Shown: one piece after another, positions 1 to 45,134 of the stretch
How positions within the stretch are numbered: position 1 is the stretch's first letter
How the letters are laid out: each line of letters starts with the position of its first letter
Assembly (NCBI GenBank): GCA_003245835.1
Contig: QKCC01000193.1
Span: 1 to 45,134, forward strand
DNA length: 45,134 nucleotides
Reading direction: 5' to 3'
Origin: Spirochaetales bacterium
Lineage (GTDB): Bacteria; Spirochaetota; Spirochaetia; UBA9216
Made by a program: the position numbers and the translations under genes
Notes under the pieces: model-generated
What the model was told of the DNA's origin: nothing
The model's input: the letters and a program-made list of their open reading frames with translations, nothing else
Database searches by the model: none

Positions 1-1425
1 CCGGGCAGAAAAACCAAGAAGCAGGTCTTCGCTCCCGGCACTTCCCGCAAACTGAACACCGATAGGAAGACCTGCATTGTTTGTAAACAACGGGATAGAT
101 ACGGCGGGCTGTCCTGTAATATTCTGAATTCTGGTTAGTGCAGCAAAAGATACTGCATTTATAATCCATTGCTGCGGATTATCAGGGTTTGGAGAAAATG
201 CTCCCGTCTTTACCGGCGGAATCATCATAGTCGGCGATAAAAGCAGATCCCATTTTCCGTCCCTGTACCATCGCGCGATTTTTCTTGAAAACAGCTGCAT
301 TCCTTCCATTGCGCTCAGGTATTCACCCGCAGAAATTTTCAGACCTGCCTGATACAGCTCCCAGGTAGCCGGTTCAAATTCTGATTCCTCTGCTCTTTTA
401 CCAAGAGTCCTCTCCCAGTAGTTCACACAATGAACGACAAATCCGCAGAATCTTTTCAGAAAAAGGTCAGCTAACCCGGGCCAGGAAAGTTCATCAGGTT
501 TTACAATATCTACCTGATGTCCCATATTTTCACAGAGACGGGCAGCTTCATGCGCAGCGTTTATACAATCAGGGTGAATCTCTTTCTGCTCACACCAACC
601 CCCGGGAACCTCTGTAAGCAGTGCAATCTTCAGTTTTCCCGGCGGACGGTTGATTGCCCCGAGATAACTGCCCGAAAAATAAGGAGCATTATATGGATCT
701 CCTGCTTCAGTGCCGTGTGATATATCCAGCATCGCCGCTGAATCCCGGACGCTTCTGGTCAGTACGTGCTCACAGACCATACCGCTTGCAAAATCACCAA
801 ACAGGGGACCTAACGGGATTCTTGCACGATTTGGTTTAAGCGAAAATAGTCCGCAGCAGGAGGCTGGAATTCGCAGAGAACCACCCCCGTCATTTCCATG
901 TGCAATCGGGACTATTCCTGCTGCAACTGCCGCTGCTGCACCGCCGCTTGACCCGCCTGTTGAATATTCAAGGTTCCAGGGATTATGTGTGGGACCAAAA
1001 AGGGCCGGTTCAGCAGCAGGCTGCACGCCGAACTCCGAAGCGTTTGTCCTGCCGCAAATGACAAGTCCCGCTTTTTTGTATCTTCGCATCAGCTCAGAAT
1101 CAATAGGTGAAAGATATCCTTCGACAAAACGGGAGCCATCAGAAAAGGGAGTATCTTTACAGTCTGCCAGAAGATTTTTAATTAAGAACGGGATTCCATA
1201 CAAAAGCCCGGGCTCAAAATCAGTGCCTTCCTCATACATTTGTTTTTCCAGCCCTGCTGCGGTCGTTCGGGCCTGATCAAATAATTCATAAACAACAGCG
1301 TTAAGCATCGGATTCAGTCGTTCAATCCTGCTTATTACCGACTCGAGAAGCTCAGGTATGCTTATTTCCTTTTTACTGATTAGAGAGGCTAATCCGATCC
1401 CGTCATAATCGGTATAATCTGACAT
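1..1425 (-). CDS. Amidase signature family protein, 3' end cut off by window
   Basis: An uninterrupted frame of 475 codons runs from the ATG at 1425 to the window edge with no stop, so only the C-terminal tail is missing. The amidase signature Ser-Ser-Lys triad is visible: Lys83 in PFLIKN, the STGGSSGG loop at about 155-162, and the nucleophile Ser183 in DGGGSLRIPA. The family hydrolyses carboxylic amides in the cytoplasm. Sequence alone does not distinguish a general amidase from a specialised one. GatA of the tRNA amidotransferase is unlikely, since no gatB or gatC is adjacent, but is not excluded. The start is supported by GGAGG six bases upstream. It lies 118 bp downstream of the histidine kinase gene on the same strand and has its own likely promoter. 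Confidence 0.9.
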   Translation of the reverse strand, partial: MSDYTDYDGIGLASLISKKEISIPELLESVISRIERLNPMLNAVVYELFDQARTTAAGLEKQMYEEGTDFEPGLLYGIPFLIKNLLADCKDTPFSDGSRFVEGYLSPIDSELMRRYKKAGLVICGRTNASEFGVQPAAEPALFGPTHNPWNLEYSTGGSSGGAAAAVAAGIVPIAHGNDGGGSLRIPASCCGLFSLKPNRARIPLGPLFGDFASGMVCEHVLTRSVRDSAAMLDISHGTEAGDPYNAPYFSGSYLGAINRPPGKLKIALLTEVPGGWCEQKEIHPDCINAAHEAARLCENMGHQVDIVKPDELSWPGLADLFLKRFCGFVVHCVNYWERTLGKRAEESEFEPATWELYQAGLKISAGEYLSAMEGMQLFSRKIARWYRDGKWDLLLSPTMMIPPVKTGAFSPNPDNPQQWIINAVSFAALTRIQNITGQPAVSIPLFTNNAGLPIGVQFAGSAGSEDLLLGFSAR

Positions 1426-1497
1426 GAAAGGCCTCCATGCAATTACCATAAAATACCGATGCAGATTTAATTAGGTAAAAACTTATCTTATTGTCAA

Positions 1498-1526
1498 ATA
1501 TTAATCCTGTTTTTATGAGATGTCAA
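1498..1526 (-). promoter_or_regulatory. Sigma-70-type promoter for the amidase gene
   Basis: On the minus strand TTGACA (1526-1521) is followed by a 17-bp spacer and TAATAT (1503-1498), about 70 bases before the amidase start. The -35 is a perfect consensus and the -10 matches 4 of 6. A second TTGACA at 1497-1492 has no convincing -10. Confidence 0.5.
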
Positions 1527-1543
1527 ACTTAAAAACAATCAGA

Positions 1544-2467
1544 TTAATCTTCCGTAGGCACCTTCAATGTACACCTGGTTCCTTGAAGGTTTTCCATCTT
1601 TAATGTTCCGTTTAACTGACGTGTAAGCATGTTGATCAGCATTAGGCCGAAGCCCCGGCTTTTTTCCAGTTCAAAGCCTTCAGGCAACCCTTGTCCGTTA
1701 TCGTGAAGAATCAAGTTTAATTGATGGTTCTTTTTAAAAAACTTGATTGTTATCATGCCCTGATTTTGATTTATAAATGCATATTTCATTATATTGGTTA
1801 AAAGCTCATTTACAATAATTCCTAACGGGAAAAGGACCTTCACATCCAATAAAATGTCTTCTATTTCTTTATCTATACTTATATTATTTTTATCCGGATA
1901 AATGCTTACAACTGCCAGAATAATATCTTCGAAATACCTGCCGGTCGGGATGTCTTGATATTCATCCGACAAAAGGAGCTTTTCATAAATCAGCTTCATG
2001 CTTTCGACCCGGCATACCGCATCCTGAAGTGCAGCTATGACTTCCTGATTTTTCGTAGAGCTCATTTGCATCTTCAGGGTAGTCTCTATGGCCGAAATGT
2101 TATTTTTAATCCTGTGATGAACTTCTTTCAGAAGAACTACTTTTTCGTGAAGCTGCAAACTTAATGAATCAACAGCATTCTTGCGCTCAATAAATACATT
2201 CTTTATTCCAAAAATGCCAAGCAGCATTAATAGAGAAGTTAAGAACCCGGCTAATTCGTAGTATAAAGGGGATGAACCATCAGAAAAAGGAAAATAAAAT
2301 GGTACAACCCTCCTGACAGCCATCAGGATCAAAGCACCTGAAATAAAAACCCAAAAAGTTTTAAACCCGGTTATTCGTATAAGCCATAATGCATAAAAGG
2401 CTGCTGATAATTGCATCAAAATCGTAATCAGAGGGATAGTATTGAAAATAATTGATAGTTTTATCAT
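1544..2467 (-). CDS. Membrane sensor histidine kinase, HisKA_2 type
   Basis: Predicted 307-residue sensor kinase. The N-terminal ~90 residues hold about three hydrophobic segments with almost no extracytoplasmic domain. A HisKA_2 dimerisation/phosphoacceptor motif follows (LLKEVHHRIKNN; the first His of HH..IKNN is the expected phosphorylation site). The HATPase domain has an N box (NELLTNIMKYAF), a G1 box (HDNGQGLP) and a GFGL G2 box. This subfamily is common among orphan and stress or light kinases. No response regulator is adjacent, so its partner is unknown. I chose the ATG at 2467 because AAGG lies seven bases upstream; an in-frame ATG at 2494 would add nine residues but has no Shine-Dalgarno. 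It is divergent from the TRAP operon, which makes a role in controlling that operon possible but unproven. Confidence 0.85.
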   Translation of the reverse strand: MIKLSIIFNTIPLITILMQLSAAFYALWLIRITGFKTFWVFISGALILMAVRRVVPFYFPFSDGSSPLYYELAGFLTSLLMLLGIFGIKNVFIERKNAVDSLSLQLHEKVVLLKEVHHRIKNNISAIETTLKMQMSSTKNQEVIAALQDAVCRVESMKLIYEKLLLSDEYQDIPTGRYFEDIILAVVSIYPDKNNISIDKEIEDILLDVKVLFPLGIIVNELLTNIMKYAFINQNQGMITIKFFKKNHQLNLILHDNGQGLPEGFELEKSRGFGLMLINMLTRQLNGTLKMENLQGTRCTLKVPTED

Positions 2468-2723
2468 TATTCTACCTTCAGCCCCACATATCAATTAATC
2501 ATAAATCCACTTAACTTTTGACGCAACTGAAAATTAGATTCTCGATGCACCAGCATCGGCACATTGGCGGCATGGGAACTTCGCTAACTCAGCCGATAAG
2601 CTCAATTTAATAATACTTGAACGTATGAAAATGAAGTTAAATGTTTAACTGTTCATGCCTATAAACTTTTATTCTGTACAAATTTTTCATACTATGGTAG
2701 TTTTTATATAGTAAATTCATAAT

Positions 2724-2742
2724 CAATAATCATTTATTATTG
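2724..2742. promoter_or_regulatory. Perfect palindrome upstream of dctP, possible operator
   Basis: CAATAAT and ATTATTG form a perfect 7-bp inverted repeat around a 5-base centre, eight bases before the AGGAG ribosome site of dctP. It is the clearest structure in the 294-bp region between the divergent kinase (2467) and dctP (2762). The rest of that region is AT-rich and shows no good -35/-10 pair. The position would suit a repressor site or an mRNA 5' hairpin. The AT bias makes chance possible. Confidence 0.35.
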
Positions 2743-2761
2743 TGAACCAAAGGAGCTTGAA

Positions 2762-3766
2762 ATGAAAAAATTTCTCATCATGCTGATCATTGCAATGATC
2801 ACCGCTACTTCCGTTTTTGCATCAGGGCAGCAGGAATCCTCAGAGGCTGATGCAAATAAAGTGCAGGAAATGGTTATAGGTATTGTAACTGTTCCTGATT
2901 CGGCCCAGCATATTGCAGCTGTAAAATTCAAGGAACTCGTCGAGGAAAGATCAAACGGCAGGTTCGTTTTTGATATTCAGCACAGTGCATCGCTCGGAAG
3001 CGAAGGAAGCATTATTCAGCAGGTACAGATGGGTACGGTTGATATTGCAATCATAACAGACGGACCGGTCGGCAACGTCAGCAAACTGGTTAACGCGCTT
3101 TCACTGCCGTTTCTGTTTAAAAGCAACGAACAGGCGGACATGATCCTCGACGGACCTCTTGGTCAGGAAATTCTTGATTCACTGGCTCCCTATCATCTTA
3201 AAGGACTAGCATTCAGTGAAAACGGCTTCAGAAACCTTACTAACAACAAGGTTCCTGTAAACACAGCCGCAGACGTAAAAGGACTCAAAATCAGAACAAT
3301 GGAAGCCCCTCTTCAGGTACAGATCTGGAGGATGCTGGGAGCCAACCCGACTCCTATGGCTTGGCCGATAAACACTGAACTTGCCCAGGGAACAATTGAC
3401 GGGCAGGAAAATCCTCTCTGGGTAATAGATAAATACAAACTGTACGAAGTGCAGAAGTATATGTCCATGACCAGACACGTCTACTCCTCGCATATAGACA
3501 TGATGAATCTTGAAACCTTTAACAAACTCAGCCCTGAAGACCAGAAGATGTTTGAAACTGCGATGAAAGAGGCAGCAGCCTACCAGAGAAAAGTTAACAG
3601 GGAATCCAATGCCGGATATATGAAAAATATCAAAGATAACGGAATGCTTGTAAATGAAACTCCCGATGTAAACAGTTTCAGAAAACTTGTATCGGAAATT
3701 TATGAACAGTCCAAAAAAGATATCGGCGAAGACTTTATAACAAGACTGCTCAACGCAGTTAAATAA
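2762..3766 (+). CDS. dctP: TRAP transporter periplasmic substrate-binding protein (DctP family)
   Basis: The 334-residue protein begins with a cleavable signal peptide (hydrophobic stretch ending TSVFA, then SGQQESS). There is no lipobox Cys, so it should be free in the periplasm. The DctP fold is recognisable: VKGLKIRTMEAPLQVQIWRMLGANPTPM contains the family's conserved Arg that binds the substrate carboxylate, and GTIDGQENP is the typical hinge segment. It should capture an organic or sugar acid and hand it to DctQM for sodium- or proton-driven import; the exact substrate cannot be read from the sequence. The start has AAAGGAG just upstream. It is the first gene of dctPQM, separated from dctQ by 82 bp holding a strong hairpin. 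Confidence 0.93.
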   Translation: MKKFLIMLIIAMITATSVFASGQQESSEADANKVQEMVIGIVTVPDSAQHIAAVKFKELVEERSNGRFVFDIQHSASLGSEGSIIQQVQMGTVDIAIITDGPVGNVSKLVNALSLPFLFKSNEQADMILDGPLGQEILDSLAPYHLKGLAFSENGFRNLTNNKVPVNTAADVKGLKIRTMEAPLQVQIWRMLGANPTPMAWPINTELAQGTIDGQENPLWVIDKYKLYEVQKYMSMTRHVYSSHIDMMNLETFNKLSPEDQKMFETAMKEAAAYQRKVNRESNAGYMKNIKDNGMLVNETPDVNSFRKLVSEIYEQSKKDIGEDFITRLLNAVK

Positions 3767-3786
3767 ACAGAATTCAAATAAAATTT

Positions 3787-3820
3787 CAGTAGGCTGGAAG
3801 TGAAAATCTCCAGCCTACTG
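3787..3820 (+). promoter_or_regulatory. Intercistronic hairpin between dctP and dctQ
   Basis: CAGTAGGCTGGA and TCCAGCCTACTG form a perfect 12-bp stem with a 10-base loop, 20 bases after the dctP stop. No T-tract follows, so it is not a standard terminator. Such hairpins often protect the mRNA of the binding protein from 3' decay and raise its level over the permeases. That role is inference. Confidence 0.7.
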
Positions 3821-3848
3821 CTAACAAACCCGAAATAAATGGAATGCT

Positions 3849-4343
3849 ATGAATAAATTTATTTTAACTATTAGTGATAAACTGAATAAAGGTGCTACGT
3901 ATCTGCTGATACTGCTGACGATTACTATATCTCTTCTGATTTTCGCACAGGTCATTTGCAGATATGTATTCAACTATTCTCTGTATTGGTCGGAGGAATT
4001 GGGCAGATACACCCTGATATGGATAACCTTCCTGGGGGCTTCGGTTGGATTTAAAAGAAAGGCTCATGTCGGAGTAGATTTTCTATATAACGCGTTTAAT
4101 GAAAAAACAAAGAGCATTTTAACGCTGCTTACAAATTTACTGCTTCTCGGACTTTCATTAATTCTATTTATCTACGGAATACGTCTGTCTAAATTTGTTC
4201 ATATTCAGACTTCGGCTGCCTTATTAATCCCAATGTCGATTCCATATTCTTCAATAGCCGTAGGCGGTTTTCTAACCGCAGTACATGCACTGAGCGAACT
4301 GGTTGAGAACATTACGGCCATGGCTAACGGACAAAGGCAATAG
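3849..4343 (+). CDS. dctQ: TRAP transporter small membrane subunit (DctQ family)
   Basis: This 164-residue protein has four hydrophobic segments (about 17-37, 48-66, 90-112 and 130-150), the usual DctQ layout. The family signature is present: FAQVICRYVFNYSLYWSEELGRYTLIWITFLGASVGFKRKAHVGVD is laid out as in DctQ proteins, with the WSEELGRY segment at about 44-51. It forms the membrane complex with DctM and is required for uptake of the acid bound by DctP. The ribosome site is weak (GGA eight bases ahead). It ends ten bases before dctM. Confidence 0.9.
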   Translation: MNKFILTISDKLNKGATYLLILLTITISLLIFAQVICRYVFNYSLYWSEELGRYTLIWITFLGASVGFKRKAHVGVDFLYNAFNEKTKSILTLLTNLLLLGLSLILFIYGIRLSKFVHIQTSAALLIPMSIPYSSIAVGGFLTAVHALSELVENITAMANGQRQ

Positions 4344-4353
4344 GAGGATTCAG

Positions 4354-5625
4354 ATGGCAGCAACCCTACTTATAGCATTAGTTGTTTTATTCCTGATCAA
4401 TGTTCCGCTCTCTGTTTCGATTGCAGGAGCATCAATAATTGCAATTACCGCCTTCGGGGACTTCCCCCTGATGATGGTAGCACAGAGAATGGTAAACGCG
4501 GTTGACTCGTTTCCATTGATGGCAGTTCCGCTGTTTATGTTTGCGGGCGCTTTGATGGATTCAGGAGGAATATCGCGAAGAATAGTTAATTTTGCGGATT
4601 CACTGGTCGGCTGGCTTTCCGGCGGCCTCTCGGCTGTCTCGATCGTTGCTAGTATGTTTTTTGCCGGAATCTCCGGTTCAGCCGCTGCCGACACAGCAGC
4701 AGTCGGAGCGCTGCTGATCCCTTCAATGAAAGAGAAAGGCTACAAGAGTTCTTTCGCCGCGGCGGTTCAGGCTGCGGGAGGATCCATCGGTGTAATTATT
4801 CCGCCGAGCATCCCTATGATTATATACGGATTCATCACAGGCACATCAATTGTGAAACTTTTTGCCGGAGGTATACTGGCAGGTATACTTATAGGTATTT
4901 CATTAATTATTGTTTCCGTAATAATCTCAAAAAGGAACGGCTACGGCAAAGACGTCAAGTTCAGCTTTAAAAATGTAATAAAAACATTCAAAGAAGCCAT
5001 ATGGGCACTTGGCGCTACAGTGATAATCGTCGGAGGAATCCTCGGCGGTATTTTCACGGCAACAGAAGCAGCAGCCGTTGCTGTTGTATACGGGTTTATC
5101 GTAGGAAAATTCGTGTACAAAGAACTTGAAATTAAAAAGCTTCCTAAAATGATCGTTAATTCTGCGGTAATGGCAGCCGTTGTTTTATTCATCATTTCTG
5201 CAGCATCTATTTTCGGGTGGATACTGACTATGGAAAATATTCCACAGACAGTCGGCAACTACCTGCTTAATCTAACGAGTAACAAGATTATACTGCTGTT
5301 GCTGATAAATCTGATGCTGCTTATTGCCGGAACGTTCATGGAAACCACGGTTTCACTGATTCTTCTGGTTCCCATTATTATGCCGATTTTACCCCTGATT
5401 GGAATGGATCCTGTTCAGATGGGTGTTGTTGTCGTAACAAACCTGGCGATAGGCATGCTTACCCCGCCGCTCGGCATCTGTCTGATTGTTTCAACCGGCA
5501 TATCGGGAGATTCAATTGCAAAAGTAAGCCGCGCAGTTGTGCCGTTCCTGATAATGACGATAGTCGACCTGATGATCCTGACATTCTGGCCGCCGATCAC
5601 AACCTTCCTGCCAAGCCTTCTGTAA
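4354..5625 (+). CDS. dctM: TRAP transporter large permease subunit (DctM family)
   Basis: 423 residues, hydrophobic throughout, with about 12 membrane segments. DctM signatures are visible: the FAGISGSAAADTAAVG loop, IIPPSIPMIIYG near residue 150, the TATEAAAVAVVYG segment near 240, and GMLTPPLGICL near 365. It is the transport channel of the ion-coupled TRAP system. The start at 4354 is fixed by AGGAGG six bases upstream; the same frame stays open upstream into dctQ, but that stretch has no ribosome site. It is the last gene of dctPQM. Confidence 0.93.
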   Translation: MAATLLIALVVLFLINVPLSVSIAGASIIAITAFGDFPLMMVAQRMVNAVDSFPLMAVPLFMFAGALMDSGGISRRIVNFADSLVGWLSGGLSAVSIVASMFFAGISGSAAADTAAVGALLIPSMKEKGYKSSFAAAVQAAGGSIGVIIPPSIPMIIYGFITGTSIVKLFAGGILAGILIGISLIIVSVIISKRNGYGKDVKFSFKNVIKTFKEAIWALGATVIIVGGILGGIFTATEAAAVAVVYGFIVGKFVYKELEIKKLPKMIVNSAVMAAVVLFIISAASIFGWILTMENIPQTVGNYLLNLTSNKIILLLLINLMLLIAGTFMETTVSLILLVPIIMPILPLIGMDPVQMGVVVVTNLAIGMLTPPLGICLIVSTGISGDSIAKVSRAVVPFLIMTIVDLMILTFWPPITTFLPSLL

Positions 5626-5637
5626 CTCTGACCGCGT

Positions 5638-5703
5638 TATAGTCAGTCTGGCTGACTATATACGTAATCACGGCATCTAATCTCCGGGTCTGTCGATCCG
5701 GAG
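5638..5703 (+). terminator. Two hairpins after the TRAP operon, possible terminator region
   Basis: TATAGTCAG/CTGACTATA (5638-5660) is a perfect 9-bp stem with a 5-base loop, 12 bases after the dctM stop. CTCCGG/CCGGAG (5682-5703) is a second 6-bp GC stem, followed by an A-rich stretch. Neither has a good T-run, so intrinsic termination is only possible. The remainder of the 322-bp gap to 5948 holds the alcohol dehydrogenase promoter and no gene I can support. Confidence 0.35.
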
Positions 5704-5832
5704 GATTTAAAAAAGCTGAATCAAAGTTAATATTTCCACACCTGATAAAGCCGCGACTGTTTAGACCATGGCCGGGCATTCTTTATAATAATATCCCGGT
5801 AAAACTGATATGAAAAAAAATCCATTTTCACC

Positions 5833-5889
5833 TTGACCTAAAGTTAACTTCACCCCGGATACTTAGTATAATGATTATAAACAATCATT
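5833..5889 (+). promoter_or_regulatory. MerR-type promoter with 19-bp spacer, plus downstream inverted repeat
   Basis: TTGACC (5833-5838) and GATACT (5858-5863) are separated by exactly 19 bp, the over-long spacer that MerR activators untwist. The spacer contains the palindrome AAGTTAACTT, similar to the operators reported for AdhR/NmlR-like MerR regulators of alcohol dehydrogenases. A second inverted repeat, AATGATT and AATCATT around six bases (5870-5889), lies just downstream at the expected transcript start. A merR gene lies in the same transcription unit, which supports autoregulation. Confidence 0.6.
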
Positions 5890-5947
5890 TAAAACTGCTT
5901 TATAAAGTAGTAATTAACTAAATTAAGGTAAGGATGGTAACTGAATC

Positions 5948-7120
5948 ATGAAAGAATTTGAGTTTATTATACCTGAGCGTATAGTATTTGGCGCAGGAGC
6001 AATTAACAAACTTCCGGAAAAGGCCAGGGGGCTGGGTAAAAAGGCATTGATAATTACCGGCAAAAGCAGCCGCCCTGAAAAAACCGAATTGGTAAAAAAA
6101 GTCAAAGATCTGCTGTCACAGGCAGGAATCAGTTCAATCGTGTTTGATAAGGTAGAACAGAACCCGCGATCAACTACCTGCAATGAGGCAGCGAAGATGT
6201 GCCGCGATAACGGCTGCGACGTCACCGTGGGACTCGGCGGCGGCAGCCCGATGGATGTGTCTAAATTCTGTGCTATGCTTGCGGTAAACGACGGACAGAT
6301 GGAAGACTACATGCCCGGCGGAAAGTACGCTTCAAAACCCGAATCTGAATTAAAATGCCTGCCCATTATTTGTATAACGACGACATCCGGGACCGGCTCT
6401 GAGGCAACCCAGTTCGCGGTAGTGACTAATCCTGAAAATGAAAACAAGCCCGGTCTGGGTTACGATTTCTGGTACCCGAAACTTTCCATAGTCGATCCGG
6501 AACTGATGCTTTCAATGCCCGCAGAGGTAACACGAAACACCGGGCTCGATGTACTGTACCATGCGCTTGAAGCCTACATAAGCAACGGCGCAACACCGGC
6601 AAGCTCCATTCTTGCGGCGGAAGCAATACGATTGGTTATAGCAAACCTTAAAACCGTCCTTGACAACCCTGCAGATATCGAGGCCCGAAGTGCTATGGCA
6701 TGGGCCAACACCCTTGCGGGAATTGCCATTGCAAACGGCGGAACCATTGCCATACACGGCATGGCTCACCCCATCGGCGGACACACCGACGCGGCGCACG
6801 GCGCAGCGCTGAGTTCTATCGCGCCGACAGTACTCGCCTACACATGGAAAGCCAACCCGAAAGTATATGCTGAATTGGCAAAACTGATGGGCGCCGCCGA
6901 AGCTGATGAAGAAACCCTTGCCGCCAACTGCGGCAGTACCCTTAAATCCTTTCTGCAGCTGGTAGGAAATGATATAACAGCCGGTTCGTTGGGCGTCACA
7001 AATGAAATGATTCCCGTTCTGGCAAAGGACGCGTTCTTCACAATGGAAGGTGCAATAAGCAATACCTGGATGAAATTGACATTGAATGATGTTGAACAGA
7101 TATATAAAAAATCACTCTAA
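5948..7120 (+). CDS. Iron-containing alcohol dehydrogenase
   Basis: 390 residues, the usual length for a group III metal-dependent alcohol dehydrogenase. The nucleotide-binding motif GGGSPMD lies at 97-103. The TTTSGTGSEAT loop follows at about 144-154. Likely metal ligands are Asp201 and His205 (GLDVLYHALEAY), His274 (HGMAHPIG) and His284 (AAHGAA). The enzyme interconverts an aldehyde and an alcohol with NAD(P)H in the cytoplasm; the physiological substrate is unknown. The MerR-type promoter and downstream merR gene suggest induction by an aldehyde or other electrophile, or by a fermentation need. The ribosome site is poor (AAGG about 17 bases from the ATG). Position next to the TRAP operon is suggestive only, since promoter and terminator-like signals separate them. 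Confidence 0.92.
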   Translation: MKEFEFIIPERIVFGAGAINKLPEKARGLGKKALIITGKSSRPEKTELVKKVKDLLSQAGISSIVFDKVEQNPRSTTCNEAAKMCRDNGCDVTVGLGGGSPMDVSKFCAMLAVNDGQMEDYMPGGKYASKPESELKCLPIICITTTSGTGSEATQFAVVTNPENENKPGLGYDFWYPKLSIVDPELMLSMPAEVTRNTGLDVLYHALEAYISNGATPASSILAAEAIRLVIANLKTVLDNPADIEARSAMAWANTLAGIAIANGGTIAIHGMAHPIGGHTDAAHGAALSSIAPTVLAYTWKANPKVYAELAKLMGAAEADEETLAANCGSTLKSFLQLVGNDITAGSLGVTNEMIPVLAKDAFFTMEGAISNTWMKLTLNDVEQIYKKSL

Positions 7121-7128
7121 AGCATACA

Positions 7129-7162
7129 ATGCGATGAGGTGCAGAAATGCATCTCATCGTAT
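7129..7162 (+). promoter_or_regulatory. 15-bp hairpin with GAAA tetraloop over the merR start region
   Basis: Bases 7129-7143 pair with 7148-7162 (13 Watson-Crick pairs and two G-U pairs) and close on a GAAA tetraloop at 7144-7147. The stem contains the only good ribosome site for merR (GAGG, 7136-7139), and the first in-frame ATG (7147-7149) begins on the last loop base. No T-run follows, so it is not a terminator. It could limit MerR translation relative to the dehydrogenase or be a processing site. Confidence 0.6.
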
Positions 7163-7590
7163 ATGATACGGGTAACAATATGAAATACACAATCGGACAA
7201 ACTGCTGCAAGGATGGGTGTTACAATCTCAGCCCTGCGCTACTACGACAAAGAGGGACTGCTGCCCTTTGTAGATAAAAAAGAGAACGGCGTCAGGGTTT
7301 TTAAGGACGGGGATTTTCAGTGGCTCAATGTAATTTCGTGTATGAAAAATACAGGGATGCCGATTAAGGACATCAAAAAATATATTGACCTGTGCATGGA
7401 GGGCGACAACACCCTGGAGGACAGGCTTCAAATATTTCAAAACAGAAAAGATGCTGTCCTGAAACAGATTGATGATTTAAAGGGGCTGCTCGAGACAATT
7501 AATCATAAAATAAATTATTACGAAGAAGCAATAATGGCCGGAACGGAAGCTATTCATAAACAGAACACAGTCCCGGTTACAGCGACGTGA
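7147..7590 (+). CDS. MerR-family transcriptional regulator
   Basis: The winged helix-turn-helix YTIGQTAARMGVTISALRYYDKEGLLP is typical MerR. A helical dimerisation segment follows (about 85-135). There is no Cys-rich C-terminal metal loop, so it is not a MerR/CueR/ZntR metal sensor; the size and operon fit the AdhR/NmlR-like group linked to aldehyde stress. Two starts are possible. The ATG at 7147 has GAGG seven bases upstream but lies inside a strong hairpin. The ATG at 7180 gives MKYTIGQ, the usual family N-terminus, without a clear ribosome site. It is 26 bp downstream of the dehydrogenase and probably co-transcribed. Its end overlaps the convergent cyclase gene by 14 bp. Confidence 0.88.
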   Translation: MHLIVYDTGNNMKYTIGQTAARMGVTISALRYYDKEGLLPFVDKKENGVRVFKDGDFQWLNVISCMKNTGMPIKDIKKYIDLCMEGDNTLEDRLQIFQNRKDAVLKQIDDLKGLLETINHKINYYEEAIMAGTEAIHKQNTVPVTAT

Positions 7591-10500
7591 GGAATGCCTT
7601 CTTCTGTGCCCGGCGCATTTCATCGATTCGTTCAAGAAAAACCTTCGCGGTTTCATCATCAGGGTCGGCCTCAGCTACCTTTTCAAGCAGCGACTGGGCC
7701 TCAGTGAAATCCTGTCTTGAAAATTTCATGATGCCTTCCTCGAAATCAACCTTGGAGCGGTTCTTCTTCTCGCGCCGATCTTCGTTATCAGCGTCGAAAA
7801 TCTCAAATAAAGCGACCGCTTTATCCTTGCCCTTAACCTTAACCCGGCCGAGGAACCTGAAGTTATAGTCAATCGGATTCTCGAGCTTCACGAAGGTCTC
7901 CTGACTGATTACAACATTGGCTTTGTACAGTTTCGTTACGTCCTGAATTCTGGATGCCAGGTTAACAGCGTCCGAAATAACCGTCCCCTGCATCCGCCTT
8001 TCGTCGCCGATTATTCCAAGGATCATATTTCCGGTGTGAATTCCGATTCCAATATTGATCGGACGGTACCCGCAGTTGGCCCTGTGCCCGTTGTAGACAT
8101 TGACGTGTTCAATCATCTCCCTGGCAGCGGCAAGCGCGTTCTCCGGCTTGTTGGGGAAAAGCGCCATTATTGCGTCTCCGATAAACTTATCGACAAAACC
8201 TCCGTTTTCGGAAATCATCGGGCTGAACCTGCTCAGGTAGGAATTTATAAACTTGAAGTTTTCTTCCGGAGTCATATTCTCGGACAGGTTAGTGAATGCC
8301 CTGATGTCAACAAAGAGTATCGTCATCTCGCGTGAAACCTGGTCGCCGAGTTCCACATCAGTGATATTTTCCTGTCCAAGCGACGACAGAAATTCGGTAG
8401 GAACAAACCTGCTGTAAATGTTGCTTATTCTGGAAAGCTGCAGATGGGTATTTACCCTTGTAAGAAACTCCTCCTGTATGTAGGGCCGCGTAAGAAAGTC
8501 ATTCGCGCCGGAGGTCAGCCCCTCCATCATATCGGATACATCCTCTTTATTGATGACTAGAATGACAGGAAGCTCATCCTTCGGAAAGACCTTTCTGATT
8601 TCAACGCAGACTTCATAGCCGCTCATATCAGGCAGCTTCACGTCTATTACAACAAGGTGCGGAACATCTTTCTTTACCCGGTTCAGAAGGTCAGCGCCGG
8701 AAAGCATAGGCACAACCGAATAATTCATCGATGAAAGGTGACTTTTCAGTATCTGAAGTTCTTCAACGTCCTTTCCCGCAATCAGAATTTCAATATTGCG
8801 GTCGGATGTTATTTCGTCCAGGACCGGCTGAAGATTGATAAGTGCATCCATCTCCAGAGCTTCTTCCGCAGTGAGACTTGCTTCTCCTTCCCAGAACGGG
8901 AACCTGAGCCGGTATATCATGGAATTATCTTCAAAATCAACAATCATCGGACTGCCGTGAAGTTCGGCAAGCCTCTTCGCGATTGCAAGGCTCAGGTCCG
9001 AGACATCTTCATCATTGCCGCCCACTGTACCGCCGTGTTCATAGGCCTTCAGCAGTGCATTAAATGCTGCTTCATCAAGATCACTGCCCGTCACCCTGAT
9101 AATCAGTTCCAGATTAATATCTTTCTCTGCACAGCCTATAATTACGCTGCCCGCTTTTGTATGGCTGATCGAATTGTTGACTATATTATAAATTATATGC
9201 TCGACCCTTCTTTCGTCAGCCTTTATCAGCCTCACTTCCCTCGTAATCTCCGAATGCATTTCAATCTTTTTAAGTGCGACAAGAGATTCACAGCTGTTCA
9301 GAACTTTTCGGGACAATTTAAAAAGATCAACCTGATCGTTTTTAAGCTCTATCGCATTCTCTTTTATTTTGGAGAAATAGAGTACGTCATTCACCATATT
9401 TGAGAGTCTTACACCGTTTGAGACAATCAGCGAAGAAGTAGCTATCTGCTCGGAATTAAGCGGACCAATAGACCCCCTCAGCAGGCTCTCGCCGAGCTCG
9501 ACTATATTTCTTATCGGTTTATCAAGCTCAACAGAGTTTCTTTCAATAAAATTCTCTTTCTGATTCATCACTGCCGCAAGCTTCATGTGGGTCTCTTCAG
9601 AATCCCGGGCATAGGAAATATTATCCGTAACCAGACGGTAGGTTTGCTGAAGTGCAAAAACAGCAATACCGACAAAAGCAAGCCGTTTTGAATTAAACAG
9701 GCCGAAAGTGAATGCATAATCGTGCAGAAGACAGGCATACATAAAGCTGAACGAAGCAAGGGTCAGTCTCGCGCCGGTTCGATGAGCCCTCACCGCAGCG
9801 GCAAGACGCCACAGCAGAAAACCGGCGGCAGCTATCAGCATATAGGCATAGTATCCTGCAACTACACGCAGAAATTCCAGCGGGACAATAATACCCGCTA
9901 CAGCTGTACCCACTGCAATAATATTGCTGACAACAATAGCCGGTTTACGAATTTCATCCGGAAAAAGTGAACGAAAATAGTTAAAAAGAACCGGACTCAT
10001 GAAGATAATAAGGATTTCTTCGACCCTGTAAACGAGTCCTCCGCCCAAAGCCGGAATAAAACCTACAGCAAGAACTCTTCCCGAGAACATTGCATAAAGA
10101 GTGAACAGAAATGAAAGCAGAAAGAAGTACATACTGTAGGGTTTCTTACTCAGGTAATTAAAATTGTACAGATGCAGCATCGTAATACAGGCAAGCGCCA
10201 GAACTATAAGCAGATCAATCACCTCACCCTGGGAAGCCATTGATTCTACATCGCTGTAACGGCCGTAGGATATCCAGTTGAGCATACTTCCGCCGAACCT
10301 GTGACTAAAATTTGAAATATGAAGAACAAGTTCCAGATCATCGTCCTGCTGGGAAAAAGGTACAATCAGCGGATGCGGCGCATACACAACTTCAGTATCC
10401 GGTCCGGAAGATGGAACGCCGGCGTTCGCAACAACCGATCCGTTTATTTCCAGAGTGTAAGCGCTGTAAAGAGGATTAATCAAAAACGCGTTATTTCCCT

Positions 10501-10777
10501 GCATTCCGAGCGTTTCAAGATTCAGTTTGAGATAATATTCGCCCGTCCCGAAAACATTGGAAAAAGGAACTTCTCCGTTGCCGGAACTGTTATCGGTGAA
10601 GGCCGCCCACCCTCGGTTAAGGCTGAGGGTTTTTCCCTCCGGAAGACTGTAAACCGCCGCACGATCGCCGGAATCCATTTTAAGATCACCAGCTGCATAA
10701 AAATATCCGAAAGACCCAAGGAGCAGGGCAACAATAACAAAAACACCGATAATAAATAAACGTTTCTCTATATTCAT
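7577..10777 (-). CDS. 7TM sensor / pseudo-histidine kinase / receiver / adenylate cyclase hybrid
   Basis: 1066 residues. Order: a membrane anchor (8-27), an extracytoplasmic sensory domain (about 35-185, 7TMR-DISM-like), seven or so membrane segments (about 187-385), a kinase-like region (about 395-640), a receiver (about 655-780), a class III cyclase domain (about 815-995) and a helical TPR-like tail. The cyclase has both metal Asp residues (Asp824, Asp868), Lys864 and Asp936 for adenine, and Asn939/Arg943, so it should make cAMP. The kinase part lacks the phosphoacceptor His: the SHELRTP position reads SVELDKP with Val416. It also lacks a clear G1 box. The receiver keeps its acceptor Asp (VIDVKLPD) but has lost one acidic residue, and the KP dipeptide reads RP. 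The ATG at 10777 is preferred over an in-frame TTG at 10783. Confidence 0.9.
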   Translation of the reverse strand: MNIEKRLFIIGVFVIVALLLGSFGYFYAAGDLKMDSGDRAAVYSLPEGKTLSLNRGWAAFTDNSSGNGEVPFSNVFGTGEYYLKLNLETLGMQGNNAFLINPLYSAYTLEINGSVVANAGVPSSGPDTEVVYAPHPLIVPFSQQDDDLELVLHISNFSHRFGGSMLNWISYGRYSDVESMASQGEVIDLLIVLALACITMLHLYNFNYLSKKPYSMYFFLLSFLFTLYAMFSGRVLAVGFIPALGGGLVYRVEEILIIFMSPVLFNYFRSLFPDEIRKPAIVVSNIIAVGTAVAGIIVPLEFLRVVAGYYAYMLIAAAGFLLWRLAAAVRAHRTGARLTLASFSFMYACLLHDYAFTFGLFNSKRLAFVGIAVFALQQTYRLVTDNISYARDSEETHMKLAAVMNQKENFIERNSVELDKPIRNIVELGESLLRGSIGPLNSEQIATSSLIVSNGVRLSNMVNDVLYFSKIKENAIELKNDQVDLFKLSRKVLNSCESLVALKKIEMHSEITREVRLIKADERRVEHIIYNIVNNSISHTKAGSVIIGCAEKDINLELIIRVTGSDLDEAAFNALLKAYEHGGTVGGNDEDVSDLSLAIAKRLAELHGSPMIVDFEDNSMIYRLRFPFWEGEASLTAEEALEMDALINLQPVLDEITSDRNIEILIAGKDVEELQILKSHLSSMNYSVVPMLSGADLLNRVKKDVPHLVVIDVKLPDMSGYEVCVEIRKVFPKDELPVILVINKEDVSDMMEGLTSGANDFLTRPYIQEEFLTRVNTHLQLSRISNIYSRFVPTEFLSSLGQENITDVELGDQVSREMTILFVDIRAFTNLSENMTPEENFKFINSYLSRFSPMISENGGFVDKFIGDAIMALFPNKPENALAAAREMIEHVNVYNGHRANCGYRPINIGIGIHTGNMILGIIGDERRMQGTVISDAVNLASRIQDVTKLYKANVVISQETFVKLENPIDYNFRFLGRVKVKGKDKAVALFEIFDADNEDRREKKNRSKVDFEEGIMKFSRQDFTEAQSLLEKVAEADPDDETAKVFLERIDEMRRAQKKAFLTSL

Positions 10778-10861
10778 AAGCAATAAAGATTATAACCTTG
10801 ATACAAAAGTATTTCTACATTATCCTACGTTCTATAATTATCGGCAAATCTGGAGTAATTA

Positions 10862-11371
10862 ATGTCGTCAGAAGAGAAAATTTTTTTCACTTATAATCAA
10901 ATTCACCAAACAATCAAAAAGGTTGCGGAAACAATCATGGAATCAGGCTTCGATCCGGATGTCATCGTCGCAATCGGAACCGGAGGTTTTATTCCGGCAA
11001 GAATAATCAAAACCTACCTGAACAAACCGATCCTCACGGTCGGACTGCGCCTTTACGACGCAGACAACAAGCCAAGGACAGCCCCTGAAAAAATTCAGTG
11101 GATCGATGAGGTTGAAAAGAAGCTCAAAGGGAAAAGAGTGCTTCTGGTGGATGAAGTCGACGATTCAAGAACCACTCTTGAATACTGCCTTAGAGAACTC
11201 CTCAGTGATGAACCCGCGGAAATTGCGGTAGCTGTGCTTCACAACAAAAACAAGGAAAAACGGGGAATAATTCCCGAAGAAATCAAACTCTATTGGGCAG
11301 GTGAAGAGCTTGAAGACAAGTGGATCTGCTACCCCTGGGATGCGCTTGATATTGATTCACACGGAATCTGA
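10862..11371 (+). CDS. Purine phosphoribosyltransferase (hypoxanthine/xanthine type)
   Basis: 169-residue type I phosphoribosyltransferase. The PRPP loop is VLLVDEVDDSRTTLEY at about 95-110. The N-terminal VIVAIGTGGFIPARIIK segment and the GLRLYD segment resemble the yeast Hpt1 / bacterial Hpt-Gpt group. It would convert a free purine base and PRPP to the nucleotide in the cytoplasm. Base specificity cannot be fixed from sequence. The start has GGAG six bases upstream. A perfect TATAAT at 10833-10838 is a likely -10 in the 84-bp divergent region shared with the cyclase gene. A strong terminator follows, so it appears monocistronic. The BMP-type nucleoside-like importer 1.3 kb downstream would fit the same salvage route. 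Confidence 0.85.
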   Translation: MSSEEKIFFTYNQIHQTIKKVAETIMESGFDPDVIVAIGTGGFIPARIIKTYLNKPILTVGLRLYDADNKPRTAPEKIQWIDEVEKKLKGKRVLLVDEVDDSRTTLEYCLRELLSDEPAEIAVAVLHNKNKEKRGIIPEEIKLYWAGEELEDKWICYPWDALDIDSHGI

Positions 11372-11394
11372 TCAACCGGTATAATCTGTAAATC

Positions 11395-11437
11395 AAAAGG
11401 AACTGCTTTTCGTATTTAAGGCAGTTCCTTTTTTTAT
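11395..11437 (+). terminator. Rho-independent terminator of the phosphoribosyltransferase gene
   Basis: AAAGGAACTGC (11396-11406) pairs perfectly with GCAGTTCCTTT (11421-11431) around a 14-base loop, and the T-run continues to 11435. It sits 24 bases after the stop codon. Confidence 0.93.
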
Positions 11438-11457
11438 TAATAAATAATCAACCTGTG

Positions 11458-11486
11458 TTGACAAAAAAGGCAGGGTGATCAATACT
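11458..11486 (+). promoter_or_regulatory. Sigma-70 promoter of the rubrerythrin-perR unit
   Basis: TTGACA (11458-11463, perfect -35), a 17-bp spacer and AATACT (11481-11486, 4 of 6 for the -10). The palindromic PerR-type box begins at the next base, so a bound repressor would cover the transcription start. Confidence 0.75.
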
Positions 11487-11520
11487 ATTTGTAATAATTA
11501 CAAATTTATAACTATTACAT
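11487..11520 (+). promoter_or_regulatory. Tandem PerR-type boxes
   Basis: Box 1 (11487-11505) is a perfect 9-1-9 palindrome, ATTTGTAAT-A-ATTACAAAT. Its core differs from the Bacillus PerR consensus TTATAATnATTATAA at only one position in each half. Box 2 (11506-11520), TTATAAC-T-ATTACAT, matches 11 of the 14 defined positions and abuts box 1. Since perR lies in the same unit, peroxide-responsive repression with autoregulation is the natural reading. Confidence 0.8.
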
Positions 11521-11533
11521 TTTAGGAGAAATT

Positions 11534-12079
11534 ATGAAAAAATTCGTATGTTCTGTATGCGGCTATGTTTATGAAGGGGATTCAGCACCGGAAAAATGCC
11601 CCCAGTGCGGCGCGGCAAAAGAGAAGTTCAGCGAAATGGTTGAAACCGAAGGGCTGGTTTTCGCAGATGAACACAGAATCGGGGTTGCGAAAGGCCTCGA
11701 TGAATGGGTCGTCACCGGGCTTAAGGAAAACTTTATGGGTGAATGTACCGAAGTAGGAATGTACCTCGCGATGAGCCGGCAGGCAGACAGGGAGGGATAC
11801 CCTGAGGTCGCTGAAGCATACAAGAGAATAGCATTCGAGGAAGCGGAACACGCATCCAAATTTGCAGAACTCCTTGGTGAGGTGGTTTATGCGGATACAA
11901 AGAAGAACCTTGAACTCAGGGTGGCTGCGGAACACGGGGCAACCCAGGGAAAACTTGATCTTGCAAAGAAAGCAAAAGAACTCGGGTATGACGCAATTCA
12001 TGATACAGTTCATGAAATGTGCAAAGACGAAGCCCGCCACGGTTCGGCCTTTCAGGGTCTTCTTAAACGATATTTCTGA
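11534..12079 (+). CDS. rbr: Reverse rubrerythrin (NADH peroxidase component)
   Basis: 181 residues with the rubredoxin domain first (Cys6, Cys9, Cys22 and Cys25 in CSVCGY and KCPQCG) and the ferritin-like di-iron four-helix bundle second. The bundle carries the repeated E-x6-Y and E-x2-H type ligands ([21 protein letters not shown]). This order is that of clostridial reverse rubrerythrins, which receive electrons from NADH or rubredoxin reductases and reduce hydrogen peroxide, and it points to an anaerobic or microaerophilic host. AGGAG lies just before the ATG. It is driven by a PerR-boxed promoter and followed 63 bp later by perR. A GC hairpin lies between the two genes. Confidence 0.93.
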
Positions 12080-12097
12080 TTTTATGTTATCATTAAC

Positions 12098-12119
12098 CTG
12101 CGGGCAATTCGGCCCGCAG
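12098..12119 (+). promoter_or_regulatory. GC-rich hairpin between rbr and perR
   Basis: CTGCGGGC and GCCCGCAG form a perfect 8-bp stem around a 6-base loop (AATTCG). There is no T-run. It probably acts as a partial attenuator or 3' stabiliser that keeps rbr expression above that of its regulator; this is inference. Confidence 0.6.
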
Positions 12120-12142
12120 CCGGATGATAAACGGGGTGACTT

Positions 12143-12559
12143 ATGAAAACAGCCGATATACTCAGAGATAAAAATATCAAACCGACTCCGGTCCGGATGA
12201 AGATTTTTGATTACATCTCTGAACAGAGAAACCACCCTACTCCGGACACCATCTATAAATATTTGATTCACGATATTCCGACGCTTTCAAAAACCTCGGT
12301 ATACAACACAATGGATCTGTTTCGGCAGCACAATCTTGTCCAGATGATTACCATCGAAGAAAACGAAACCCGCTTTGACGCCGACACTTCTGAACATGGA
12401 CACTTTAAATGCCTGAAATGCGGAGAGGTTTATGACTTCAGAATTGAAACCTCCGATATTAACAACTCTTCCAGCCCTGCCGGGCAGAACCTTCCCGGGT
12501 TCAAAATTACCGAACGGCATGTTTATTACAAAGGACTCTGTTCCGGCTGCAGCGGTTAA
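12143..12559 (+). CDS. perR: Fur-family peroxide-responsive repressor PerR
   Basis: 138 residues, standard Fur-family size. The N-terminal winged helix (to about residue 75) includes LSKTSVYNTMDLF. Regulatory metal ligands of PerR type are present: His31 (NHPTPDTIY), Asp79 (RFDADT), His85/His87 (EHGHF) and Asp98 (VYDF). The Asp in RFD, rather than Glu, favours PerR over Fur. The structural zinc site has two CxxC pairs (Cys90/Cys93 and Cys133/Cys136). In PerR, peroxide oxidises the metal-binding His residues and releases DNA. GGGGTGA upstream serves as ribosome site. It shares the operon with rubrerythrin, and PerR-like boxes precede that operon. Confidence 0.9.
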   Translation: MKTADILRDKNIKPTPVRMKIFDYISEQRNHPTPDTIYKYLIHDIPTLSKTSVYNTMDLFRQHNLVQMITIEENETRFDADTSEHGHFKCLKCGEVYDFRIETSDINNSSSPAGQNLPGFKITERHVYYKGLCSGCSG

Positions 12560-12644
12560 GAGACAGCGCTGTCATTCAATTAACTGCCGCATCAGCCGTT
12601 TATTCATTTTTTTAAAAGCTGATTTAAAGGATCAGCATTCGTAC

Positions 12645-12673
12645 TTGATTTTGAAAGCCCAAAAAAGTAGAAT
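12645..12673 (+). promoter_or_regulatory. Promoter of the BMP-type ABC importer operon
   Basis: TTGATT (12645-12650), 17-bp spacer, TAGAAT (12668-12673, 5 of 6). It lies 30 bases before the binding-protein start. Upstream, GCTGAT/ATCAGC (around 12618-12636) is a short inverted repeat, and GACAGCGCTGTC (12562-12573) is a perfect 12-bp palindrome just after the perR stop. I see no purine riboswitch fold in this 144-bp gap. Confidence 0.6.
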
Positions 12674-12703
12674 ACTCCTTTAAATCTACAAAGGAGAATT
12701 TAA

Positions 12704-13822
12704 ATGAAAATGAACAGGGTAGCAGTATTAGTACTGGTTCTTTTCGCACTCTGCCTTCCTCTTTTTGCAGGCGGAGCCCAGGAAGGATCTGAAAAAAAAG
12801 CCGCAACTGCGGCTGCGAATGAACCGTTCAAGGTTGCATTTGTGTACATCGGAATTCCGGGTGACCTCGGATGGACATTCGAGCACGACCGCGGAAGACT
12901 CGCAGCTGTAGCAGCTTTGGGCGACAAGATCGAAACAGCCTACGTTGAAAACGTTCCCGAGGGACCGGACGCAACCAGAGTAATCAGGCAGTTTGCACAG
13001 CAGGGCTTTAATATGATCTTTACAACATCTTTCGGTTATATGGATCCAACCCTTGAGGTAGCACAGGAATACCCTGATGTTTACTTTGAACATTGTTCCG
13101 GTTACAAAACCGCCGACAATATGTCAAACTATTTCGGAAGAATCTACCAGGCAAGATACCTCAGCGGTATAGTTGCAGGCTCTGCCACAAAGTCCAACGT
13201 GATCGGATATGTCGGCGCCTTCCCGATTCCCGAAGTTGTTCGCGGTATCAACGCCTTTACTCTGGGTGTGCAGAAATCCAACCCGAAAGCAGTAGTCAAG
13301 GTCGTATGGACAAATACATGGTATGATCCTGTTCTCGAAAGGGAAGCAGCTGTTGCGCTGCTCGACGCCGGAGCGGATGTAATTGCCCAGCACCAGGACA
13401 CAACAGAACCTCAGAAAGCTGCTGCTGAACGCGGCCTCTGGTCCATAGGTTACCATTCGGACATGGCCAAGTTTGTAGGTGATTCAGTGCTTGTGAGCGC
13501 AATGTGGGAGTTCTCCAAATACTATACAGCAAGAATACAGGCCGGCATCGACGGTACATGGACGAGCCAGTCCTACTGGGGCGGTCTTGCAGACGGAGAT
13601 GTGAAGCTTTCAGCATTCAGCCCGCTTGTACCCGAAGATGTTAAAGCGCTTGTTAATTCGGAAAAAGAAAAGATTATTTCCGGAAACTGGGACGTATTTA
13701 ACGGACCTGTCAAAGACCAGTCCGGCAAAGTTGTTATTCCCGCCGGCACAAAACCGGCTGACGGCGACCTTCTCGGTATGAGCTGGTTCGTACAGGGTGT
13801 AAACGGCACAATCAGCCAGTAG
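12704..13822 (+). CDS. BMP-family ABC transporter substrate-binding protein
   Basis: 372 residues with a signal peptide ending LFAGGAQEG and no Cys, so a soluble periplasmic protein. The Bmp/PnrA fold is visible: VAFVYIGIPGDLGWTFEHDRGR at the start of the mature domain, VIGYVGAFPIPEVVRGINAF in the middle, and the HQDTTEP and GYHSDM motifs of the second lobe. Characterised members bind purine nucleosides (PnrA) or riboflavin (RfuA). With the nucleoside-type permeases behind it and a purine phosphoribosyltransferase nearby, a nucleoside or base is the best guess. The ATG follows AAAGGAG by eight bases. It is the first gene of a four-gene importer and is separated from the ATPase gene by a terminator-like double hairpin. 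Confidence 0.9.
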   Translation: MKMNRVAVLVLVLFALCLPLFAGGAQEGSEKKAATAAANEPFKVAFVYIGIPGDLGWTFEHDRGRLAAVAALGDKIETAYVENVPEGPDATRVIRQFAQQGFNMIFTTSFGYMDPTLEVAQEYPDVYFEHCSGYKTADNMSNYFGRIYQARYLSGIVAGSATKSNVIGYVGAFPIPEVVRGINAFTLGVQKSNPKAVVKVVWTNTWYDPVLEREAAVALLDAGADVIAQHQDTTEPQKAAAERGLWSIGYHSDMAKFVGDSVLVSAMWEFSKYYTARIQAGIDGTWTSQSYWGGLADGDVKLSAFSPLVPEDVKALVNSEKEKIISGNWDVFNGPVKDQSGKVVIPAGTKPADGDLLGMSWFVQGVNGTISQ

Positions 13823-13843
13823 AACCTTATTAATCTATCTCAA

Positions 13844-13912
13844 GCCCGGCGGTAATTTCAGGGCTGCTTTTCATGCAGCCTCCGGAGACTTGCCGCCGGG
13901 TTTCTTTGTTTT
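13844..13912 (+). terminator. Nested hairpin with T-rich tail between binding protein and ATPase genes
   Basis: The outer arms CCCGGCGG (13845-13852) and CCGCCGGG (13893-13900) enclose an inner perfect stem GGCTGC/GCAGCC (13862-13880). The tail TTTCTTTGTTTT follows. It resembles a leaky intrinsic terminator that would lower ATPase and permease expression below that of the binding protein. A further small hairpin (GGTGC/GCACC) precedes the ATPase ribosome site. Confidence 0.65.
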
Positions 13913-13941
13913 GGTGCACTGCGCACCGGGCGGGAGGACAA

Positions 13942-15480
13942 ATGAATACAGACGACAGTTATATTAATCCCGACAGCCCTCCTCTGATTCTGGAGATGAA
14001 GGGAATTACCAAGTCATTTCCGGGCGTGCTTGCCAATGATCATGTTGATCTCGAGCTTTTTCGGGGAGAAGTGCTGGCGCTGCTCGGAGAAAACGGCGCA
14101 GGAAAGAGCTCTTTGATGAATGTTCTTGCAGGTCTTTACCGGCCTGATTCCGGCGAAATATATGTGAACGGCAAACCTGTTCATATACATTCACCAAAGG
14201 ACTCGATGGACCTGGGCATCGGGATGGTTCACCAGAACTTCAAACTCGTAGACACAATGACGGTGACCGAGAACATCGTGCTCGGCGAATCCGATTTGAA
14301 ATTCGTTCCGAATTTGAAAAAAGCGGCCGAAAAAATACGTGAAATCTCGACGCATTACAACCTGAAGGTTAACCCCAATAAGTATATCGGAGAACTGAGC
14401 GTCGGCGAAAAACAGAGGGTCGAAATACTGAAGCTGATCTACCGCGGGGCCGAGATTCTTATTCTCGACGAACCGACTGCCGTGCTAACCCCGCAGGAAT
14501 CCGACGAGCTCTACAAAACAATCAGGCAGATGACGTCGGAAGGCAAATCAGCCATCTTTATTACCCATAAAATGGAAGAGGTGATCAGGTTCTCAGACTG
14601 GGTCAGGGTCCTTAAAAAGGGCCGGCTTGAAGCTGTCAAAGAGACTGCGTCGACAACCCCGGCTGAACTTGCCCGGCTGATGGTAGGACGCGAAGTTCTG
14701 TTCAGGATCGAAAAGGAAAAATACAGCCCGGGAGAGACGGTGCTTAAAATCAGCAATGCCACAGCTGCAGGTCCCGACGGGCTCAAAGTACTTGATAATG
14801 TCTCAATCGAGATACACGCAGGTGAAGTCCTCGGCATAGCAGGGGTGGCGGGAAACGGCCAGGTTGAACTGACTGAAGTCATTACAGGACTGCGGACTCT
14901 CGAGCATGGCGAAGTTATTCTGAACGGCAGTCAAAAAACCAACAGATCTCCGATTGAGATGATAAAATCCGGCGTAAGCCATATACCTTCGGACCGGGTC
15001 GCAATGGGAATAGTCGGCGACATGAGCGTTGCAAGCAACCTTGCAATGAAGGGCTACCGTGAAAAACCGATTATCCGCGGGGGGGTGCTGAGCAGTTCAA
15101 GAATCCTCGAATTCGCCAGAAAGATGATCTCGGTTTTCCAGATCTCCACGCCGAGTACCCAGACGCATGTAAAATTCCTCTCCGGCGGAAACATTCAGAA
15201 GACAATACTCGCGCGAGAGATCGACGCCTGCGGAGACCTGCTCGTGGCAGCCTACCCGTCAAGAGGGCTCGATGTCGGCGCGACCGAAGCCGTTCGGAAA
15301 GAAATAGTAAAACAGCGCGACTCGGGAAGGGCGGTGCTTATGGTGTCCGAAGACCTTGACGAGCTGATGTCTATATCGGACCGCATTGCAGTCATGTACG
15401 AAGGCCGGGTTATAGGCATCGTCGACGCGGAGAACTGCGATATTGAAAAGGTAGGCATGATGATGGCGGGTGTTAAATGA
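13942..15480 (+). CDS. Nucleoside-type ABC importer ATP-binding protein (two ABC domains)
   Basis: 512 residues with two ATPase halves, as in sugar and nucleoside (BMP-linked) importers. The first half has Walker A GENGAGKSS (near residue 48), the LSVGEKQR signature and Walker B ILILDEPT. The second half has the degenerate Walker A GVAGNGQVE, signature LSGGNIQK and a Walker B region AAYPSRGLDVGA, a normal asymmetry for this family. It powers import from the cytoplasmic face. The ATG at 13942 is set by GGGAGG just upstream; the frame is open 23 codons further but that part lies in the terminator-like hairpin. The last codon overlaps the next start (ATGA). Confidence 0.94.
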   Translation: MNTDDSYINPDSPPLILEMKGITKSFPGVLANDHVDLELFRGEVLALLGENGAGKSSLMNVLAGLYRPDSGEIYVNGKPVHIHSPKDSMDLGIGMVHQNFKLVDTMTVTENIVLGESDLKFVPNLKKAAEKIREISTHYNLKVNPNKYIGELSVGEKQRVEILKLIYRGAEILILDEPTAVLTPQESDELYKTIRQMTSEGKSAIFITHKMEEVIRFSDWVRVLKKGRLEAVKETASTTPAELARLMVGREVLFRIEKEKYSPGETVLKISNATAAGPDGLKVLDNVSIEIHAGEVLGIAGVAGNGQVELTEVITGLRTLEHGEVILNGSQKTNRSPIEMIKSGVSHIPSDRVAMGIVGDMSVASNLAMKGYREKPIIRGGVLSSSRILEFARKMISVFQISTPSTQTHVKFLSGGNIQKTILAREIDACGDLLVAAYPSRGLDVGATEAVRKEIVKQRDSGRAVLMVSEDLDELMSISDRIAVMYEGRVIGIVDAENCDIEKVGMMMAGVK

Positions 15481-16550
15481 GAATATATTTCGAAAAACGA
15501 AAAAGTTATTCCGCGGGAGCGGCCGTACTTACTCCTGTAATATCTTTTGTTGTATCGCTTGTTCTTACCGCGATCATCCTCGCGGCTGTAAAACTCAACC
15601 CGGTCCAGGTATATTCGGCAATGTTCCGCGGCGCATTCGGGTCATGGCGGGATTTTACCGAAACCCTCGTAAAGGCCATACCGCTGATTCTGACAAGCAT
15701 AGGCGTTGCCACTGCATTCAAGCTTAAGTTCTGGAACATAGGCGCGGAAGGCCAGCTTGTGCTCGGGGGTATTGCCGCAAGCTGGGTAGCCCTGTTCTGG
15801 TCGTCATGGCTGCCCGCGCCGCTGCTGCTCCCGGCAGCTGTAATAGTCGGTGCTGCGGCCGGGGGTGTTTTCGCAGGAATTCCGGCAATACTCAAAGTAA
15901 AACTCAACGTCGACGAAACGCTGACGACTCTGATGCTTAATTACGCGGCAATAATAGGCTACAACGGAATATACAGCGGCCCTTGGCGGGACCCTAAAGG
16001 CTTCGGATTTCCGGGAACGGCGCAGTTCCCTCCGGCCGCCTGGCTTCCGAGGCTCTCGGGCAGGGCCCATATGGGCCTGGTACTGGCGCTGATAGCCGCC
16101 GCGATACTCTGGTTCGCTTTCTATAAAACAAAATGGGGGTTCGAGCTCCAGATGATAGGAAACAACAGGAAGGCGGCAAGGGTCCTCGGTGTGAATATAG
16201 GCAGAAACATCATAATAGCCCTTTTGATTTCCGGTGCAATGGCCGGTCTGGCCGGGGCGTGCGAGGTTACCGGAATCGCCAGAAGGCTTCAGCAGGGGCT
16301 TTCGCTCGGTTACGGCTACACCGCAATAATCATTGCATGGATGAGCAGGCTTAACCCGGCAGTATGCATACCCGTTTCAATTCTGATGGCGGGGCTGCTC
16401 GTAGGCGGCGACAGCGTACAGATAATGATGGGCGTTCCATCGGCCATGGGCGAAGTTATGCAGGGCATGATCCTTTTTCCGATGCTCGCCGGGTCAATCT
16501 TTGCCGAGTACCGGCTGCGCATAACAGCAAACAGGGAGGCCCGGGCATGA
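15477..16550 (+). CDS. ABC importer permease 1 (BMP/nucleoside type)
   Basis: 357 residues with about nine hydrophobic segments. Branched-chain/nucleoside permease motifs are clear: NIGAEGQLVLGGIAASW (near residue 80), KTKWGFELQMIGNNRKAARVLGVN (near 220) and AGACEVTGI, the usual coupling region. It pairs with permease 2 as a heterodimer. The start overlaps the ATPase stop by four bases, so translation is coupled. It ends in an ATGA overlap with permease 2. Confidence 0.92.
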   Translation: MRIYFEKRKSYSAGAAVLTPVISFVVSLVLTAIILAAVKLNPVQVYSAMFRGAFGSWRDFTETLVKAIPLILTSIGVATAFKLKFWNIGAEGQLVLGGIAASWVALFWSSWLPAPLLLPAAVIVGAAAGGVFAGIPAILKVKLNVDETLTTLMLNYAAIIGYNGIYSGPWRDPKGFGFPGTAQFPPAAWLPRLSGRAHMGLVLALIAAAILWFAFYKTKWGFELQMIGNNRKAARVLGVNIGRNIIIALLISGAMAGLAGACEVTGIARRLQQGLSLGYGYTAIIIAWMSRLNPAVCIPVSILMAGLLVGGDSVQIMMGVPSAMGEVMQGMILFPMLAGSIFAEYRLRITANREARA

Positions 16551-17500
16551 TCCTGCTTCTGACTTCAATAATTGCAATCACGCTCAAAGCCGGTACTTCA
16601 CTGGTATTCGCGACTATCGGTGAAATCTACACCGAGAAATCAGGCATTCTGAACCTCGGAATTGAAGGAATAATGCTAATGAGCGCGGTGATTTCCTTTA
16701 CCGTTTCATATTACACCGGCAGCCTCTTTGCCGCAGTTCTTGCCGCGATGCTTACCGGAGGACTTCTTTCGCTGCTTCACGCGTTCCTGTCTATAACAAT
16801 GCGGGCTCAGCAGGTAGTCAGCGGACTCAGCATTACCCTCTTCGGTACGGGTATGGCCAGTTTTCTCGGACAGACGCTCGGACCGGAATCCAACAGCGGC
16901 TATATGATTGGACTCAGCGCGGCAAAATTCGTCAGCAAGGCTGTTCCAGGCCTGTCGAGGATTCCGATCATCGGCGCGGTATTCAACCAGGATCCGCTGA
17001 CCTATATTGTGCTCCTGCTTCTTCCGCTTGCATGGTTTTTTATGTACCGGACAAAATACGGGCTGAACCTCAGGGCTGTAGGAGAAAACCCGCAGACTGC
17101 AGACGCGATGGGAATCAATGTAACCCGAACAAGGTATATATACACGGTATTCGGAGGTGTGATGGCCGGTATAGGCGGAGCCCATCTGTCGCTTGCATAC
17201 ACGCCGGGATGGACTGAAAATATCACCGGTGGACGGGGCTGGATTGTAATCGCTCTTGTAATATTTTCCCTTTGGAACCCCTCGCGTGCCATATGGGGAG
17301 CAATCCTGTTCGGCGGAATAAATGCAGTACAATTCAGGCTTCAGGCTTCCGGTGCCCAAATTCCTGCACCGATTCTGAATATGCTGCCTTACCTTGTAAC
17401 GATTGCTGTTCTGATTGTCATAACGGTATGGGAAAACAGAAAACGCACAACAGGAGCACCGGCAGCACTCGGCGTTCCCTACCAGCGTGAAGAAAAATGA
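16547..17500 (+). CDS. ABC importer permease 2 (BMP/nucleoside type)
   Basis: 317 residues with about eight membrane segments. NLGIEGIMLMSAVISF near residue 37 and YRTKYGLNLRAVGENPQTADAMGIN near 165 are the standard motifs of the second permease in nucleoside importers. The start at 16547 (ATGA overlap with the preceding stop) is backed by GGGAGG upstream; an in-frame extension to 16364 lies wholly within permease 1 and is rejected. The gene ends nine bases before the convergent LuxR-type gene, with no terminator visible between them. Confidence 0.92.
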   Translation: MILLLTSIIAITLKAGTSLVFATIGEIYTEKSGILNLGIEGIMLMSAVISFTVSYYTGSLFAAVLAAMLTGGLLSLLHAFLSITMRAQQVVSGLSITLFGTGMASFLGQTLGPESNSGYMIGLSAAKFVSKAVPGLSRIPIIGAVFNQDPLTYIVLLLLPLAWFFMYRTKYGLNLRAVGENPQTADAMGINVTRTRYIYTVFGGVMAGIGGAHLSLAYTPGWTENITGGRGWIVIALVIFSLWNPSRAIWGAILFGGINAVQFRLQASGAQIPAPILNMLPYLVTIAVLIVITVWENRKRTTGAPAALGVPYQREEK

Positions 17501-17509
17501 AATCAGGAC

Positions 17510-18310
17510 TCAGTCTTCTGTAAAGAAACCCCTGTAAACAGCAATAAGCCGGCTCCTGTTATGGATGCCGGTTTTTTTATAAATATTATTCAGATGGCTT
17601 TTTACCGTAGCGTCGGAGATATTCATAAAATCGGACAGCTCTCCATTCGTCAGTTTTCCATGCAGACATAGAGCAGCCATCACCTCGTACTCTTTTTTCG
17701 TGAATTCCACCCCGCCGTTTTCAGTGTGAGACATTCTTTTTCGGAATTCCTCATCGAACGGAAGATTTTTTCTGGCTTCTCCCAGCTCCGCAGCCATTCG
17801 TCCGAATCTTCTGTTCAGTATGGATAAAAAATCCCTGTACACAATATAAATCATCAGATATACGAACAGAACAAACATAAGGCGATCAGCCGCGTAGAAA
17901 AAACCGGATCCGCTGCTGTAGGAATACAAGAGTATCAGCAGACAGTTGAACAGGGCTGTAAAATACAGCAGAACCGGTTTAAGAAGTGAATATCGGTATG
18001 CAATCGTGATTCCGAGCAGAAAAAGGACCATAGAACCAATCTCGCCGGTATGAAACAGTTCAACCGTTCCGACAAGGTAAAACAGAACTATCTGGAACAA
18101 TTTTGAATAGAACCGCAGGCCGGCCCTTCGTTTTGAAAAAACTGTGATTAGAATTACAGCAAGACCGGCAAGAAAATACACAATATCGGCGGCTGCAGGA
18201 ACAGGATGAACAGTACCGCCCGACAGCCTGTTCAGCAGGTGACCGAGAGCACCGGCCAGGCTGCAGAGAATACCGTTCAGGATTCCTGCCCTGTAAAAAA
18301 ATTTGTTCAT
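17510..18310 (-). CDS. Membrane-bound LuxR-type (GerE helix-turn-helix) regulator
   Basis: 266 residues. The first ~180 residues form about six hydrophobic segments; a charged linker follows, then a C-terminal GerE/LuxR helix-turn-helix (FTKKEYEVMAALCLHGKLTNGELSDFMNISDATVKSHL, ending KTGIHNRSRLI). It would bind DNA from the membrane, sensing an unknown signal; there is no receiver domain. The ATG at 18310 is chosen because residues upstream of it overlap the LUD gene and are not hydrophobic; the ribosome site is weak. It lies eight bases downstream of the LUD-domain gene, so the two form one unit. Confidence 0.83.
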   Translation of the reverse strand: MNKFFYRAGILNGILCSLAGALGHLLNRLSGGTVHPVPAAADIVYFLAGLAVILITVFSKRRAGLRFYSKLFQIVLFYLVGTVELFHTGEIGSMVLFLLGITIAYRYSLLKPVLLYFTALFNCLLILLYSYSSGSGFFYAADRLMFVLFVYLMIYIVYRDFLSILNRRFGRMAAELGEARKNLPFDEEFRKRMSHTENGGVEFTKKEYEVMAALCLHGKLTNGELSDFMNISDATVKSHLNNIYKKTGIHNRSRLIAVYRGFFTED

Positions 18311-18318
18311 TTCACAGT

Positions 18319-18954
18319 CTAAAACCCAAGTGCTTCTCCGACCAGGAAGACTTTGATCCTGCCGGCAGGGGCTGATCTCCTTGTTATAACGGTATGACTG
18401 CAGATACAATCATCTGACTGGCAGTCCGAACAGATTCCGGTTGCAGCGCATGGAGTATTCCGCTCCAGCCTGACCGCATTCAGCGGAGCTGCTTCATTTC
18501 TTGCTCGGGACAGGGCTTCCTGCCGGGTTTCAGCCACCTTGTTCATACCGGCCAGTACGATGATGTTCCGCGGACCGTAGATCAGGGCGGCAAGGCGGTT
18601 GCCCCTTCCGTCTATATTCACAAGCTCTCCGTCCATGCTTATCGCATTGGAACTCATAATATAGTAATCACAGCTGAGCGCCTTATGATAGATATCGTAT
18701 ATTTCCTCCGGGGTTTCCGCGGAATCCCTGTCGAAAACCGCGCAGCTGCCGTTTTTTAGAGCTTCCTTCAGCCCGGTCTCATCAATAGTTACCGACCCGC
18801 CCCAGCTTACGGACGAACCCTCCGGGATCTGCTCGAGTAGGGCTTTTACTGCCTCTGCAGATGTCTCAAAGTATGCGGCAGTCATTTGGCGCTTGTGCAT
18901 TGCCTTGATCAGTTTTTCCGCACGGTTTTTATAGTGTTGTTTTCTAATGTCCAT
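18319..18954 (-). CDS. LUD-domain (LutC/YkgG-like) protein
   Basis: 211 residues with the LUD fold (Pfam PF02589): SSVSWGGSVTIDETGLKEAL, DYYIMSSNAISMDGELVNIDGRGNRLAALIYGPRNIIVLAGMNK. A Cys-rich C-terminal patch (CAATGICSDCQSDDCIC, about 170-187) may bind a metal or Fe-S cluster. LutC homologues take part in L-lactate oxidation with LutA and LutB, but neither is present here, so stand-alone function is uncertain. It has no ribosome site; TAGAAT lies seven bases before the ATG, suggesting a leaderless message. It is followed immediately by the membrane LuxR-type gene. Confidence 0.85.
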   Translation of the reverse strand: MDIRKQHYKNRAEKLIKAMHKRQMTAAYFETSAEAVKALLEQIPEGSSVSWGGSVTIDETGLKEALKNGSCAVFDRDSAETPEEIYDIYHKALSCDYYIMSSNAISMDGELVNIDGRGNRLAALIYGPRNIIVLAGMNKVAETRQEALSRARNEAAPLNAVRLERNTPCAATGICSDCQSDDCICSHTVITRRSAPAGRIKVFLVGEALGF

Positions 18955-18961
18955 GGAATTT

Positions 18962-18967
18962 ATTCTA
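18962..18967 (-). promoter_or_regulatory. -10 box directly before the LUD gene (leaderless candidate)
   Basis: On the minus strand TAGAAT (18967-18962) is followed by seven bases and then the ATG at 18954. There is no Shine-Dalgarno and no clear -35 in the AT-rich divergent spacer shared with the cyclase gene at 19015. Confidence 0.45.
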
Positions 18968-19014
18968 TCATATTTTTATTTAATTATGATATATTGATTT
19001 AATAGAGAAGGTTT

Positions 19015-20568
19015 ATGAATACCCCGAACGACATTCTTGACGAAACGGTGCGCATCTGCACTTCCCTTTCACGCGAGAACTCACTCAATACGATGGTTTC
19101 AATCCTTGTGGAGCAGTGCCTCGATATCAGCCGCTCCGAACTTGCAGGGCTTTATTTTTACCCTGAAAGCGGCGGCACCCCGAGGCTGGTTTACAAAAGG
19201 GGCTGGTACCAGCTTCCGGATCGGCTTAAAAAGGATTCGGATCTGATCAGTTTTGCGGAAGACTGCGGGGAGGCAATTGTTCTGCTGGAAAGAAAAGAGT
19301 CCCCGTTTTCCGGTGTTCTTCTTGATCCGAAAATGAACAGCGGGATTATCCTTCCGCTCAATGTGCCGACAGAGAGGCTCGGGTACCTGATCCTTAATTC
19401 GGACAGGGAAAATTTTTATACCGGCGACCGCTTCAGGTTCCTTGAATCTGTATCCAAATTTGCGGGCGGACTGCTACACAATTCAGTAATGTACAGCCAG
19501 CTTAAAGACTACGTCCGTAAAATTGAGGCGATGGAGAGATACCAGAAAAACATCTTCTCATCCATGTCCGATTTTCTTATTACAGTCAACTCAACCGGCA
19601 GGATACAGTATTTCAATGCTGCCGCGGAACGAAAACTCGCTCTGACTGAGGAGGCGGTAGGTCATGATTTTGAAGAGGTGTTCGGAAAGATTCTGACACC
19701 CAAGGTTCTGAAAACAATCTCTAAATCTGAACTTTCAGGTGAATCTGTTCTGGGCATCGAAGGAATACTTAAGATACCTTCAGACAATATTGATTATTCG
19801 CTTAACATAAACCCTCTTCTGGGCAAGAGGGGCAGACATGAAGGACTGACCCTGATTTTCAAGGATCAAAGCGCCGAGAAAGAAATGAAGGCGAAGATGA
19901 GTGTCGCTATTGAAGAACGAAGGCTGATCAAGGACATGTTCTCGAGATACCTTTCGAACGATATAATCAATCACCTGATGGAGAGCCCTGAGCTTGTCAA
20001 TCCCGGCGGTTCCAAAAAAACTGCGACAGTCTTTTTTGCGGACATCAGGGGATACACCGCTTTTTCTGAAACCCAGGAGCCCGAAAATATAATCGAAATA
20101 CTGAACGAATATTTCAGGGAAGCTGTTGAAATCGTCATAGATTACGGCGGCTATATCGATAAATTCATCGGGGACTGCATAATGGCGGCCTGGGGTGTGC
20201 CGCTGTCGAATGACGAAGAAGACGCAAAAAAAGCGGTCGGATGCGCGGTTGAAATCCAGCGGCTTGTCGCATCAAAGGAGCGCAAGTTTTTCCGGGGCAA
20301 GGCTGAATCACTGAAAATCGGCATAGGCATGCATTCGGGACCGCTTGTAGCCGGAAACCTCGGAAGCAGCAGGAGGATGGATTATTCGATAATCGGCGAC
20401 ACAGTCAACCTTGCCGCAAGGCTTGAAGGCGTTGCCGGGCCGAACGAAATAATAATCACCGGAAACACCCGCAGCATGCTCGGAGACAGCTTCAACCTGG
20501 AAAAACGAAAGCCGGTCATGGTCAAGGGAAAAAAAGAACCAATAGAGATCTATAATGTAGCCGTCTAA
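19015..20568 (+). CDS. Adenylate cyclase with GAF and PAS sensor domains
   Basis: 517 residues, soluble. GAF-like domain at about 5-158, PAS-like domain at about 172-288, a short helical linker and a class III cyclase domain at about 335-517. Catalytic residues are complete: metal ligands Asp343 and Asp387, adenine-specific Lys383 and Asp462, and transition-state residues Asn465 and Arg469. It should make cAMP in the cytoplasm under control of a small ligand or redox signal at the GAF or PAS domain. AAGG precedes the ATG. The following membrane HEAT-repeat gene begins 38 bases after its stop and is probably in the same operon, so the HEAT protein may be a partner or effector. Confidence 0.93.
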   Translation: MNTPNDILDETVRICTSLSRENSLNTMVSILVEQCLDISRSELAGLYFYPESGGTPRLVYKRGWYQLPDRLKKDSDLISFAEDCGEAIVLLERKESPFSGVLLDPKMNSGIILPLNVPTERLGYLILNSDRENFYTGDRFRFLESVSKFAGGLLHNSVMYSQLKDYVRKIEAMERYQKNIFSSMSDFLITVNSTGRIQYFNAAAERKLALTEEAVGHDFEEVFGKILTPKVLKTISKSELSGESVLGIEGILKIPSDNIDYSLNINPLLGKRGRHEGLTLIFKDQSAEKEMKAKMSVAIEERRLIKDMFSRYLSNDIINHLMESPELVNPGGSKKTATVFFADIRGYTAFSETQEPENIIEILNEYFREAVEIVIDYGGYIDKFIGDCIMAAWGVPLSNDEEDAKKAVGCAVEIQRLVASKERKFFRGKAESLKIGIGMHSGPLVAGNLGSSRRMDYSIIGDTVNLAARLEGVAGPNEIIITGNTRSMLGDSFNLEKRKPVMVKGKKEPIEIYNVAV

Positions 20569-20606
20569 TGCAGCTCTCCGGCTGTGTTCGGCATTGGAGG
20601 ACAGGA

Positions 20607-23186
20607 ATGGAAATATATCCCGGTTTCAGTATGCCTCTCTGGAGCATAATTACAATAATTTCAGCCGTTGCAGCCCTGCTTGTTTTTTTAATTATCAGGG
20701 TATATCTGAATTATGCCTTTTTAAAAAAATGCGACAGGGCTTTGAACGATACCGAGTCCATGACGGAACTCAGGGCGATGCCGTCCGACAGGCTGCTGAG
20801 GCGTTCGCGCCTGATAGAGAAAGCAGCGGAAAGAAACGGAATTGAGCTTATATCTGCCGTCGGACTTGATGTTATTTGGGAAAAGCAGTTTTTAGTCTAC
20901 AGAAAGACAAAGTACCTTAGGAAATTTGTTAAATATTTTCAGGAGAAGGGACTCTTCTTCTGTATTTTAGGCGGAAAAAACAAACCGGCAGTCGAGAAAA
21001 TATTCGTTAAGACACTCAGCCAGAGCAGCGATCCGAACCTGCTGAAGAAGATCGCGACAGCCTGCGCAGGAACTGATTTCGACGGAGAATACGCCTCCGG
21101 AATAACGGGCGACAGGTTTCAGGAACTTACAGAGCTGACCGGGGATTCAGAATGGCCGGTACGGTTCTTTGCCGTCAAACTTCTGCTTTATATCGATGAT
21201 CAGAGAGCCGAGCGGATAATCTGGGATGCATTCAGGGATCCGTCGGCTGTAATCCGCAGAGCCGCGGCAGCTGAATTCAAACCGGACGACACATCGCGGC
21301 TGAGCGCCAGGCTGAAGGGACTTTTACTCGATGACCCTGCCTACCGCGTACGAAAAGCCGCCAGGATTCGGCTCGACTCCGATTTTCCCGAATACTACCG
21401 AATACAGGCTGACAGCCTGACAAAGCCCCAGACAATACATGTCCTCGGCCTGCTTCACGAAGGGTCAGACGAAGACGAAAATACTGCGATCGAATTTCTG
21501 CAGTCCGAAGATCTGGAAATCCGGCTTCAGGCGGCTCTTCACCTGCAGCAGCAGGGAAGCCTTGTCAGGCTTTTTGCGGGGGTCCCCGCCGGCGACAAGG
21601 CGGAGTATGAGCGGGTAAGGAACCTGCTCAAAAAAGCCTGCGAGGTTAACTGCACTGAATTCCTGAAAGAGCTTGAAAATACTGTAAACCCGGCCGCCGT
21701 TCAGCTGTCGGCTGAACTTCTGAAAAAAAACGGAAACCGCTCCTTCATAGACAAACTAGCAGAGAAGGTCTTCACGGACAGCTTCAGGGAAAGCAGCCGC
21801 GAACATTACCTTGAAATATACAGGGAAGCGGTTGAATGCATATCACTCAGGGGTACAGACAGAGCTCTTGAGCTGCTGAACAGGGAACTTAAAAACAGGC
21901 ACGGCGATATGGAACTCGCAGCTGTCATTCTGCCGATGCTTCCGGTCCGCGGTGATTCAGTCTTTATTCCGACGCTGATCTCACTGCTGAAAAGTGAAAG
22001 CTTCGCCGATGCGGCCTTACTGCGTTCAACGATCGAACGCTTCCCCGCTTCCATGTATATCGCCGATCTGATAGCAATACTGCGCAGCAGTCCGGAACAG
22101 TATTCACTTGCTGTACGGAAAGAGGCATTCAAGGTTCTCGGAGAACTCAAACTGCCGTGCTGTCTTCAGATGATTCTTGAACACCTGAAACTGCTGAGCA
22201 GTTCGGAACAGAAGGAATTTGCGGCGATTCTGACCAGCTTCGATGAAGAAAAATTCTCTGAGAGGGTTGAAGGACTGCTTGAAAGCTGTGATTCCGAAAC
22301 GAAATGCGCAGTCATGAGCGCACTTCCCGTCACCGGGCTTAAAAAATTCGTGAAGGTAATCAAGGATTCCGCAAAAGACCCCGACCCGGATGTCAGGATT
22401 GCAGGAATCTGGGCCCTTGCAGGCTACGGCGAAACCAAGCTGATCAGCCAGATGACGGACATGCTCAGAGATCCGGTCGAGCGGGTCCGGCGCGAAACCG
22501 CCTCTGTAATCGCAGAATACGGAACCCCGTCGGCCATGGAAGAACTCAAGGCCGTACTATCCGATGAAAATGAAGTGCTCCCGGTTAAATCCGCTGCTGT
22601 TTACGGCTTTGGAAAATCAGGCCGCACCGAGTCGATCAACATACTGGTTGATTTCATGGAGGACCCTGAACTGCGCCCGCTGATCATCAAGGCTCTGTCC
22701 GGAAAAACCGCCAAGGGTGAAATCAGGCTGATGGTGGAACTGTTCAAGGACGCTGCCCCGCAGCTGCGTGAATATATTGCGGAAGCCTTCAAGGGCATGG
22801 GAGAATCTTCGGAGTCCGCTATAATCGAGCTTTTAAGCGAAGAGATTGCATCTTTAAGAGATATCCTTTCCGAAATCCTGCTGAAAACCGGCTATGTGGA
22901 ATCAACGGTCCGTAAACTCAGGCACCGGATGCCGGAAAAAAGAAAAGAGGCGGCAGCGACGCTCGCGCTCATGCAGACAAAAGAGGCGTTTAAGGGTATG
23001 GTGCTTGCGGCGAGGGATCCCGATTCCGATGTCCGGGTGGAAGTATTGAAAGCACTCGAAAAACTGAACACCCCTGACGGGGAACCTATACTCAGTGCGC
23101 TGAAGGAAGACCCGGACAAGCGCGTCAGGAAATATACCCTCTGGGCGCTTGAAAGACTGCAGGCCAAAAATACAGAGGCAGGTTAA
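20607..23186 (+). CDS. Membrane-anchored HEAT-repeat protein
   Basis: 859 residues. One N-terminal membrane segment (about 9-30) is followed by a long cytoplasmic alpha-solenoid. HEAT-type units are clear, for example DPSAVIRRAAAAEF, DPDPDVRIAGIWALAGYGE, DPVERVRRETASVIAEYG and DPDSDVRVEVLKALEKL near the end. Such repeats are protein-binding scaffolds; no catalytic motif is seen. The start at 20607 is preferred because GGAGG lies eight bases upstream; an in-frame ATG at 20568 overlaps the cyclase stop and would add 13 polar residues before the membrane segment. Co-transcription with the cyclase suggests it anchors or reads out cyclic nucleotide signalling at the membrane; this is inference. 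Confidence 0.88.
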   Translation: MEIYPGFSMPLWSIITIISAVAALLVFLIIRVYLNYAFLKKCDRALNDTESMTELRAMPSDRLLRRSRLIEKAAERNGIELISAVGLDVIWEKQFLVYRKTKYLRKFVKYFQEKGLFFCILGGKNKPAVEKIFVKTLSQSSDPNLLKKIATACAGTDFDGEYASGITGDRFQELTELTGDSEWPVRFFAVKLLLYIDDQRAERIIWDAFRDPSAVIRRAAAAEFKPDDTSRLSARLKGLLLDDPAYRVRKAARIRLDSDFPEYYRIQADSLTKPQTIHVLGLLHEGSDEDENTAIEFLQSEDLEIRLQAALHLQQQGSLVRLFAGVPAGDKAEYERVRNLLKKACEVNCTEFLKELENTVNPAAVQLSAELLKKNGNRSFIDKLAEKVFTDSFRESSREHYLEIYREAVECISLRGTDRALELLNRELKNRHGDMELAAVILPMLPVRGDSVFIPTLISLLKSESFADAALLRSTIERFPASMYIADLIAILRSSPEQYSLAVRKEAFKVLGELKLPCCLQMILEHLKLLSSSEQKEFAAILTSFDEEKFSERVEGLLESCDSETKCAVMSALPVTGLKKFVKVIKDSAKDPDPDVRIAGIWALAGYGETKLISQMTDMLRDPVERVRRETASVIAEYGTPSAMEELKAVLSDENEVLPVKSAAVYGFGKSGRTESINILVDFMEDPELRPLIIKALSGKTAKGEIRLMVELFKDAAPQLREYIAEAFKGMGESSESAIIELLSEEIASLRDILSEILLKTGYVESTVRKLRHRMPEKRKEAAATLALMQTKEAFKGMVLAARDPDSDVRVEVLKALEKLNTPDGEPILSALKEDPDKRVRKYTLWALERLQAKNTEAG

Positions 23187-23195
23187 TATCCTGAC

Positions 23196-23642
23196 TCACT
23201 CACATAGTATCGAATAGATTTCATCAGACGATTCGGCATCAAGCAGCCGCTGCCTCTCGAAAGGGTCACGCAGCAGGCTGCTGATTTCGGACAAAAACTG
23301 TATATGCTGCTCGGCCCCGTGCACAGGGGACACCGTTAAAACAAAAATCCTGCCGGGGCTGCCGTCAAACGAATCGAAATCCACACCGTCTTTTTTTATT
23401 CCGAGGCAGCCCACAAGCTCTTCGACGGCATCGCTCTTTCCATGGGGAATGGCAACGCCGTTTTCCATACCCGTGGACATTTTGAGTTCGCGATCCATCA
23501 CGGCAGCCTTGATTTTGTCGCGATCCGAGACTTTTCCCCCGGCAATAAGAAGCCCGATAAGCGAATTGATTACTTCATCCTTGGTTTCTCCGCTGAGATC
23601 GACCGAAATCATATCTCTGGTCAGAATTTTATTAAGCTCCAT
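23196..23642 (-). CDS. ptsN: PTS EIIA-Ntr-like regulatory protein
   Basis: 148 residues forming one EIIA (fructose/Ntr) domain. The phosphoacceptor is His67 in NGVAIPHGKSD. The C-terminal HGAEQHIQFLSEISSLLRD helix is typical. The domain accepts phosphate from an HPr/NPr protein; with no permease genes nearby a regulatory role is more likely than sugar uptake. I chose the ATG at 23642 (MELNKILT) because a consensus promoter (TTGACA-17-TATTCT) ends seven bases before it; an upstream in-frame start at 23681 would lie between the -35 and the start of transcription. It is convergent with the HEAT gene (gap nine bases). Confidence 0.9.
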   Translation of the reverse strand: MELNKILTRDMISVDLSGETKDEVINSLIGLLIAGGKVSDRDKIKAAVMDRELKMSTGMENGVAIPHGKSDAVEELVGCLGIKKDGVDFDSFDGSPGRIFVLTVSPVHGAEQHIQFLSEISSLLRDPFERQRLLDAESSDEIYSILCE

Positions 23643-23649
23643 ATTTTTC

Positions 23650-23678
23650 AGAATAATTGGACAAATGTTTATTGTCAA
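23650..23678 (-). promoter_or_regulatory. ptsN promoter giving an apparently leaderless mRNA
   Basis: TTGACA (23678-23673), 17-bp spacer, TATTCT (23655-23650), then seven bases to the ATG. Transcription would begin at or next to the start codon. No ribosome site is present. Confidence 0.65.
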
Positions 23679-23731
23679 CAAAATTACCTTTATTTCAAGG
23701 CAGACGCCGGCAAATGGACTCCGGCTGTTTA

Positions 23732-25465
23732 TTACTCAGCTTCATCAGAGAGCAGATCCGCAATATTATAAAATTCTTCCATGCAGATAATAAACGCATC
23801 CACTACATCCGGATCAAAATGGCTGCCTTTTTCTTTCAGAATCAGGTCGGCCGCTTCCTGATGCGTAAGAGCTGTTTTATAGGGACGTTCATTTATCAGC
23901 GCGTCATACACATCGGCAAGCGCTACAATTCTGGCGGACAGAGGGATAGCATCACCCTTCAGCCCTTCGGGGTAGCCCGAACCGTCCCACCTTTCGTGGT
24001 GATATGAAGCTACCTCTTTGCCTATGGTCAGAAAGGACTTGTACCCGAGGTTTTTATCGATGACTGTAAGAGCATCACCGCCCATCGATGAATGGTTTTT
24101 CATCACATCAAATTCTGCAACCGTCAGCTTGCCGGCCTTAAGCAGGATTGAATCTTCAATACCGACTTTTCCAATATCATGAAGAATAGAAGACATCGAC
24201 AGGTCTTCAATATATTCATCTGTAATATAATTCTCATACTTAGGCAGGCGCTTAAGCGTTCCGGCGAGGATCCTGGTGTACTGCTTGATCCGTTCGAGAT
24301 GTTCGCCCGTACAGTGGTCCCGGAATTCAGTCAGCTTTGCGAACCCCATTATTGCCGCCGCTTGCGTCTCTTTTATCTGGTAGATTGACTCTTCAAGCTG
24401 TTTTTCAAGCCGCACCCTTGCGGTAAGATCCTTTTCAAGCACAAAAAGCGCGAACATGCCTTCACCGCTCAAATCAACAATGTAGTATGTTACATATGTA
24501 TAAAGCTGTTCGCCGTCTTTTGTCCTGCGGGGAACGCCTATTTCAATGTGCTTGCCCCCGCTGGATTCAGCGGTTTTAATAAGTTCGGTTATATTCGGCC
24601 GGTTCTTTCCTGCAGAAAAATATTCATCATAGGGAACCCCAAGAAGTTCTTCTCGCGACCAGCCGTACATCGCTTCGGCCGAGCTGTTCATATTAACGAC
24701 ATTCCCCACTTCATCGACTATTACAATCGACGACGCAAAATTCTCAAACAGCCTGTTGTAATTTGTCTGACTCGCTTCGAGCTGGGCTTTCAGAAGCGAC
24801 TCACGCGACAGATCCTGAAAGTGTGCAGTAAAACCGGTGAGTTCAAATTTCTTATCAAAATGGGGCCATATTGTTTCATAAAAACGGATCTGCCTGCCGT
24901 CTTTGGTGCACAGAGAAACACACTGGTTCAGCTGCTTTTTCGACATAACCAGCTCTCTGAGCCTGTACTTGAAAGCATCATCCTCGGCATAAAATACGGC
25001 GGCATCCAGGTCTTTACAGCTCCAGCCTAAAAGGCGCTCTACAGCCGGGTTAACGGCTACTACGCTGCCGTTCAGCTCAAACGACACCACCGGATCCGCA
25101 AGGTTATAATAAAGATGCTTTGATACGTCGCCGGCCCAGGGTGCAAGAACGGTTTCCTCGTACGGCTCTATATTAACAAACAGATCCTCGAGGTTTTCAC
25201 CCTGACGAATATACGAATACTTTACCCGACGGGTATTGCCGTCGGATGTTTTGATTTCCGCAGTATGCTCAAGTGCGCTGCCGTTGTTAAAACTGAAGGC
25301 ATCCAGAAAAAGTTTCTGGTTTTCAAGAATCTCTTCTATAGTCCAGCCGGTCAGCTCTGTACATTTCTCGTTGACAAATTTTATTCTGCCGGCAGAGTTT
25401 ACCAGAAAAAGCCCCTCGGATGAGTTCTCAAATATTTTCAGATAGAAGTTCCAGTTATCAGTCAT
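23732..25465 (-). CDS. PAS-domain HD-GYP protein (c-di-GMP phosphodiesterase type)
   Basis: 577 residues, soluble. Three PAS-like domains at about 5-105, 120-225 and 238-350 are followed by a helical linker and an HD-GYP domain at about 365-565. The catalytic motifs are canonical: SILHDIGKVGI for the HD pair and HHERWDGSGYP for the GYP motif. HD-GYP enzymes hydrolyse c-di-GMP. The PAS domains may sense redox state, ligand or light. It is 48 bp downstream of the cNMP-binding/ATPase gene on the same strand and is probably the last gene of that unit; ptsN downstream has its own promoter. Confidence 0.92.
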   Translation of the reverse strand: MTDNWNFYLKIFENSSEGLFLVNSAGRIKFVNEKCTELTGWTIEEILENQKLFLDAFSFNNGSALEHTAEIKTSDGNTRRVKYSYIRQGENLEDLFVNIEPYEETVLAPWAGDVSKHLYYNLADPVVSFELNGSVVAVNPAVERLLGWSCKDLDAAVFYAEDDAFKYRLRELVMSKKQLNQCVSLCTKDGRQIRFYETIWPHFDKKFELTGFTAHFQDLSRESLLKAQLEASQTNYNRLFENFASSIVIVDEVGNVVNMNSSAEAMYGWSREELLGVPYDEYFSAGKNRPNITELIKTAESSGGKHIEIGVPRRTKDGEQLYTYVTYYIVDLSGEGMFALFVLEKDLTARVRLEKQLEESIYQIKETQAAAIMGFAKLTEFRDHCTGEHLERIKQYTRILAGTLKRLPKYENYITDEYIEDLSMSSILHDIGKVGIEDSILLKAGKLTVAEFDVMKNHSSMGGDALTVIDKNLGYKSFLTIGKEVASYHHERWDGSGYPEGLKGDAIPLSARIVALADVYDALINERPYKTALTHQEAADLILKEKGSHFDPDVVDAFIICMEEFYNIADLLSDEAE

Positions 25466-25513
25466 TCAGCTCAATTTCCAGTCGGGCCTCTGCTGCCGCA
25501 TAAGCCTGTATTG

Positions 25514-26836
25514 TTAACAGTTTGTTTCGAGTTTATTAACCCTCTCAGTCAGCTTTGCATTCTGCTCATTTGACCGCGCCAGCCGCCTGGCAAGAAGCCT
25601 TGAGAGGAAGATGCCGTAATACGGATAATCCCTGACAAGGGTGACAAATGCTTTTCTGCTGATCTTGATCAGCTTACCGTTATCTGCAGCCTTAATCGTT
25701 CCGTTCCGCTGGTTACTCAGCAGAAACGACATTTCTCCCATGAATATATCATTCTGGCTGAGTTCGCCTACTCTCTTTCGCCGGTGGTATACATAATATT
25801 TTCCGGACACGATGTAATAGAGATAGTCGCTTGCCTCCCCTTCCCTGAAAATAATATCGTTGCGTTTGACCTGAAGGATTTCTTCCTTCCGGAACCTGAT
25901 CGGAAAGGGCTGCTGTTCCTGCTCTTCATGTTCAATCGTTATTGTGACCTGGTTTCCTGTTTTGTTATACGAGATCTCTTTTGACAGCTGCCTGGCCATC
26001 CGGATTCCCCTGCCGTGCAGTGAGTAGTCATCCTGGTTGCGCAGCTTTTCCTGAAGCGCTTCGACATCAAAACCTTCACCTTCGTCCCTGATTATATACT
26101 TTGTGTGGTCCGCCCTTGTTTCCCATTCCAAACGCACCATTTTCTGGGCGATCCTTTTGATTCTGCATTTTTCGGCTACAAGCTCGACTACGCTGCCGCC
26201 GTTTAGCATGAAGTCTGTTTTCTCATCATAGCTTACACCGCAGTTTCCGTGTTCGATTCCGTTCACAATCAGCTCGGCAAGGACAAGCTGAAGGTGCATT
26301 TTTTTATCGGAACTGATATTCCCTGACTGGGCAAGACTCGTAGCGGCAATACCGGCATAGATTGGAACAGCAAGAATATCGTTGGGGATCATGAAGGAAC
26401 CGGAGGAACTTTCCATAATCTTGGAAGCGAAGCCGCGCTGAAAAATAACCTGGTAGTTGTCACGGATTATTTCAACGCTCTTCATCAGGTGCGATCTTAT
26501 CCGGTAGCTGTTCAGCAGGGTAAGAATATTTACCTTCTTGAGCTTCTCGAGCAGTTCATCCTCGTCAACGTCTCCCTGATCATACAAGCCGATTATTCCG
26601 AAATAATGCAGCCATGCGTCCTCTTCAAGTCTTTTAATAAGCGATTCCAGCGGAATTACCGGATCTGAAAAATTTATTACAACAATCTCGGGAAGTTCAT
26701 AATTAATAAATTCGTATATTTCATCTTCATTTGTAATAAATACCAGCTTATAGGATTTTGATTCCCATAGCTCATAGGCTTCATTTATTGTTTGATTCAG
26801 CTTTTTGTCCGAGCTGATAATTCCAAGCACTTTCAT
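25514..26836 (-). CDS. Receiver-like / RsbW-type ATPase / cyclic-nucleotide-binding fusion
   Basis: 440 residues. The N-terminal ~115 residues look like a degenerate receiver. A HATPase_c domain of the RsbW/SpoIIAB class follows at about 165-305, with N box LAELIVNGIEHGNCG, G1 box RDEGEGFD and G2 box HGRGIRMA. The C-terminal ~110 residues form a cNMP-binding domain (FREGEASDYLYYIVSGKYYVY, then GEMSFLLSNQRNGTIKA, with the phosphate-cassette Gly-Glu and Arg in place). I infer a protein whose anti-sigma-like kinase or ATP-binding activity is gated by cAMP or cGMP, receiving signals from the cyclases in this window. The start overlaps the upstream HD-GYP stop (ATGA), so translation is coupled. 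Confidence 0.85.
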   Translation of the reverse strand: MKVLGIISSDKKLNQTINEAYELWESKSYKLVFITNEDEIYEFINYELPEIVVINFSDPVIPLESLIKRLEEDAWLHYFGIIGLYDQGDVDEDELLEKLKKVNILTLLNSYRIRSHLMKSVEIIRDNYQVIFQRGFASKIMESSSGSFMIPNDILAVPIYAGIAATSLAQSGNISSDKKMHLQLVLAELIVNGIEHGNCGVSYDEKTDFMLNGGSVVELVAEKCRIKRIAQKMVRLEWETRADHTKYIIRDEGEGFDVEALQEKLRNQDDYSLHGRGIRMARQLSKEISYNKTGNQVTITIEHEEQEQQPFPIRFRKEEILQVKRNDIIFREGEASDYLYYIVSGKYYVYHRRKRVGELSQNDIFMGEMSFLLSNQRNGTIKAADNGKLIKISRKAFVTLVRDYPYYGIFLSRLLARRLARSNEQNAKLTERVNKLETNC

Positions 26837-28689
26837 TGATCGACTCCAAATTCATATATCTTTTTATCAATAAAAACATCTACAATATCTCTATCGAGAT
26901 GGTTATTTTCAGCATCTTCAAGAAGAATTTTTAATGCAGTCTGAGCAGACAGCGCTTTTTTATACGGTCTGTCATTTGCGGTCAAAGCGTCATAGATATC
27001 CGCTACCGCCATAATTCTGGTTGTAAGCCGAATATCATCCGCCGAAATGCCGTCAGGGTAGCCGGTGCCGTCCATCCGCTCGTGGTGCCCGCGCGCGATC
27101 GTCGGAAGCTGTTTCAGGCTGCTCGTCCAGGGAATATTCTGCAGAAAGTCGGTTGAATGTTCAACATGCGATTCGATTTCCTTTCGTTCCTTCTGAGTAA
27201 GGCTGCCCCTTTTTATATTTAAAAGCTCATATTCTTCTGCTGTAAGCCAGGGAGCCTGCCGTCCCTCCGGATCGGTATAAGTTTTTTCACTGTATATTTT
27301 CAGCACATCTGCAAAATTCTCAGTCTTAATACTGGGTTCATTCAGTGAAATTATGCTTTCGAGGGCCTTATCAAGTTCCGCTGCTTCATCCTTAAACCTG
27401 CGTTCATCCCTGTGCGCAACGTAATCGAGCTCGATGCATTTTCTGATGTACCCGAACCGCATTTTTATAATATCGAGATCTTTAGGGTAGAGTTTCTTCG
27501 CCTTGACGAGGACCGCCTCGCGGACACCTACTTTTCCGAAATCATGCAGAAGCCCGGCATACCGAAGTTCCTTTAGCTGATCTTCCGAGAAATTCACGCC
27601 TGCAAATTTGCCTTCGGTTATTCCGTTTATAGCCTTAGCAGTCTCAACGGAGTAGATTGCAACCCTGCTTGAATGACCGCTGGTTGTAGGGTCCCGCGAT
27701 TCAATCGCCTTTACCGAAGCAGCTACAAAACCTTCGAACAGGGTCTCAATTTCGTTGTATAGAATATTGTTCTCAAGCGATACCGCAGCCTGGGAAGCAA
27801 GCGACAGTACAATTTGTTCATCTTCACTGTCGAACGGCTCTACATAACTCTCAACATCTCCAGCGGTATTCAGTTTTTTAGTGAAACACCTCTTGCGATT
27901 AATCAGCTGAACTACGCCGATGATATTCTCGAGGTGGTCTATCATCGGAACAGTAAGGATGCTGCAGCTCCGGTAGCCTGTGTCTATATCGTAACTGTTG
28001 TTAAAACTGTATGGTTTTGCATCGGGAATCGCGTAGGCATCGGGGATATTCAGAACTTCCGACGTTGTGGCTACGTAGCCTGCAATCGACTTTTTGTTCA
28101 GCGGCATCCTGAATTCGGTAAAATCGCTCGGGTTGGAATCATTATGTGAAATCTTGAAAAGAAGGTTCTTTTCTTCAGAGCCGTCGATATTCTCAAGAAG
28201 ATACAGACTGCCGGCATCGGCCCGCGTGATCTGTCTTATTTTAAAGAGGATGTCGTCCAGAAGCTTATCGTTTTCCCTCTCTGCCGACAGGGCAATACCA
28301 ATCGAAAGGAGCTCGCGGTTCAGGCTGACCGCCTTCTCATATTCGATACTCCTTAGACGGTTTCTTTTGTAGCTTTCTATACAATGTTCGAAAGCATCCG
28401 GCTGATCGGATTTTACGTACTCAATGACAAGCTCGTCGGCCCCGGACTGATCCTGCTTCAAGTCGGTGTAAACCACTACTATCGAATCCGGCCCTGCCCC
28501 CCTGGCTGCAAGCAGGTCCCTGTTCTTTTTATAAAAACCAAAATCACAGATGATGAGATAAAGAGCACCGCAATCTTCAGCGCTGAAGCCTTCGGCGGAT
28601 TCGATAGTCTTTATATCATTTGAACCGCTGCCGGCTGAGAATAATTGCTCCGGTACACCCGGTGTCCTATAAAGGAGCATCCTTTCCAT
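26833..28689 (-). CDS. GAF-domain HD-GYP protein with an insertion in the HD domain
   Basis: 618 residues. The N-terminal ~110 residues are receiver-like but degenerate; a GAF domain lies at about 120-310 and the HD-GYP domain at about 325-605. Catalytic motifs are intact: GLLHDFGKVGV and GHHERMDGTGYP. About 115 residues separate the HD segment from the LTQKERKEIESHVEHS helix, where canonical members have only a few, so a helical insert splits the domain. The likely reaction is c-di-GMP hydrolysis. The gene overlaps the transglutaminase-TPR gene by 23 bp upstream and the ATPase/cNMP gene by 4 bp downstream. An alternative ATG at 28680 would shorten it by three residues. Confidence 0.88.
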   Translation of the reverse strand: MERMLLYRTPGVPEQLFSAGSGSNDIKTIESAEGFSAEDCGALYLIICDFGFYKKNRDLLAARGAGPDSIVVVYTDLKQDQSGADELVIEYVKSDQPDAFEHCIESYKRNRLRSIEYEKAVSLNRELLSIGIALSAERENDKLLDDILFKIRQITRADAGSLYLLENIDGSEEKNLLFKISHNDSNPSDFTEFRMPLNKKSIAGYVATTSEVLNIPDAYAIPDAKPYSFNNSYDIDTGYRSCSILTVPMIDHLENIIGVVQLINRKRCFTKKLNTAGDVESYVEPFDSEDEQIVLSLASQAAVSLENNILYNEIETLFEGFVAASVKAIESRDPTTSGHSSRVAIYSVETAKAINGITEGKFAGVNFSEDQLKELRYAGLLHDFGKVGVREAVLVKAKKLYPKDLDIIKMRFGYIRKCIELDYVAHRDERRFKDEAAELDKALESIISLNEPSIKTENFADVLKIYSEKTYTDPEGRQAPWLTAEEYELLNIKRGSLTQKERKEIESHVEHSTDFLQNIPWTSSLKQLPTIARGHHERMDGTGYPDGISADDIRLTTRIMAVADIYDALTANDRPYKKALSAQTALKILLEDAENNHLDRDIVDVFIDKKIYEFGVDQ

Positions 28690-31600
28690 CTGATATTGTG
28701 AACAACCTCTGCTTTAATTCAGCCGTAAAAGCTGATATTTTTGCCGGGGAATTCAAGCCGTCCTCAACCTCGATCGAAATGAGTACCTCACCGCTATCGC
28801 TGTCGACTACTGAAAACAAAACACCCCTATCCTGTTTATCGGCAGCTGCGAGTCTATATCTGTAATCATAATCATCAATATTTTTTGAAATATCGAAACC
28901 AGATCGCCTCAGATTCATCTTAAGCAAAAACCCGGGTTTAAAATCCAGCTCGAGCGGAAAGCGCAGACCCTCACGGACGAAGGCCCCCGGATTAATTCTG
29001 TACAGCCGGGCAGCGAAATCTGCAGCTGCAGCAGGCTGCTTCCTGCTGTTAAGTCTGATCAGTTCCGTCAGCGCTTCAGAAATCTGAAGCCGTTCCCAGA
29101 CCGGATCCAGTTGTTCGATCGCCTGCAGCAGAAGCGAAGAATCACGCTCCAGCCTTCCGCGCTCAAGAAGATACGACCCCTTCGATTCAGGAGCAACCTC
29201 TGTCTCAAACTGTTCAGACCTTAAAAGATACCTGCCGGCGGCATGCTCATAGTCTTCATTGGCTATATAAAAAGCCCAGGCTGCATCAAGTAGGTTTCCG
29301 TGCAATTCATTCGACCGGCCGACATTATAGGAAGCTCCCCGGTACCTGCGTTCATGATACCAGCCCAGACATTTGTACCGGATCATTTTCAATACCGAGC
29401 TGAACCTGCCGAAACCGGAAGCCGGGCTGAAACGTTCCCTCCTTGTCATTCCTTCGTAAATGTCCATTAAAAGCCGGTCGGTCTCCATTCTGTGCCGGTC
29501 CGGGTCCACCCCGAAATAATACATCCAGGAATCATCACCGTGTTTCAGTACTTCCTGTATATGCGCCAGGGCTTCATCCAGAAGCCCGAATGTCAGGTAT
29601 AGATCAGCCTGTCCCATAAGCGCGAGGGGTGTCGGATCAATTGTATAAGCCTGCTCAAAATTCATGAACGCGGTATCAAAATCCATCCTTCCGAGGAAGA
29701 TTTCGGCCCTCGAAATATAGCCTGGAGCCCGCTCACCCGTCTCAATCGATTTATCTGTATATTCAAGAGCCTTGTCGAAGTTGTAGAAACCGTGCTCAAG
29801 AAGCGACAGGTTGTAATATGATACCGATGCGAAATAATTCCAGCCCTTCTCAACTGCCATATTTATGGACTGAAGATAGTATTTTTCGGCATTCGCGTAG
29901 TCATACATCCCTGAATAAACCGTTCCAAGAGTCATGAAGAGAATCGGGGAATCACTGTAAATACTGACGGCTCCAAGCAGCAGTTCCTCGGCTTTTGAAA
30001 GCCTGAATGTTTTGAAATACATCCAGCCGAGGTCAGCGAGCGCATCATAGTGGTCCGGAACAATCCCGAGAAGTGACTCAAGCGTCTTTATTGACTGTTC
30101 ATCCAGGTTCAGCAGTCCTTCGGCGACAGATTTCTGGTAGAGAATATCAGGATTACCGGCATCGAGCGCCAGGGCTTTTTCATACTGATCCAGGGCAAGG
30201 TTGTAAAGTTCACGGTCAGCATACAGATCTCCCTCAGCCATGTGCAGTTCCCAGCTGTCCGGGAAAAGCGAGATCCCTTCTTTCAGCAGCTTCAGCGCAG
30301 CTTCATAATTTTCAGCATCCTGTTCACGGCCGGCCAGATCGAGGTAGGTTCCGGCATCGTAGGACCGAGCCTGTTCGCCGGCTTCATCCACGGACTGGGC
30401 TCCCGCCGGGCGCGGTGACAGCATCAGCATCAGGCTGAAAACCAATATCACTGCCCCCAAGGGGACCTTTTTCATCCGGAACCTTAAAAACGGAAAAAGG
30501 ACTGCCGACAGCCTTTTAGTCACCGGCAGCTTCCTGTAACCGGCCTTGAAAGTGATGCAGACCTTAAAAGCCTCAGCCCTGGACCGGGCATCCATTCCCG
30601 CCGCGAAAACACTCTGAAGGTAGACTTCTGCTACCCGTAAAAAGCCTTCGCAGAAGTACTTTTCCGCCCTTTCAGCATGCTCAAGCACCGATTCGCCCCT
30701 TCGGCGTCCGCATCCGAAAACCCCGGAAAGCCTCCGGCTTTTTCGATAACAGGCGGAAATCCTTGACTCAAAGCTTCCAATCCGCAGCCTGATAATTTCA
30801 CGCAGATGAAAACCTGCAATATATAGCAGGTAAACCGCAAGAATTACCAGGCCCGGCTTCAGCCGAAAAAATCGAAAAACAGACCGAAGTGCAGAACCAA
30901 TCAGGCTTTTTCCCGATGTAACATCGTCCCGAAGCCCGGCTGTTTCAACCGTGTAGTCATTCGCGAATATTTCCTCTACAAGCGAGGAGTATTCACTGCT
31001 GTCGAGTGTTCCGAACTCAAGCTCTTCGCCGGGCGCAAGCCGGTCGGTGGTCGGATCGAACTCAATCCAGCCGTACCCTTCGAACGGGACCTCTACCCAG
31101 GCATGCGCCATGTCTTCCCTTACAGGATACACATTCAGTATGCCGCTCTGCGGGTCAATAAAAAACCCTGCAGCTACCCTCGCCGGAATTCCGATACTCC
31201 TGCACATCAGCGCCATCGAGAAAGCAAAATATGAACAGTAGCCCTTCTTTGTCTCGAAAAGAAAATGGTGCAGCTGGTTGCCGTCGGAAGCCACTCCCGG
31301 TTTCAGAGAATAATAATAGCGGTCATGCAGATAGAACATGATAGCGACGACCTTATCGTAGGACATCTCGAGCCCTTCGGTTACTTCTTCCGCCAGCTTC
31401 CTGATCTCTTCGTCCCCCCCGTATTCCGTATAGAAGTTTTTCAGCTCCGGAGACATACTCAGGATCGGGGTTTCAGGAAGCTCCCAAGAAGGCTGTTCGA
31501 CAGTCATTGAAACAACCCGGTAGTTCCTCAGAAAGGAAGAACCATGCCAATTCGTAAGCGGGCTGACGCTTACGGGATAATTCATCGCAATCAGCGATGA

Positions 31601-32560
31601 AGGATCAAAATTAACGATAAAATATTCCTGTTCCGATTCTATGCGCTTCTCATAGCTTTCCGTCCTCAGGGTAACCTGTGCGGCAGGCACAGTCAGAGGC
31701 TGTTCGGCCTCGCCGGGCCCCCGCTCAACAAAGAAGCCGCGTTCAGGCTTGTAGCCGGAAAGGTAGAACCGGCGCAGATATACAGAATTCAGGTAGCCGG
31801 TATTCCGCAGCAGCAGAACAAGATCGTTGTCCATACTGATTTCGGTCTCCAGCCTGACGTAGTCGGAAAAATCAAACCTGAAAAGTGTCGGCTGCATCAG
31901 TCCGCCGCCGTCTTTGGAAGCCCCCTCGGAGTAGGCCCCGAAGATGATAAAAACAGTCAGAAGGAACAGCGGAACAACCGCCGCAAGAAACGAAAGCAGC
32001 CCTGTCTTTTTCCTGTCTGCCGAAAAACAGAAAAGCAGGATGCTTACCTGAACCAGAAAGAACAGAATACTGAAAATTGTCAGTATTCCTGGGTGCGGAA
32101 ATACGGTCAGATTGTAATGCGCCTGGTTCCACAGCAGCAGGCAGAAGATCCCGGAATTGATTATCATTTCCGCCGGAATAAATCCGGGGCGGCGGGCCGA
32201 CATGAAAAAAATGAAGCAGAGGTATACTGCCGCCGGGAAGACAGGAAAAAATCCCGAATCAAAACTGAAAAAGAAAAAATCCAGAACAGTGCTGTCGACT
32301 GCTCCGCTGACTGCGCGGACAACAAGGAACATAACAGCTCGGACCAGAATAAATGCAGCAGCGAACATAACTACCGCTGCAGGTGCCCTGAGCCTTAATC
32401 TTTCAAAAACCAGCCCGGCTGCGACTGCTGCCGCCGATGCCGCCGCGGCAAACCCCGCAGACAAAATGTCCGACAGGTGGCTGTACAGCAGAAACACAAG
32501 CATAGCCGACGAAAGAATTCTGAGCAGCAGTTGAACAGGACTCTTATATCTTGTAGACAC
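28667..32560 (-). CDS. Membrane transglutaminase-like protein fused to periplasmic TPR domain
   Basis: 1297 residues starting at GTG (32560) with AAGGGGG upstream. The first ~210 residues hold about six membrane segments. A periplasmic transglutaminase-like domain follows, with the triad Cys442 (KKGYCSYF), His486 (DMAHAWVEV) and Asp502 (WIEFDPT), as in TgpA/DUF3488 proteins that sit with MoxR and DUF58. A membrane segment (about 557-577) returns the chain to the cytoplasm for about 110 residues. A signal-like segment starting at Met696 (MKKVPLGAVILVF ... AGAQS) crosses again, followed by TPR repeats (about 720-1100) and a C-terminal domain. A separate start at Met696 (ATG 30475, AAGG seven bases upstream) could also make the TPR part alone. 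Natural TgpA proteins lack this TPR half, so this is a fusion or a read-through of two once-separate genes. Confidence 0.85.
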   Translation of the reverse strand: MSTRYKSPVQLLLRILSSAMLVFLLYSHLSDILSAGFAAAASAAAVAAGLVFERLRLRAPAAVVMFAAAFILVRAVMFLVVRAVSGAVDSTVLDFFFFSFDSGFFPVFPAAVYLCFIFFMSARRPGFIPAEMIINSGIFCLLLWNQAHYNLTVFPHPGILTIFSILFFLVQVSILLFCFSADRKKTGLLSFLAAVVPLFLLTVFIIFGAYSEGASKDGGGLMQPTLFRFDFSDYVRLETEISMDNDLVLLLRNTGYLNSVYLRRFYLSGYKPERGFFVERGPGEAEQPLTVPAAQVTLRTESYEKRIESEQEYFIVNFDPSSLIAMNYPVSVSPLTNWHGSSFLRNYRVVSMTVEQPSWELPETPILSMSPELKNFYTEYGGDEEIRKLAEEVTEGLEMSYDKVVAIMFYLHDRYYYSLKPGVASDGNQLHHFLFETKKGYCSYFAFSMALMCRSIGIPARVAAGFFIDPQSGILNVYPVREDMAHAWVEVPFEGYGWIEFDPTTDRLAPGEELEFGTLDSSEYSSLVEEIFANDYTVETAGLRDDVTSGKSLIGSALRSVFRFFRLKPGLVILAVYLLYIAGFHLREIIRLRIGSFESRISACYRKSRRLSGVFGCGRRRGESVLEHAERAEKYFCEGFLRVAEVYLQSVFAAGMDARSRAEAFKVCITFKAGYRKLPVTKRLSAVLFPFLRFRMKKVPLGAVILVFSLMLMLSPRPAGAQSVDEAGEQARSYDAGTYLDLAGREQDAENYEAALKLLKEGISLFPDSWELHMAEGDLYADRELYNLALDQYEKALALDAGNPDILYQKSVAEGLLNLDEQSIKTLESLLGIVPDHYDALADLGWMYFKTFRLSKAEELLLGAVSIYSDSPILFMTLGTVYSGMYDYANAEKYYLQSINMAVEKGWNYFASVSYYNLSLLEHGFYNFDKALEYTDKSIETGERAPGYISRAEIFLGRMDFDTAFMNFEQAYTIDPTPLALMGQADLYLTFGLLDEALAHIQEVLKHGDDSWMYYFGVDPDRHRMETDRLLMDIYEGMTRRERFSPASGFGRFSSVLKMIRYKCLGWYHERRYRGASYNVGRSNELHGNLLDAAWAFYIANEDYEHAAGRYLLRSEQFETEVAPESKGSYLLERGRLERDSSLLLQAIEQLDPVWERLQISEALTELIRLNSRKQPAAAADFAARLYRINPGAFVREGLRFPLELDFKPGFLLKMNLRRSGFDISKNIDDYDYRYRLAAADKQDRGVLFSVVDSDSGEVLISIEVEDGLNSPAKISAFTAELKQRLFTISDGKDAPL

Positions 32561-33778
32561 CGGCAGCCCCCTTCAGTGTTTTAAGTTCCGATACAAGCCT
32601 GTCCGAATCGACCATAACCCTTCTTCCTTCCACAGATTCCCCGGATTGGCCGCTAAACAGCATCCGGACAGGTACAGACTTCTTCCGGGGCCGGGGCTCT
32701 TCGGGAGGCACAGGTATTATCACATTGACGGATATCCCCTCGGCATAGGCAGTTTCACATACGGCAGCGGCATTTTTTGAAAACGGAGTGGTAATCAGGA
32801 TACAGCTTCTGTCGCCGCGCCTTGAAAAAACCGACCTTGGAATTGTTTCATTGTTCCACCACAAACCGGCGAGAAAAAGTCGATCACCGGCGCCGGCGGC
32901 GGGTCCCGGTGGAACAAATACACCGGTATTAATACCCGCAACGGAAAGCTCGTCAAAAATCCCGGCGGCAGCCGAGGCAAAATAATCAAGGTAGATATCA
33001 TCTTTACCGTCCGGTTTACCCGCGATGACGTTCCGCGACAGATCAATAATAACAAGCAGACTCGACTGCGGTTCAGGTTTTTCTTCGCCTATTCTTATAA
33101 ACAGCTCGCCTGAATGCGCGAAGGTTTTCCAGTTTATCCTGCGTACGTCGTCGCCGGGAAAGTACTGCCTGCTTTCGAGCAGCTCGTCATTGCGCTTCTT
33201 TTTCAGCAGTCGGCTCAGATCATCACCGCCGGTATTCGCTGTATCGGGCACCGCAGTATTGTTATCGGACCGGGGAAGAACAGTCAGGAATTCATCTTCG
33301 CCTATCGAAAAGATGTAGCGAAACAGGCCCGCTGCATCACCGGTTATGATCGTTATTCCGCTGCTGCAGAACTTCCCATACTGCAGAGCCTTAACACTGA
33401 GGCTTCCGTTCTTCCGGCCTGAACTGTATTCGGAAACCGCGCTGGCTGTTCTTCCGTTCCATCTGAAAAAAGCGGCTGTGTCGGCTGTGCATCCCGGAAG
33501 AAGGGGGAACCCCCGGTTAAGTTCGAACAGTATTTCCGTTTCAGCCGGAACCGTCACGGATTCTTCCGGTACCCGTATCTTAACTGAAATGATTCTTGAT
33601 CGTGCTACTTGATACTGGATGAAAGAAATAATCAGCGCATAAAGAAAGACTAAGGCAAAGCCGGCGCCTAGAAGCAGAACACCGAGTTCATCCCGGAGTA
33701 TTCCCGTAAGCAGAAGAACTGCCGGGGTAAAAAAAAAGCTGTACCGGTCCTAGTAATCGATTTTATCAAGGTTTTCAA
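32544..33778 (-). CDS. DUF58 protein with an apparent one-base frameshift near its N-terminus
   Basis: The DUF58 core is clear: SRQYFPGDDVRRINWKTFAHSGELFIRIGEE followed by a von Willebrand-like IIDLSRN segment. The frame is open from 32544 back to a stop at 33750-33752, yet contains no ATG or TTG; its first GTG (33557) would drop two well-formed membrane segments at the N-terminus. Adding one T to the run of nine T (plus-strand A9, 33729-33737) joins this frame to a TTG at 33778 that has AGGGAG seven bases upstream. The result begins KTLIKSITRTGTAFFFTPAVLLL, the usual DUF58 N-terminal layout. The gene would overlap moxR by 29 bp and the transglutaminase gene by 17 bp. Function: an envelope-associated partner of MoxR, not well defined. 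Confidence 0.75.
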
Positions 33779-34730
33779 GTACGAGCTCCCTTACAAGTTC
33801 CGCCGCCCCGTTCTTTCTTCCGGTCATTATCATCCGGTGAGCAAGGACAGGGACACAGAGATCAATTATATCCTGATCAATGACATAGTTTCGGCCGCGC
33901 ATCATGGCATAGGTCTTCGCTGTTTTAATAAGCATCAGCGGTCCCCGCGGTGATACTCCCGCGTCGACATTTCTGAGGTCCCTTGTCGCGGCAGCCGCCG
34001 AAATTACAGCCCTGATTAATCTTTCGTCACAGTACACGGTTTCCGAAGCCCGGCGGGCGTCAAGAATTTCTTCCGACGTACAGACCGGAGTCAGAACGGG
34101 TACAACCCTCACCGACGGGTCTTCTGTTACAATCAGGTATTCAGAGTCGCTGTCCGGGTAGCCTATCGACAGCCGCATCATAAACCTGTCGAGCTGCGCA
34201 ATCGGAAGGGTATAAGTGCCCTCGACCTCTACCGGGTTCTGCGTCGCGATTACAAAAAAGAAATCACCGAGCCTGCGTGAAGTCCCGCCGACTGTCACCT
34301 GGCTCTCAGCCATTACCTCAAGAAGGGCCGACTGAACCTTGGGTGTCGTTCTGTTTATCTCATCAGCCAGAACTATGGACGCAAAGACCGGACCCGGGTT
34401 AAACCTGAACTCACCGCTGTCCGGGTGAAAAACGTCAACGCCTGTAATGTCGTAGGGAAGCAGATCCGGGGTGAACTGGATCCGGCTGAAACCGTGCACC
34501 CTGTCTCCGGAGGTATCAATTAAAGCTGCAAGAGTCCGCGCAGCGGTCGTTTTACCGAGTCCCGGCATATCCTCCACCAGCACATGCCCGCCCGAAGCTG
34601 TGGCCACGGTAAGGAGTTCCAGAAATTCCTTCTTTCCCTTTATGACCCCTGAAAGTCCCGAGACAAGACTGTTTAGAACTTCAGCTGCCTTTTCTATTCC
34701 ATCCGATGTACCTGTTGTGAGTTCCGACAT
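33750..34730 (-). CDS. moxR: MoxR-family AAA+ ATPase
   Basis: 326 residues. Walker A is DMPGLGKTTAART (near residue 55), Walker B is VLADEINRTTPKVQSALLE, and sensor 1 is FFFVIATQNPVEVEGTYTLPIAQLDRFMMRL, all standard for MoxR/RavA-type chaperone ATPases. They assist assembly or activation of protein complexes and often pair with DUF58 and transglutaminase-like membrane proteins, as here. The frame ends in TAG, and the DUF58 coding frame continues directly beyond it. There is no ribosome site; a TAGAAT -10 box ends six bases before the ATG, implying a leaderless message. Confidence 0.93.
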   Translation of the reverse strand: MSELTTGTSDGIEKAAEVLNSLVSGLSGVIKGKKEFLELLTVATASGGHVLVEDMPGLGKTTAARTLAALIDTSGDRVHGFSRIQFTPDLLPYDITGVDVFHPDSGEFRFNPGPVFASIVLADEINRTTPKVQSALLEVMAESQVTVGGTSRRLGDFFFVIATQNPVEVEGTYTLPIAQLDRFMMRLSIGYPDSDSEYLIVTEDPSVRVVPVLTPVCTSEEILDARRASETVYCDERLIRAVISAAAATRDLRNVDAGVSPRGPLMLIKTAKTYAMMRGRNYVIDQDIIDLCVPVLAHRMIMTGRKNGAAELVRELVLENLDKIDY

Positions 34731-34736
34731 GAAACA

Positions 34737-34765
34737 ATTCTATCACGGCTGAGACAGTTTGAAAA
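34737..34765 (-). promoter_or_regulatory. Promoter of the moxR operon, leaderless geometry
   Basis: TTTTCA (34765-34760), 17-bp spacer, TAGAAT (34742-34737, 5 of 6), then six bases (TGTTTC) to the moxR ATG. Confidence 0.55.
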
Positions 34766-34837
34766 TAACCGTCCGAATTATCGGTAACATGAATTAATGC
34801 GGCAGCGTAATCACAATTAGATCTATCGGCATCAATC

Positions 34838-35695
34838 TTACCTGAAGTTTTCCATAATCTCTTTAGCCGCAAGAGCTGGGGACCCGCCCCTGCGGCCGCC
34901 GGCTGCGGCTTCGATGTCTTTCAGCCGGTCTTCGAGCACCTTCTTTTCTTCAAGATAGAAGATGCCGGTATAAAAGGGGTCTGTCGAGTAGGCTGCAGCG
35001 AGAGCCTTCATTTTATCCGCAACAGGATACTCCGCCGGAAGTATGCCGATTCTGTCTTTCAGACTCTCCCACGGCATGGCCCGGAACTGAACGCAGGGTG
35101 AATGTATATACACAATCGACATTCCACGGTGCTTTACAGCCGCAGTAATAACTTCTGTCATCTGCCCGATGTTCAGGCTTGTGACCCTCGCAACAAAGGA
35201 TACTCCGTAGGTTATCAGGATCGGGATCGGTTCCATCGGTTCCTCGGCCGCTCCGTAGGGGGCAGTCGTACTCCTGTGTCCGGCGGGCGTTGTCGGCGAA
35301 GTCTGGCCCTTCGTGAGACCGTAGATGCTGTTGTCCATCAAAAGATAGGTTATATCAGGGTTCTTTCTTGCAGCGTGACTGATATGCCCTCCCCCGATGC
35401 TGAGCCCGTCGCCGTCCCCTCCGACGGCAAGCACCGTCAGCCCGGGCCGCACAGCCTTGGCACCGACAGCCGTCGGCAGCGCCCTGCCGTGGGTGCCATG
35501 CAGTGAGTAAACGTTCAGGTAATGACTCAGGCGGCCGGAGCAGCCTATACCCGAGACAATAATTATTTCCTCAGGCTTCAGTCCTAGCCCGGCGAAGGAT
35601 TTCTGCAGAGCACTCAGAACGGCATAGTCACCGCAGCCGGGGCACCATACCGGTTTAACAGACTGCTTTTTATAAATTTGTGGTGTTGTCTTCAT
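34838..35695 (-). CDS. korB: 2-oxoacid:ferredoxin oxidoreductase beta subunit
   Basis: 285 residues. WCPGCGDYAVL near the N-terminus and GIGCSGRLSHYL give the cysteine positions of two-subunit 2-oxoacid oxidoreductases; GGDGDGLSIGGGH is the thiamine-diphosphate/Mg site. With the alpha subunit it oxidatively decarboxylates a 2-oxoacid (2-oxoglutarate or a branched-chain or related acid) to the acyl-CoA, reducing ferredoxin. No separate ferredoxin-like delta subunit is adjacent. The ATG at 35695 is favoured by GGAG seven bases upstream over one at 35710. It overlaps korA by 26 bp, so the two are translated together. Confidence 0.92.
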   Translation of the reverse strand: MKTTPQIYKKQSVKPVWCPGCGDYAVLSALQKSFAGLGLKPEEIIIVSGIGCSGRLSHYLNVYSLHGTHGRALPTAVGAKAVRPGLTVLAVGGDGDGLSIGGGHISHAARKNPDITYLLMDNSIYGLTKGQTSPTTPAGHRSTTAPYGAAEEPMEPIPILITYGVSFVARVTSLNIGQMTEVITAAVKHRGMSIVYIHSPCVQFRAMPWESLKDRIGILPAEYPVADKMKALAAAYSTDPFYTGIFYLEEKKVLEDRLKDIEAAAGGRRGGSPALAAKEIMENFR

Positions 35696-37517
35696 CTTCG
35701 ATCTCCGCAACCTTCAGGATCACCCTCAGTATTTCGACTGAGGTTATCGGCATCCCCTCGCATTTACGGATACCGATGGACTTTATTCCGAATTTGGCTT
35801 TCAGATAATGAGCGAACTGCCCGGTGAGGTTTTCCTCTACTATAAGAAGATGCTTCAGGCGAAGCAGGAAGAGTGAAATCTGGCGCTCGGGAAGAGGTGA
35901 AATAGTGTGTGGATGCAGGTGTCTGATGTAGACGCCCTGTTCTTCAGCCATATACCGTGCCTCTCGGATGGCCCCCTCGGTTGAACCCCATCCGATTACG
36001 CCTATTACGGCTTCCGGTCTGCCGTAAAACTCGACAGGGTTCTTTTCGAACTGGTGCGAAATGTATTCGAGTTTTCTGAATCTTTTCCTGCTCATCAGAA
36101 GATGATTTTCAGGTGACTGATCAGCGTATCCGCGCTGATCATGTTCCAGGCCTGTTGCCAGGTACTGCCCGCCGGGGGTTCCCGGTATCGACATCGGCGA
36201 TGTTCCATCTGTTGTGTCGAGATACCTGTGGTAATCCGCAAGCTCATCCTCAGCGGGTTCAAGCCGGTTAACTATCGATATCAGATCGGATTTCGGGATA
36301 GTTACATTTTTTCCCGGTTTGCTTCTGTCGACGAATGACAGCTTGTCAAAATCCGGCATCTTAACGGTTGCCTTTCGGTACCCTATAGACTGATCAATGA
36401 GAATAATCACCGGAAGCTGGTACCTCTCTGCGAGATTGAAGGCCCTGATTGTCTGGTAGAATGTATCTTCAACAGTTGTAGGTGCCAGGATTATCCTCGG
36501 AGAGTCGCCTGCAGCTCCGTAAACCGCGTACTTTAAATCGGACTGTTCTGTTTTGGTCGGAAGGCCTGTACTCGGTCCCGCCCGCTGAACATCCACTATA
36601 ACCACAGGAACCTCGATCATGGAAGCCAGGCTCAGCTGCTCGGTCATAAGCTGAAGCCCCGGCCCCGAAGTGGGGGTAATAACCTTCTCTCCGGCGAAGG
36701 ATGCTCCGATAATTGCCGAAACCGCCGCTATCTCATCTTCCATCTGAAGGGCCCTCCCGCCGACGAGCGGAAGCAGCCTGGTAAGCGTTTCGAAGATAGA
36801 GGTGGCCGGAGTTATCGGGTAGCCTGCAGTAAACCTGCATCCTGCGGCAATTGCGCCGAGGGCAACAGCCTGGTTGCCGGATATAAGCATGTAATTCTCA
36901 CCAGCAGGATTCAGATCGGAAAGGCTGAAATCAGCATTTATGTTTATGCCCAAGGCTTCCCGGAACCCTGAATCAAACGCGTTGAGGTTTCTTTCGCAGA
37001 TTTCCGGCCCCTTCGATTCGTAGCGCTTTCCGGCAAGGGTCCTGAGCTGTTCCCGGTCCGCGCCAAAAAGACGGCACAACGCTCCAAGCGCAACCATGTT
37101 TTTTCCCAATGCCCCGCCGGTTGTCTCTTTTGAAATCCGTGTCAGGGGGATAGCTTCCAGAATATAGCCGGAAGCTTCAGCCGCGTCGATGTCCACGGCC
37201 TCGGGATCATACAGCAGAACCCCGCCGGGCTTAAGCACCCCGATTGAGTTTTCGTAAGCTTCGCGGTTGAAAACAACAAGGCAGTCTACGCTGCTGCCCA
37301 TCGAGTAAATCGTAATGTCCCGGAGCCGAATCTGAATCATTGAATACCCGCCGCGCATTTCAGCGGGGTACGTTATAAAAGTAAATACATGGAATTCTGT
37401 ACGGGCTGCAGCCTGCGCAAAAATCTCACCGCAGCTTACGACCCCGTCTCCTCCCTCACCGGCAATGCGGATGGTAAAATCCAGTCTGGAAGTTTTAACA
37501 GGGCGGGGATTTTTCAT
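35670..37517 (-). CDS. korA: 2-oxoacid:ferredoxin oxidoreductase alpha subunit (gamma-alpha fusion)
   Basis: 615 residues. The N-terminal gamma domain (about 8-190) carries FTIRIAGEGGDGVVSCGEIFAQAAA and YPAEMRGGYSMIQIRL; the alpha domain follows with GNQAVALGAIAAGCRFTAGYPITPATSIFE and ITPTSGPGLQLMTEQLSLA. This fusion is typical of the KorA/VorA-type two-subunit enzymes of anaerobes, which supply low-potential electrons and acyl-CoA. Substrate choice between 2-oxoglutarate and other 2-oxoacids cannot be settled here. AGGAG nine bases ahead marks the start. The 130 bp between addA and korA contain a small palindrome, ACCTA-A-TAGGT, close to the ribosome site, and no certain promoter. Confidence 0.92.
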   Translation of the reverse strand: MKNPRPVKTSRLDFTIRIAGEGGDGVVSCGEIFAQAAARTEFHVFTFITYPAEMRGGYSMIQIRLRDITIYSMGSSVDCLVVFNREAYENSIGVLKPGGVLLYDPEAVDIDAAEASGYILEAIPLTRISKETTGGALGKNMVALGALCRLFGADREQLRTLAGKRYESKGPEICERNLNAFDSGFREALGININADFSLSDLNPAGENYMLISGNQAVALGAIAAGCRFTAGYPITPATSIFETLTRLLPLVGGRALQMEDEIAAVSAIIGASFAGEKVITPTSGPGLQLMTEQLSLASMIEVPVVIVDVQRAGPSTGLPTKTEQSDLKYAVYGAAGDSPRIILAPTTVEDTFYQTIRAFNLAERYQLPVIILIDQSIGYRKATVKMPDFDKLSFVDRSKPGKNVTIPKSDLISIVNRLEPAEDELADYHRYLDTTDGTSPMSIPGTPGGQYLATGLEHDQRGYADQSPENHLLMSRKRFRKLEYISHQFEKNPVEFYGRPEAVIGVIGWGSTEGAIREARYMAEEQGVYIRHLHPHTISPLPERQISLFLLRLKHLLIVEENLTGQFAHYLKAKFGIKSIGIRKCEGMPITSVEILRVILKVAEIEDEDNTTNL

Positions 37518-37647
37518 AGCAGAATACTCCTACCTATTAGGTCTAACACTATTTCATTGATATGTCCAATTTTTTTAAATCAGCCGGTGAAGGCCCGATT
37601 TGCAGTCGGTCCGGGACTTCCCTGAATACGAACCCCGCGGCGGAGGC

Positions 37648-40600
37648 TCAGCCGGAACGGGATTCTCCTGCTTCAACCTCGACTGCACCCCGCAGATAGA
37701 AGAGAACACAGCGCGCAGGTTTACCGAAGATTTCTGAGGCAGCCTCTATATAAATCTGCATCTGCCGGTTGTATTCTCCGGGAATGATCCGCCGGTCAGT
37801 TTTGAAATCGACTATCTGCACAAAGTCTTCGCTTTCAAAAACCAGATCTATTATTCCATTAATAAAAATCTCTTCACCAGCTTCACGGCTTATCAATGAA
37901 AAGGCCAGCTCTGATTCAATTTTTCCGGAAGCTGCAGCTGATTTCCATACCCGGGACTTGAAAAAGCCTTTCGCAAGCTCTACAGCTCCCGAGAAAAGCT
38001 GCATCCTGCTGTCTTCCGGAATCCTGCTGAAAAGCCCCTGCATTTCGGCGGCGAATTCCACCGGCTCCGGCGGAACCGCAGTACGATTGTTCTTGATACA
38101 CCATTCAATAATACCGTGCGTCAGCGTTCCGAAATCCGCCTCAAGCCCCTCTTCGGACAACAGGCTTTCCAGTTTAGGTTCGAGCGGCGGCATATTCACA
38201 GACTCGCCTTCACCGGTTAATTCATGAGCCGCGGCCGCATTTAACTCAGTTGCGGAAAATTCATCCTGTCCGAGCATGAACAGTTCAGGTTCGGCCGATC
38301 TATACAGTTCCAGGATCGCAGACATATCAGCAAGCGCCCGTTCAAGCCCTCCGTCATTGGTCCATGTCATATTTTCAATCAGTTCAATCGAAACACCCTG
38401 CCCGTCAAGCGCAGCTGGGTCAACACCCTCAACCCAGCCGAGAGCAGAAAGGAAGATGTTGAGCATGGACCTCTGCCCGCTCCGGTTCTGCCTGCCGTGG
38501 CAGCCTGAGACGACAAGATGGCATTCGGCCCGGGTCAGCGCGACATAGAGAAGTCTTCGGAGTTCGGCTTCTTCACGAAGGCGGGTCTCCTCTTTTCCGC
38601 GGCTGTAGAAAAAGTTGCAGCGCTGAGATGAAACATCTTCGCCTTCACCTGAATCAGGAACAAGGTTAAACGAAAGGCCGTCGACTGGAGAGATATAGGC
38701 CGGAGCCGACCCCCCGCGATCATTCATTCCTGTGTTTCCTGCATTTGCAATAATTACTATCGGGAATTCCAGCCCCTTGGACTGGTGCACAGGCATCATC
38801 TCGACGCCGCCGCCCGAATAACCCAGGACTTTCAGCTCTTCAATCTTTTTATAATCCCCGAGGTTGCTTCTTATGTAATCAAGAAATTCCGCGGTCGAAC
38901 AGCCCTGTTCATCATACTTCACTGCAAGCTGCCTGAGGTAATCGTAATATTCGAGATAGCCGTGAAGCGAGCTGTCCCGAAGCAGCAGGTAGCGGTACCC
39001 GGATTTATACCAAATGTCGTCGATTATCGTCGCGATGGGTTCACGGTCAATCCTCGAATTAATCTCATCATAGAGTTTTTTCGCACGAAGGAATTTGGAC
39101 CTGTCATCTTCCGTCACACAGCAGGTTTCGTTCTCTTCCGCAAAAACAGCTCTTTCCGAAAGCAGAAACCCGACAACCGAAAAGTCGGAAAGATTAATCA
39201 GCGGAGACCGCAGAAAGGCGGCTGAAGCCGTTTTGTCTTCAGGGTAGACGCAGATCTGCAGCAAATTATAGATATCGTTGACTGGAGCTTCCTGAAAAAG
39301 GCTTCTGACGCTGTGAACGCTGTACGGAATCCCTTTTGCCCTGAAAACCTTTTCATAGGTTCTCTGGTTTGTTCCTGAGCGGAACAGCATGGCGAAATCT
39401 GAAAAGCCGGCCGTCCTCGGCCCCCCGGCATCCGGCAGTTCGAGCTTGCCTACCGAGTTCAGGATGTATTCCGCTATCGCCCTGGCCTCCGATTCTTCCG
39501 CAGTCAGTGAATCTTCCGGAAGGTCCGCATCATAAGGCTTGTAAAGCAGCCTTATATCAGGAGCAGCGTGCAGTGCTGCAGGCCTTGATTCCAGGGGTTC
39601 GAATACCGCCTGGTAATCTTCATCGCTGTCTCTCATCACCCCTGAAAAGAGGCGGTTAAAAAAATCAATCAGCCCGGGTTCACTGCGGTAATTGCGTTTC
39701 AGAGAGAGAGCAGCCCCCCCGGCCCGCTCAATCTCCATACTCAGCTGCTTGAACACGCTGACATCGGCACCGCGGAACCTGTAGATTGACTGTTTTTCAT
39801 CTCCCACAAAAAACAGCTTCCGGGGGTTCAGCTGATCCGCCGCAGGAATGCCTTCCGATTCGGTTCCGTCCTGTTCGGAAAGCAGGTAAAGCAGTTCTTT
39901 CTGCATCCCGTTGTTGTCCTGAAACTCATCAATCATTATATAGCGGAAAAGGCTTTTATAATGCCTGCGCAGTTCATGGTCCCGCCGCAGACCGGACACC
40001 GCAATCGTCAGAACGTCCTGAAAGCCGAGTACTCCCGAGGAGCGCTTTCTGCTGAACAGTTCATCCTGAAAAGCCGATGTAAGAGCGAACAGCCCCTCTG
40101 TCAGTTCACGGTTTCCGATGGTGCAGACAAGCTCCGATATTATGCCGGAAAACGATTTGAACTCATCAACAAGTTCCTTGAATACAGGCACATCATCATT
40201 GGTCACTTTCCCGCCCGGTTTACGGAGCTTTATGCCTGAAAACAAAGAACCTATTTCGGAAACCTTTCCGTCTGAAGCAAGTTCGAGGCAGGAAGAAAGA
40301 CCCGACAGCATCGCCTGTGCATCGGCGATCGCTTTCGACGCAGCCGGGTCGAGTGAAAAAATTCCCCTGACAACATCATCAATTCCGGCCGCAGCCTTCT
40401 TCAATTCGGCCTCGACCGTCTTTTTCTGGCATTCGAAAATGTCGCTGAAATCAGCTGGCCTGCCGATGGACAGGTAGTCTGTTGCGATGAAGACAAAATA
40501 ATTTCGCCATACATTTTCGAAGCCGTTTATGTAGATAAAATCCTTAAGAAACCGGCTGTCAGAATTCGCAAGAATAAAATCAAGCGAAACATCTTCCGCC

Positions 40601-40974
40601 AGGGCCCGGACAGCAGTCTCGTCAGTTTTAAAAAACGGGGTAAGCCCGAAATCTGCACAGCAGTCCCGGGCAATCCTGGAACAAAAAGAATCCAGTGTAG
40701 AAATAACAGCTTTGTCAAATTCCGCCACAGCCTCAGCCGCCGCAGGGCTGCCGATATTTTCGGTCAGCAGGCTGTAGATCCGTTCGTACATCTCTGCAGC
40801 AGCCTTGCGTGTGAAAGTCAGCGTCAGGATCTCGGAAACCGAAGCCTTCCGCTCTTCGATCAGCCGCAGGAACCGCCTCGCCAGAACCGTGGTTTTTCCC
40901 GAGCCTGCACCGGCTGAAACAACCGCGTTTGAATCGCAGTCGACAACTGCCTGCTGGTAACTGTCCAGTTTCAT
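37648..40974 (-). CDS. addA: AddA-type helicase-nuclease subunit
   Basis: 1108 residues. UvrD-family helicase motifs: Q motif LDSYQQAV, Walker A SAGAGSGKTT (about 20-29), motif II MIDEFQDNN, motif III-IV KLFFVGDEKQSIYRFRGAD, and VALTRAE near residue 830. The C-terminal RecB-like nuclease keeps INGIIDLVF and VQIVDFKTD, the metal-binding Asp and the Asp-x-Lys pair. It processes double-strand breaks for RecA with AddB. The ATG at 40974 overlaps the addB stop (ATGA), which fixes the start; an in-frame extension to 41037 lies inside addB. Confidence 0.93.
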   Translation of the reverse strand: MKLDSYQQAVVDCDSNAVVSAGAGSGKTTVLARRFLRLIEERKASVSEILTLTFTRKAAAEMYERIYSLLTENIGSPAAAEAVAEFDKAVISTLDSFCSRIARDCCADFGLTPFFKTDETAVRALAEDVSLDFILANSDSRFLKDFIYINGFENVWRNYFVFIATDYLSIGRPADFSDIFECQKKTVEAELKKAAAGIDDVVRGIFSLDPAASKAIADAQAMLSGLSSCLELASDGKVSEIGSLFSGIKLRKPGGKVTNDDVPVFKELVDEFKSFSGIISELVCTIGNRELTEGLFALTSAFQDELFSRKRSSGVLGFQDVLTIAVSGLRRDHELRRHYKSLFRYIMIDEFQDNNGMQKELLYLLSEQDGTESEGIPAADQLNPRKLFFVGDEKQSIYRFRGADVSVFKQLSMEIERAGGAALSLKRNYRSEPGLIDFFNRLFSGVMRDSDEDYQAVFEPLESRPAALHAAPDIRLLYKPYDADLPEDSLTAEESEARAIAEYILNSVGKLELPDAGGPRTAGFSDFAMLFRSGTNQRTYEKVFRAKGIPYSVHSVRSLFQEAPVNDIYNLLQICVYPEDKTASAAFLRSPLINLSDFSVVGFLLSERAVFAEENETCCVTEDDRSKFLRAKKLYDEINSRIDREPIATIIDDIWYKSGYRYLLLRDSSLHGYLEYYDYLRQLAVKYDEQGCSTAEFLDYIRSNLGDYKKIEELKVLGYSGGGVEMMPVHQSKGLEFPIVIIANAGNTGMNDRGGSAPAYISPVDGLSFNLVPDSGEGEDVSSQRCNFFYSRGKEETRLREEAELRRLLYVALTRAECHLVVSGCHGRQNRSGQRSMLNIFLSALGWVEGVDPAALDGQGVSIELIENMTWTNDGGLERALADMSAILELYRSAEPELFMLGQDEFSATELNAAAAHELTGEGESVNMPPLEPKLESLLSEEGLEADFGTLTHGIIEWCIKNNRTAVPPEPVEFAAEMQGLFSRIPEDSRMQLFSGAVELAKGFFKSRVWKSAAASGKIESELAFSLISREAGEEIFINGIIDLVFESEDFVQIVDFKTDRRIIPGEYNRQMQIYIEAASEIFGKPARCVLFYLRGAVEVEAGESRSG

Positions 40975-43085
40975 CGGTCTTCCCACCTTACTGTAAAGCG
41001 TTTGCGGCATACAGCACGAAGACCGCAGCCGCCGCACCTGTCTTCGGCAGTATAATCACCGCCGGTACAGTCAGCCGCCATCCGGTTTATCTGCCGCAGC
41101 GTCAGTTCACACAGCTGTTCGGCATCCTCATCGCTTAAAACACCGCCTGCCCCCGAAACGGGAAAATGCTGAGCACCGCTGATGCTGTAGTAGGACGTCC
41201 CGGCAACTTTATACCCGGCCTCCCGCGCGAGCAGAATATAGAAGGGAAGCTGGTAACCGGTCTCCGGCGTATCAAGATTTCCGGAAGAATCCTTGTTGAT
41301 AAACTTTTCGCGGGTTTTCTTCTTCCACGATTTTTTATAATCAACAATTACAGCCCCGTCGGGACCTTCAGACATACGGTCGACCTTGCCGACCGCTTTT
41401 ATGCCGATACCGGCCTCTGAGTCAACAGGAAAGGAAAACCACTCTTCAAGCCTGACCGGCCTCATTCCGTCGCAGAGCGCCGCTTCAGCCTCGGGAAGCC
41501 GCTGCAGCAGCTGAACAGCCTTCCGTCTGAACGATTCCCATGCCGGACCGAAAAAATAATTTCCCTTCTTTTCCCAGCTGTCAAAAACAGCTGCTGCTGA
41601 ATTTTCGATGAGCAGCCTGTAATGTTCCCCGCGGCCTGAAAACCGGAAGGCCTCGCCCGACTCCCTTATCCGGCTGAAAAAATCGAACAGTATATCATGC
41701 AGTACTGTTCCGGCAGTCCAGGGGTCTTCCGGGTACAGTATGTAAGCATCTTCCCGGACAGAGAGGATGTCCGTAATCAGAAAACTGAAACGGCAGGCTG
41801 ACCACCTGTTTAGCGTTGTTGCCGATACTGTCAGCCGTCCGTCATCACCCGAAACCTGAGGAATAAGCCGCGCAGATGCAAAGTCTGACGGAAAGCTTTC
41901 ATCTGAAGCATCAAAACCCTTCGGCGTCATGAAGGTGTCCAGAGCGTAGCCGAAGCCTTCACACTGAACAGCGCTGATGGCGGGCAGCGGCTCGGCTGCA
42001 GACGCACGGAAGCCTGCACTGCAGGCTTTATTCCACCAGAGATTCTCGGCCTGGACAGGAGAGACTTCCGCCTGTTCGCCCGCGTCCCGGAAACTGACTC
42101 TGTCGATTCGGCCGTTTTCAATAAAAACTCCGGGAGCAAGGGCAGCGCCGCTGGGGGTATCGGCCGAACATGACATTCTGACGTCCTTTCCGGAAAAACT
42201 GTAGATCCTCAAAAAGTCATCGGTCATATTCAGCTCTGTCGAATTGAGGTTCCGGCGCTGAAGGTCGGTCAGAAAAGGAAAAGCTGATGAGACTATGGCC
42301 GAACTTTCATGCGAAAGACCTATTATAAAATGACGCTCGGGATTGATCAGGGCCGAAACCCTGTAGGGGTAAACTGAAATCCCCGGCGCATCCTGGCGTC
42401 TGACATAAATTTTTTCCTTAAGCAGCTCAATCCACAGCCCCAGCGGGTCAGGGATTCTGACATTTACAAGCTGTTTTTCAGCATCGCAGAGCGAGGACAG
42501 GACCTCGCGGGTCCGCTGAAAAACCTTCTCGCAGTCGGCGTCCCAAATTTCTGCATCCGTTTCAAGATATGTGCTGACGAAAATCTGTAATTCTTTTGAA
42601 AGCTCCGCAAAGCTGCTGCTGCCGCAGATTTTTCCGATCCGTATTTTAAGCCCTGTATAAAAACTGTAAAGGCTGCCGCCGGAAACCTTCAGCCGTTTCG
42701 CCCATTCATCTCCGGAAGGCCTATCGGAAGTATTTTTAATACAGCGGTTTTCTATTCCGAAACGGACTAGGGACGCTGCTGCTTCTGCATTCTTCCATAT
42801 AAAGGCCCTGAACATCAGCAAATTCTTCATCGACGAAAGACTGAAGCCCGACATTCGGCAGGCCCTGACAAGTTCAGGCAGTCTCCCGGCCGGGTGTTCC
42901 GAAAGGGGTTTCCCGCTGCGGCAGTTAAGCGGTATTCCGCGGGTTCGCGCTCTTGAAAGCAGAATTTGGGTAACTGATTCATCAGCCGATGTGACGGCAA
43001 TATCCGACTGCCCGCATCCCGACGCAAGAAGTTCCGCCGCCTCGCTCAATACCGCATCGACTTCCGCGACGGAATTCTCAAACAT
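40971..43085 (-). CDS. addB: AddB-type nuclease subunit, large C-terminal part
   Basis: 704 residues in a different frame from the N-terminal part. The C-terminal nuclease core is seen in VGKVDRMSEGPDGAVIVDYKKSWKK (Asp and Asp-x-Lys). The iron-sulfur cysteines of AddB are present: one in NRWSACRFSFLI and three in CGGCGLRAVC at the end. The Met at 43085 lies in the middle of what reads as continuous homologous sequence (AEEKFPQFRMFENSVAEVD), so it is probably not a natural N-terminus. It forms the AddAB complex with the coupled addA. The upstream 207 codons are joined by correcting one base near 43114-43116. Confidence 0.82.
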   Translation of the reverse strand: MFENSVAEVDAVLSEAAELLASGCGQSDIAVTSADESVTQILLSRARTRGIPLNCRSGKPLSEHPAGRLPELVRACRMSGFSLSSMKNLLMFRAFIWKNAEAAASLVRFGIENRCIKNTSDRPSGDEWAKRLKVSGGSLYSFYTGLKIRIGKICGSSSFAELSKELQIFVSTYLETDAEIWDADCEKVFQRTREVLSSLCDAEKQLVNVRIPDPLGLWIELLKEKIYVRRQDAPGISVYPYRVSALINPERHFIIGLSHESSAIVSSAFPFLTDLQRRNLNSTELNMTDDFLRIYSFSGKDVRMSCSADTPSGAALAPGVFIENGRIDRVSFRDAGEQAEVSPVQAENLWWNKACSAGFRASAAEPLPAISAVQCEGFGYALDTFMTPKGFDASDESFPSDFASARLIPQVSGDDGRLTVSATTLNRWSACRFSFLITDILSVREDAYILYPEDPWTAGTVLHDILFDFFSRIRESGEAFRFSGRGEHYRLLIENSAAAVFDSWEKKGNYFFGPAWESFRRKAVQLLQRLPEAEAALCDGMRPVRLEEWFSFPVDSEAGIGIKAVGKVDRMSEGPDGAVIVDYKKSWKKKTREKFINKDSSGNLDTPETGYQLPFYILLAREAGYKVAGTSYYSISGAQHFPVSGAGGVLSDEDAEQLCELTLRQINRMAADCTGGDYTAEDRCGGCGLRAVCRKRFTVRWEDR

Positions 43086-43701
43086 TCGGAACTGTGGAAA
43101 TTTCTCCTCCGCAGGGAATAAAGCTGCAGCCGGCAGCGGTTAAAAGGTCTCTGTATTCACCGAAATCCTCTATAATCTCCGGTCCGATGATATAATAATC
43201 ACGATCGAGCCGTCCCAAATCGGGTTTTTCCCACGAAGGCTCGAAAAAGCCGTTTGCATCGAGAAACCCGGTGTATTCATGGTAAAGCTTTATATAATCC
43301 GCCTTCAGTTCCGAATCAAAGCCCGGATTTTCGTCAAGGACTCTGACGAGCATGTCCAGTTCAGGAAGTATCCTCAATACCGTATCGGAAAAGGTACCTG
43401 TGTGGCCGCGGTATTCATCAGGAATCAGCCGTCTGAACATCGGATTCGTACTGTTCCTTTCCGTAACATCACCGGCAAAAATCCTCCGCAGCACAGAGTT
43501 GACAGGCTTGTCGGCACGGTTATGGAGGGTAATATTTTCCTTGAATTTGTCCCATGATAAAAAGCGCTCGTTGCGGACAGCCCTGCAGCCGCCCGATTTC
43601 AGCAGCTCCCTCCGGCGTCCAGAGGCCGCCGCTTCAGACGGAAAAACAAAAACTGAATTGCTGTTTATTCTATCTGTTATTAAATCTGAAATTGATTTCA
43701 T
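43078..43701 (-). CDS. addB: AddB-type protein, N-terminal part separated by frameshift
   Basis: 207 residues that match the start of AddB/RexB-like proteins only by position and pattern (DLITDRINSNSVFVFPSEAAA, then YYIIGPEIIEDFGEY). The frame stops at 43078 after GCSFIPCGGEISTVPNV. If the CCC at 43114-43116 (minus strand) were CC, the reading would run FIPAEEKFPQFRMFENS straight into the downstream frame. Either a sequencing indel or a true disruption explains this. The ATG at 43701 is preferred over 43749. TATACT lies eight bases upstream and there is no ribosome site. Confidence 0.7.
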   Translation of the reverse strand: MKSISDLITDRINSNSVFVFPSEAAASGRRRELLKSGGCRAVRNERFLSWDKFKENITLHNRADKPVNSVLRRIFAGDVTERNSTNPMFRRLIPDEYRGHTGTFSDTVLRILPELDMLVRVLDENPGFDSELKADYIKLYHEYTGFLDANGFFEPSWEKPDLGRLDRDYYIIGPEIIEDFGEYRDLLTAAGCSFIPCGGEISTVPNV

Positions 43702-43709
43702 CCCGCACC

Positions 43710-43715
43710 AGTATA
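43710..43715 (-). promoter_or_regulatory. -10 box close to the addB start
   Basis: TATACT (43715-43710, minus strand) is eight bases before the ATG at 43701. No convincing -35 is visible, so this is tentative. It would again give a nearly leaderless message. Confidence 0.35.
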
Positions 43716-43728
43716 CACCAAAACATGC

Positions 43729-43757
43729 TTGACTACACAGTCTAATCAAGTTTTAAT
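43729..43757 (+). promoter_or_regulatory. Promoter of the cyclase-like gene, leaderless geometry
   Basis: TTGACT (43729-43734, 5 of 6), 17-bp spacer, TTTAAT (43752-43757, 5 of 6), then six bases (AATAAG) to the ATG at 43764. Confidence 0.65.
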
Positions 43758-43763
43758 AATAAG

Positions 43764-44696
43764 ATGAGGGTTCCTAACGCCATATTGAGCAGTTGTGAAA
43801 AGGCACTTTCCCAGTCCATGGACAACCGTACCATGATAATGCTCGCAAGGCGTCTTTTACCGGGTTATGATCTGCATGAACGAACAGGAATCCCTTCAAG
43901 CGTCGCAATTCCGAACCAGAATGCCGCAAGGCAGATTATAAGAGATATAGACCGCTGCCAGATGTTTCTTGATTTTGTTCTGCTTCTGATTGATTTCAGT
44001 GATCAGGGAAAGGGAATTGCCGGACGGAAGATCTCGATACCCTACCTCAGACAGATTCTGAACGGCGTTTACAAAATGGGTTATATCTACGACCACAGCA
44101 ACAGACTTTTTGTCGAAAACCCGTCGGAAAGAAAAACCCGAAATTGGGGAACTCTTAAGGATAATATCGAATACACAATCGCCTTTTTACGAATCGATAT
44201 TGTCGGAAACACAAAGATGGTCCGTAAATACTCCAGGGCAGAGATTGAAAAAGCATATGAAACGATGCGTGACCTGTTTATCAATTCCGTAGAAAAAAGA
44301 AACGGAAGAGTATGGAGCTGGGACGGTGACGGCGGGCTCGCAGCATTCTGCTTCGGCAACATGAACGAAAGCGCGGCTCTGAGCGCGATGGACCTGCTGC
44401 ACGAGCTGTTTATCTACAACCATTCATTCTGTCCTATCGAGACCGGTCTGCAGGTAAGGATCGCGGTGCACAGCGGACCCTTTGAATACACCTCCAGCAA
44501 TGAGGAGCTCCAGAACTCCGAAACGGTTAAAAAGGTTAATGAAATAGAGCATAAACATACAAAAACAGATCACATATCTGTGAGCAGGGTTGTTCAGGTC
44601 ATGCTTGATACGCTGACCTCAAAACAGTTCACTGAATTTACCTCTTCAGACAGGAGAGCATACTACGAATACTCGGTGGGGTTCGCCTGTGATTAA
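43764..44696 (+). CDS. Divergent class III nucleotide-cyclase homologue
   Basis: 310 residues. An N-terminal helical region (about 1-125) of unknown type precedes a cyclase-like domain (about 135-300). Both metal-binding Asp positions are recognisable: FLRIDIVGNTKMV and WSWDGDGGLAAFCF. The region that should carry the Asn and Arg transition-state pair reads KKVNEIEHKHTKTDHISVSRV, without the usual NLAARL motif, and the adenine-selecting Lys position is altered. It may be inactive, have different specificity, or be regulatory; this cannot be settled from sequence. Transcription probably starts at the ATG. The next gene overlaps its end by eight bases. Confidence 0.75.
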   Translation: MRVPNAILSSCEKALSQSMDNRTMIMLARRLLPGYDLHERTGIPSSVAIPNQNAARQIIRDIDRCQMFLDFVLLLIDFSDQGKGIAGRKISIPYLRQILNGVYKMGYIYDHSNRLFVENPSERKTRNWGTLKDNIEYTIAFLRIDIVGNTKMVRKYSRAEIEKAYETMRDLFINSVEKRNGRVWSWDGDGGLAAFCFGNMNESAALSAMDLLHELFIYNHSFCPIETGLQVRIAVHSGPFEYTSSNEELQNSETVKKVNEIEHKHTKTDHISVSRVVQVMLDTLTSKQFTEFTSSDRRAYYEYSVGFACD

Positions 44697-45134
44697 CAGA
44701 GTCATCATTTTTTCGGACGCCAAAACACCGCTGAAGGGATTCGAACCAATATCAAAATCGTCCAAATGGGAAATATCAGCGCTTCCCTGTTCGGCACTTA
44801 GAAAAGAGATGCGGAATCCTGACGAGAACAGCCTGTATGTTCTGGACTATGCCTCGGTCCCAGATTCCGACAAGGCGAAAGACCTGAAATACATTCTGAA
44901 AAAAGATGACTTCCTGCGGGCAGTTGCAGACAGGAAGAAAGAGATAAACGATCCGGCTGAACTGCTTATGAACTTCTGTGACTATTTCGGCTCCGGCCTG
45001 CTTAAAGAGGGGATCAAACCGGCCCGAATCAGTAAATTCGAAGACTGGCTCTACAGTGAAAACCCCGGCAGTTCAGAAACAGCATCCGGTCCGCTTCCCG
45101 AAGGATGCCCGGAAACCCCGCAAGCGGACAGCAG
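44689..45134 (+). CDS. Unknown protein coupled to the cyclase homologue, cut by window end
   Basis: A frame with no stop from the GTG at 44689 to the window end (148 codons). The sequence is soluble, charged and rich in Asp, Lys and Glu (VINRVIIFSDAKTPLKGFEP at the start, ILKKDDFLRAV near the middle). I do not recognise the family. The start overlaps the cyclase-homologue stop by eight bases, so the two are likely translated together and may act together. The frame becomes Pro/Ser/Glu-rich at the cut end, suggesting a linker before another domain. Confidence 0.65.
   Translation, partial: MINRVIIFSDAKTPLKGFEPISKSSKWEISALPCSALRKEMRNPDENSLYVLDYASVPDSDKAKDLKYILKKDDFLRAVADRKKEINDPAELLMNFCDYFGSGLLKEGIKPARISKFEDWLYSENPGSSETASGPLPEGCPETPQADS

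Follow-up and report, generated by a model that had tools for sequence, protein, structure and literature searches.

A spirochaete receptor cyclase predicted to have lost its built-in phosphorelay

In CyaC, DHp, CA (HATPase) and receiver (REC) domains are followed in that order by a cyclase, and DivL, which is not known to have a fused cyclase, works in trans on the CckA pathway. AphC purportedly phosphorylates and activates CyaC (PMC4284465). The amoebozoan protein ACR (AcrA) is described as combining 6–7 transmembrane (TM) helices, HATPase_c, receivers and a cyclase but as lacking the phosphoacceptor domain HisKA (PMC4399386). DivL is presented as a histidine kinase (HK) fold with His changed to Tyr that serves as a conformational switch and response-regulator binder, in a source that puts HKs with a substituted His at about 1% (PMC5361649), and RetS is reported to be able to act by non-enzymatic binding (PMC7695008). 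In animal receptor guanylyl cyclases, a seemingly inactive kinase domain between receptor and cyclase is given an allosteric role (PMC1592074). Signalling by motion and signalling by phosphate are hard to separate in active kinase cores, where both occur together.

We analysed a 45,134-nucleotide stretch of Spirochaetales DNA (the window), in which a minus-strand open reading frame (ATG at 10777, stop at 7577) encodes a protein of 1066 residues ordered as sensor, 7TM region, DHp, CA, receiver and class III cyclase (Table 1). Cyanobacterial CyaC-type loci (for example L059, L061, L066 and L080) have the same DHp–CA–REC–cyclase order with intact motifs and are phosphorelay-competent by sequence, whereas the window protein has the order without the functional residues, lacking the His, the ATP motifs and the receiver metal site (a comparison of the parts other than the sensors). 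Amoebozoan ACR has undergone a like loss in much the same architecture, but it is eukaryotic, has two receivers and lacks HisKA, whereas the window protein keeps a DHp with its His replaced. The window protein resembles DivL in being an HK fold with a replaced His, and RetS and LadS (7TMR-DISMED2 input) in joining what may be a 7TMR-DISM-type input to a related DHp–CA, although these two act on GacS in trans and have no cyclase. Its component parts have precedents in amoebozoan ACR, DivL and RetS, and it provides a bacterial counterpart both to ACR and, by analogy only, to animal receptor guanylyl cyclases, whose seemingly inactive kinase domain is of the Ser/Thr/Tyr type and unrelated in fold. 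The sensor domain evolves fast: in three orthologues from the genus it is 39–47% identical to that of the window protein.

Table 1. Features of the window protein, with positions in the window (bit scores from Pfam; model, AlphaFold2)
Feature	Residues	Positions	Strand	Basis
Sensor, extracytoplasmic, beta-rich (predicted)	30-173	10259..10690	-	AlphaFold2 strands 31-173; topology inferred
7TMR-DISM-like TM region	174-387	9617..10258	-	7TMR-DISM_7TM (PF07695) 20.1 bits (E 0.00065) and, in genome search, 25.3 bits, both under cut-off 29; seven long helices from 174 in model
Pseudo-DHp helical hairpin	405-472	9362..9565	-	HisKA 14.7 bits, below cut-off 26.9; model; 75-87% identity in genus
Codon GTT in place of phosphoacceptor His	Val416	9530-9532	-	Alignment
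CA (HATPase) domain, eroding	481-630	8888..9337	-	HATPase_c 29.4 bits, above cut-off 26.4
In place of G1-box Asp	Val562	9092..9094	-	Asp in 35/36 comparison rows
In place of G2-box Gly-x-Gly	Asp594-Leu595-Ser596	8990..8998	-	Gly in 35 and 34 of 36 rows
Pseudo-receiver	662-786	8420..8794	-	Response_reg 62.5 bits; (beta/alpha)5 in model; residue table
In place of acidic metal-binding pair	Gly668-Lys669	8771..8776	-	Residue table; ungapped alignment to solved CovR/VicR-like receiver
Receiver phosphoacceptor position, kept	Asp712	8642..8644	-	Residue table
Class III nucleotide cyclase, complete site	813-995	7793..8341	-	Guanylate_cyc 77.8 bits (cut-off 21.9)
C-terminal helical tail, perhaps TPR-like	999-1065	7583..7783	-	TPR_19 13.9 bits, below cut-off 25; model helices

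The phosphoacceptor His, the G1 Asp and the G2 glycines that characterize a histidine kinase are all gone from the window protein. Val416 stands at the phosphoacceptor position, as the first-pass annotation had read it, in an alignment with 36 non-redundant hybrid kinases from outside this cyclase clade (56 rows in all, less 7 near-copies and 13 clade rows); His occupies this position in 32 of them, the others having two Ala, one Gln and one gap. The annotation had also described a weak G1 box, which is right as to damage but understates it, the G1 Asp being Val562 and the G2 glycines Asp594 and Ser596. Nucleotide binding by the CA domain is unlikely but, with the N-box residue Asn535 retained throughout the five genus genomes, conceivable. 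Judged from these residues, His-to-Asp phosphate transfer would be impossible in the window protein.

An alternative His and close homologues with intact kinases had been named in advance as findings that would speak against this reading. There is no His at residues 398–507 of the window protein or at 400–480 of its same-genus orthologue L029 to serve as a substitute phosphoacceptor. The gene is present in each of the seven genomes examined from the order, never with the His: the position reads Val, Ile, Ile, Ile, Glu and Asp in six, and in the seventh (L166) a 103-residue acidic linker stands where the kinase was. The five genus genomes, the window's included, all lack both the His and the G1 Asp, which excludes assembly error; in one of them (G001) the gene is split into two halves, each lying at the end of a contig, and the letters at cyclase positions of L165 in the residue table are alignment artefacts, this half-gene ending near residue 595. 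The seven genomes form one clade (support 100/99), and a phosphoribosyltransferase gene lies adjacent and divergent in G000, G002, G003 and G004 (G004 on its contig L056); in G006 it lies upstream at a distance of about 1.7 kb. Recent damage or an assembly artefact is ruled out by the five agreeing genus genomes and the shared neighbourhood, and sequence comparison gives strong support to an old loss of catalysis in the order and good support to loss of the phosphorelay.

The cyclase site is complete, as annotated. All six residues checked are present: D824 and D868, which we take to be the metal-binding Asp residues, N939 and R943, presumably the transition-state residues, and K864 and T932, presumably responsible for base selection. 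Domain score and active-site residues both place the domain in class III, and its modelled fold matches that of Spirulina CyaC (1wc3; TMt 0.80, rmsd 2.3). Lys864 and Thr932 point to ATP specificity, and the window protein is predicted to be a receptor adenylate cyclase that makes cAMP.

The receiver has altered conserved residues, again in agreement with the annotation: four of the five that mark a phosphorylatable receiver are changed, the conserved Thr to Ile742 and the conserved Lys to Arg764 in addition to the acidic pair, leaving Asp712. Gly668, Ile742 and Arg764 recur in all five readable genus members and Lys669 in four of the five (L032 has Asn). Phosphorylation is not expected of a receiver without its Mg site. 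Lys669 falls at what we take to be the position of CheY Asp13 (CheY numbering), and D13K renders CheY constitutively active. In the window genus Lys669 might lock the pseudo-receiver in a state competent for signalling, with the DHp controlling it by docking, not phosphorylation. Receiver alpha1 is the DHp-docking helix; its identity to the clade consensus is 43–71% in the 11 rows of the clade that have a DHp (64% in the half-gene L032) and 43, 21 and 21% in three rows without one, and alpha4 drops similarly. We give this drop no weight, the comparison being post hoc, with one tie and with three DHp-bearing outgroup rows at 36, 7 and 21%.

An AlphaFold2 model (mean pLDDT 78.9) shows intact DHp and receiver folds, with a pTM of only 0.47 for the single chain, so that the domain arrangement is not confidently predicted. 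Its DHp–CA fold matches chains of HK853, RetS and GacS in structure comparison, and DHp alpha1 runs unbroken from the last TM helix (helix 367–433). A search of a viral structure library was uninformative. We lean towards a reading in which a phosphorelay receptor cyclase has been converted to conformational coupling, in which the coupler consists of the DHp and the pseudo-receiver and the CA domain is an eroding remnant. The ancestor would have been a phosphorelay-gated sensor, hybrid histidine kinase and cyclase in one. In the window protein transmission would be conformational: binding of a ligand outside would shift the 7TM bundle, and the shift would travel along the unbroken helix into the DHp four-helix bundle of a dimer and alter the packing of the docked pseudo-receiver, whose extended alpha5/linker would set how the two cyclase domains are arranged. 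DHp/receiver docking needs neither His nor Asp, since both are mutated in the DHp/receiver complex of PDB 6rh7, according to its title. The CA domain would no longer be needed and is eroding; in a sister genus it is absent along with the DHp. With phosphate chemistry predicted to be gone, a predicted cAMP output left and relatives at several stages of loss, the window protein makes it possible to test directly how a 7TM receptor drives a receiver and a DHp bundle when no phosphate is passed.

The domains have decayed unequally. In the window genus, the His-less DHp and pseudo-receiver stay conserved while the CA domain erodes: across six degenerate pairs with cyclase identity of 91–95%, identity is 75–87% for DHp, 45–66% for CA and 80–87% for REC. 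Twelve intact pairs with cyclase identity of 90–97.5% have medians of 97% for DHp, 92% for CA (range 89–99) and 92% for REC; eleven are cyanobacterial and one is from Thiotrichales, so they represent few, non-spirochaete lineages and are not independent. Among the intact spirochaete pairs computed, L038/L039 is the closest, with 72% for cyclase, 67% for DHp and 62% for CA. Some DHp constraint has been lost too, because DHp identity in the degenerate pairs is lower than in intact pairs whose cyclases are similarly close. Synonymous sites are saturated (pS 0.61–0.94 in nine pairs), and dN was therefore compared and dN/dS dropped; in the six genus pairs dN is 0.09–0.17 for DHp, 0.08–0.15 for REC, 0.23–0.54 for CA and 0.03–0.06 for cyclase. 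The earlier proposal that kinase and receiver may have become structural transmitters fits the retained DHp and receiver; it does not extend to the eroding CA domain, and one sister genus has sensor, 7TM region, pseudo-receiver and cyclase but no kinase at all.

Erosion of the CA domain would also suit a kinase fossil with no signalling role, in which DHp and receiver persist only to hold the dimer together and for folding and the entire segment is being lost, an explanation we regard as rather improbable. The acidic linker of L166 fits it, as do the kinase-free L042 and L043, which have no kinase-profile match in ORFs of at least 90 codons in the surrounding 17.0 and 16.0 kb, and L047, L049 and L051, in which 7TMR-DISM is fused straight to the cyclase. 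It is opposed by the CA dN, which in the six genus pairs is 2.5 to 3.7 times that of DHp and 2.9 to 5.2 times that of REC, and by the receiver changes Gly668, Lys669, Ile742 and Arg764, which are common to the genus and not scattered, although shared descent alone could suffice for that. Conformational coupling has counterpoints of its own: DHp conservation could reflect dimerisation alone, and the L166 linker implies either that rigid helical coupling is not needed there or that L166 has lost sensor control.

The dead DHp might instead work in trans, binding or pairing with another kinase or response regulator and so feeding a second signal into the cyclase. Matches among solved folds and sequences include the RetS kinase region, RetS–GacS and DivL–DivK/CckA are precedents, and the genome holds several hybrid kinases matching the DHp–CA–REC stretch; we nevertheless consider this unlikely, as the loci compared have no partner gene fixed alongside, their shared neighbour being the phosphoribosyltransferase, and every DHp comes with a pseudo-receiver fused to it for docking. 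We give very little credence to the idea that Asp712 of the receiver still accepts phosphate from another kinase or a small phosphodonor, only the built-in kinase being dead. Asp712 is kept in all six order rows with a receiver and in the seventh genome (L040), and the idea suits L035, which has a dead kinase and intact receiver residues, but it suits the window protein poorly, where both metal-site acids, the Thr and the Lys are replaced. That misalignment or recent damage disguises an ordinary active hybrid kinase is scarcely credible, for HATPase_c does still score above its cut-off but there is no alternative His, five genus genomes agree and the loss is found in 7/7 genomes of the order.

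Other families hold relatives with an intact kinase (L034), with a dead CA domain but His and receiver intact (L033, L036 and L037) and with no kinase. These relatives come from 80 of 257 records and from 394 genomes drawn from a larger class, and more may exist. Phosphorelay-gated receptor cyclases might have turned more than once into directly coupled ones, with intermediates alive in one bacterial class, running from L034 through L033, L036 and L037, then L035, the fully dead but structurally preserved window genus and L166, to L042 and L043, and with the receiver perhaps locked by Lys669, a wider scenario that we hold to be doubtful. A single origin of all His losses is not rejected by the AU test (p 0.0999 for REC plus cyclase, 0.332 for cyclase alone), nor is the grouping of family f1 with L035 (0.163 and 0.464) or with L042/L043 (0.367 and 0.421), and we therefore do not claim that the His losses were independent. 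A common event behind the CA decay of L033, L036 and L037 and that of f1 is rejected with REC plus cyclase (p 0.0134) and not with cyclase alone (p 0.181). Unordered parsimony, on a tree built without the wrong row L174 (end branch 7), gives two changes for the His, three for CA and two for REC.

By sequence, the window protein lacks parts required for a His–Asp phosphorelay and keeps a complete cyclase site. We compared it with 36 non-redundant rows outside its clade, taken from a family alignment of hybrids that has 56 rows, 55 from ORFs and one from the half-gene L165 of genome G001. The first-pass annotation had described a lost phosphoacceptor, a weak G1 box, an altered receiver and a full cyclase site, and the alignment bears it out: Val416 stands at a position that is His in 32 of the 36 rows (Ala in 2, Gln in 1, gap in 1), Val562 replaces the G1 Asp (35/36), Gly668/Lys669 replace the receiver acidic pair (Asp in 34/36 at each position), and D824, K864, D868, T932, N939 and R943 are all present, as they are in every clade row with a readable cyclase. 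The G2 glycines (35/36 and 34/36) are Asp594 and Ser596, the receiver Thr (Thr in 33/36, Ser in 3/36) is Ile742 and the receiver Lys (36/36) is Arg764; N-box Asn535 (33/36) and receiver Asp712 (34/36) are retained. No substitute phosphoacceptor was found, with no His in residues 398-507 of the window protein or 400-480 of its relative L029.

The AlphaFold2 model (mean pLDDT 78.9, pTM 0.47) places a beta-rich N-terminal domain before a bundle of seven long helices, followed by DHp, a CA fold, a (beta/alpha)5 receiver and the cyclase domain. Foldseek matches for the cyclase are CyaC and CyaB; those for the kinase part are HK853, RetS and GacS chains.

Coordinates of the hybrid cyclase, its domains and associated genes
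Feature	Position	Strand	Remark
Hybrid cyclase ORF	10777-7577	-	1066 residues
TTG	10783		two codons 5' of the ORF start
MerR-type gene	7147-7590		convergent; 3' end overlaps 3' end of cyclase gene
7TMR-DISM_7TM, HisKA			both below Pfam threshold
Last of seven helices	residues 367-433		AlphaFold2; continuous with DHp alpha1
DHp alpha2	residues 442-472		AlphaFold2
HATPase_c	residues 521-613		Pfam
CA lid	residues 583-592		AlphaFold2; low confidence
Response_reg	residues 664-775		Pfam
Receiver alpha5	prolonged to residue 788		AlphaFold2
Guanylate_cyc	residues 815-988		Pfam
PAS cyclase, HEAT-repeat genes	19015-23186	+	517 aa (weak GAF), then 872 aa
HATPase_c_2/cNMP-binding gene	25514-26836	-	440 aa
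Two-cyclase gene run, L175	8506-14067
Two-cyclase gene run, L176	8008-13620

The loss is old and spans the window's order. The cyclase gene occurs in 7/7 genomes examined, and their proteins form a single clade (support 100/99). Across the five genomes of the window's genus, position 416 is Val in the window, Ile in L027, L028 and L029, and Glu in L165; it is Asp in L031, from another genus of the order. In the single genome of a sister genus, the protein L166 has a sensor and 7TM region matched by our own sensor profile (4.3e-32) and no match to our own kinase profile at E 1; a 103-residue linker (30% Glu, 17% Pro, net charge -29) connects its 7TM to a pseudo-receiver and cyclase. A divergent phosphoribosyltransferase gene adjoins the cyclase gene in the window's genome and in G002, G003 and G004 (the last read on contig L056), and lies about 1.7 kb upstream in G006. 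Because this neighbourhood is shared between genomes, the 7% contamination estimated for the window's assembly is irrelevant to the finding.

The closest relatives group in a single 15-row cyclase clade (support 100/99 for cyclase, 100/100 for receiver plus cyclase) in which kinase loss is graded. L034 has every motif intact; in L030 the His, the G1 Asp and Asn535 are kept, the G boxes are partly altered and Arg replaces the receiver Lys; in L033, L036 and L037, of family f6, His and the whole receiver remain but Asn535 and the G1 Asp are gone; L035 combines a ruined CA with an intact receiver and carries Glu at 416; and the receiver-like/cyclase proteins L042 and L043 have Ala for the receiver Asp, with no kinase or 7TM detected. 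With its His kept but the N-box Asn and G1 Asp lost, the DHp of the L033 trio could accept phosphate only from elsewhere. A shared origin of CA decay in this trio and f1, the family of the window clade, is rejected on receiver plus cyclase (AU p 0.0134) and not on cyclase alone (AU p 0.181); neither data set rejects one origin for all the His losses (p 0.0999 on receiver plus cyclase, 0.332 on cyclase alone). Another hybrid, L160 of genome G191, has Ala for His, Ser for the receiver Asp, and Leu, Glu and Lys for the cyclase Lys, Asn and Arg; judged by these residues, it is apparently dead in every module.

The modules have decayed unequally. Six same-genus pairs with cyclase identities of 91-95% show 75-87% in DHp, 45-66% in CA and 80-87% in the receiver; twelve motif-intact pairs, 11 of them cyanobacterial, with cyclase identities of 90-97.5% show 89-99% in CA (median 92) and medians of 97% in DHp and 92% in the receiver. 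The three pairs of the CA-dead L033 trio resemble the window genus (CA 34-58%, DHp 72-86%). In the six genus pairs, dN is 0.03-0.06 in the cyclase, 0.08-0.15 in the receiver, 0.09-0.17 in DHp, 0.23-0.54 in CA and 0.43-0.60 in the sensor. The His-less DHp and metal-site-less receiver are therefore under strong purifying selection, and constraint on the ATP-binding domain is much weaker; DHp and receiver have, however, also diverged further than in intact pairs whose cyclase identity is similar.

We infer that the protein signals conformationally, from the 7TM region to the cyclase dimer. Movement of the 7TM bundle would be carried by the uninterrupted last helix into the DHp bundle, from there to a docked pseudo-receiver, and through its alpha5 and linker to the cyclase dimer. 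A receiver can dock on a DHp without either His or Asp, as shown by the PDB entry titled HK853 H260A with RR468 D53A (6rh7). Receiver position 669 is Lys in 4/5 genomes of the window's genus and Asn in the fifth. Lys669 stands at the position of CheY Asp13. Constitutive activity is reported for the CheY D13K/Y106W double mutant (PMC11528121) and for CheY D13K, but EpsW was not activated by the same change (PMC4671073); the parallel may serve as a lead only.

Parts of the window protein have precedents in CyaC, DivL and RetS. Further precedents are amoebozoan ACR, which combines 6-7 TM, HATPase_c, receivers and a cyclase without HisKA, and animal receptor guanylyl cyclases, whose kinase domain is seemingly inactive; about 1% of histidine kinases are estimated to have a substituted His (PMC5361649). 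In searches of an open-access library containing few subscription papers, we found no report of a bacterial receptor cyclase that joins a 7TM region to a dead histidine kinase. We file the window protein as a variant within the hybrid kinase–cyclase kind, not as an active histidine kinase member.

Homologues of the window's PAS cyclase and HEAT-repeat protein directly adjoin the hybrid cyclase in genome G010 (L174). In two further genomes, the L175 and L176 runs each begin with a membrane cyclase gene and end with one for a kinase-free pseudo-receiver cyclase; between them are genes for a coiled-coil-like membrane protein and, after it, a smaller protein. About 15 kb from the window's hybrid cyclase, the protein joining an anti-sigma-like HATPase_c_2 to a cNMP-binding domain is a possible cyclic-nucleotide-controlled switch. 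With 13 class III cyclase and 15 cNMP-binding matches, the window's genome has a large cyclic-nucleotide network.
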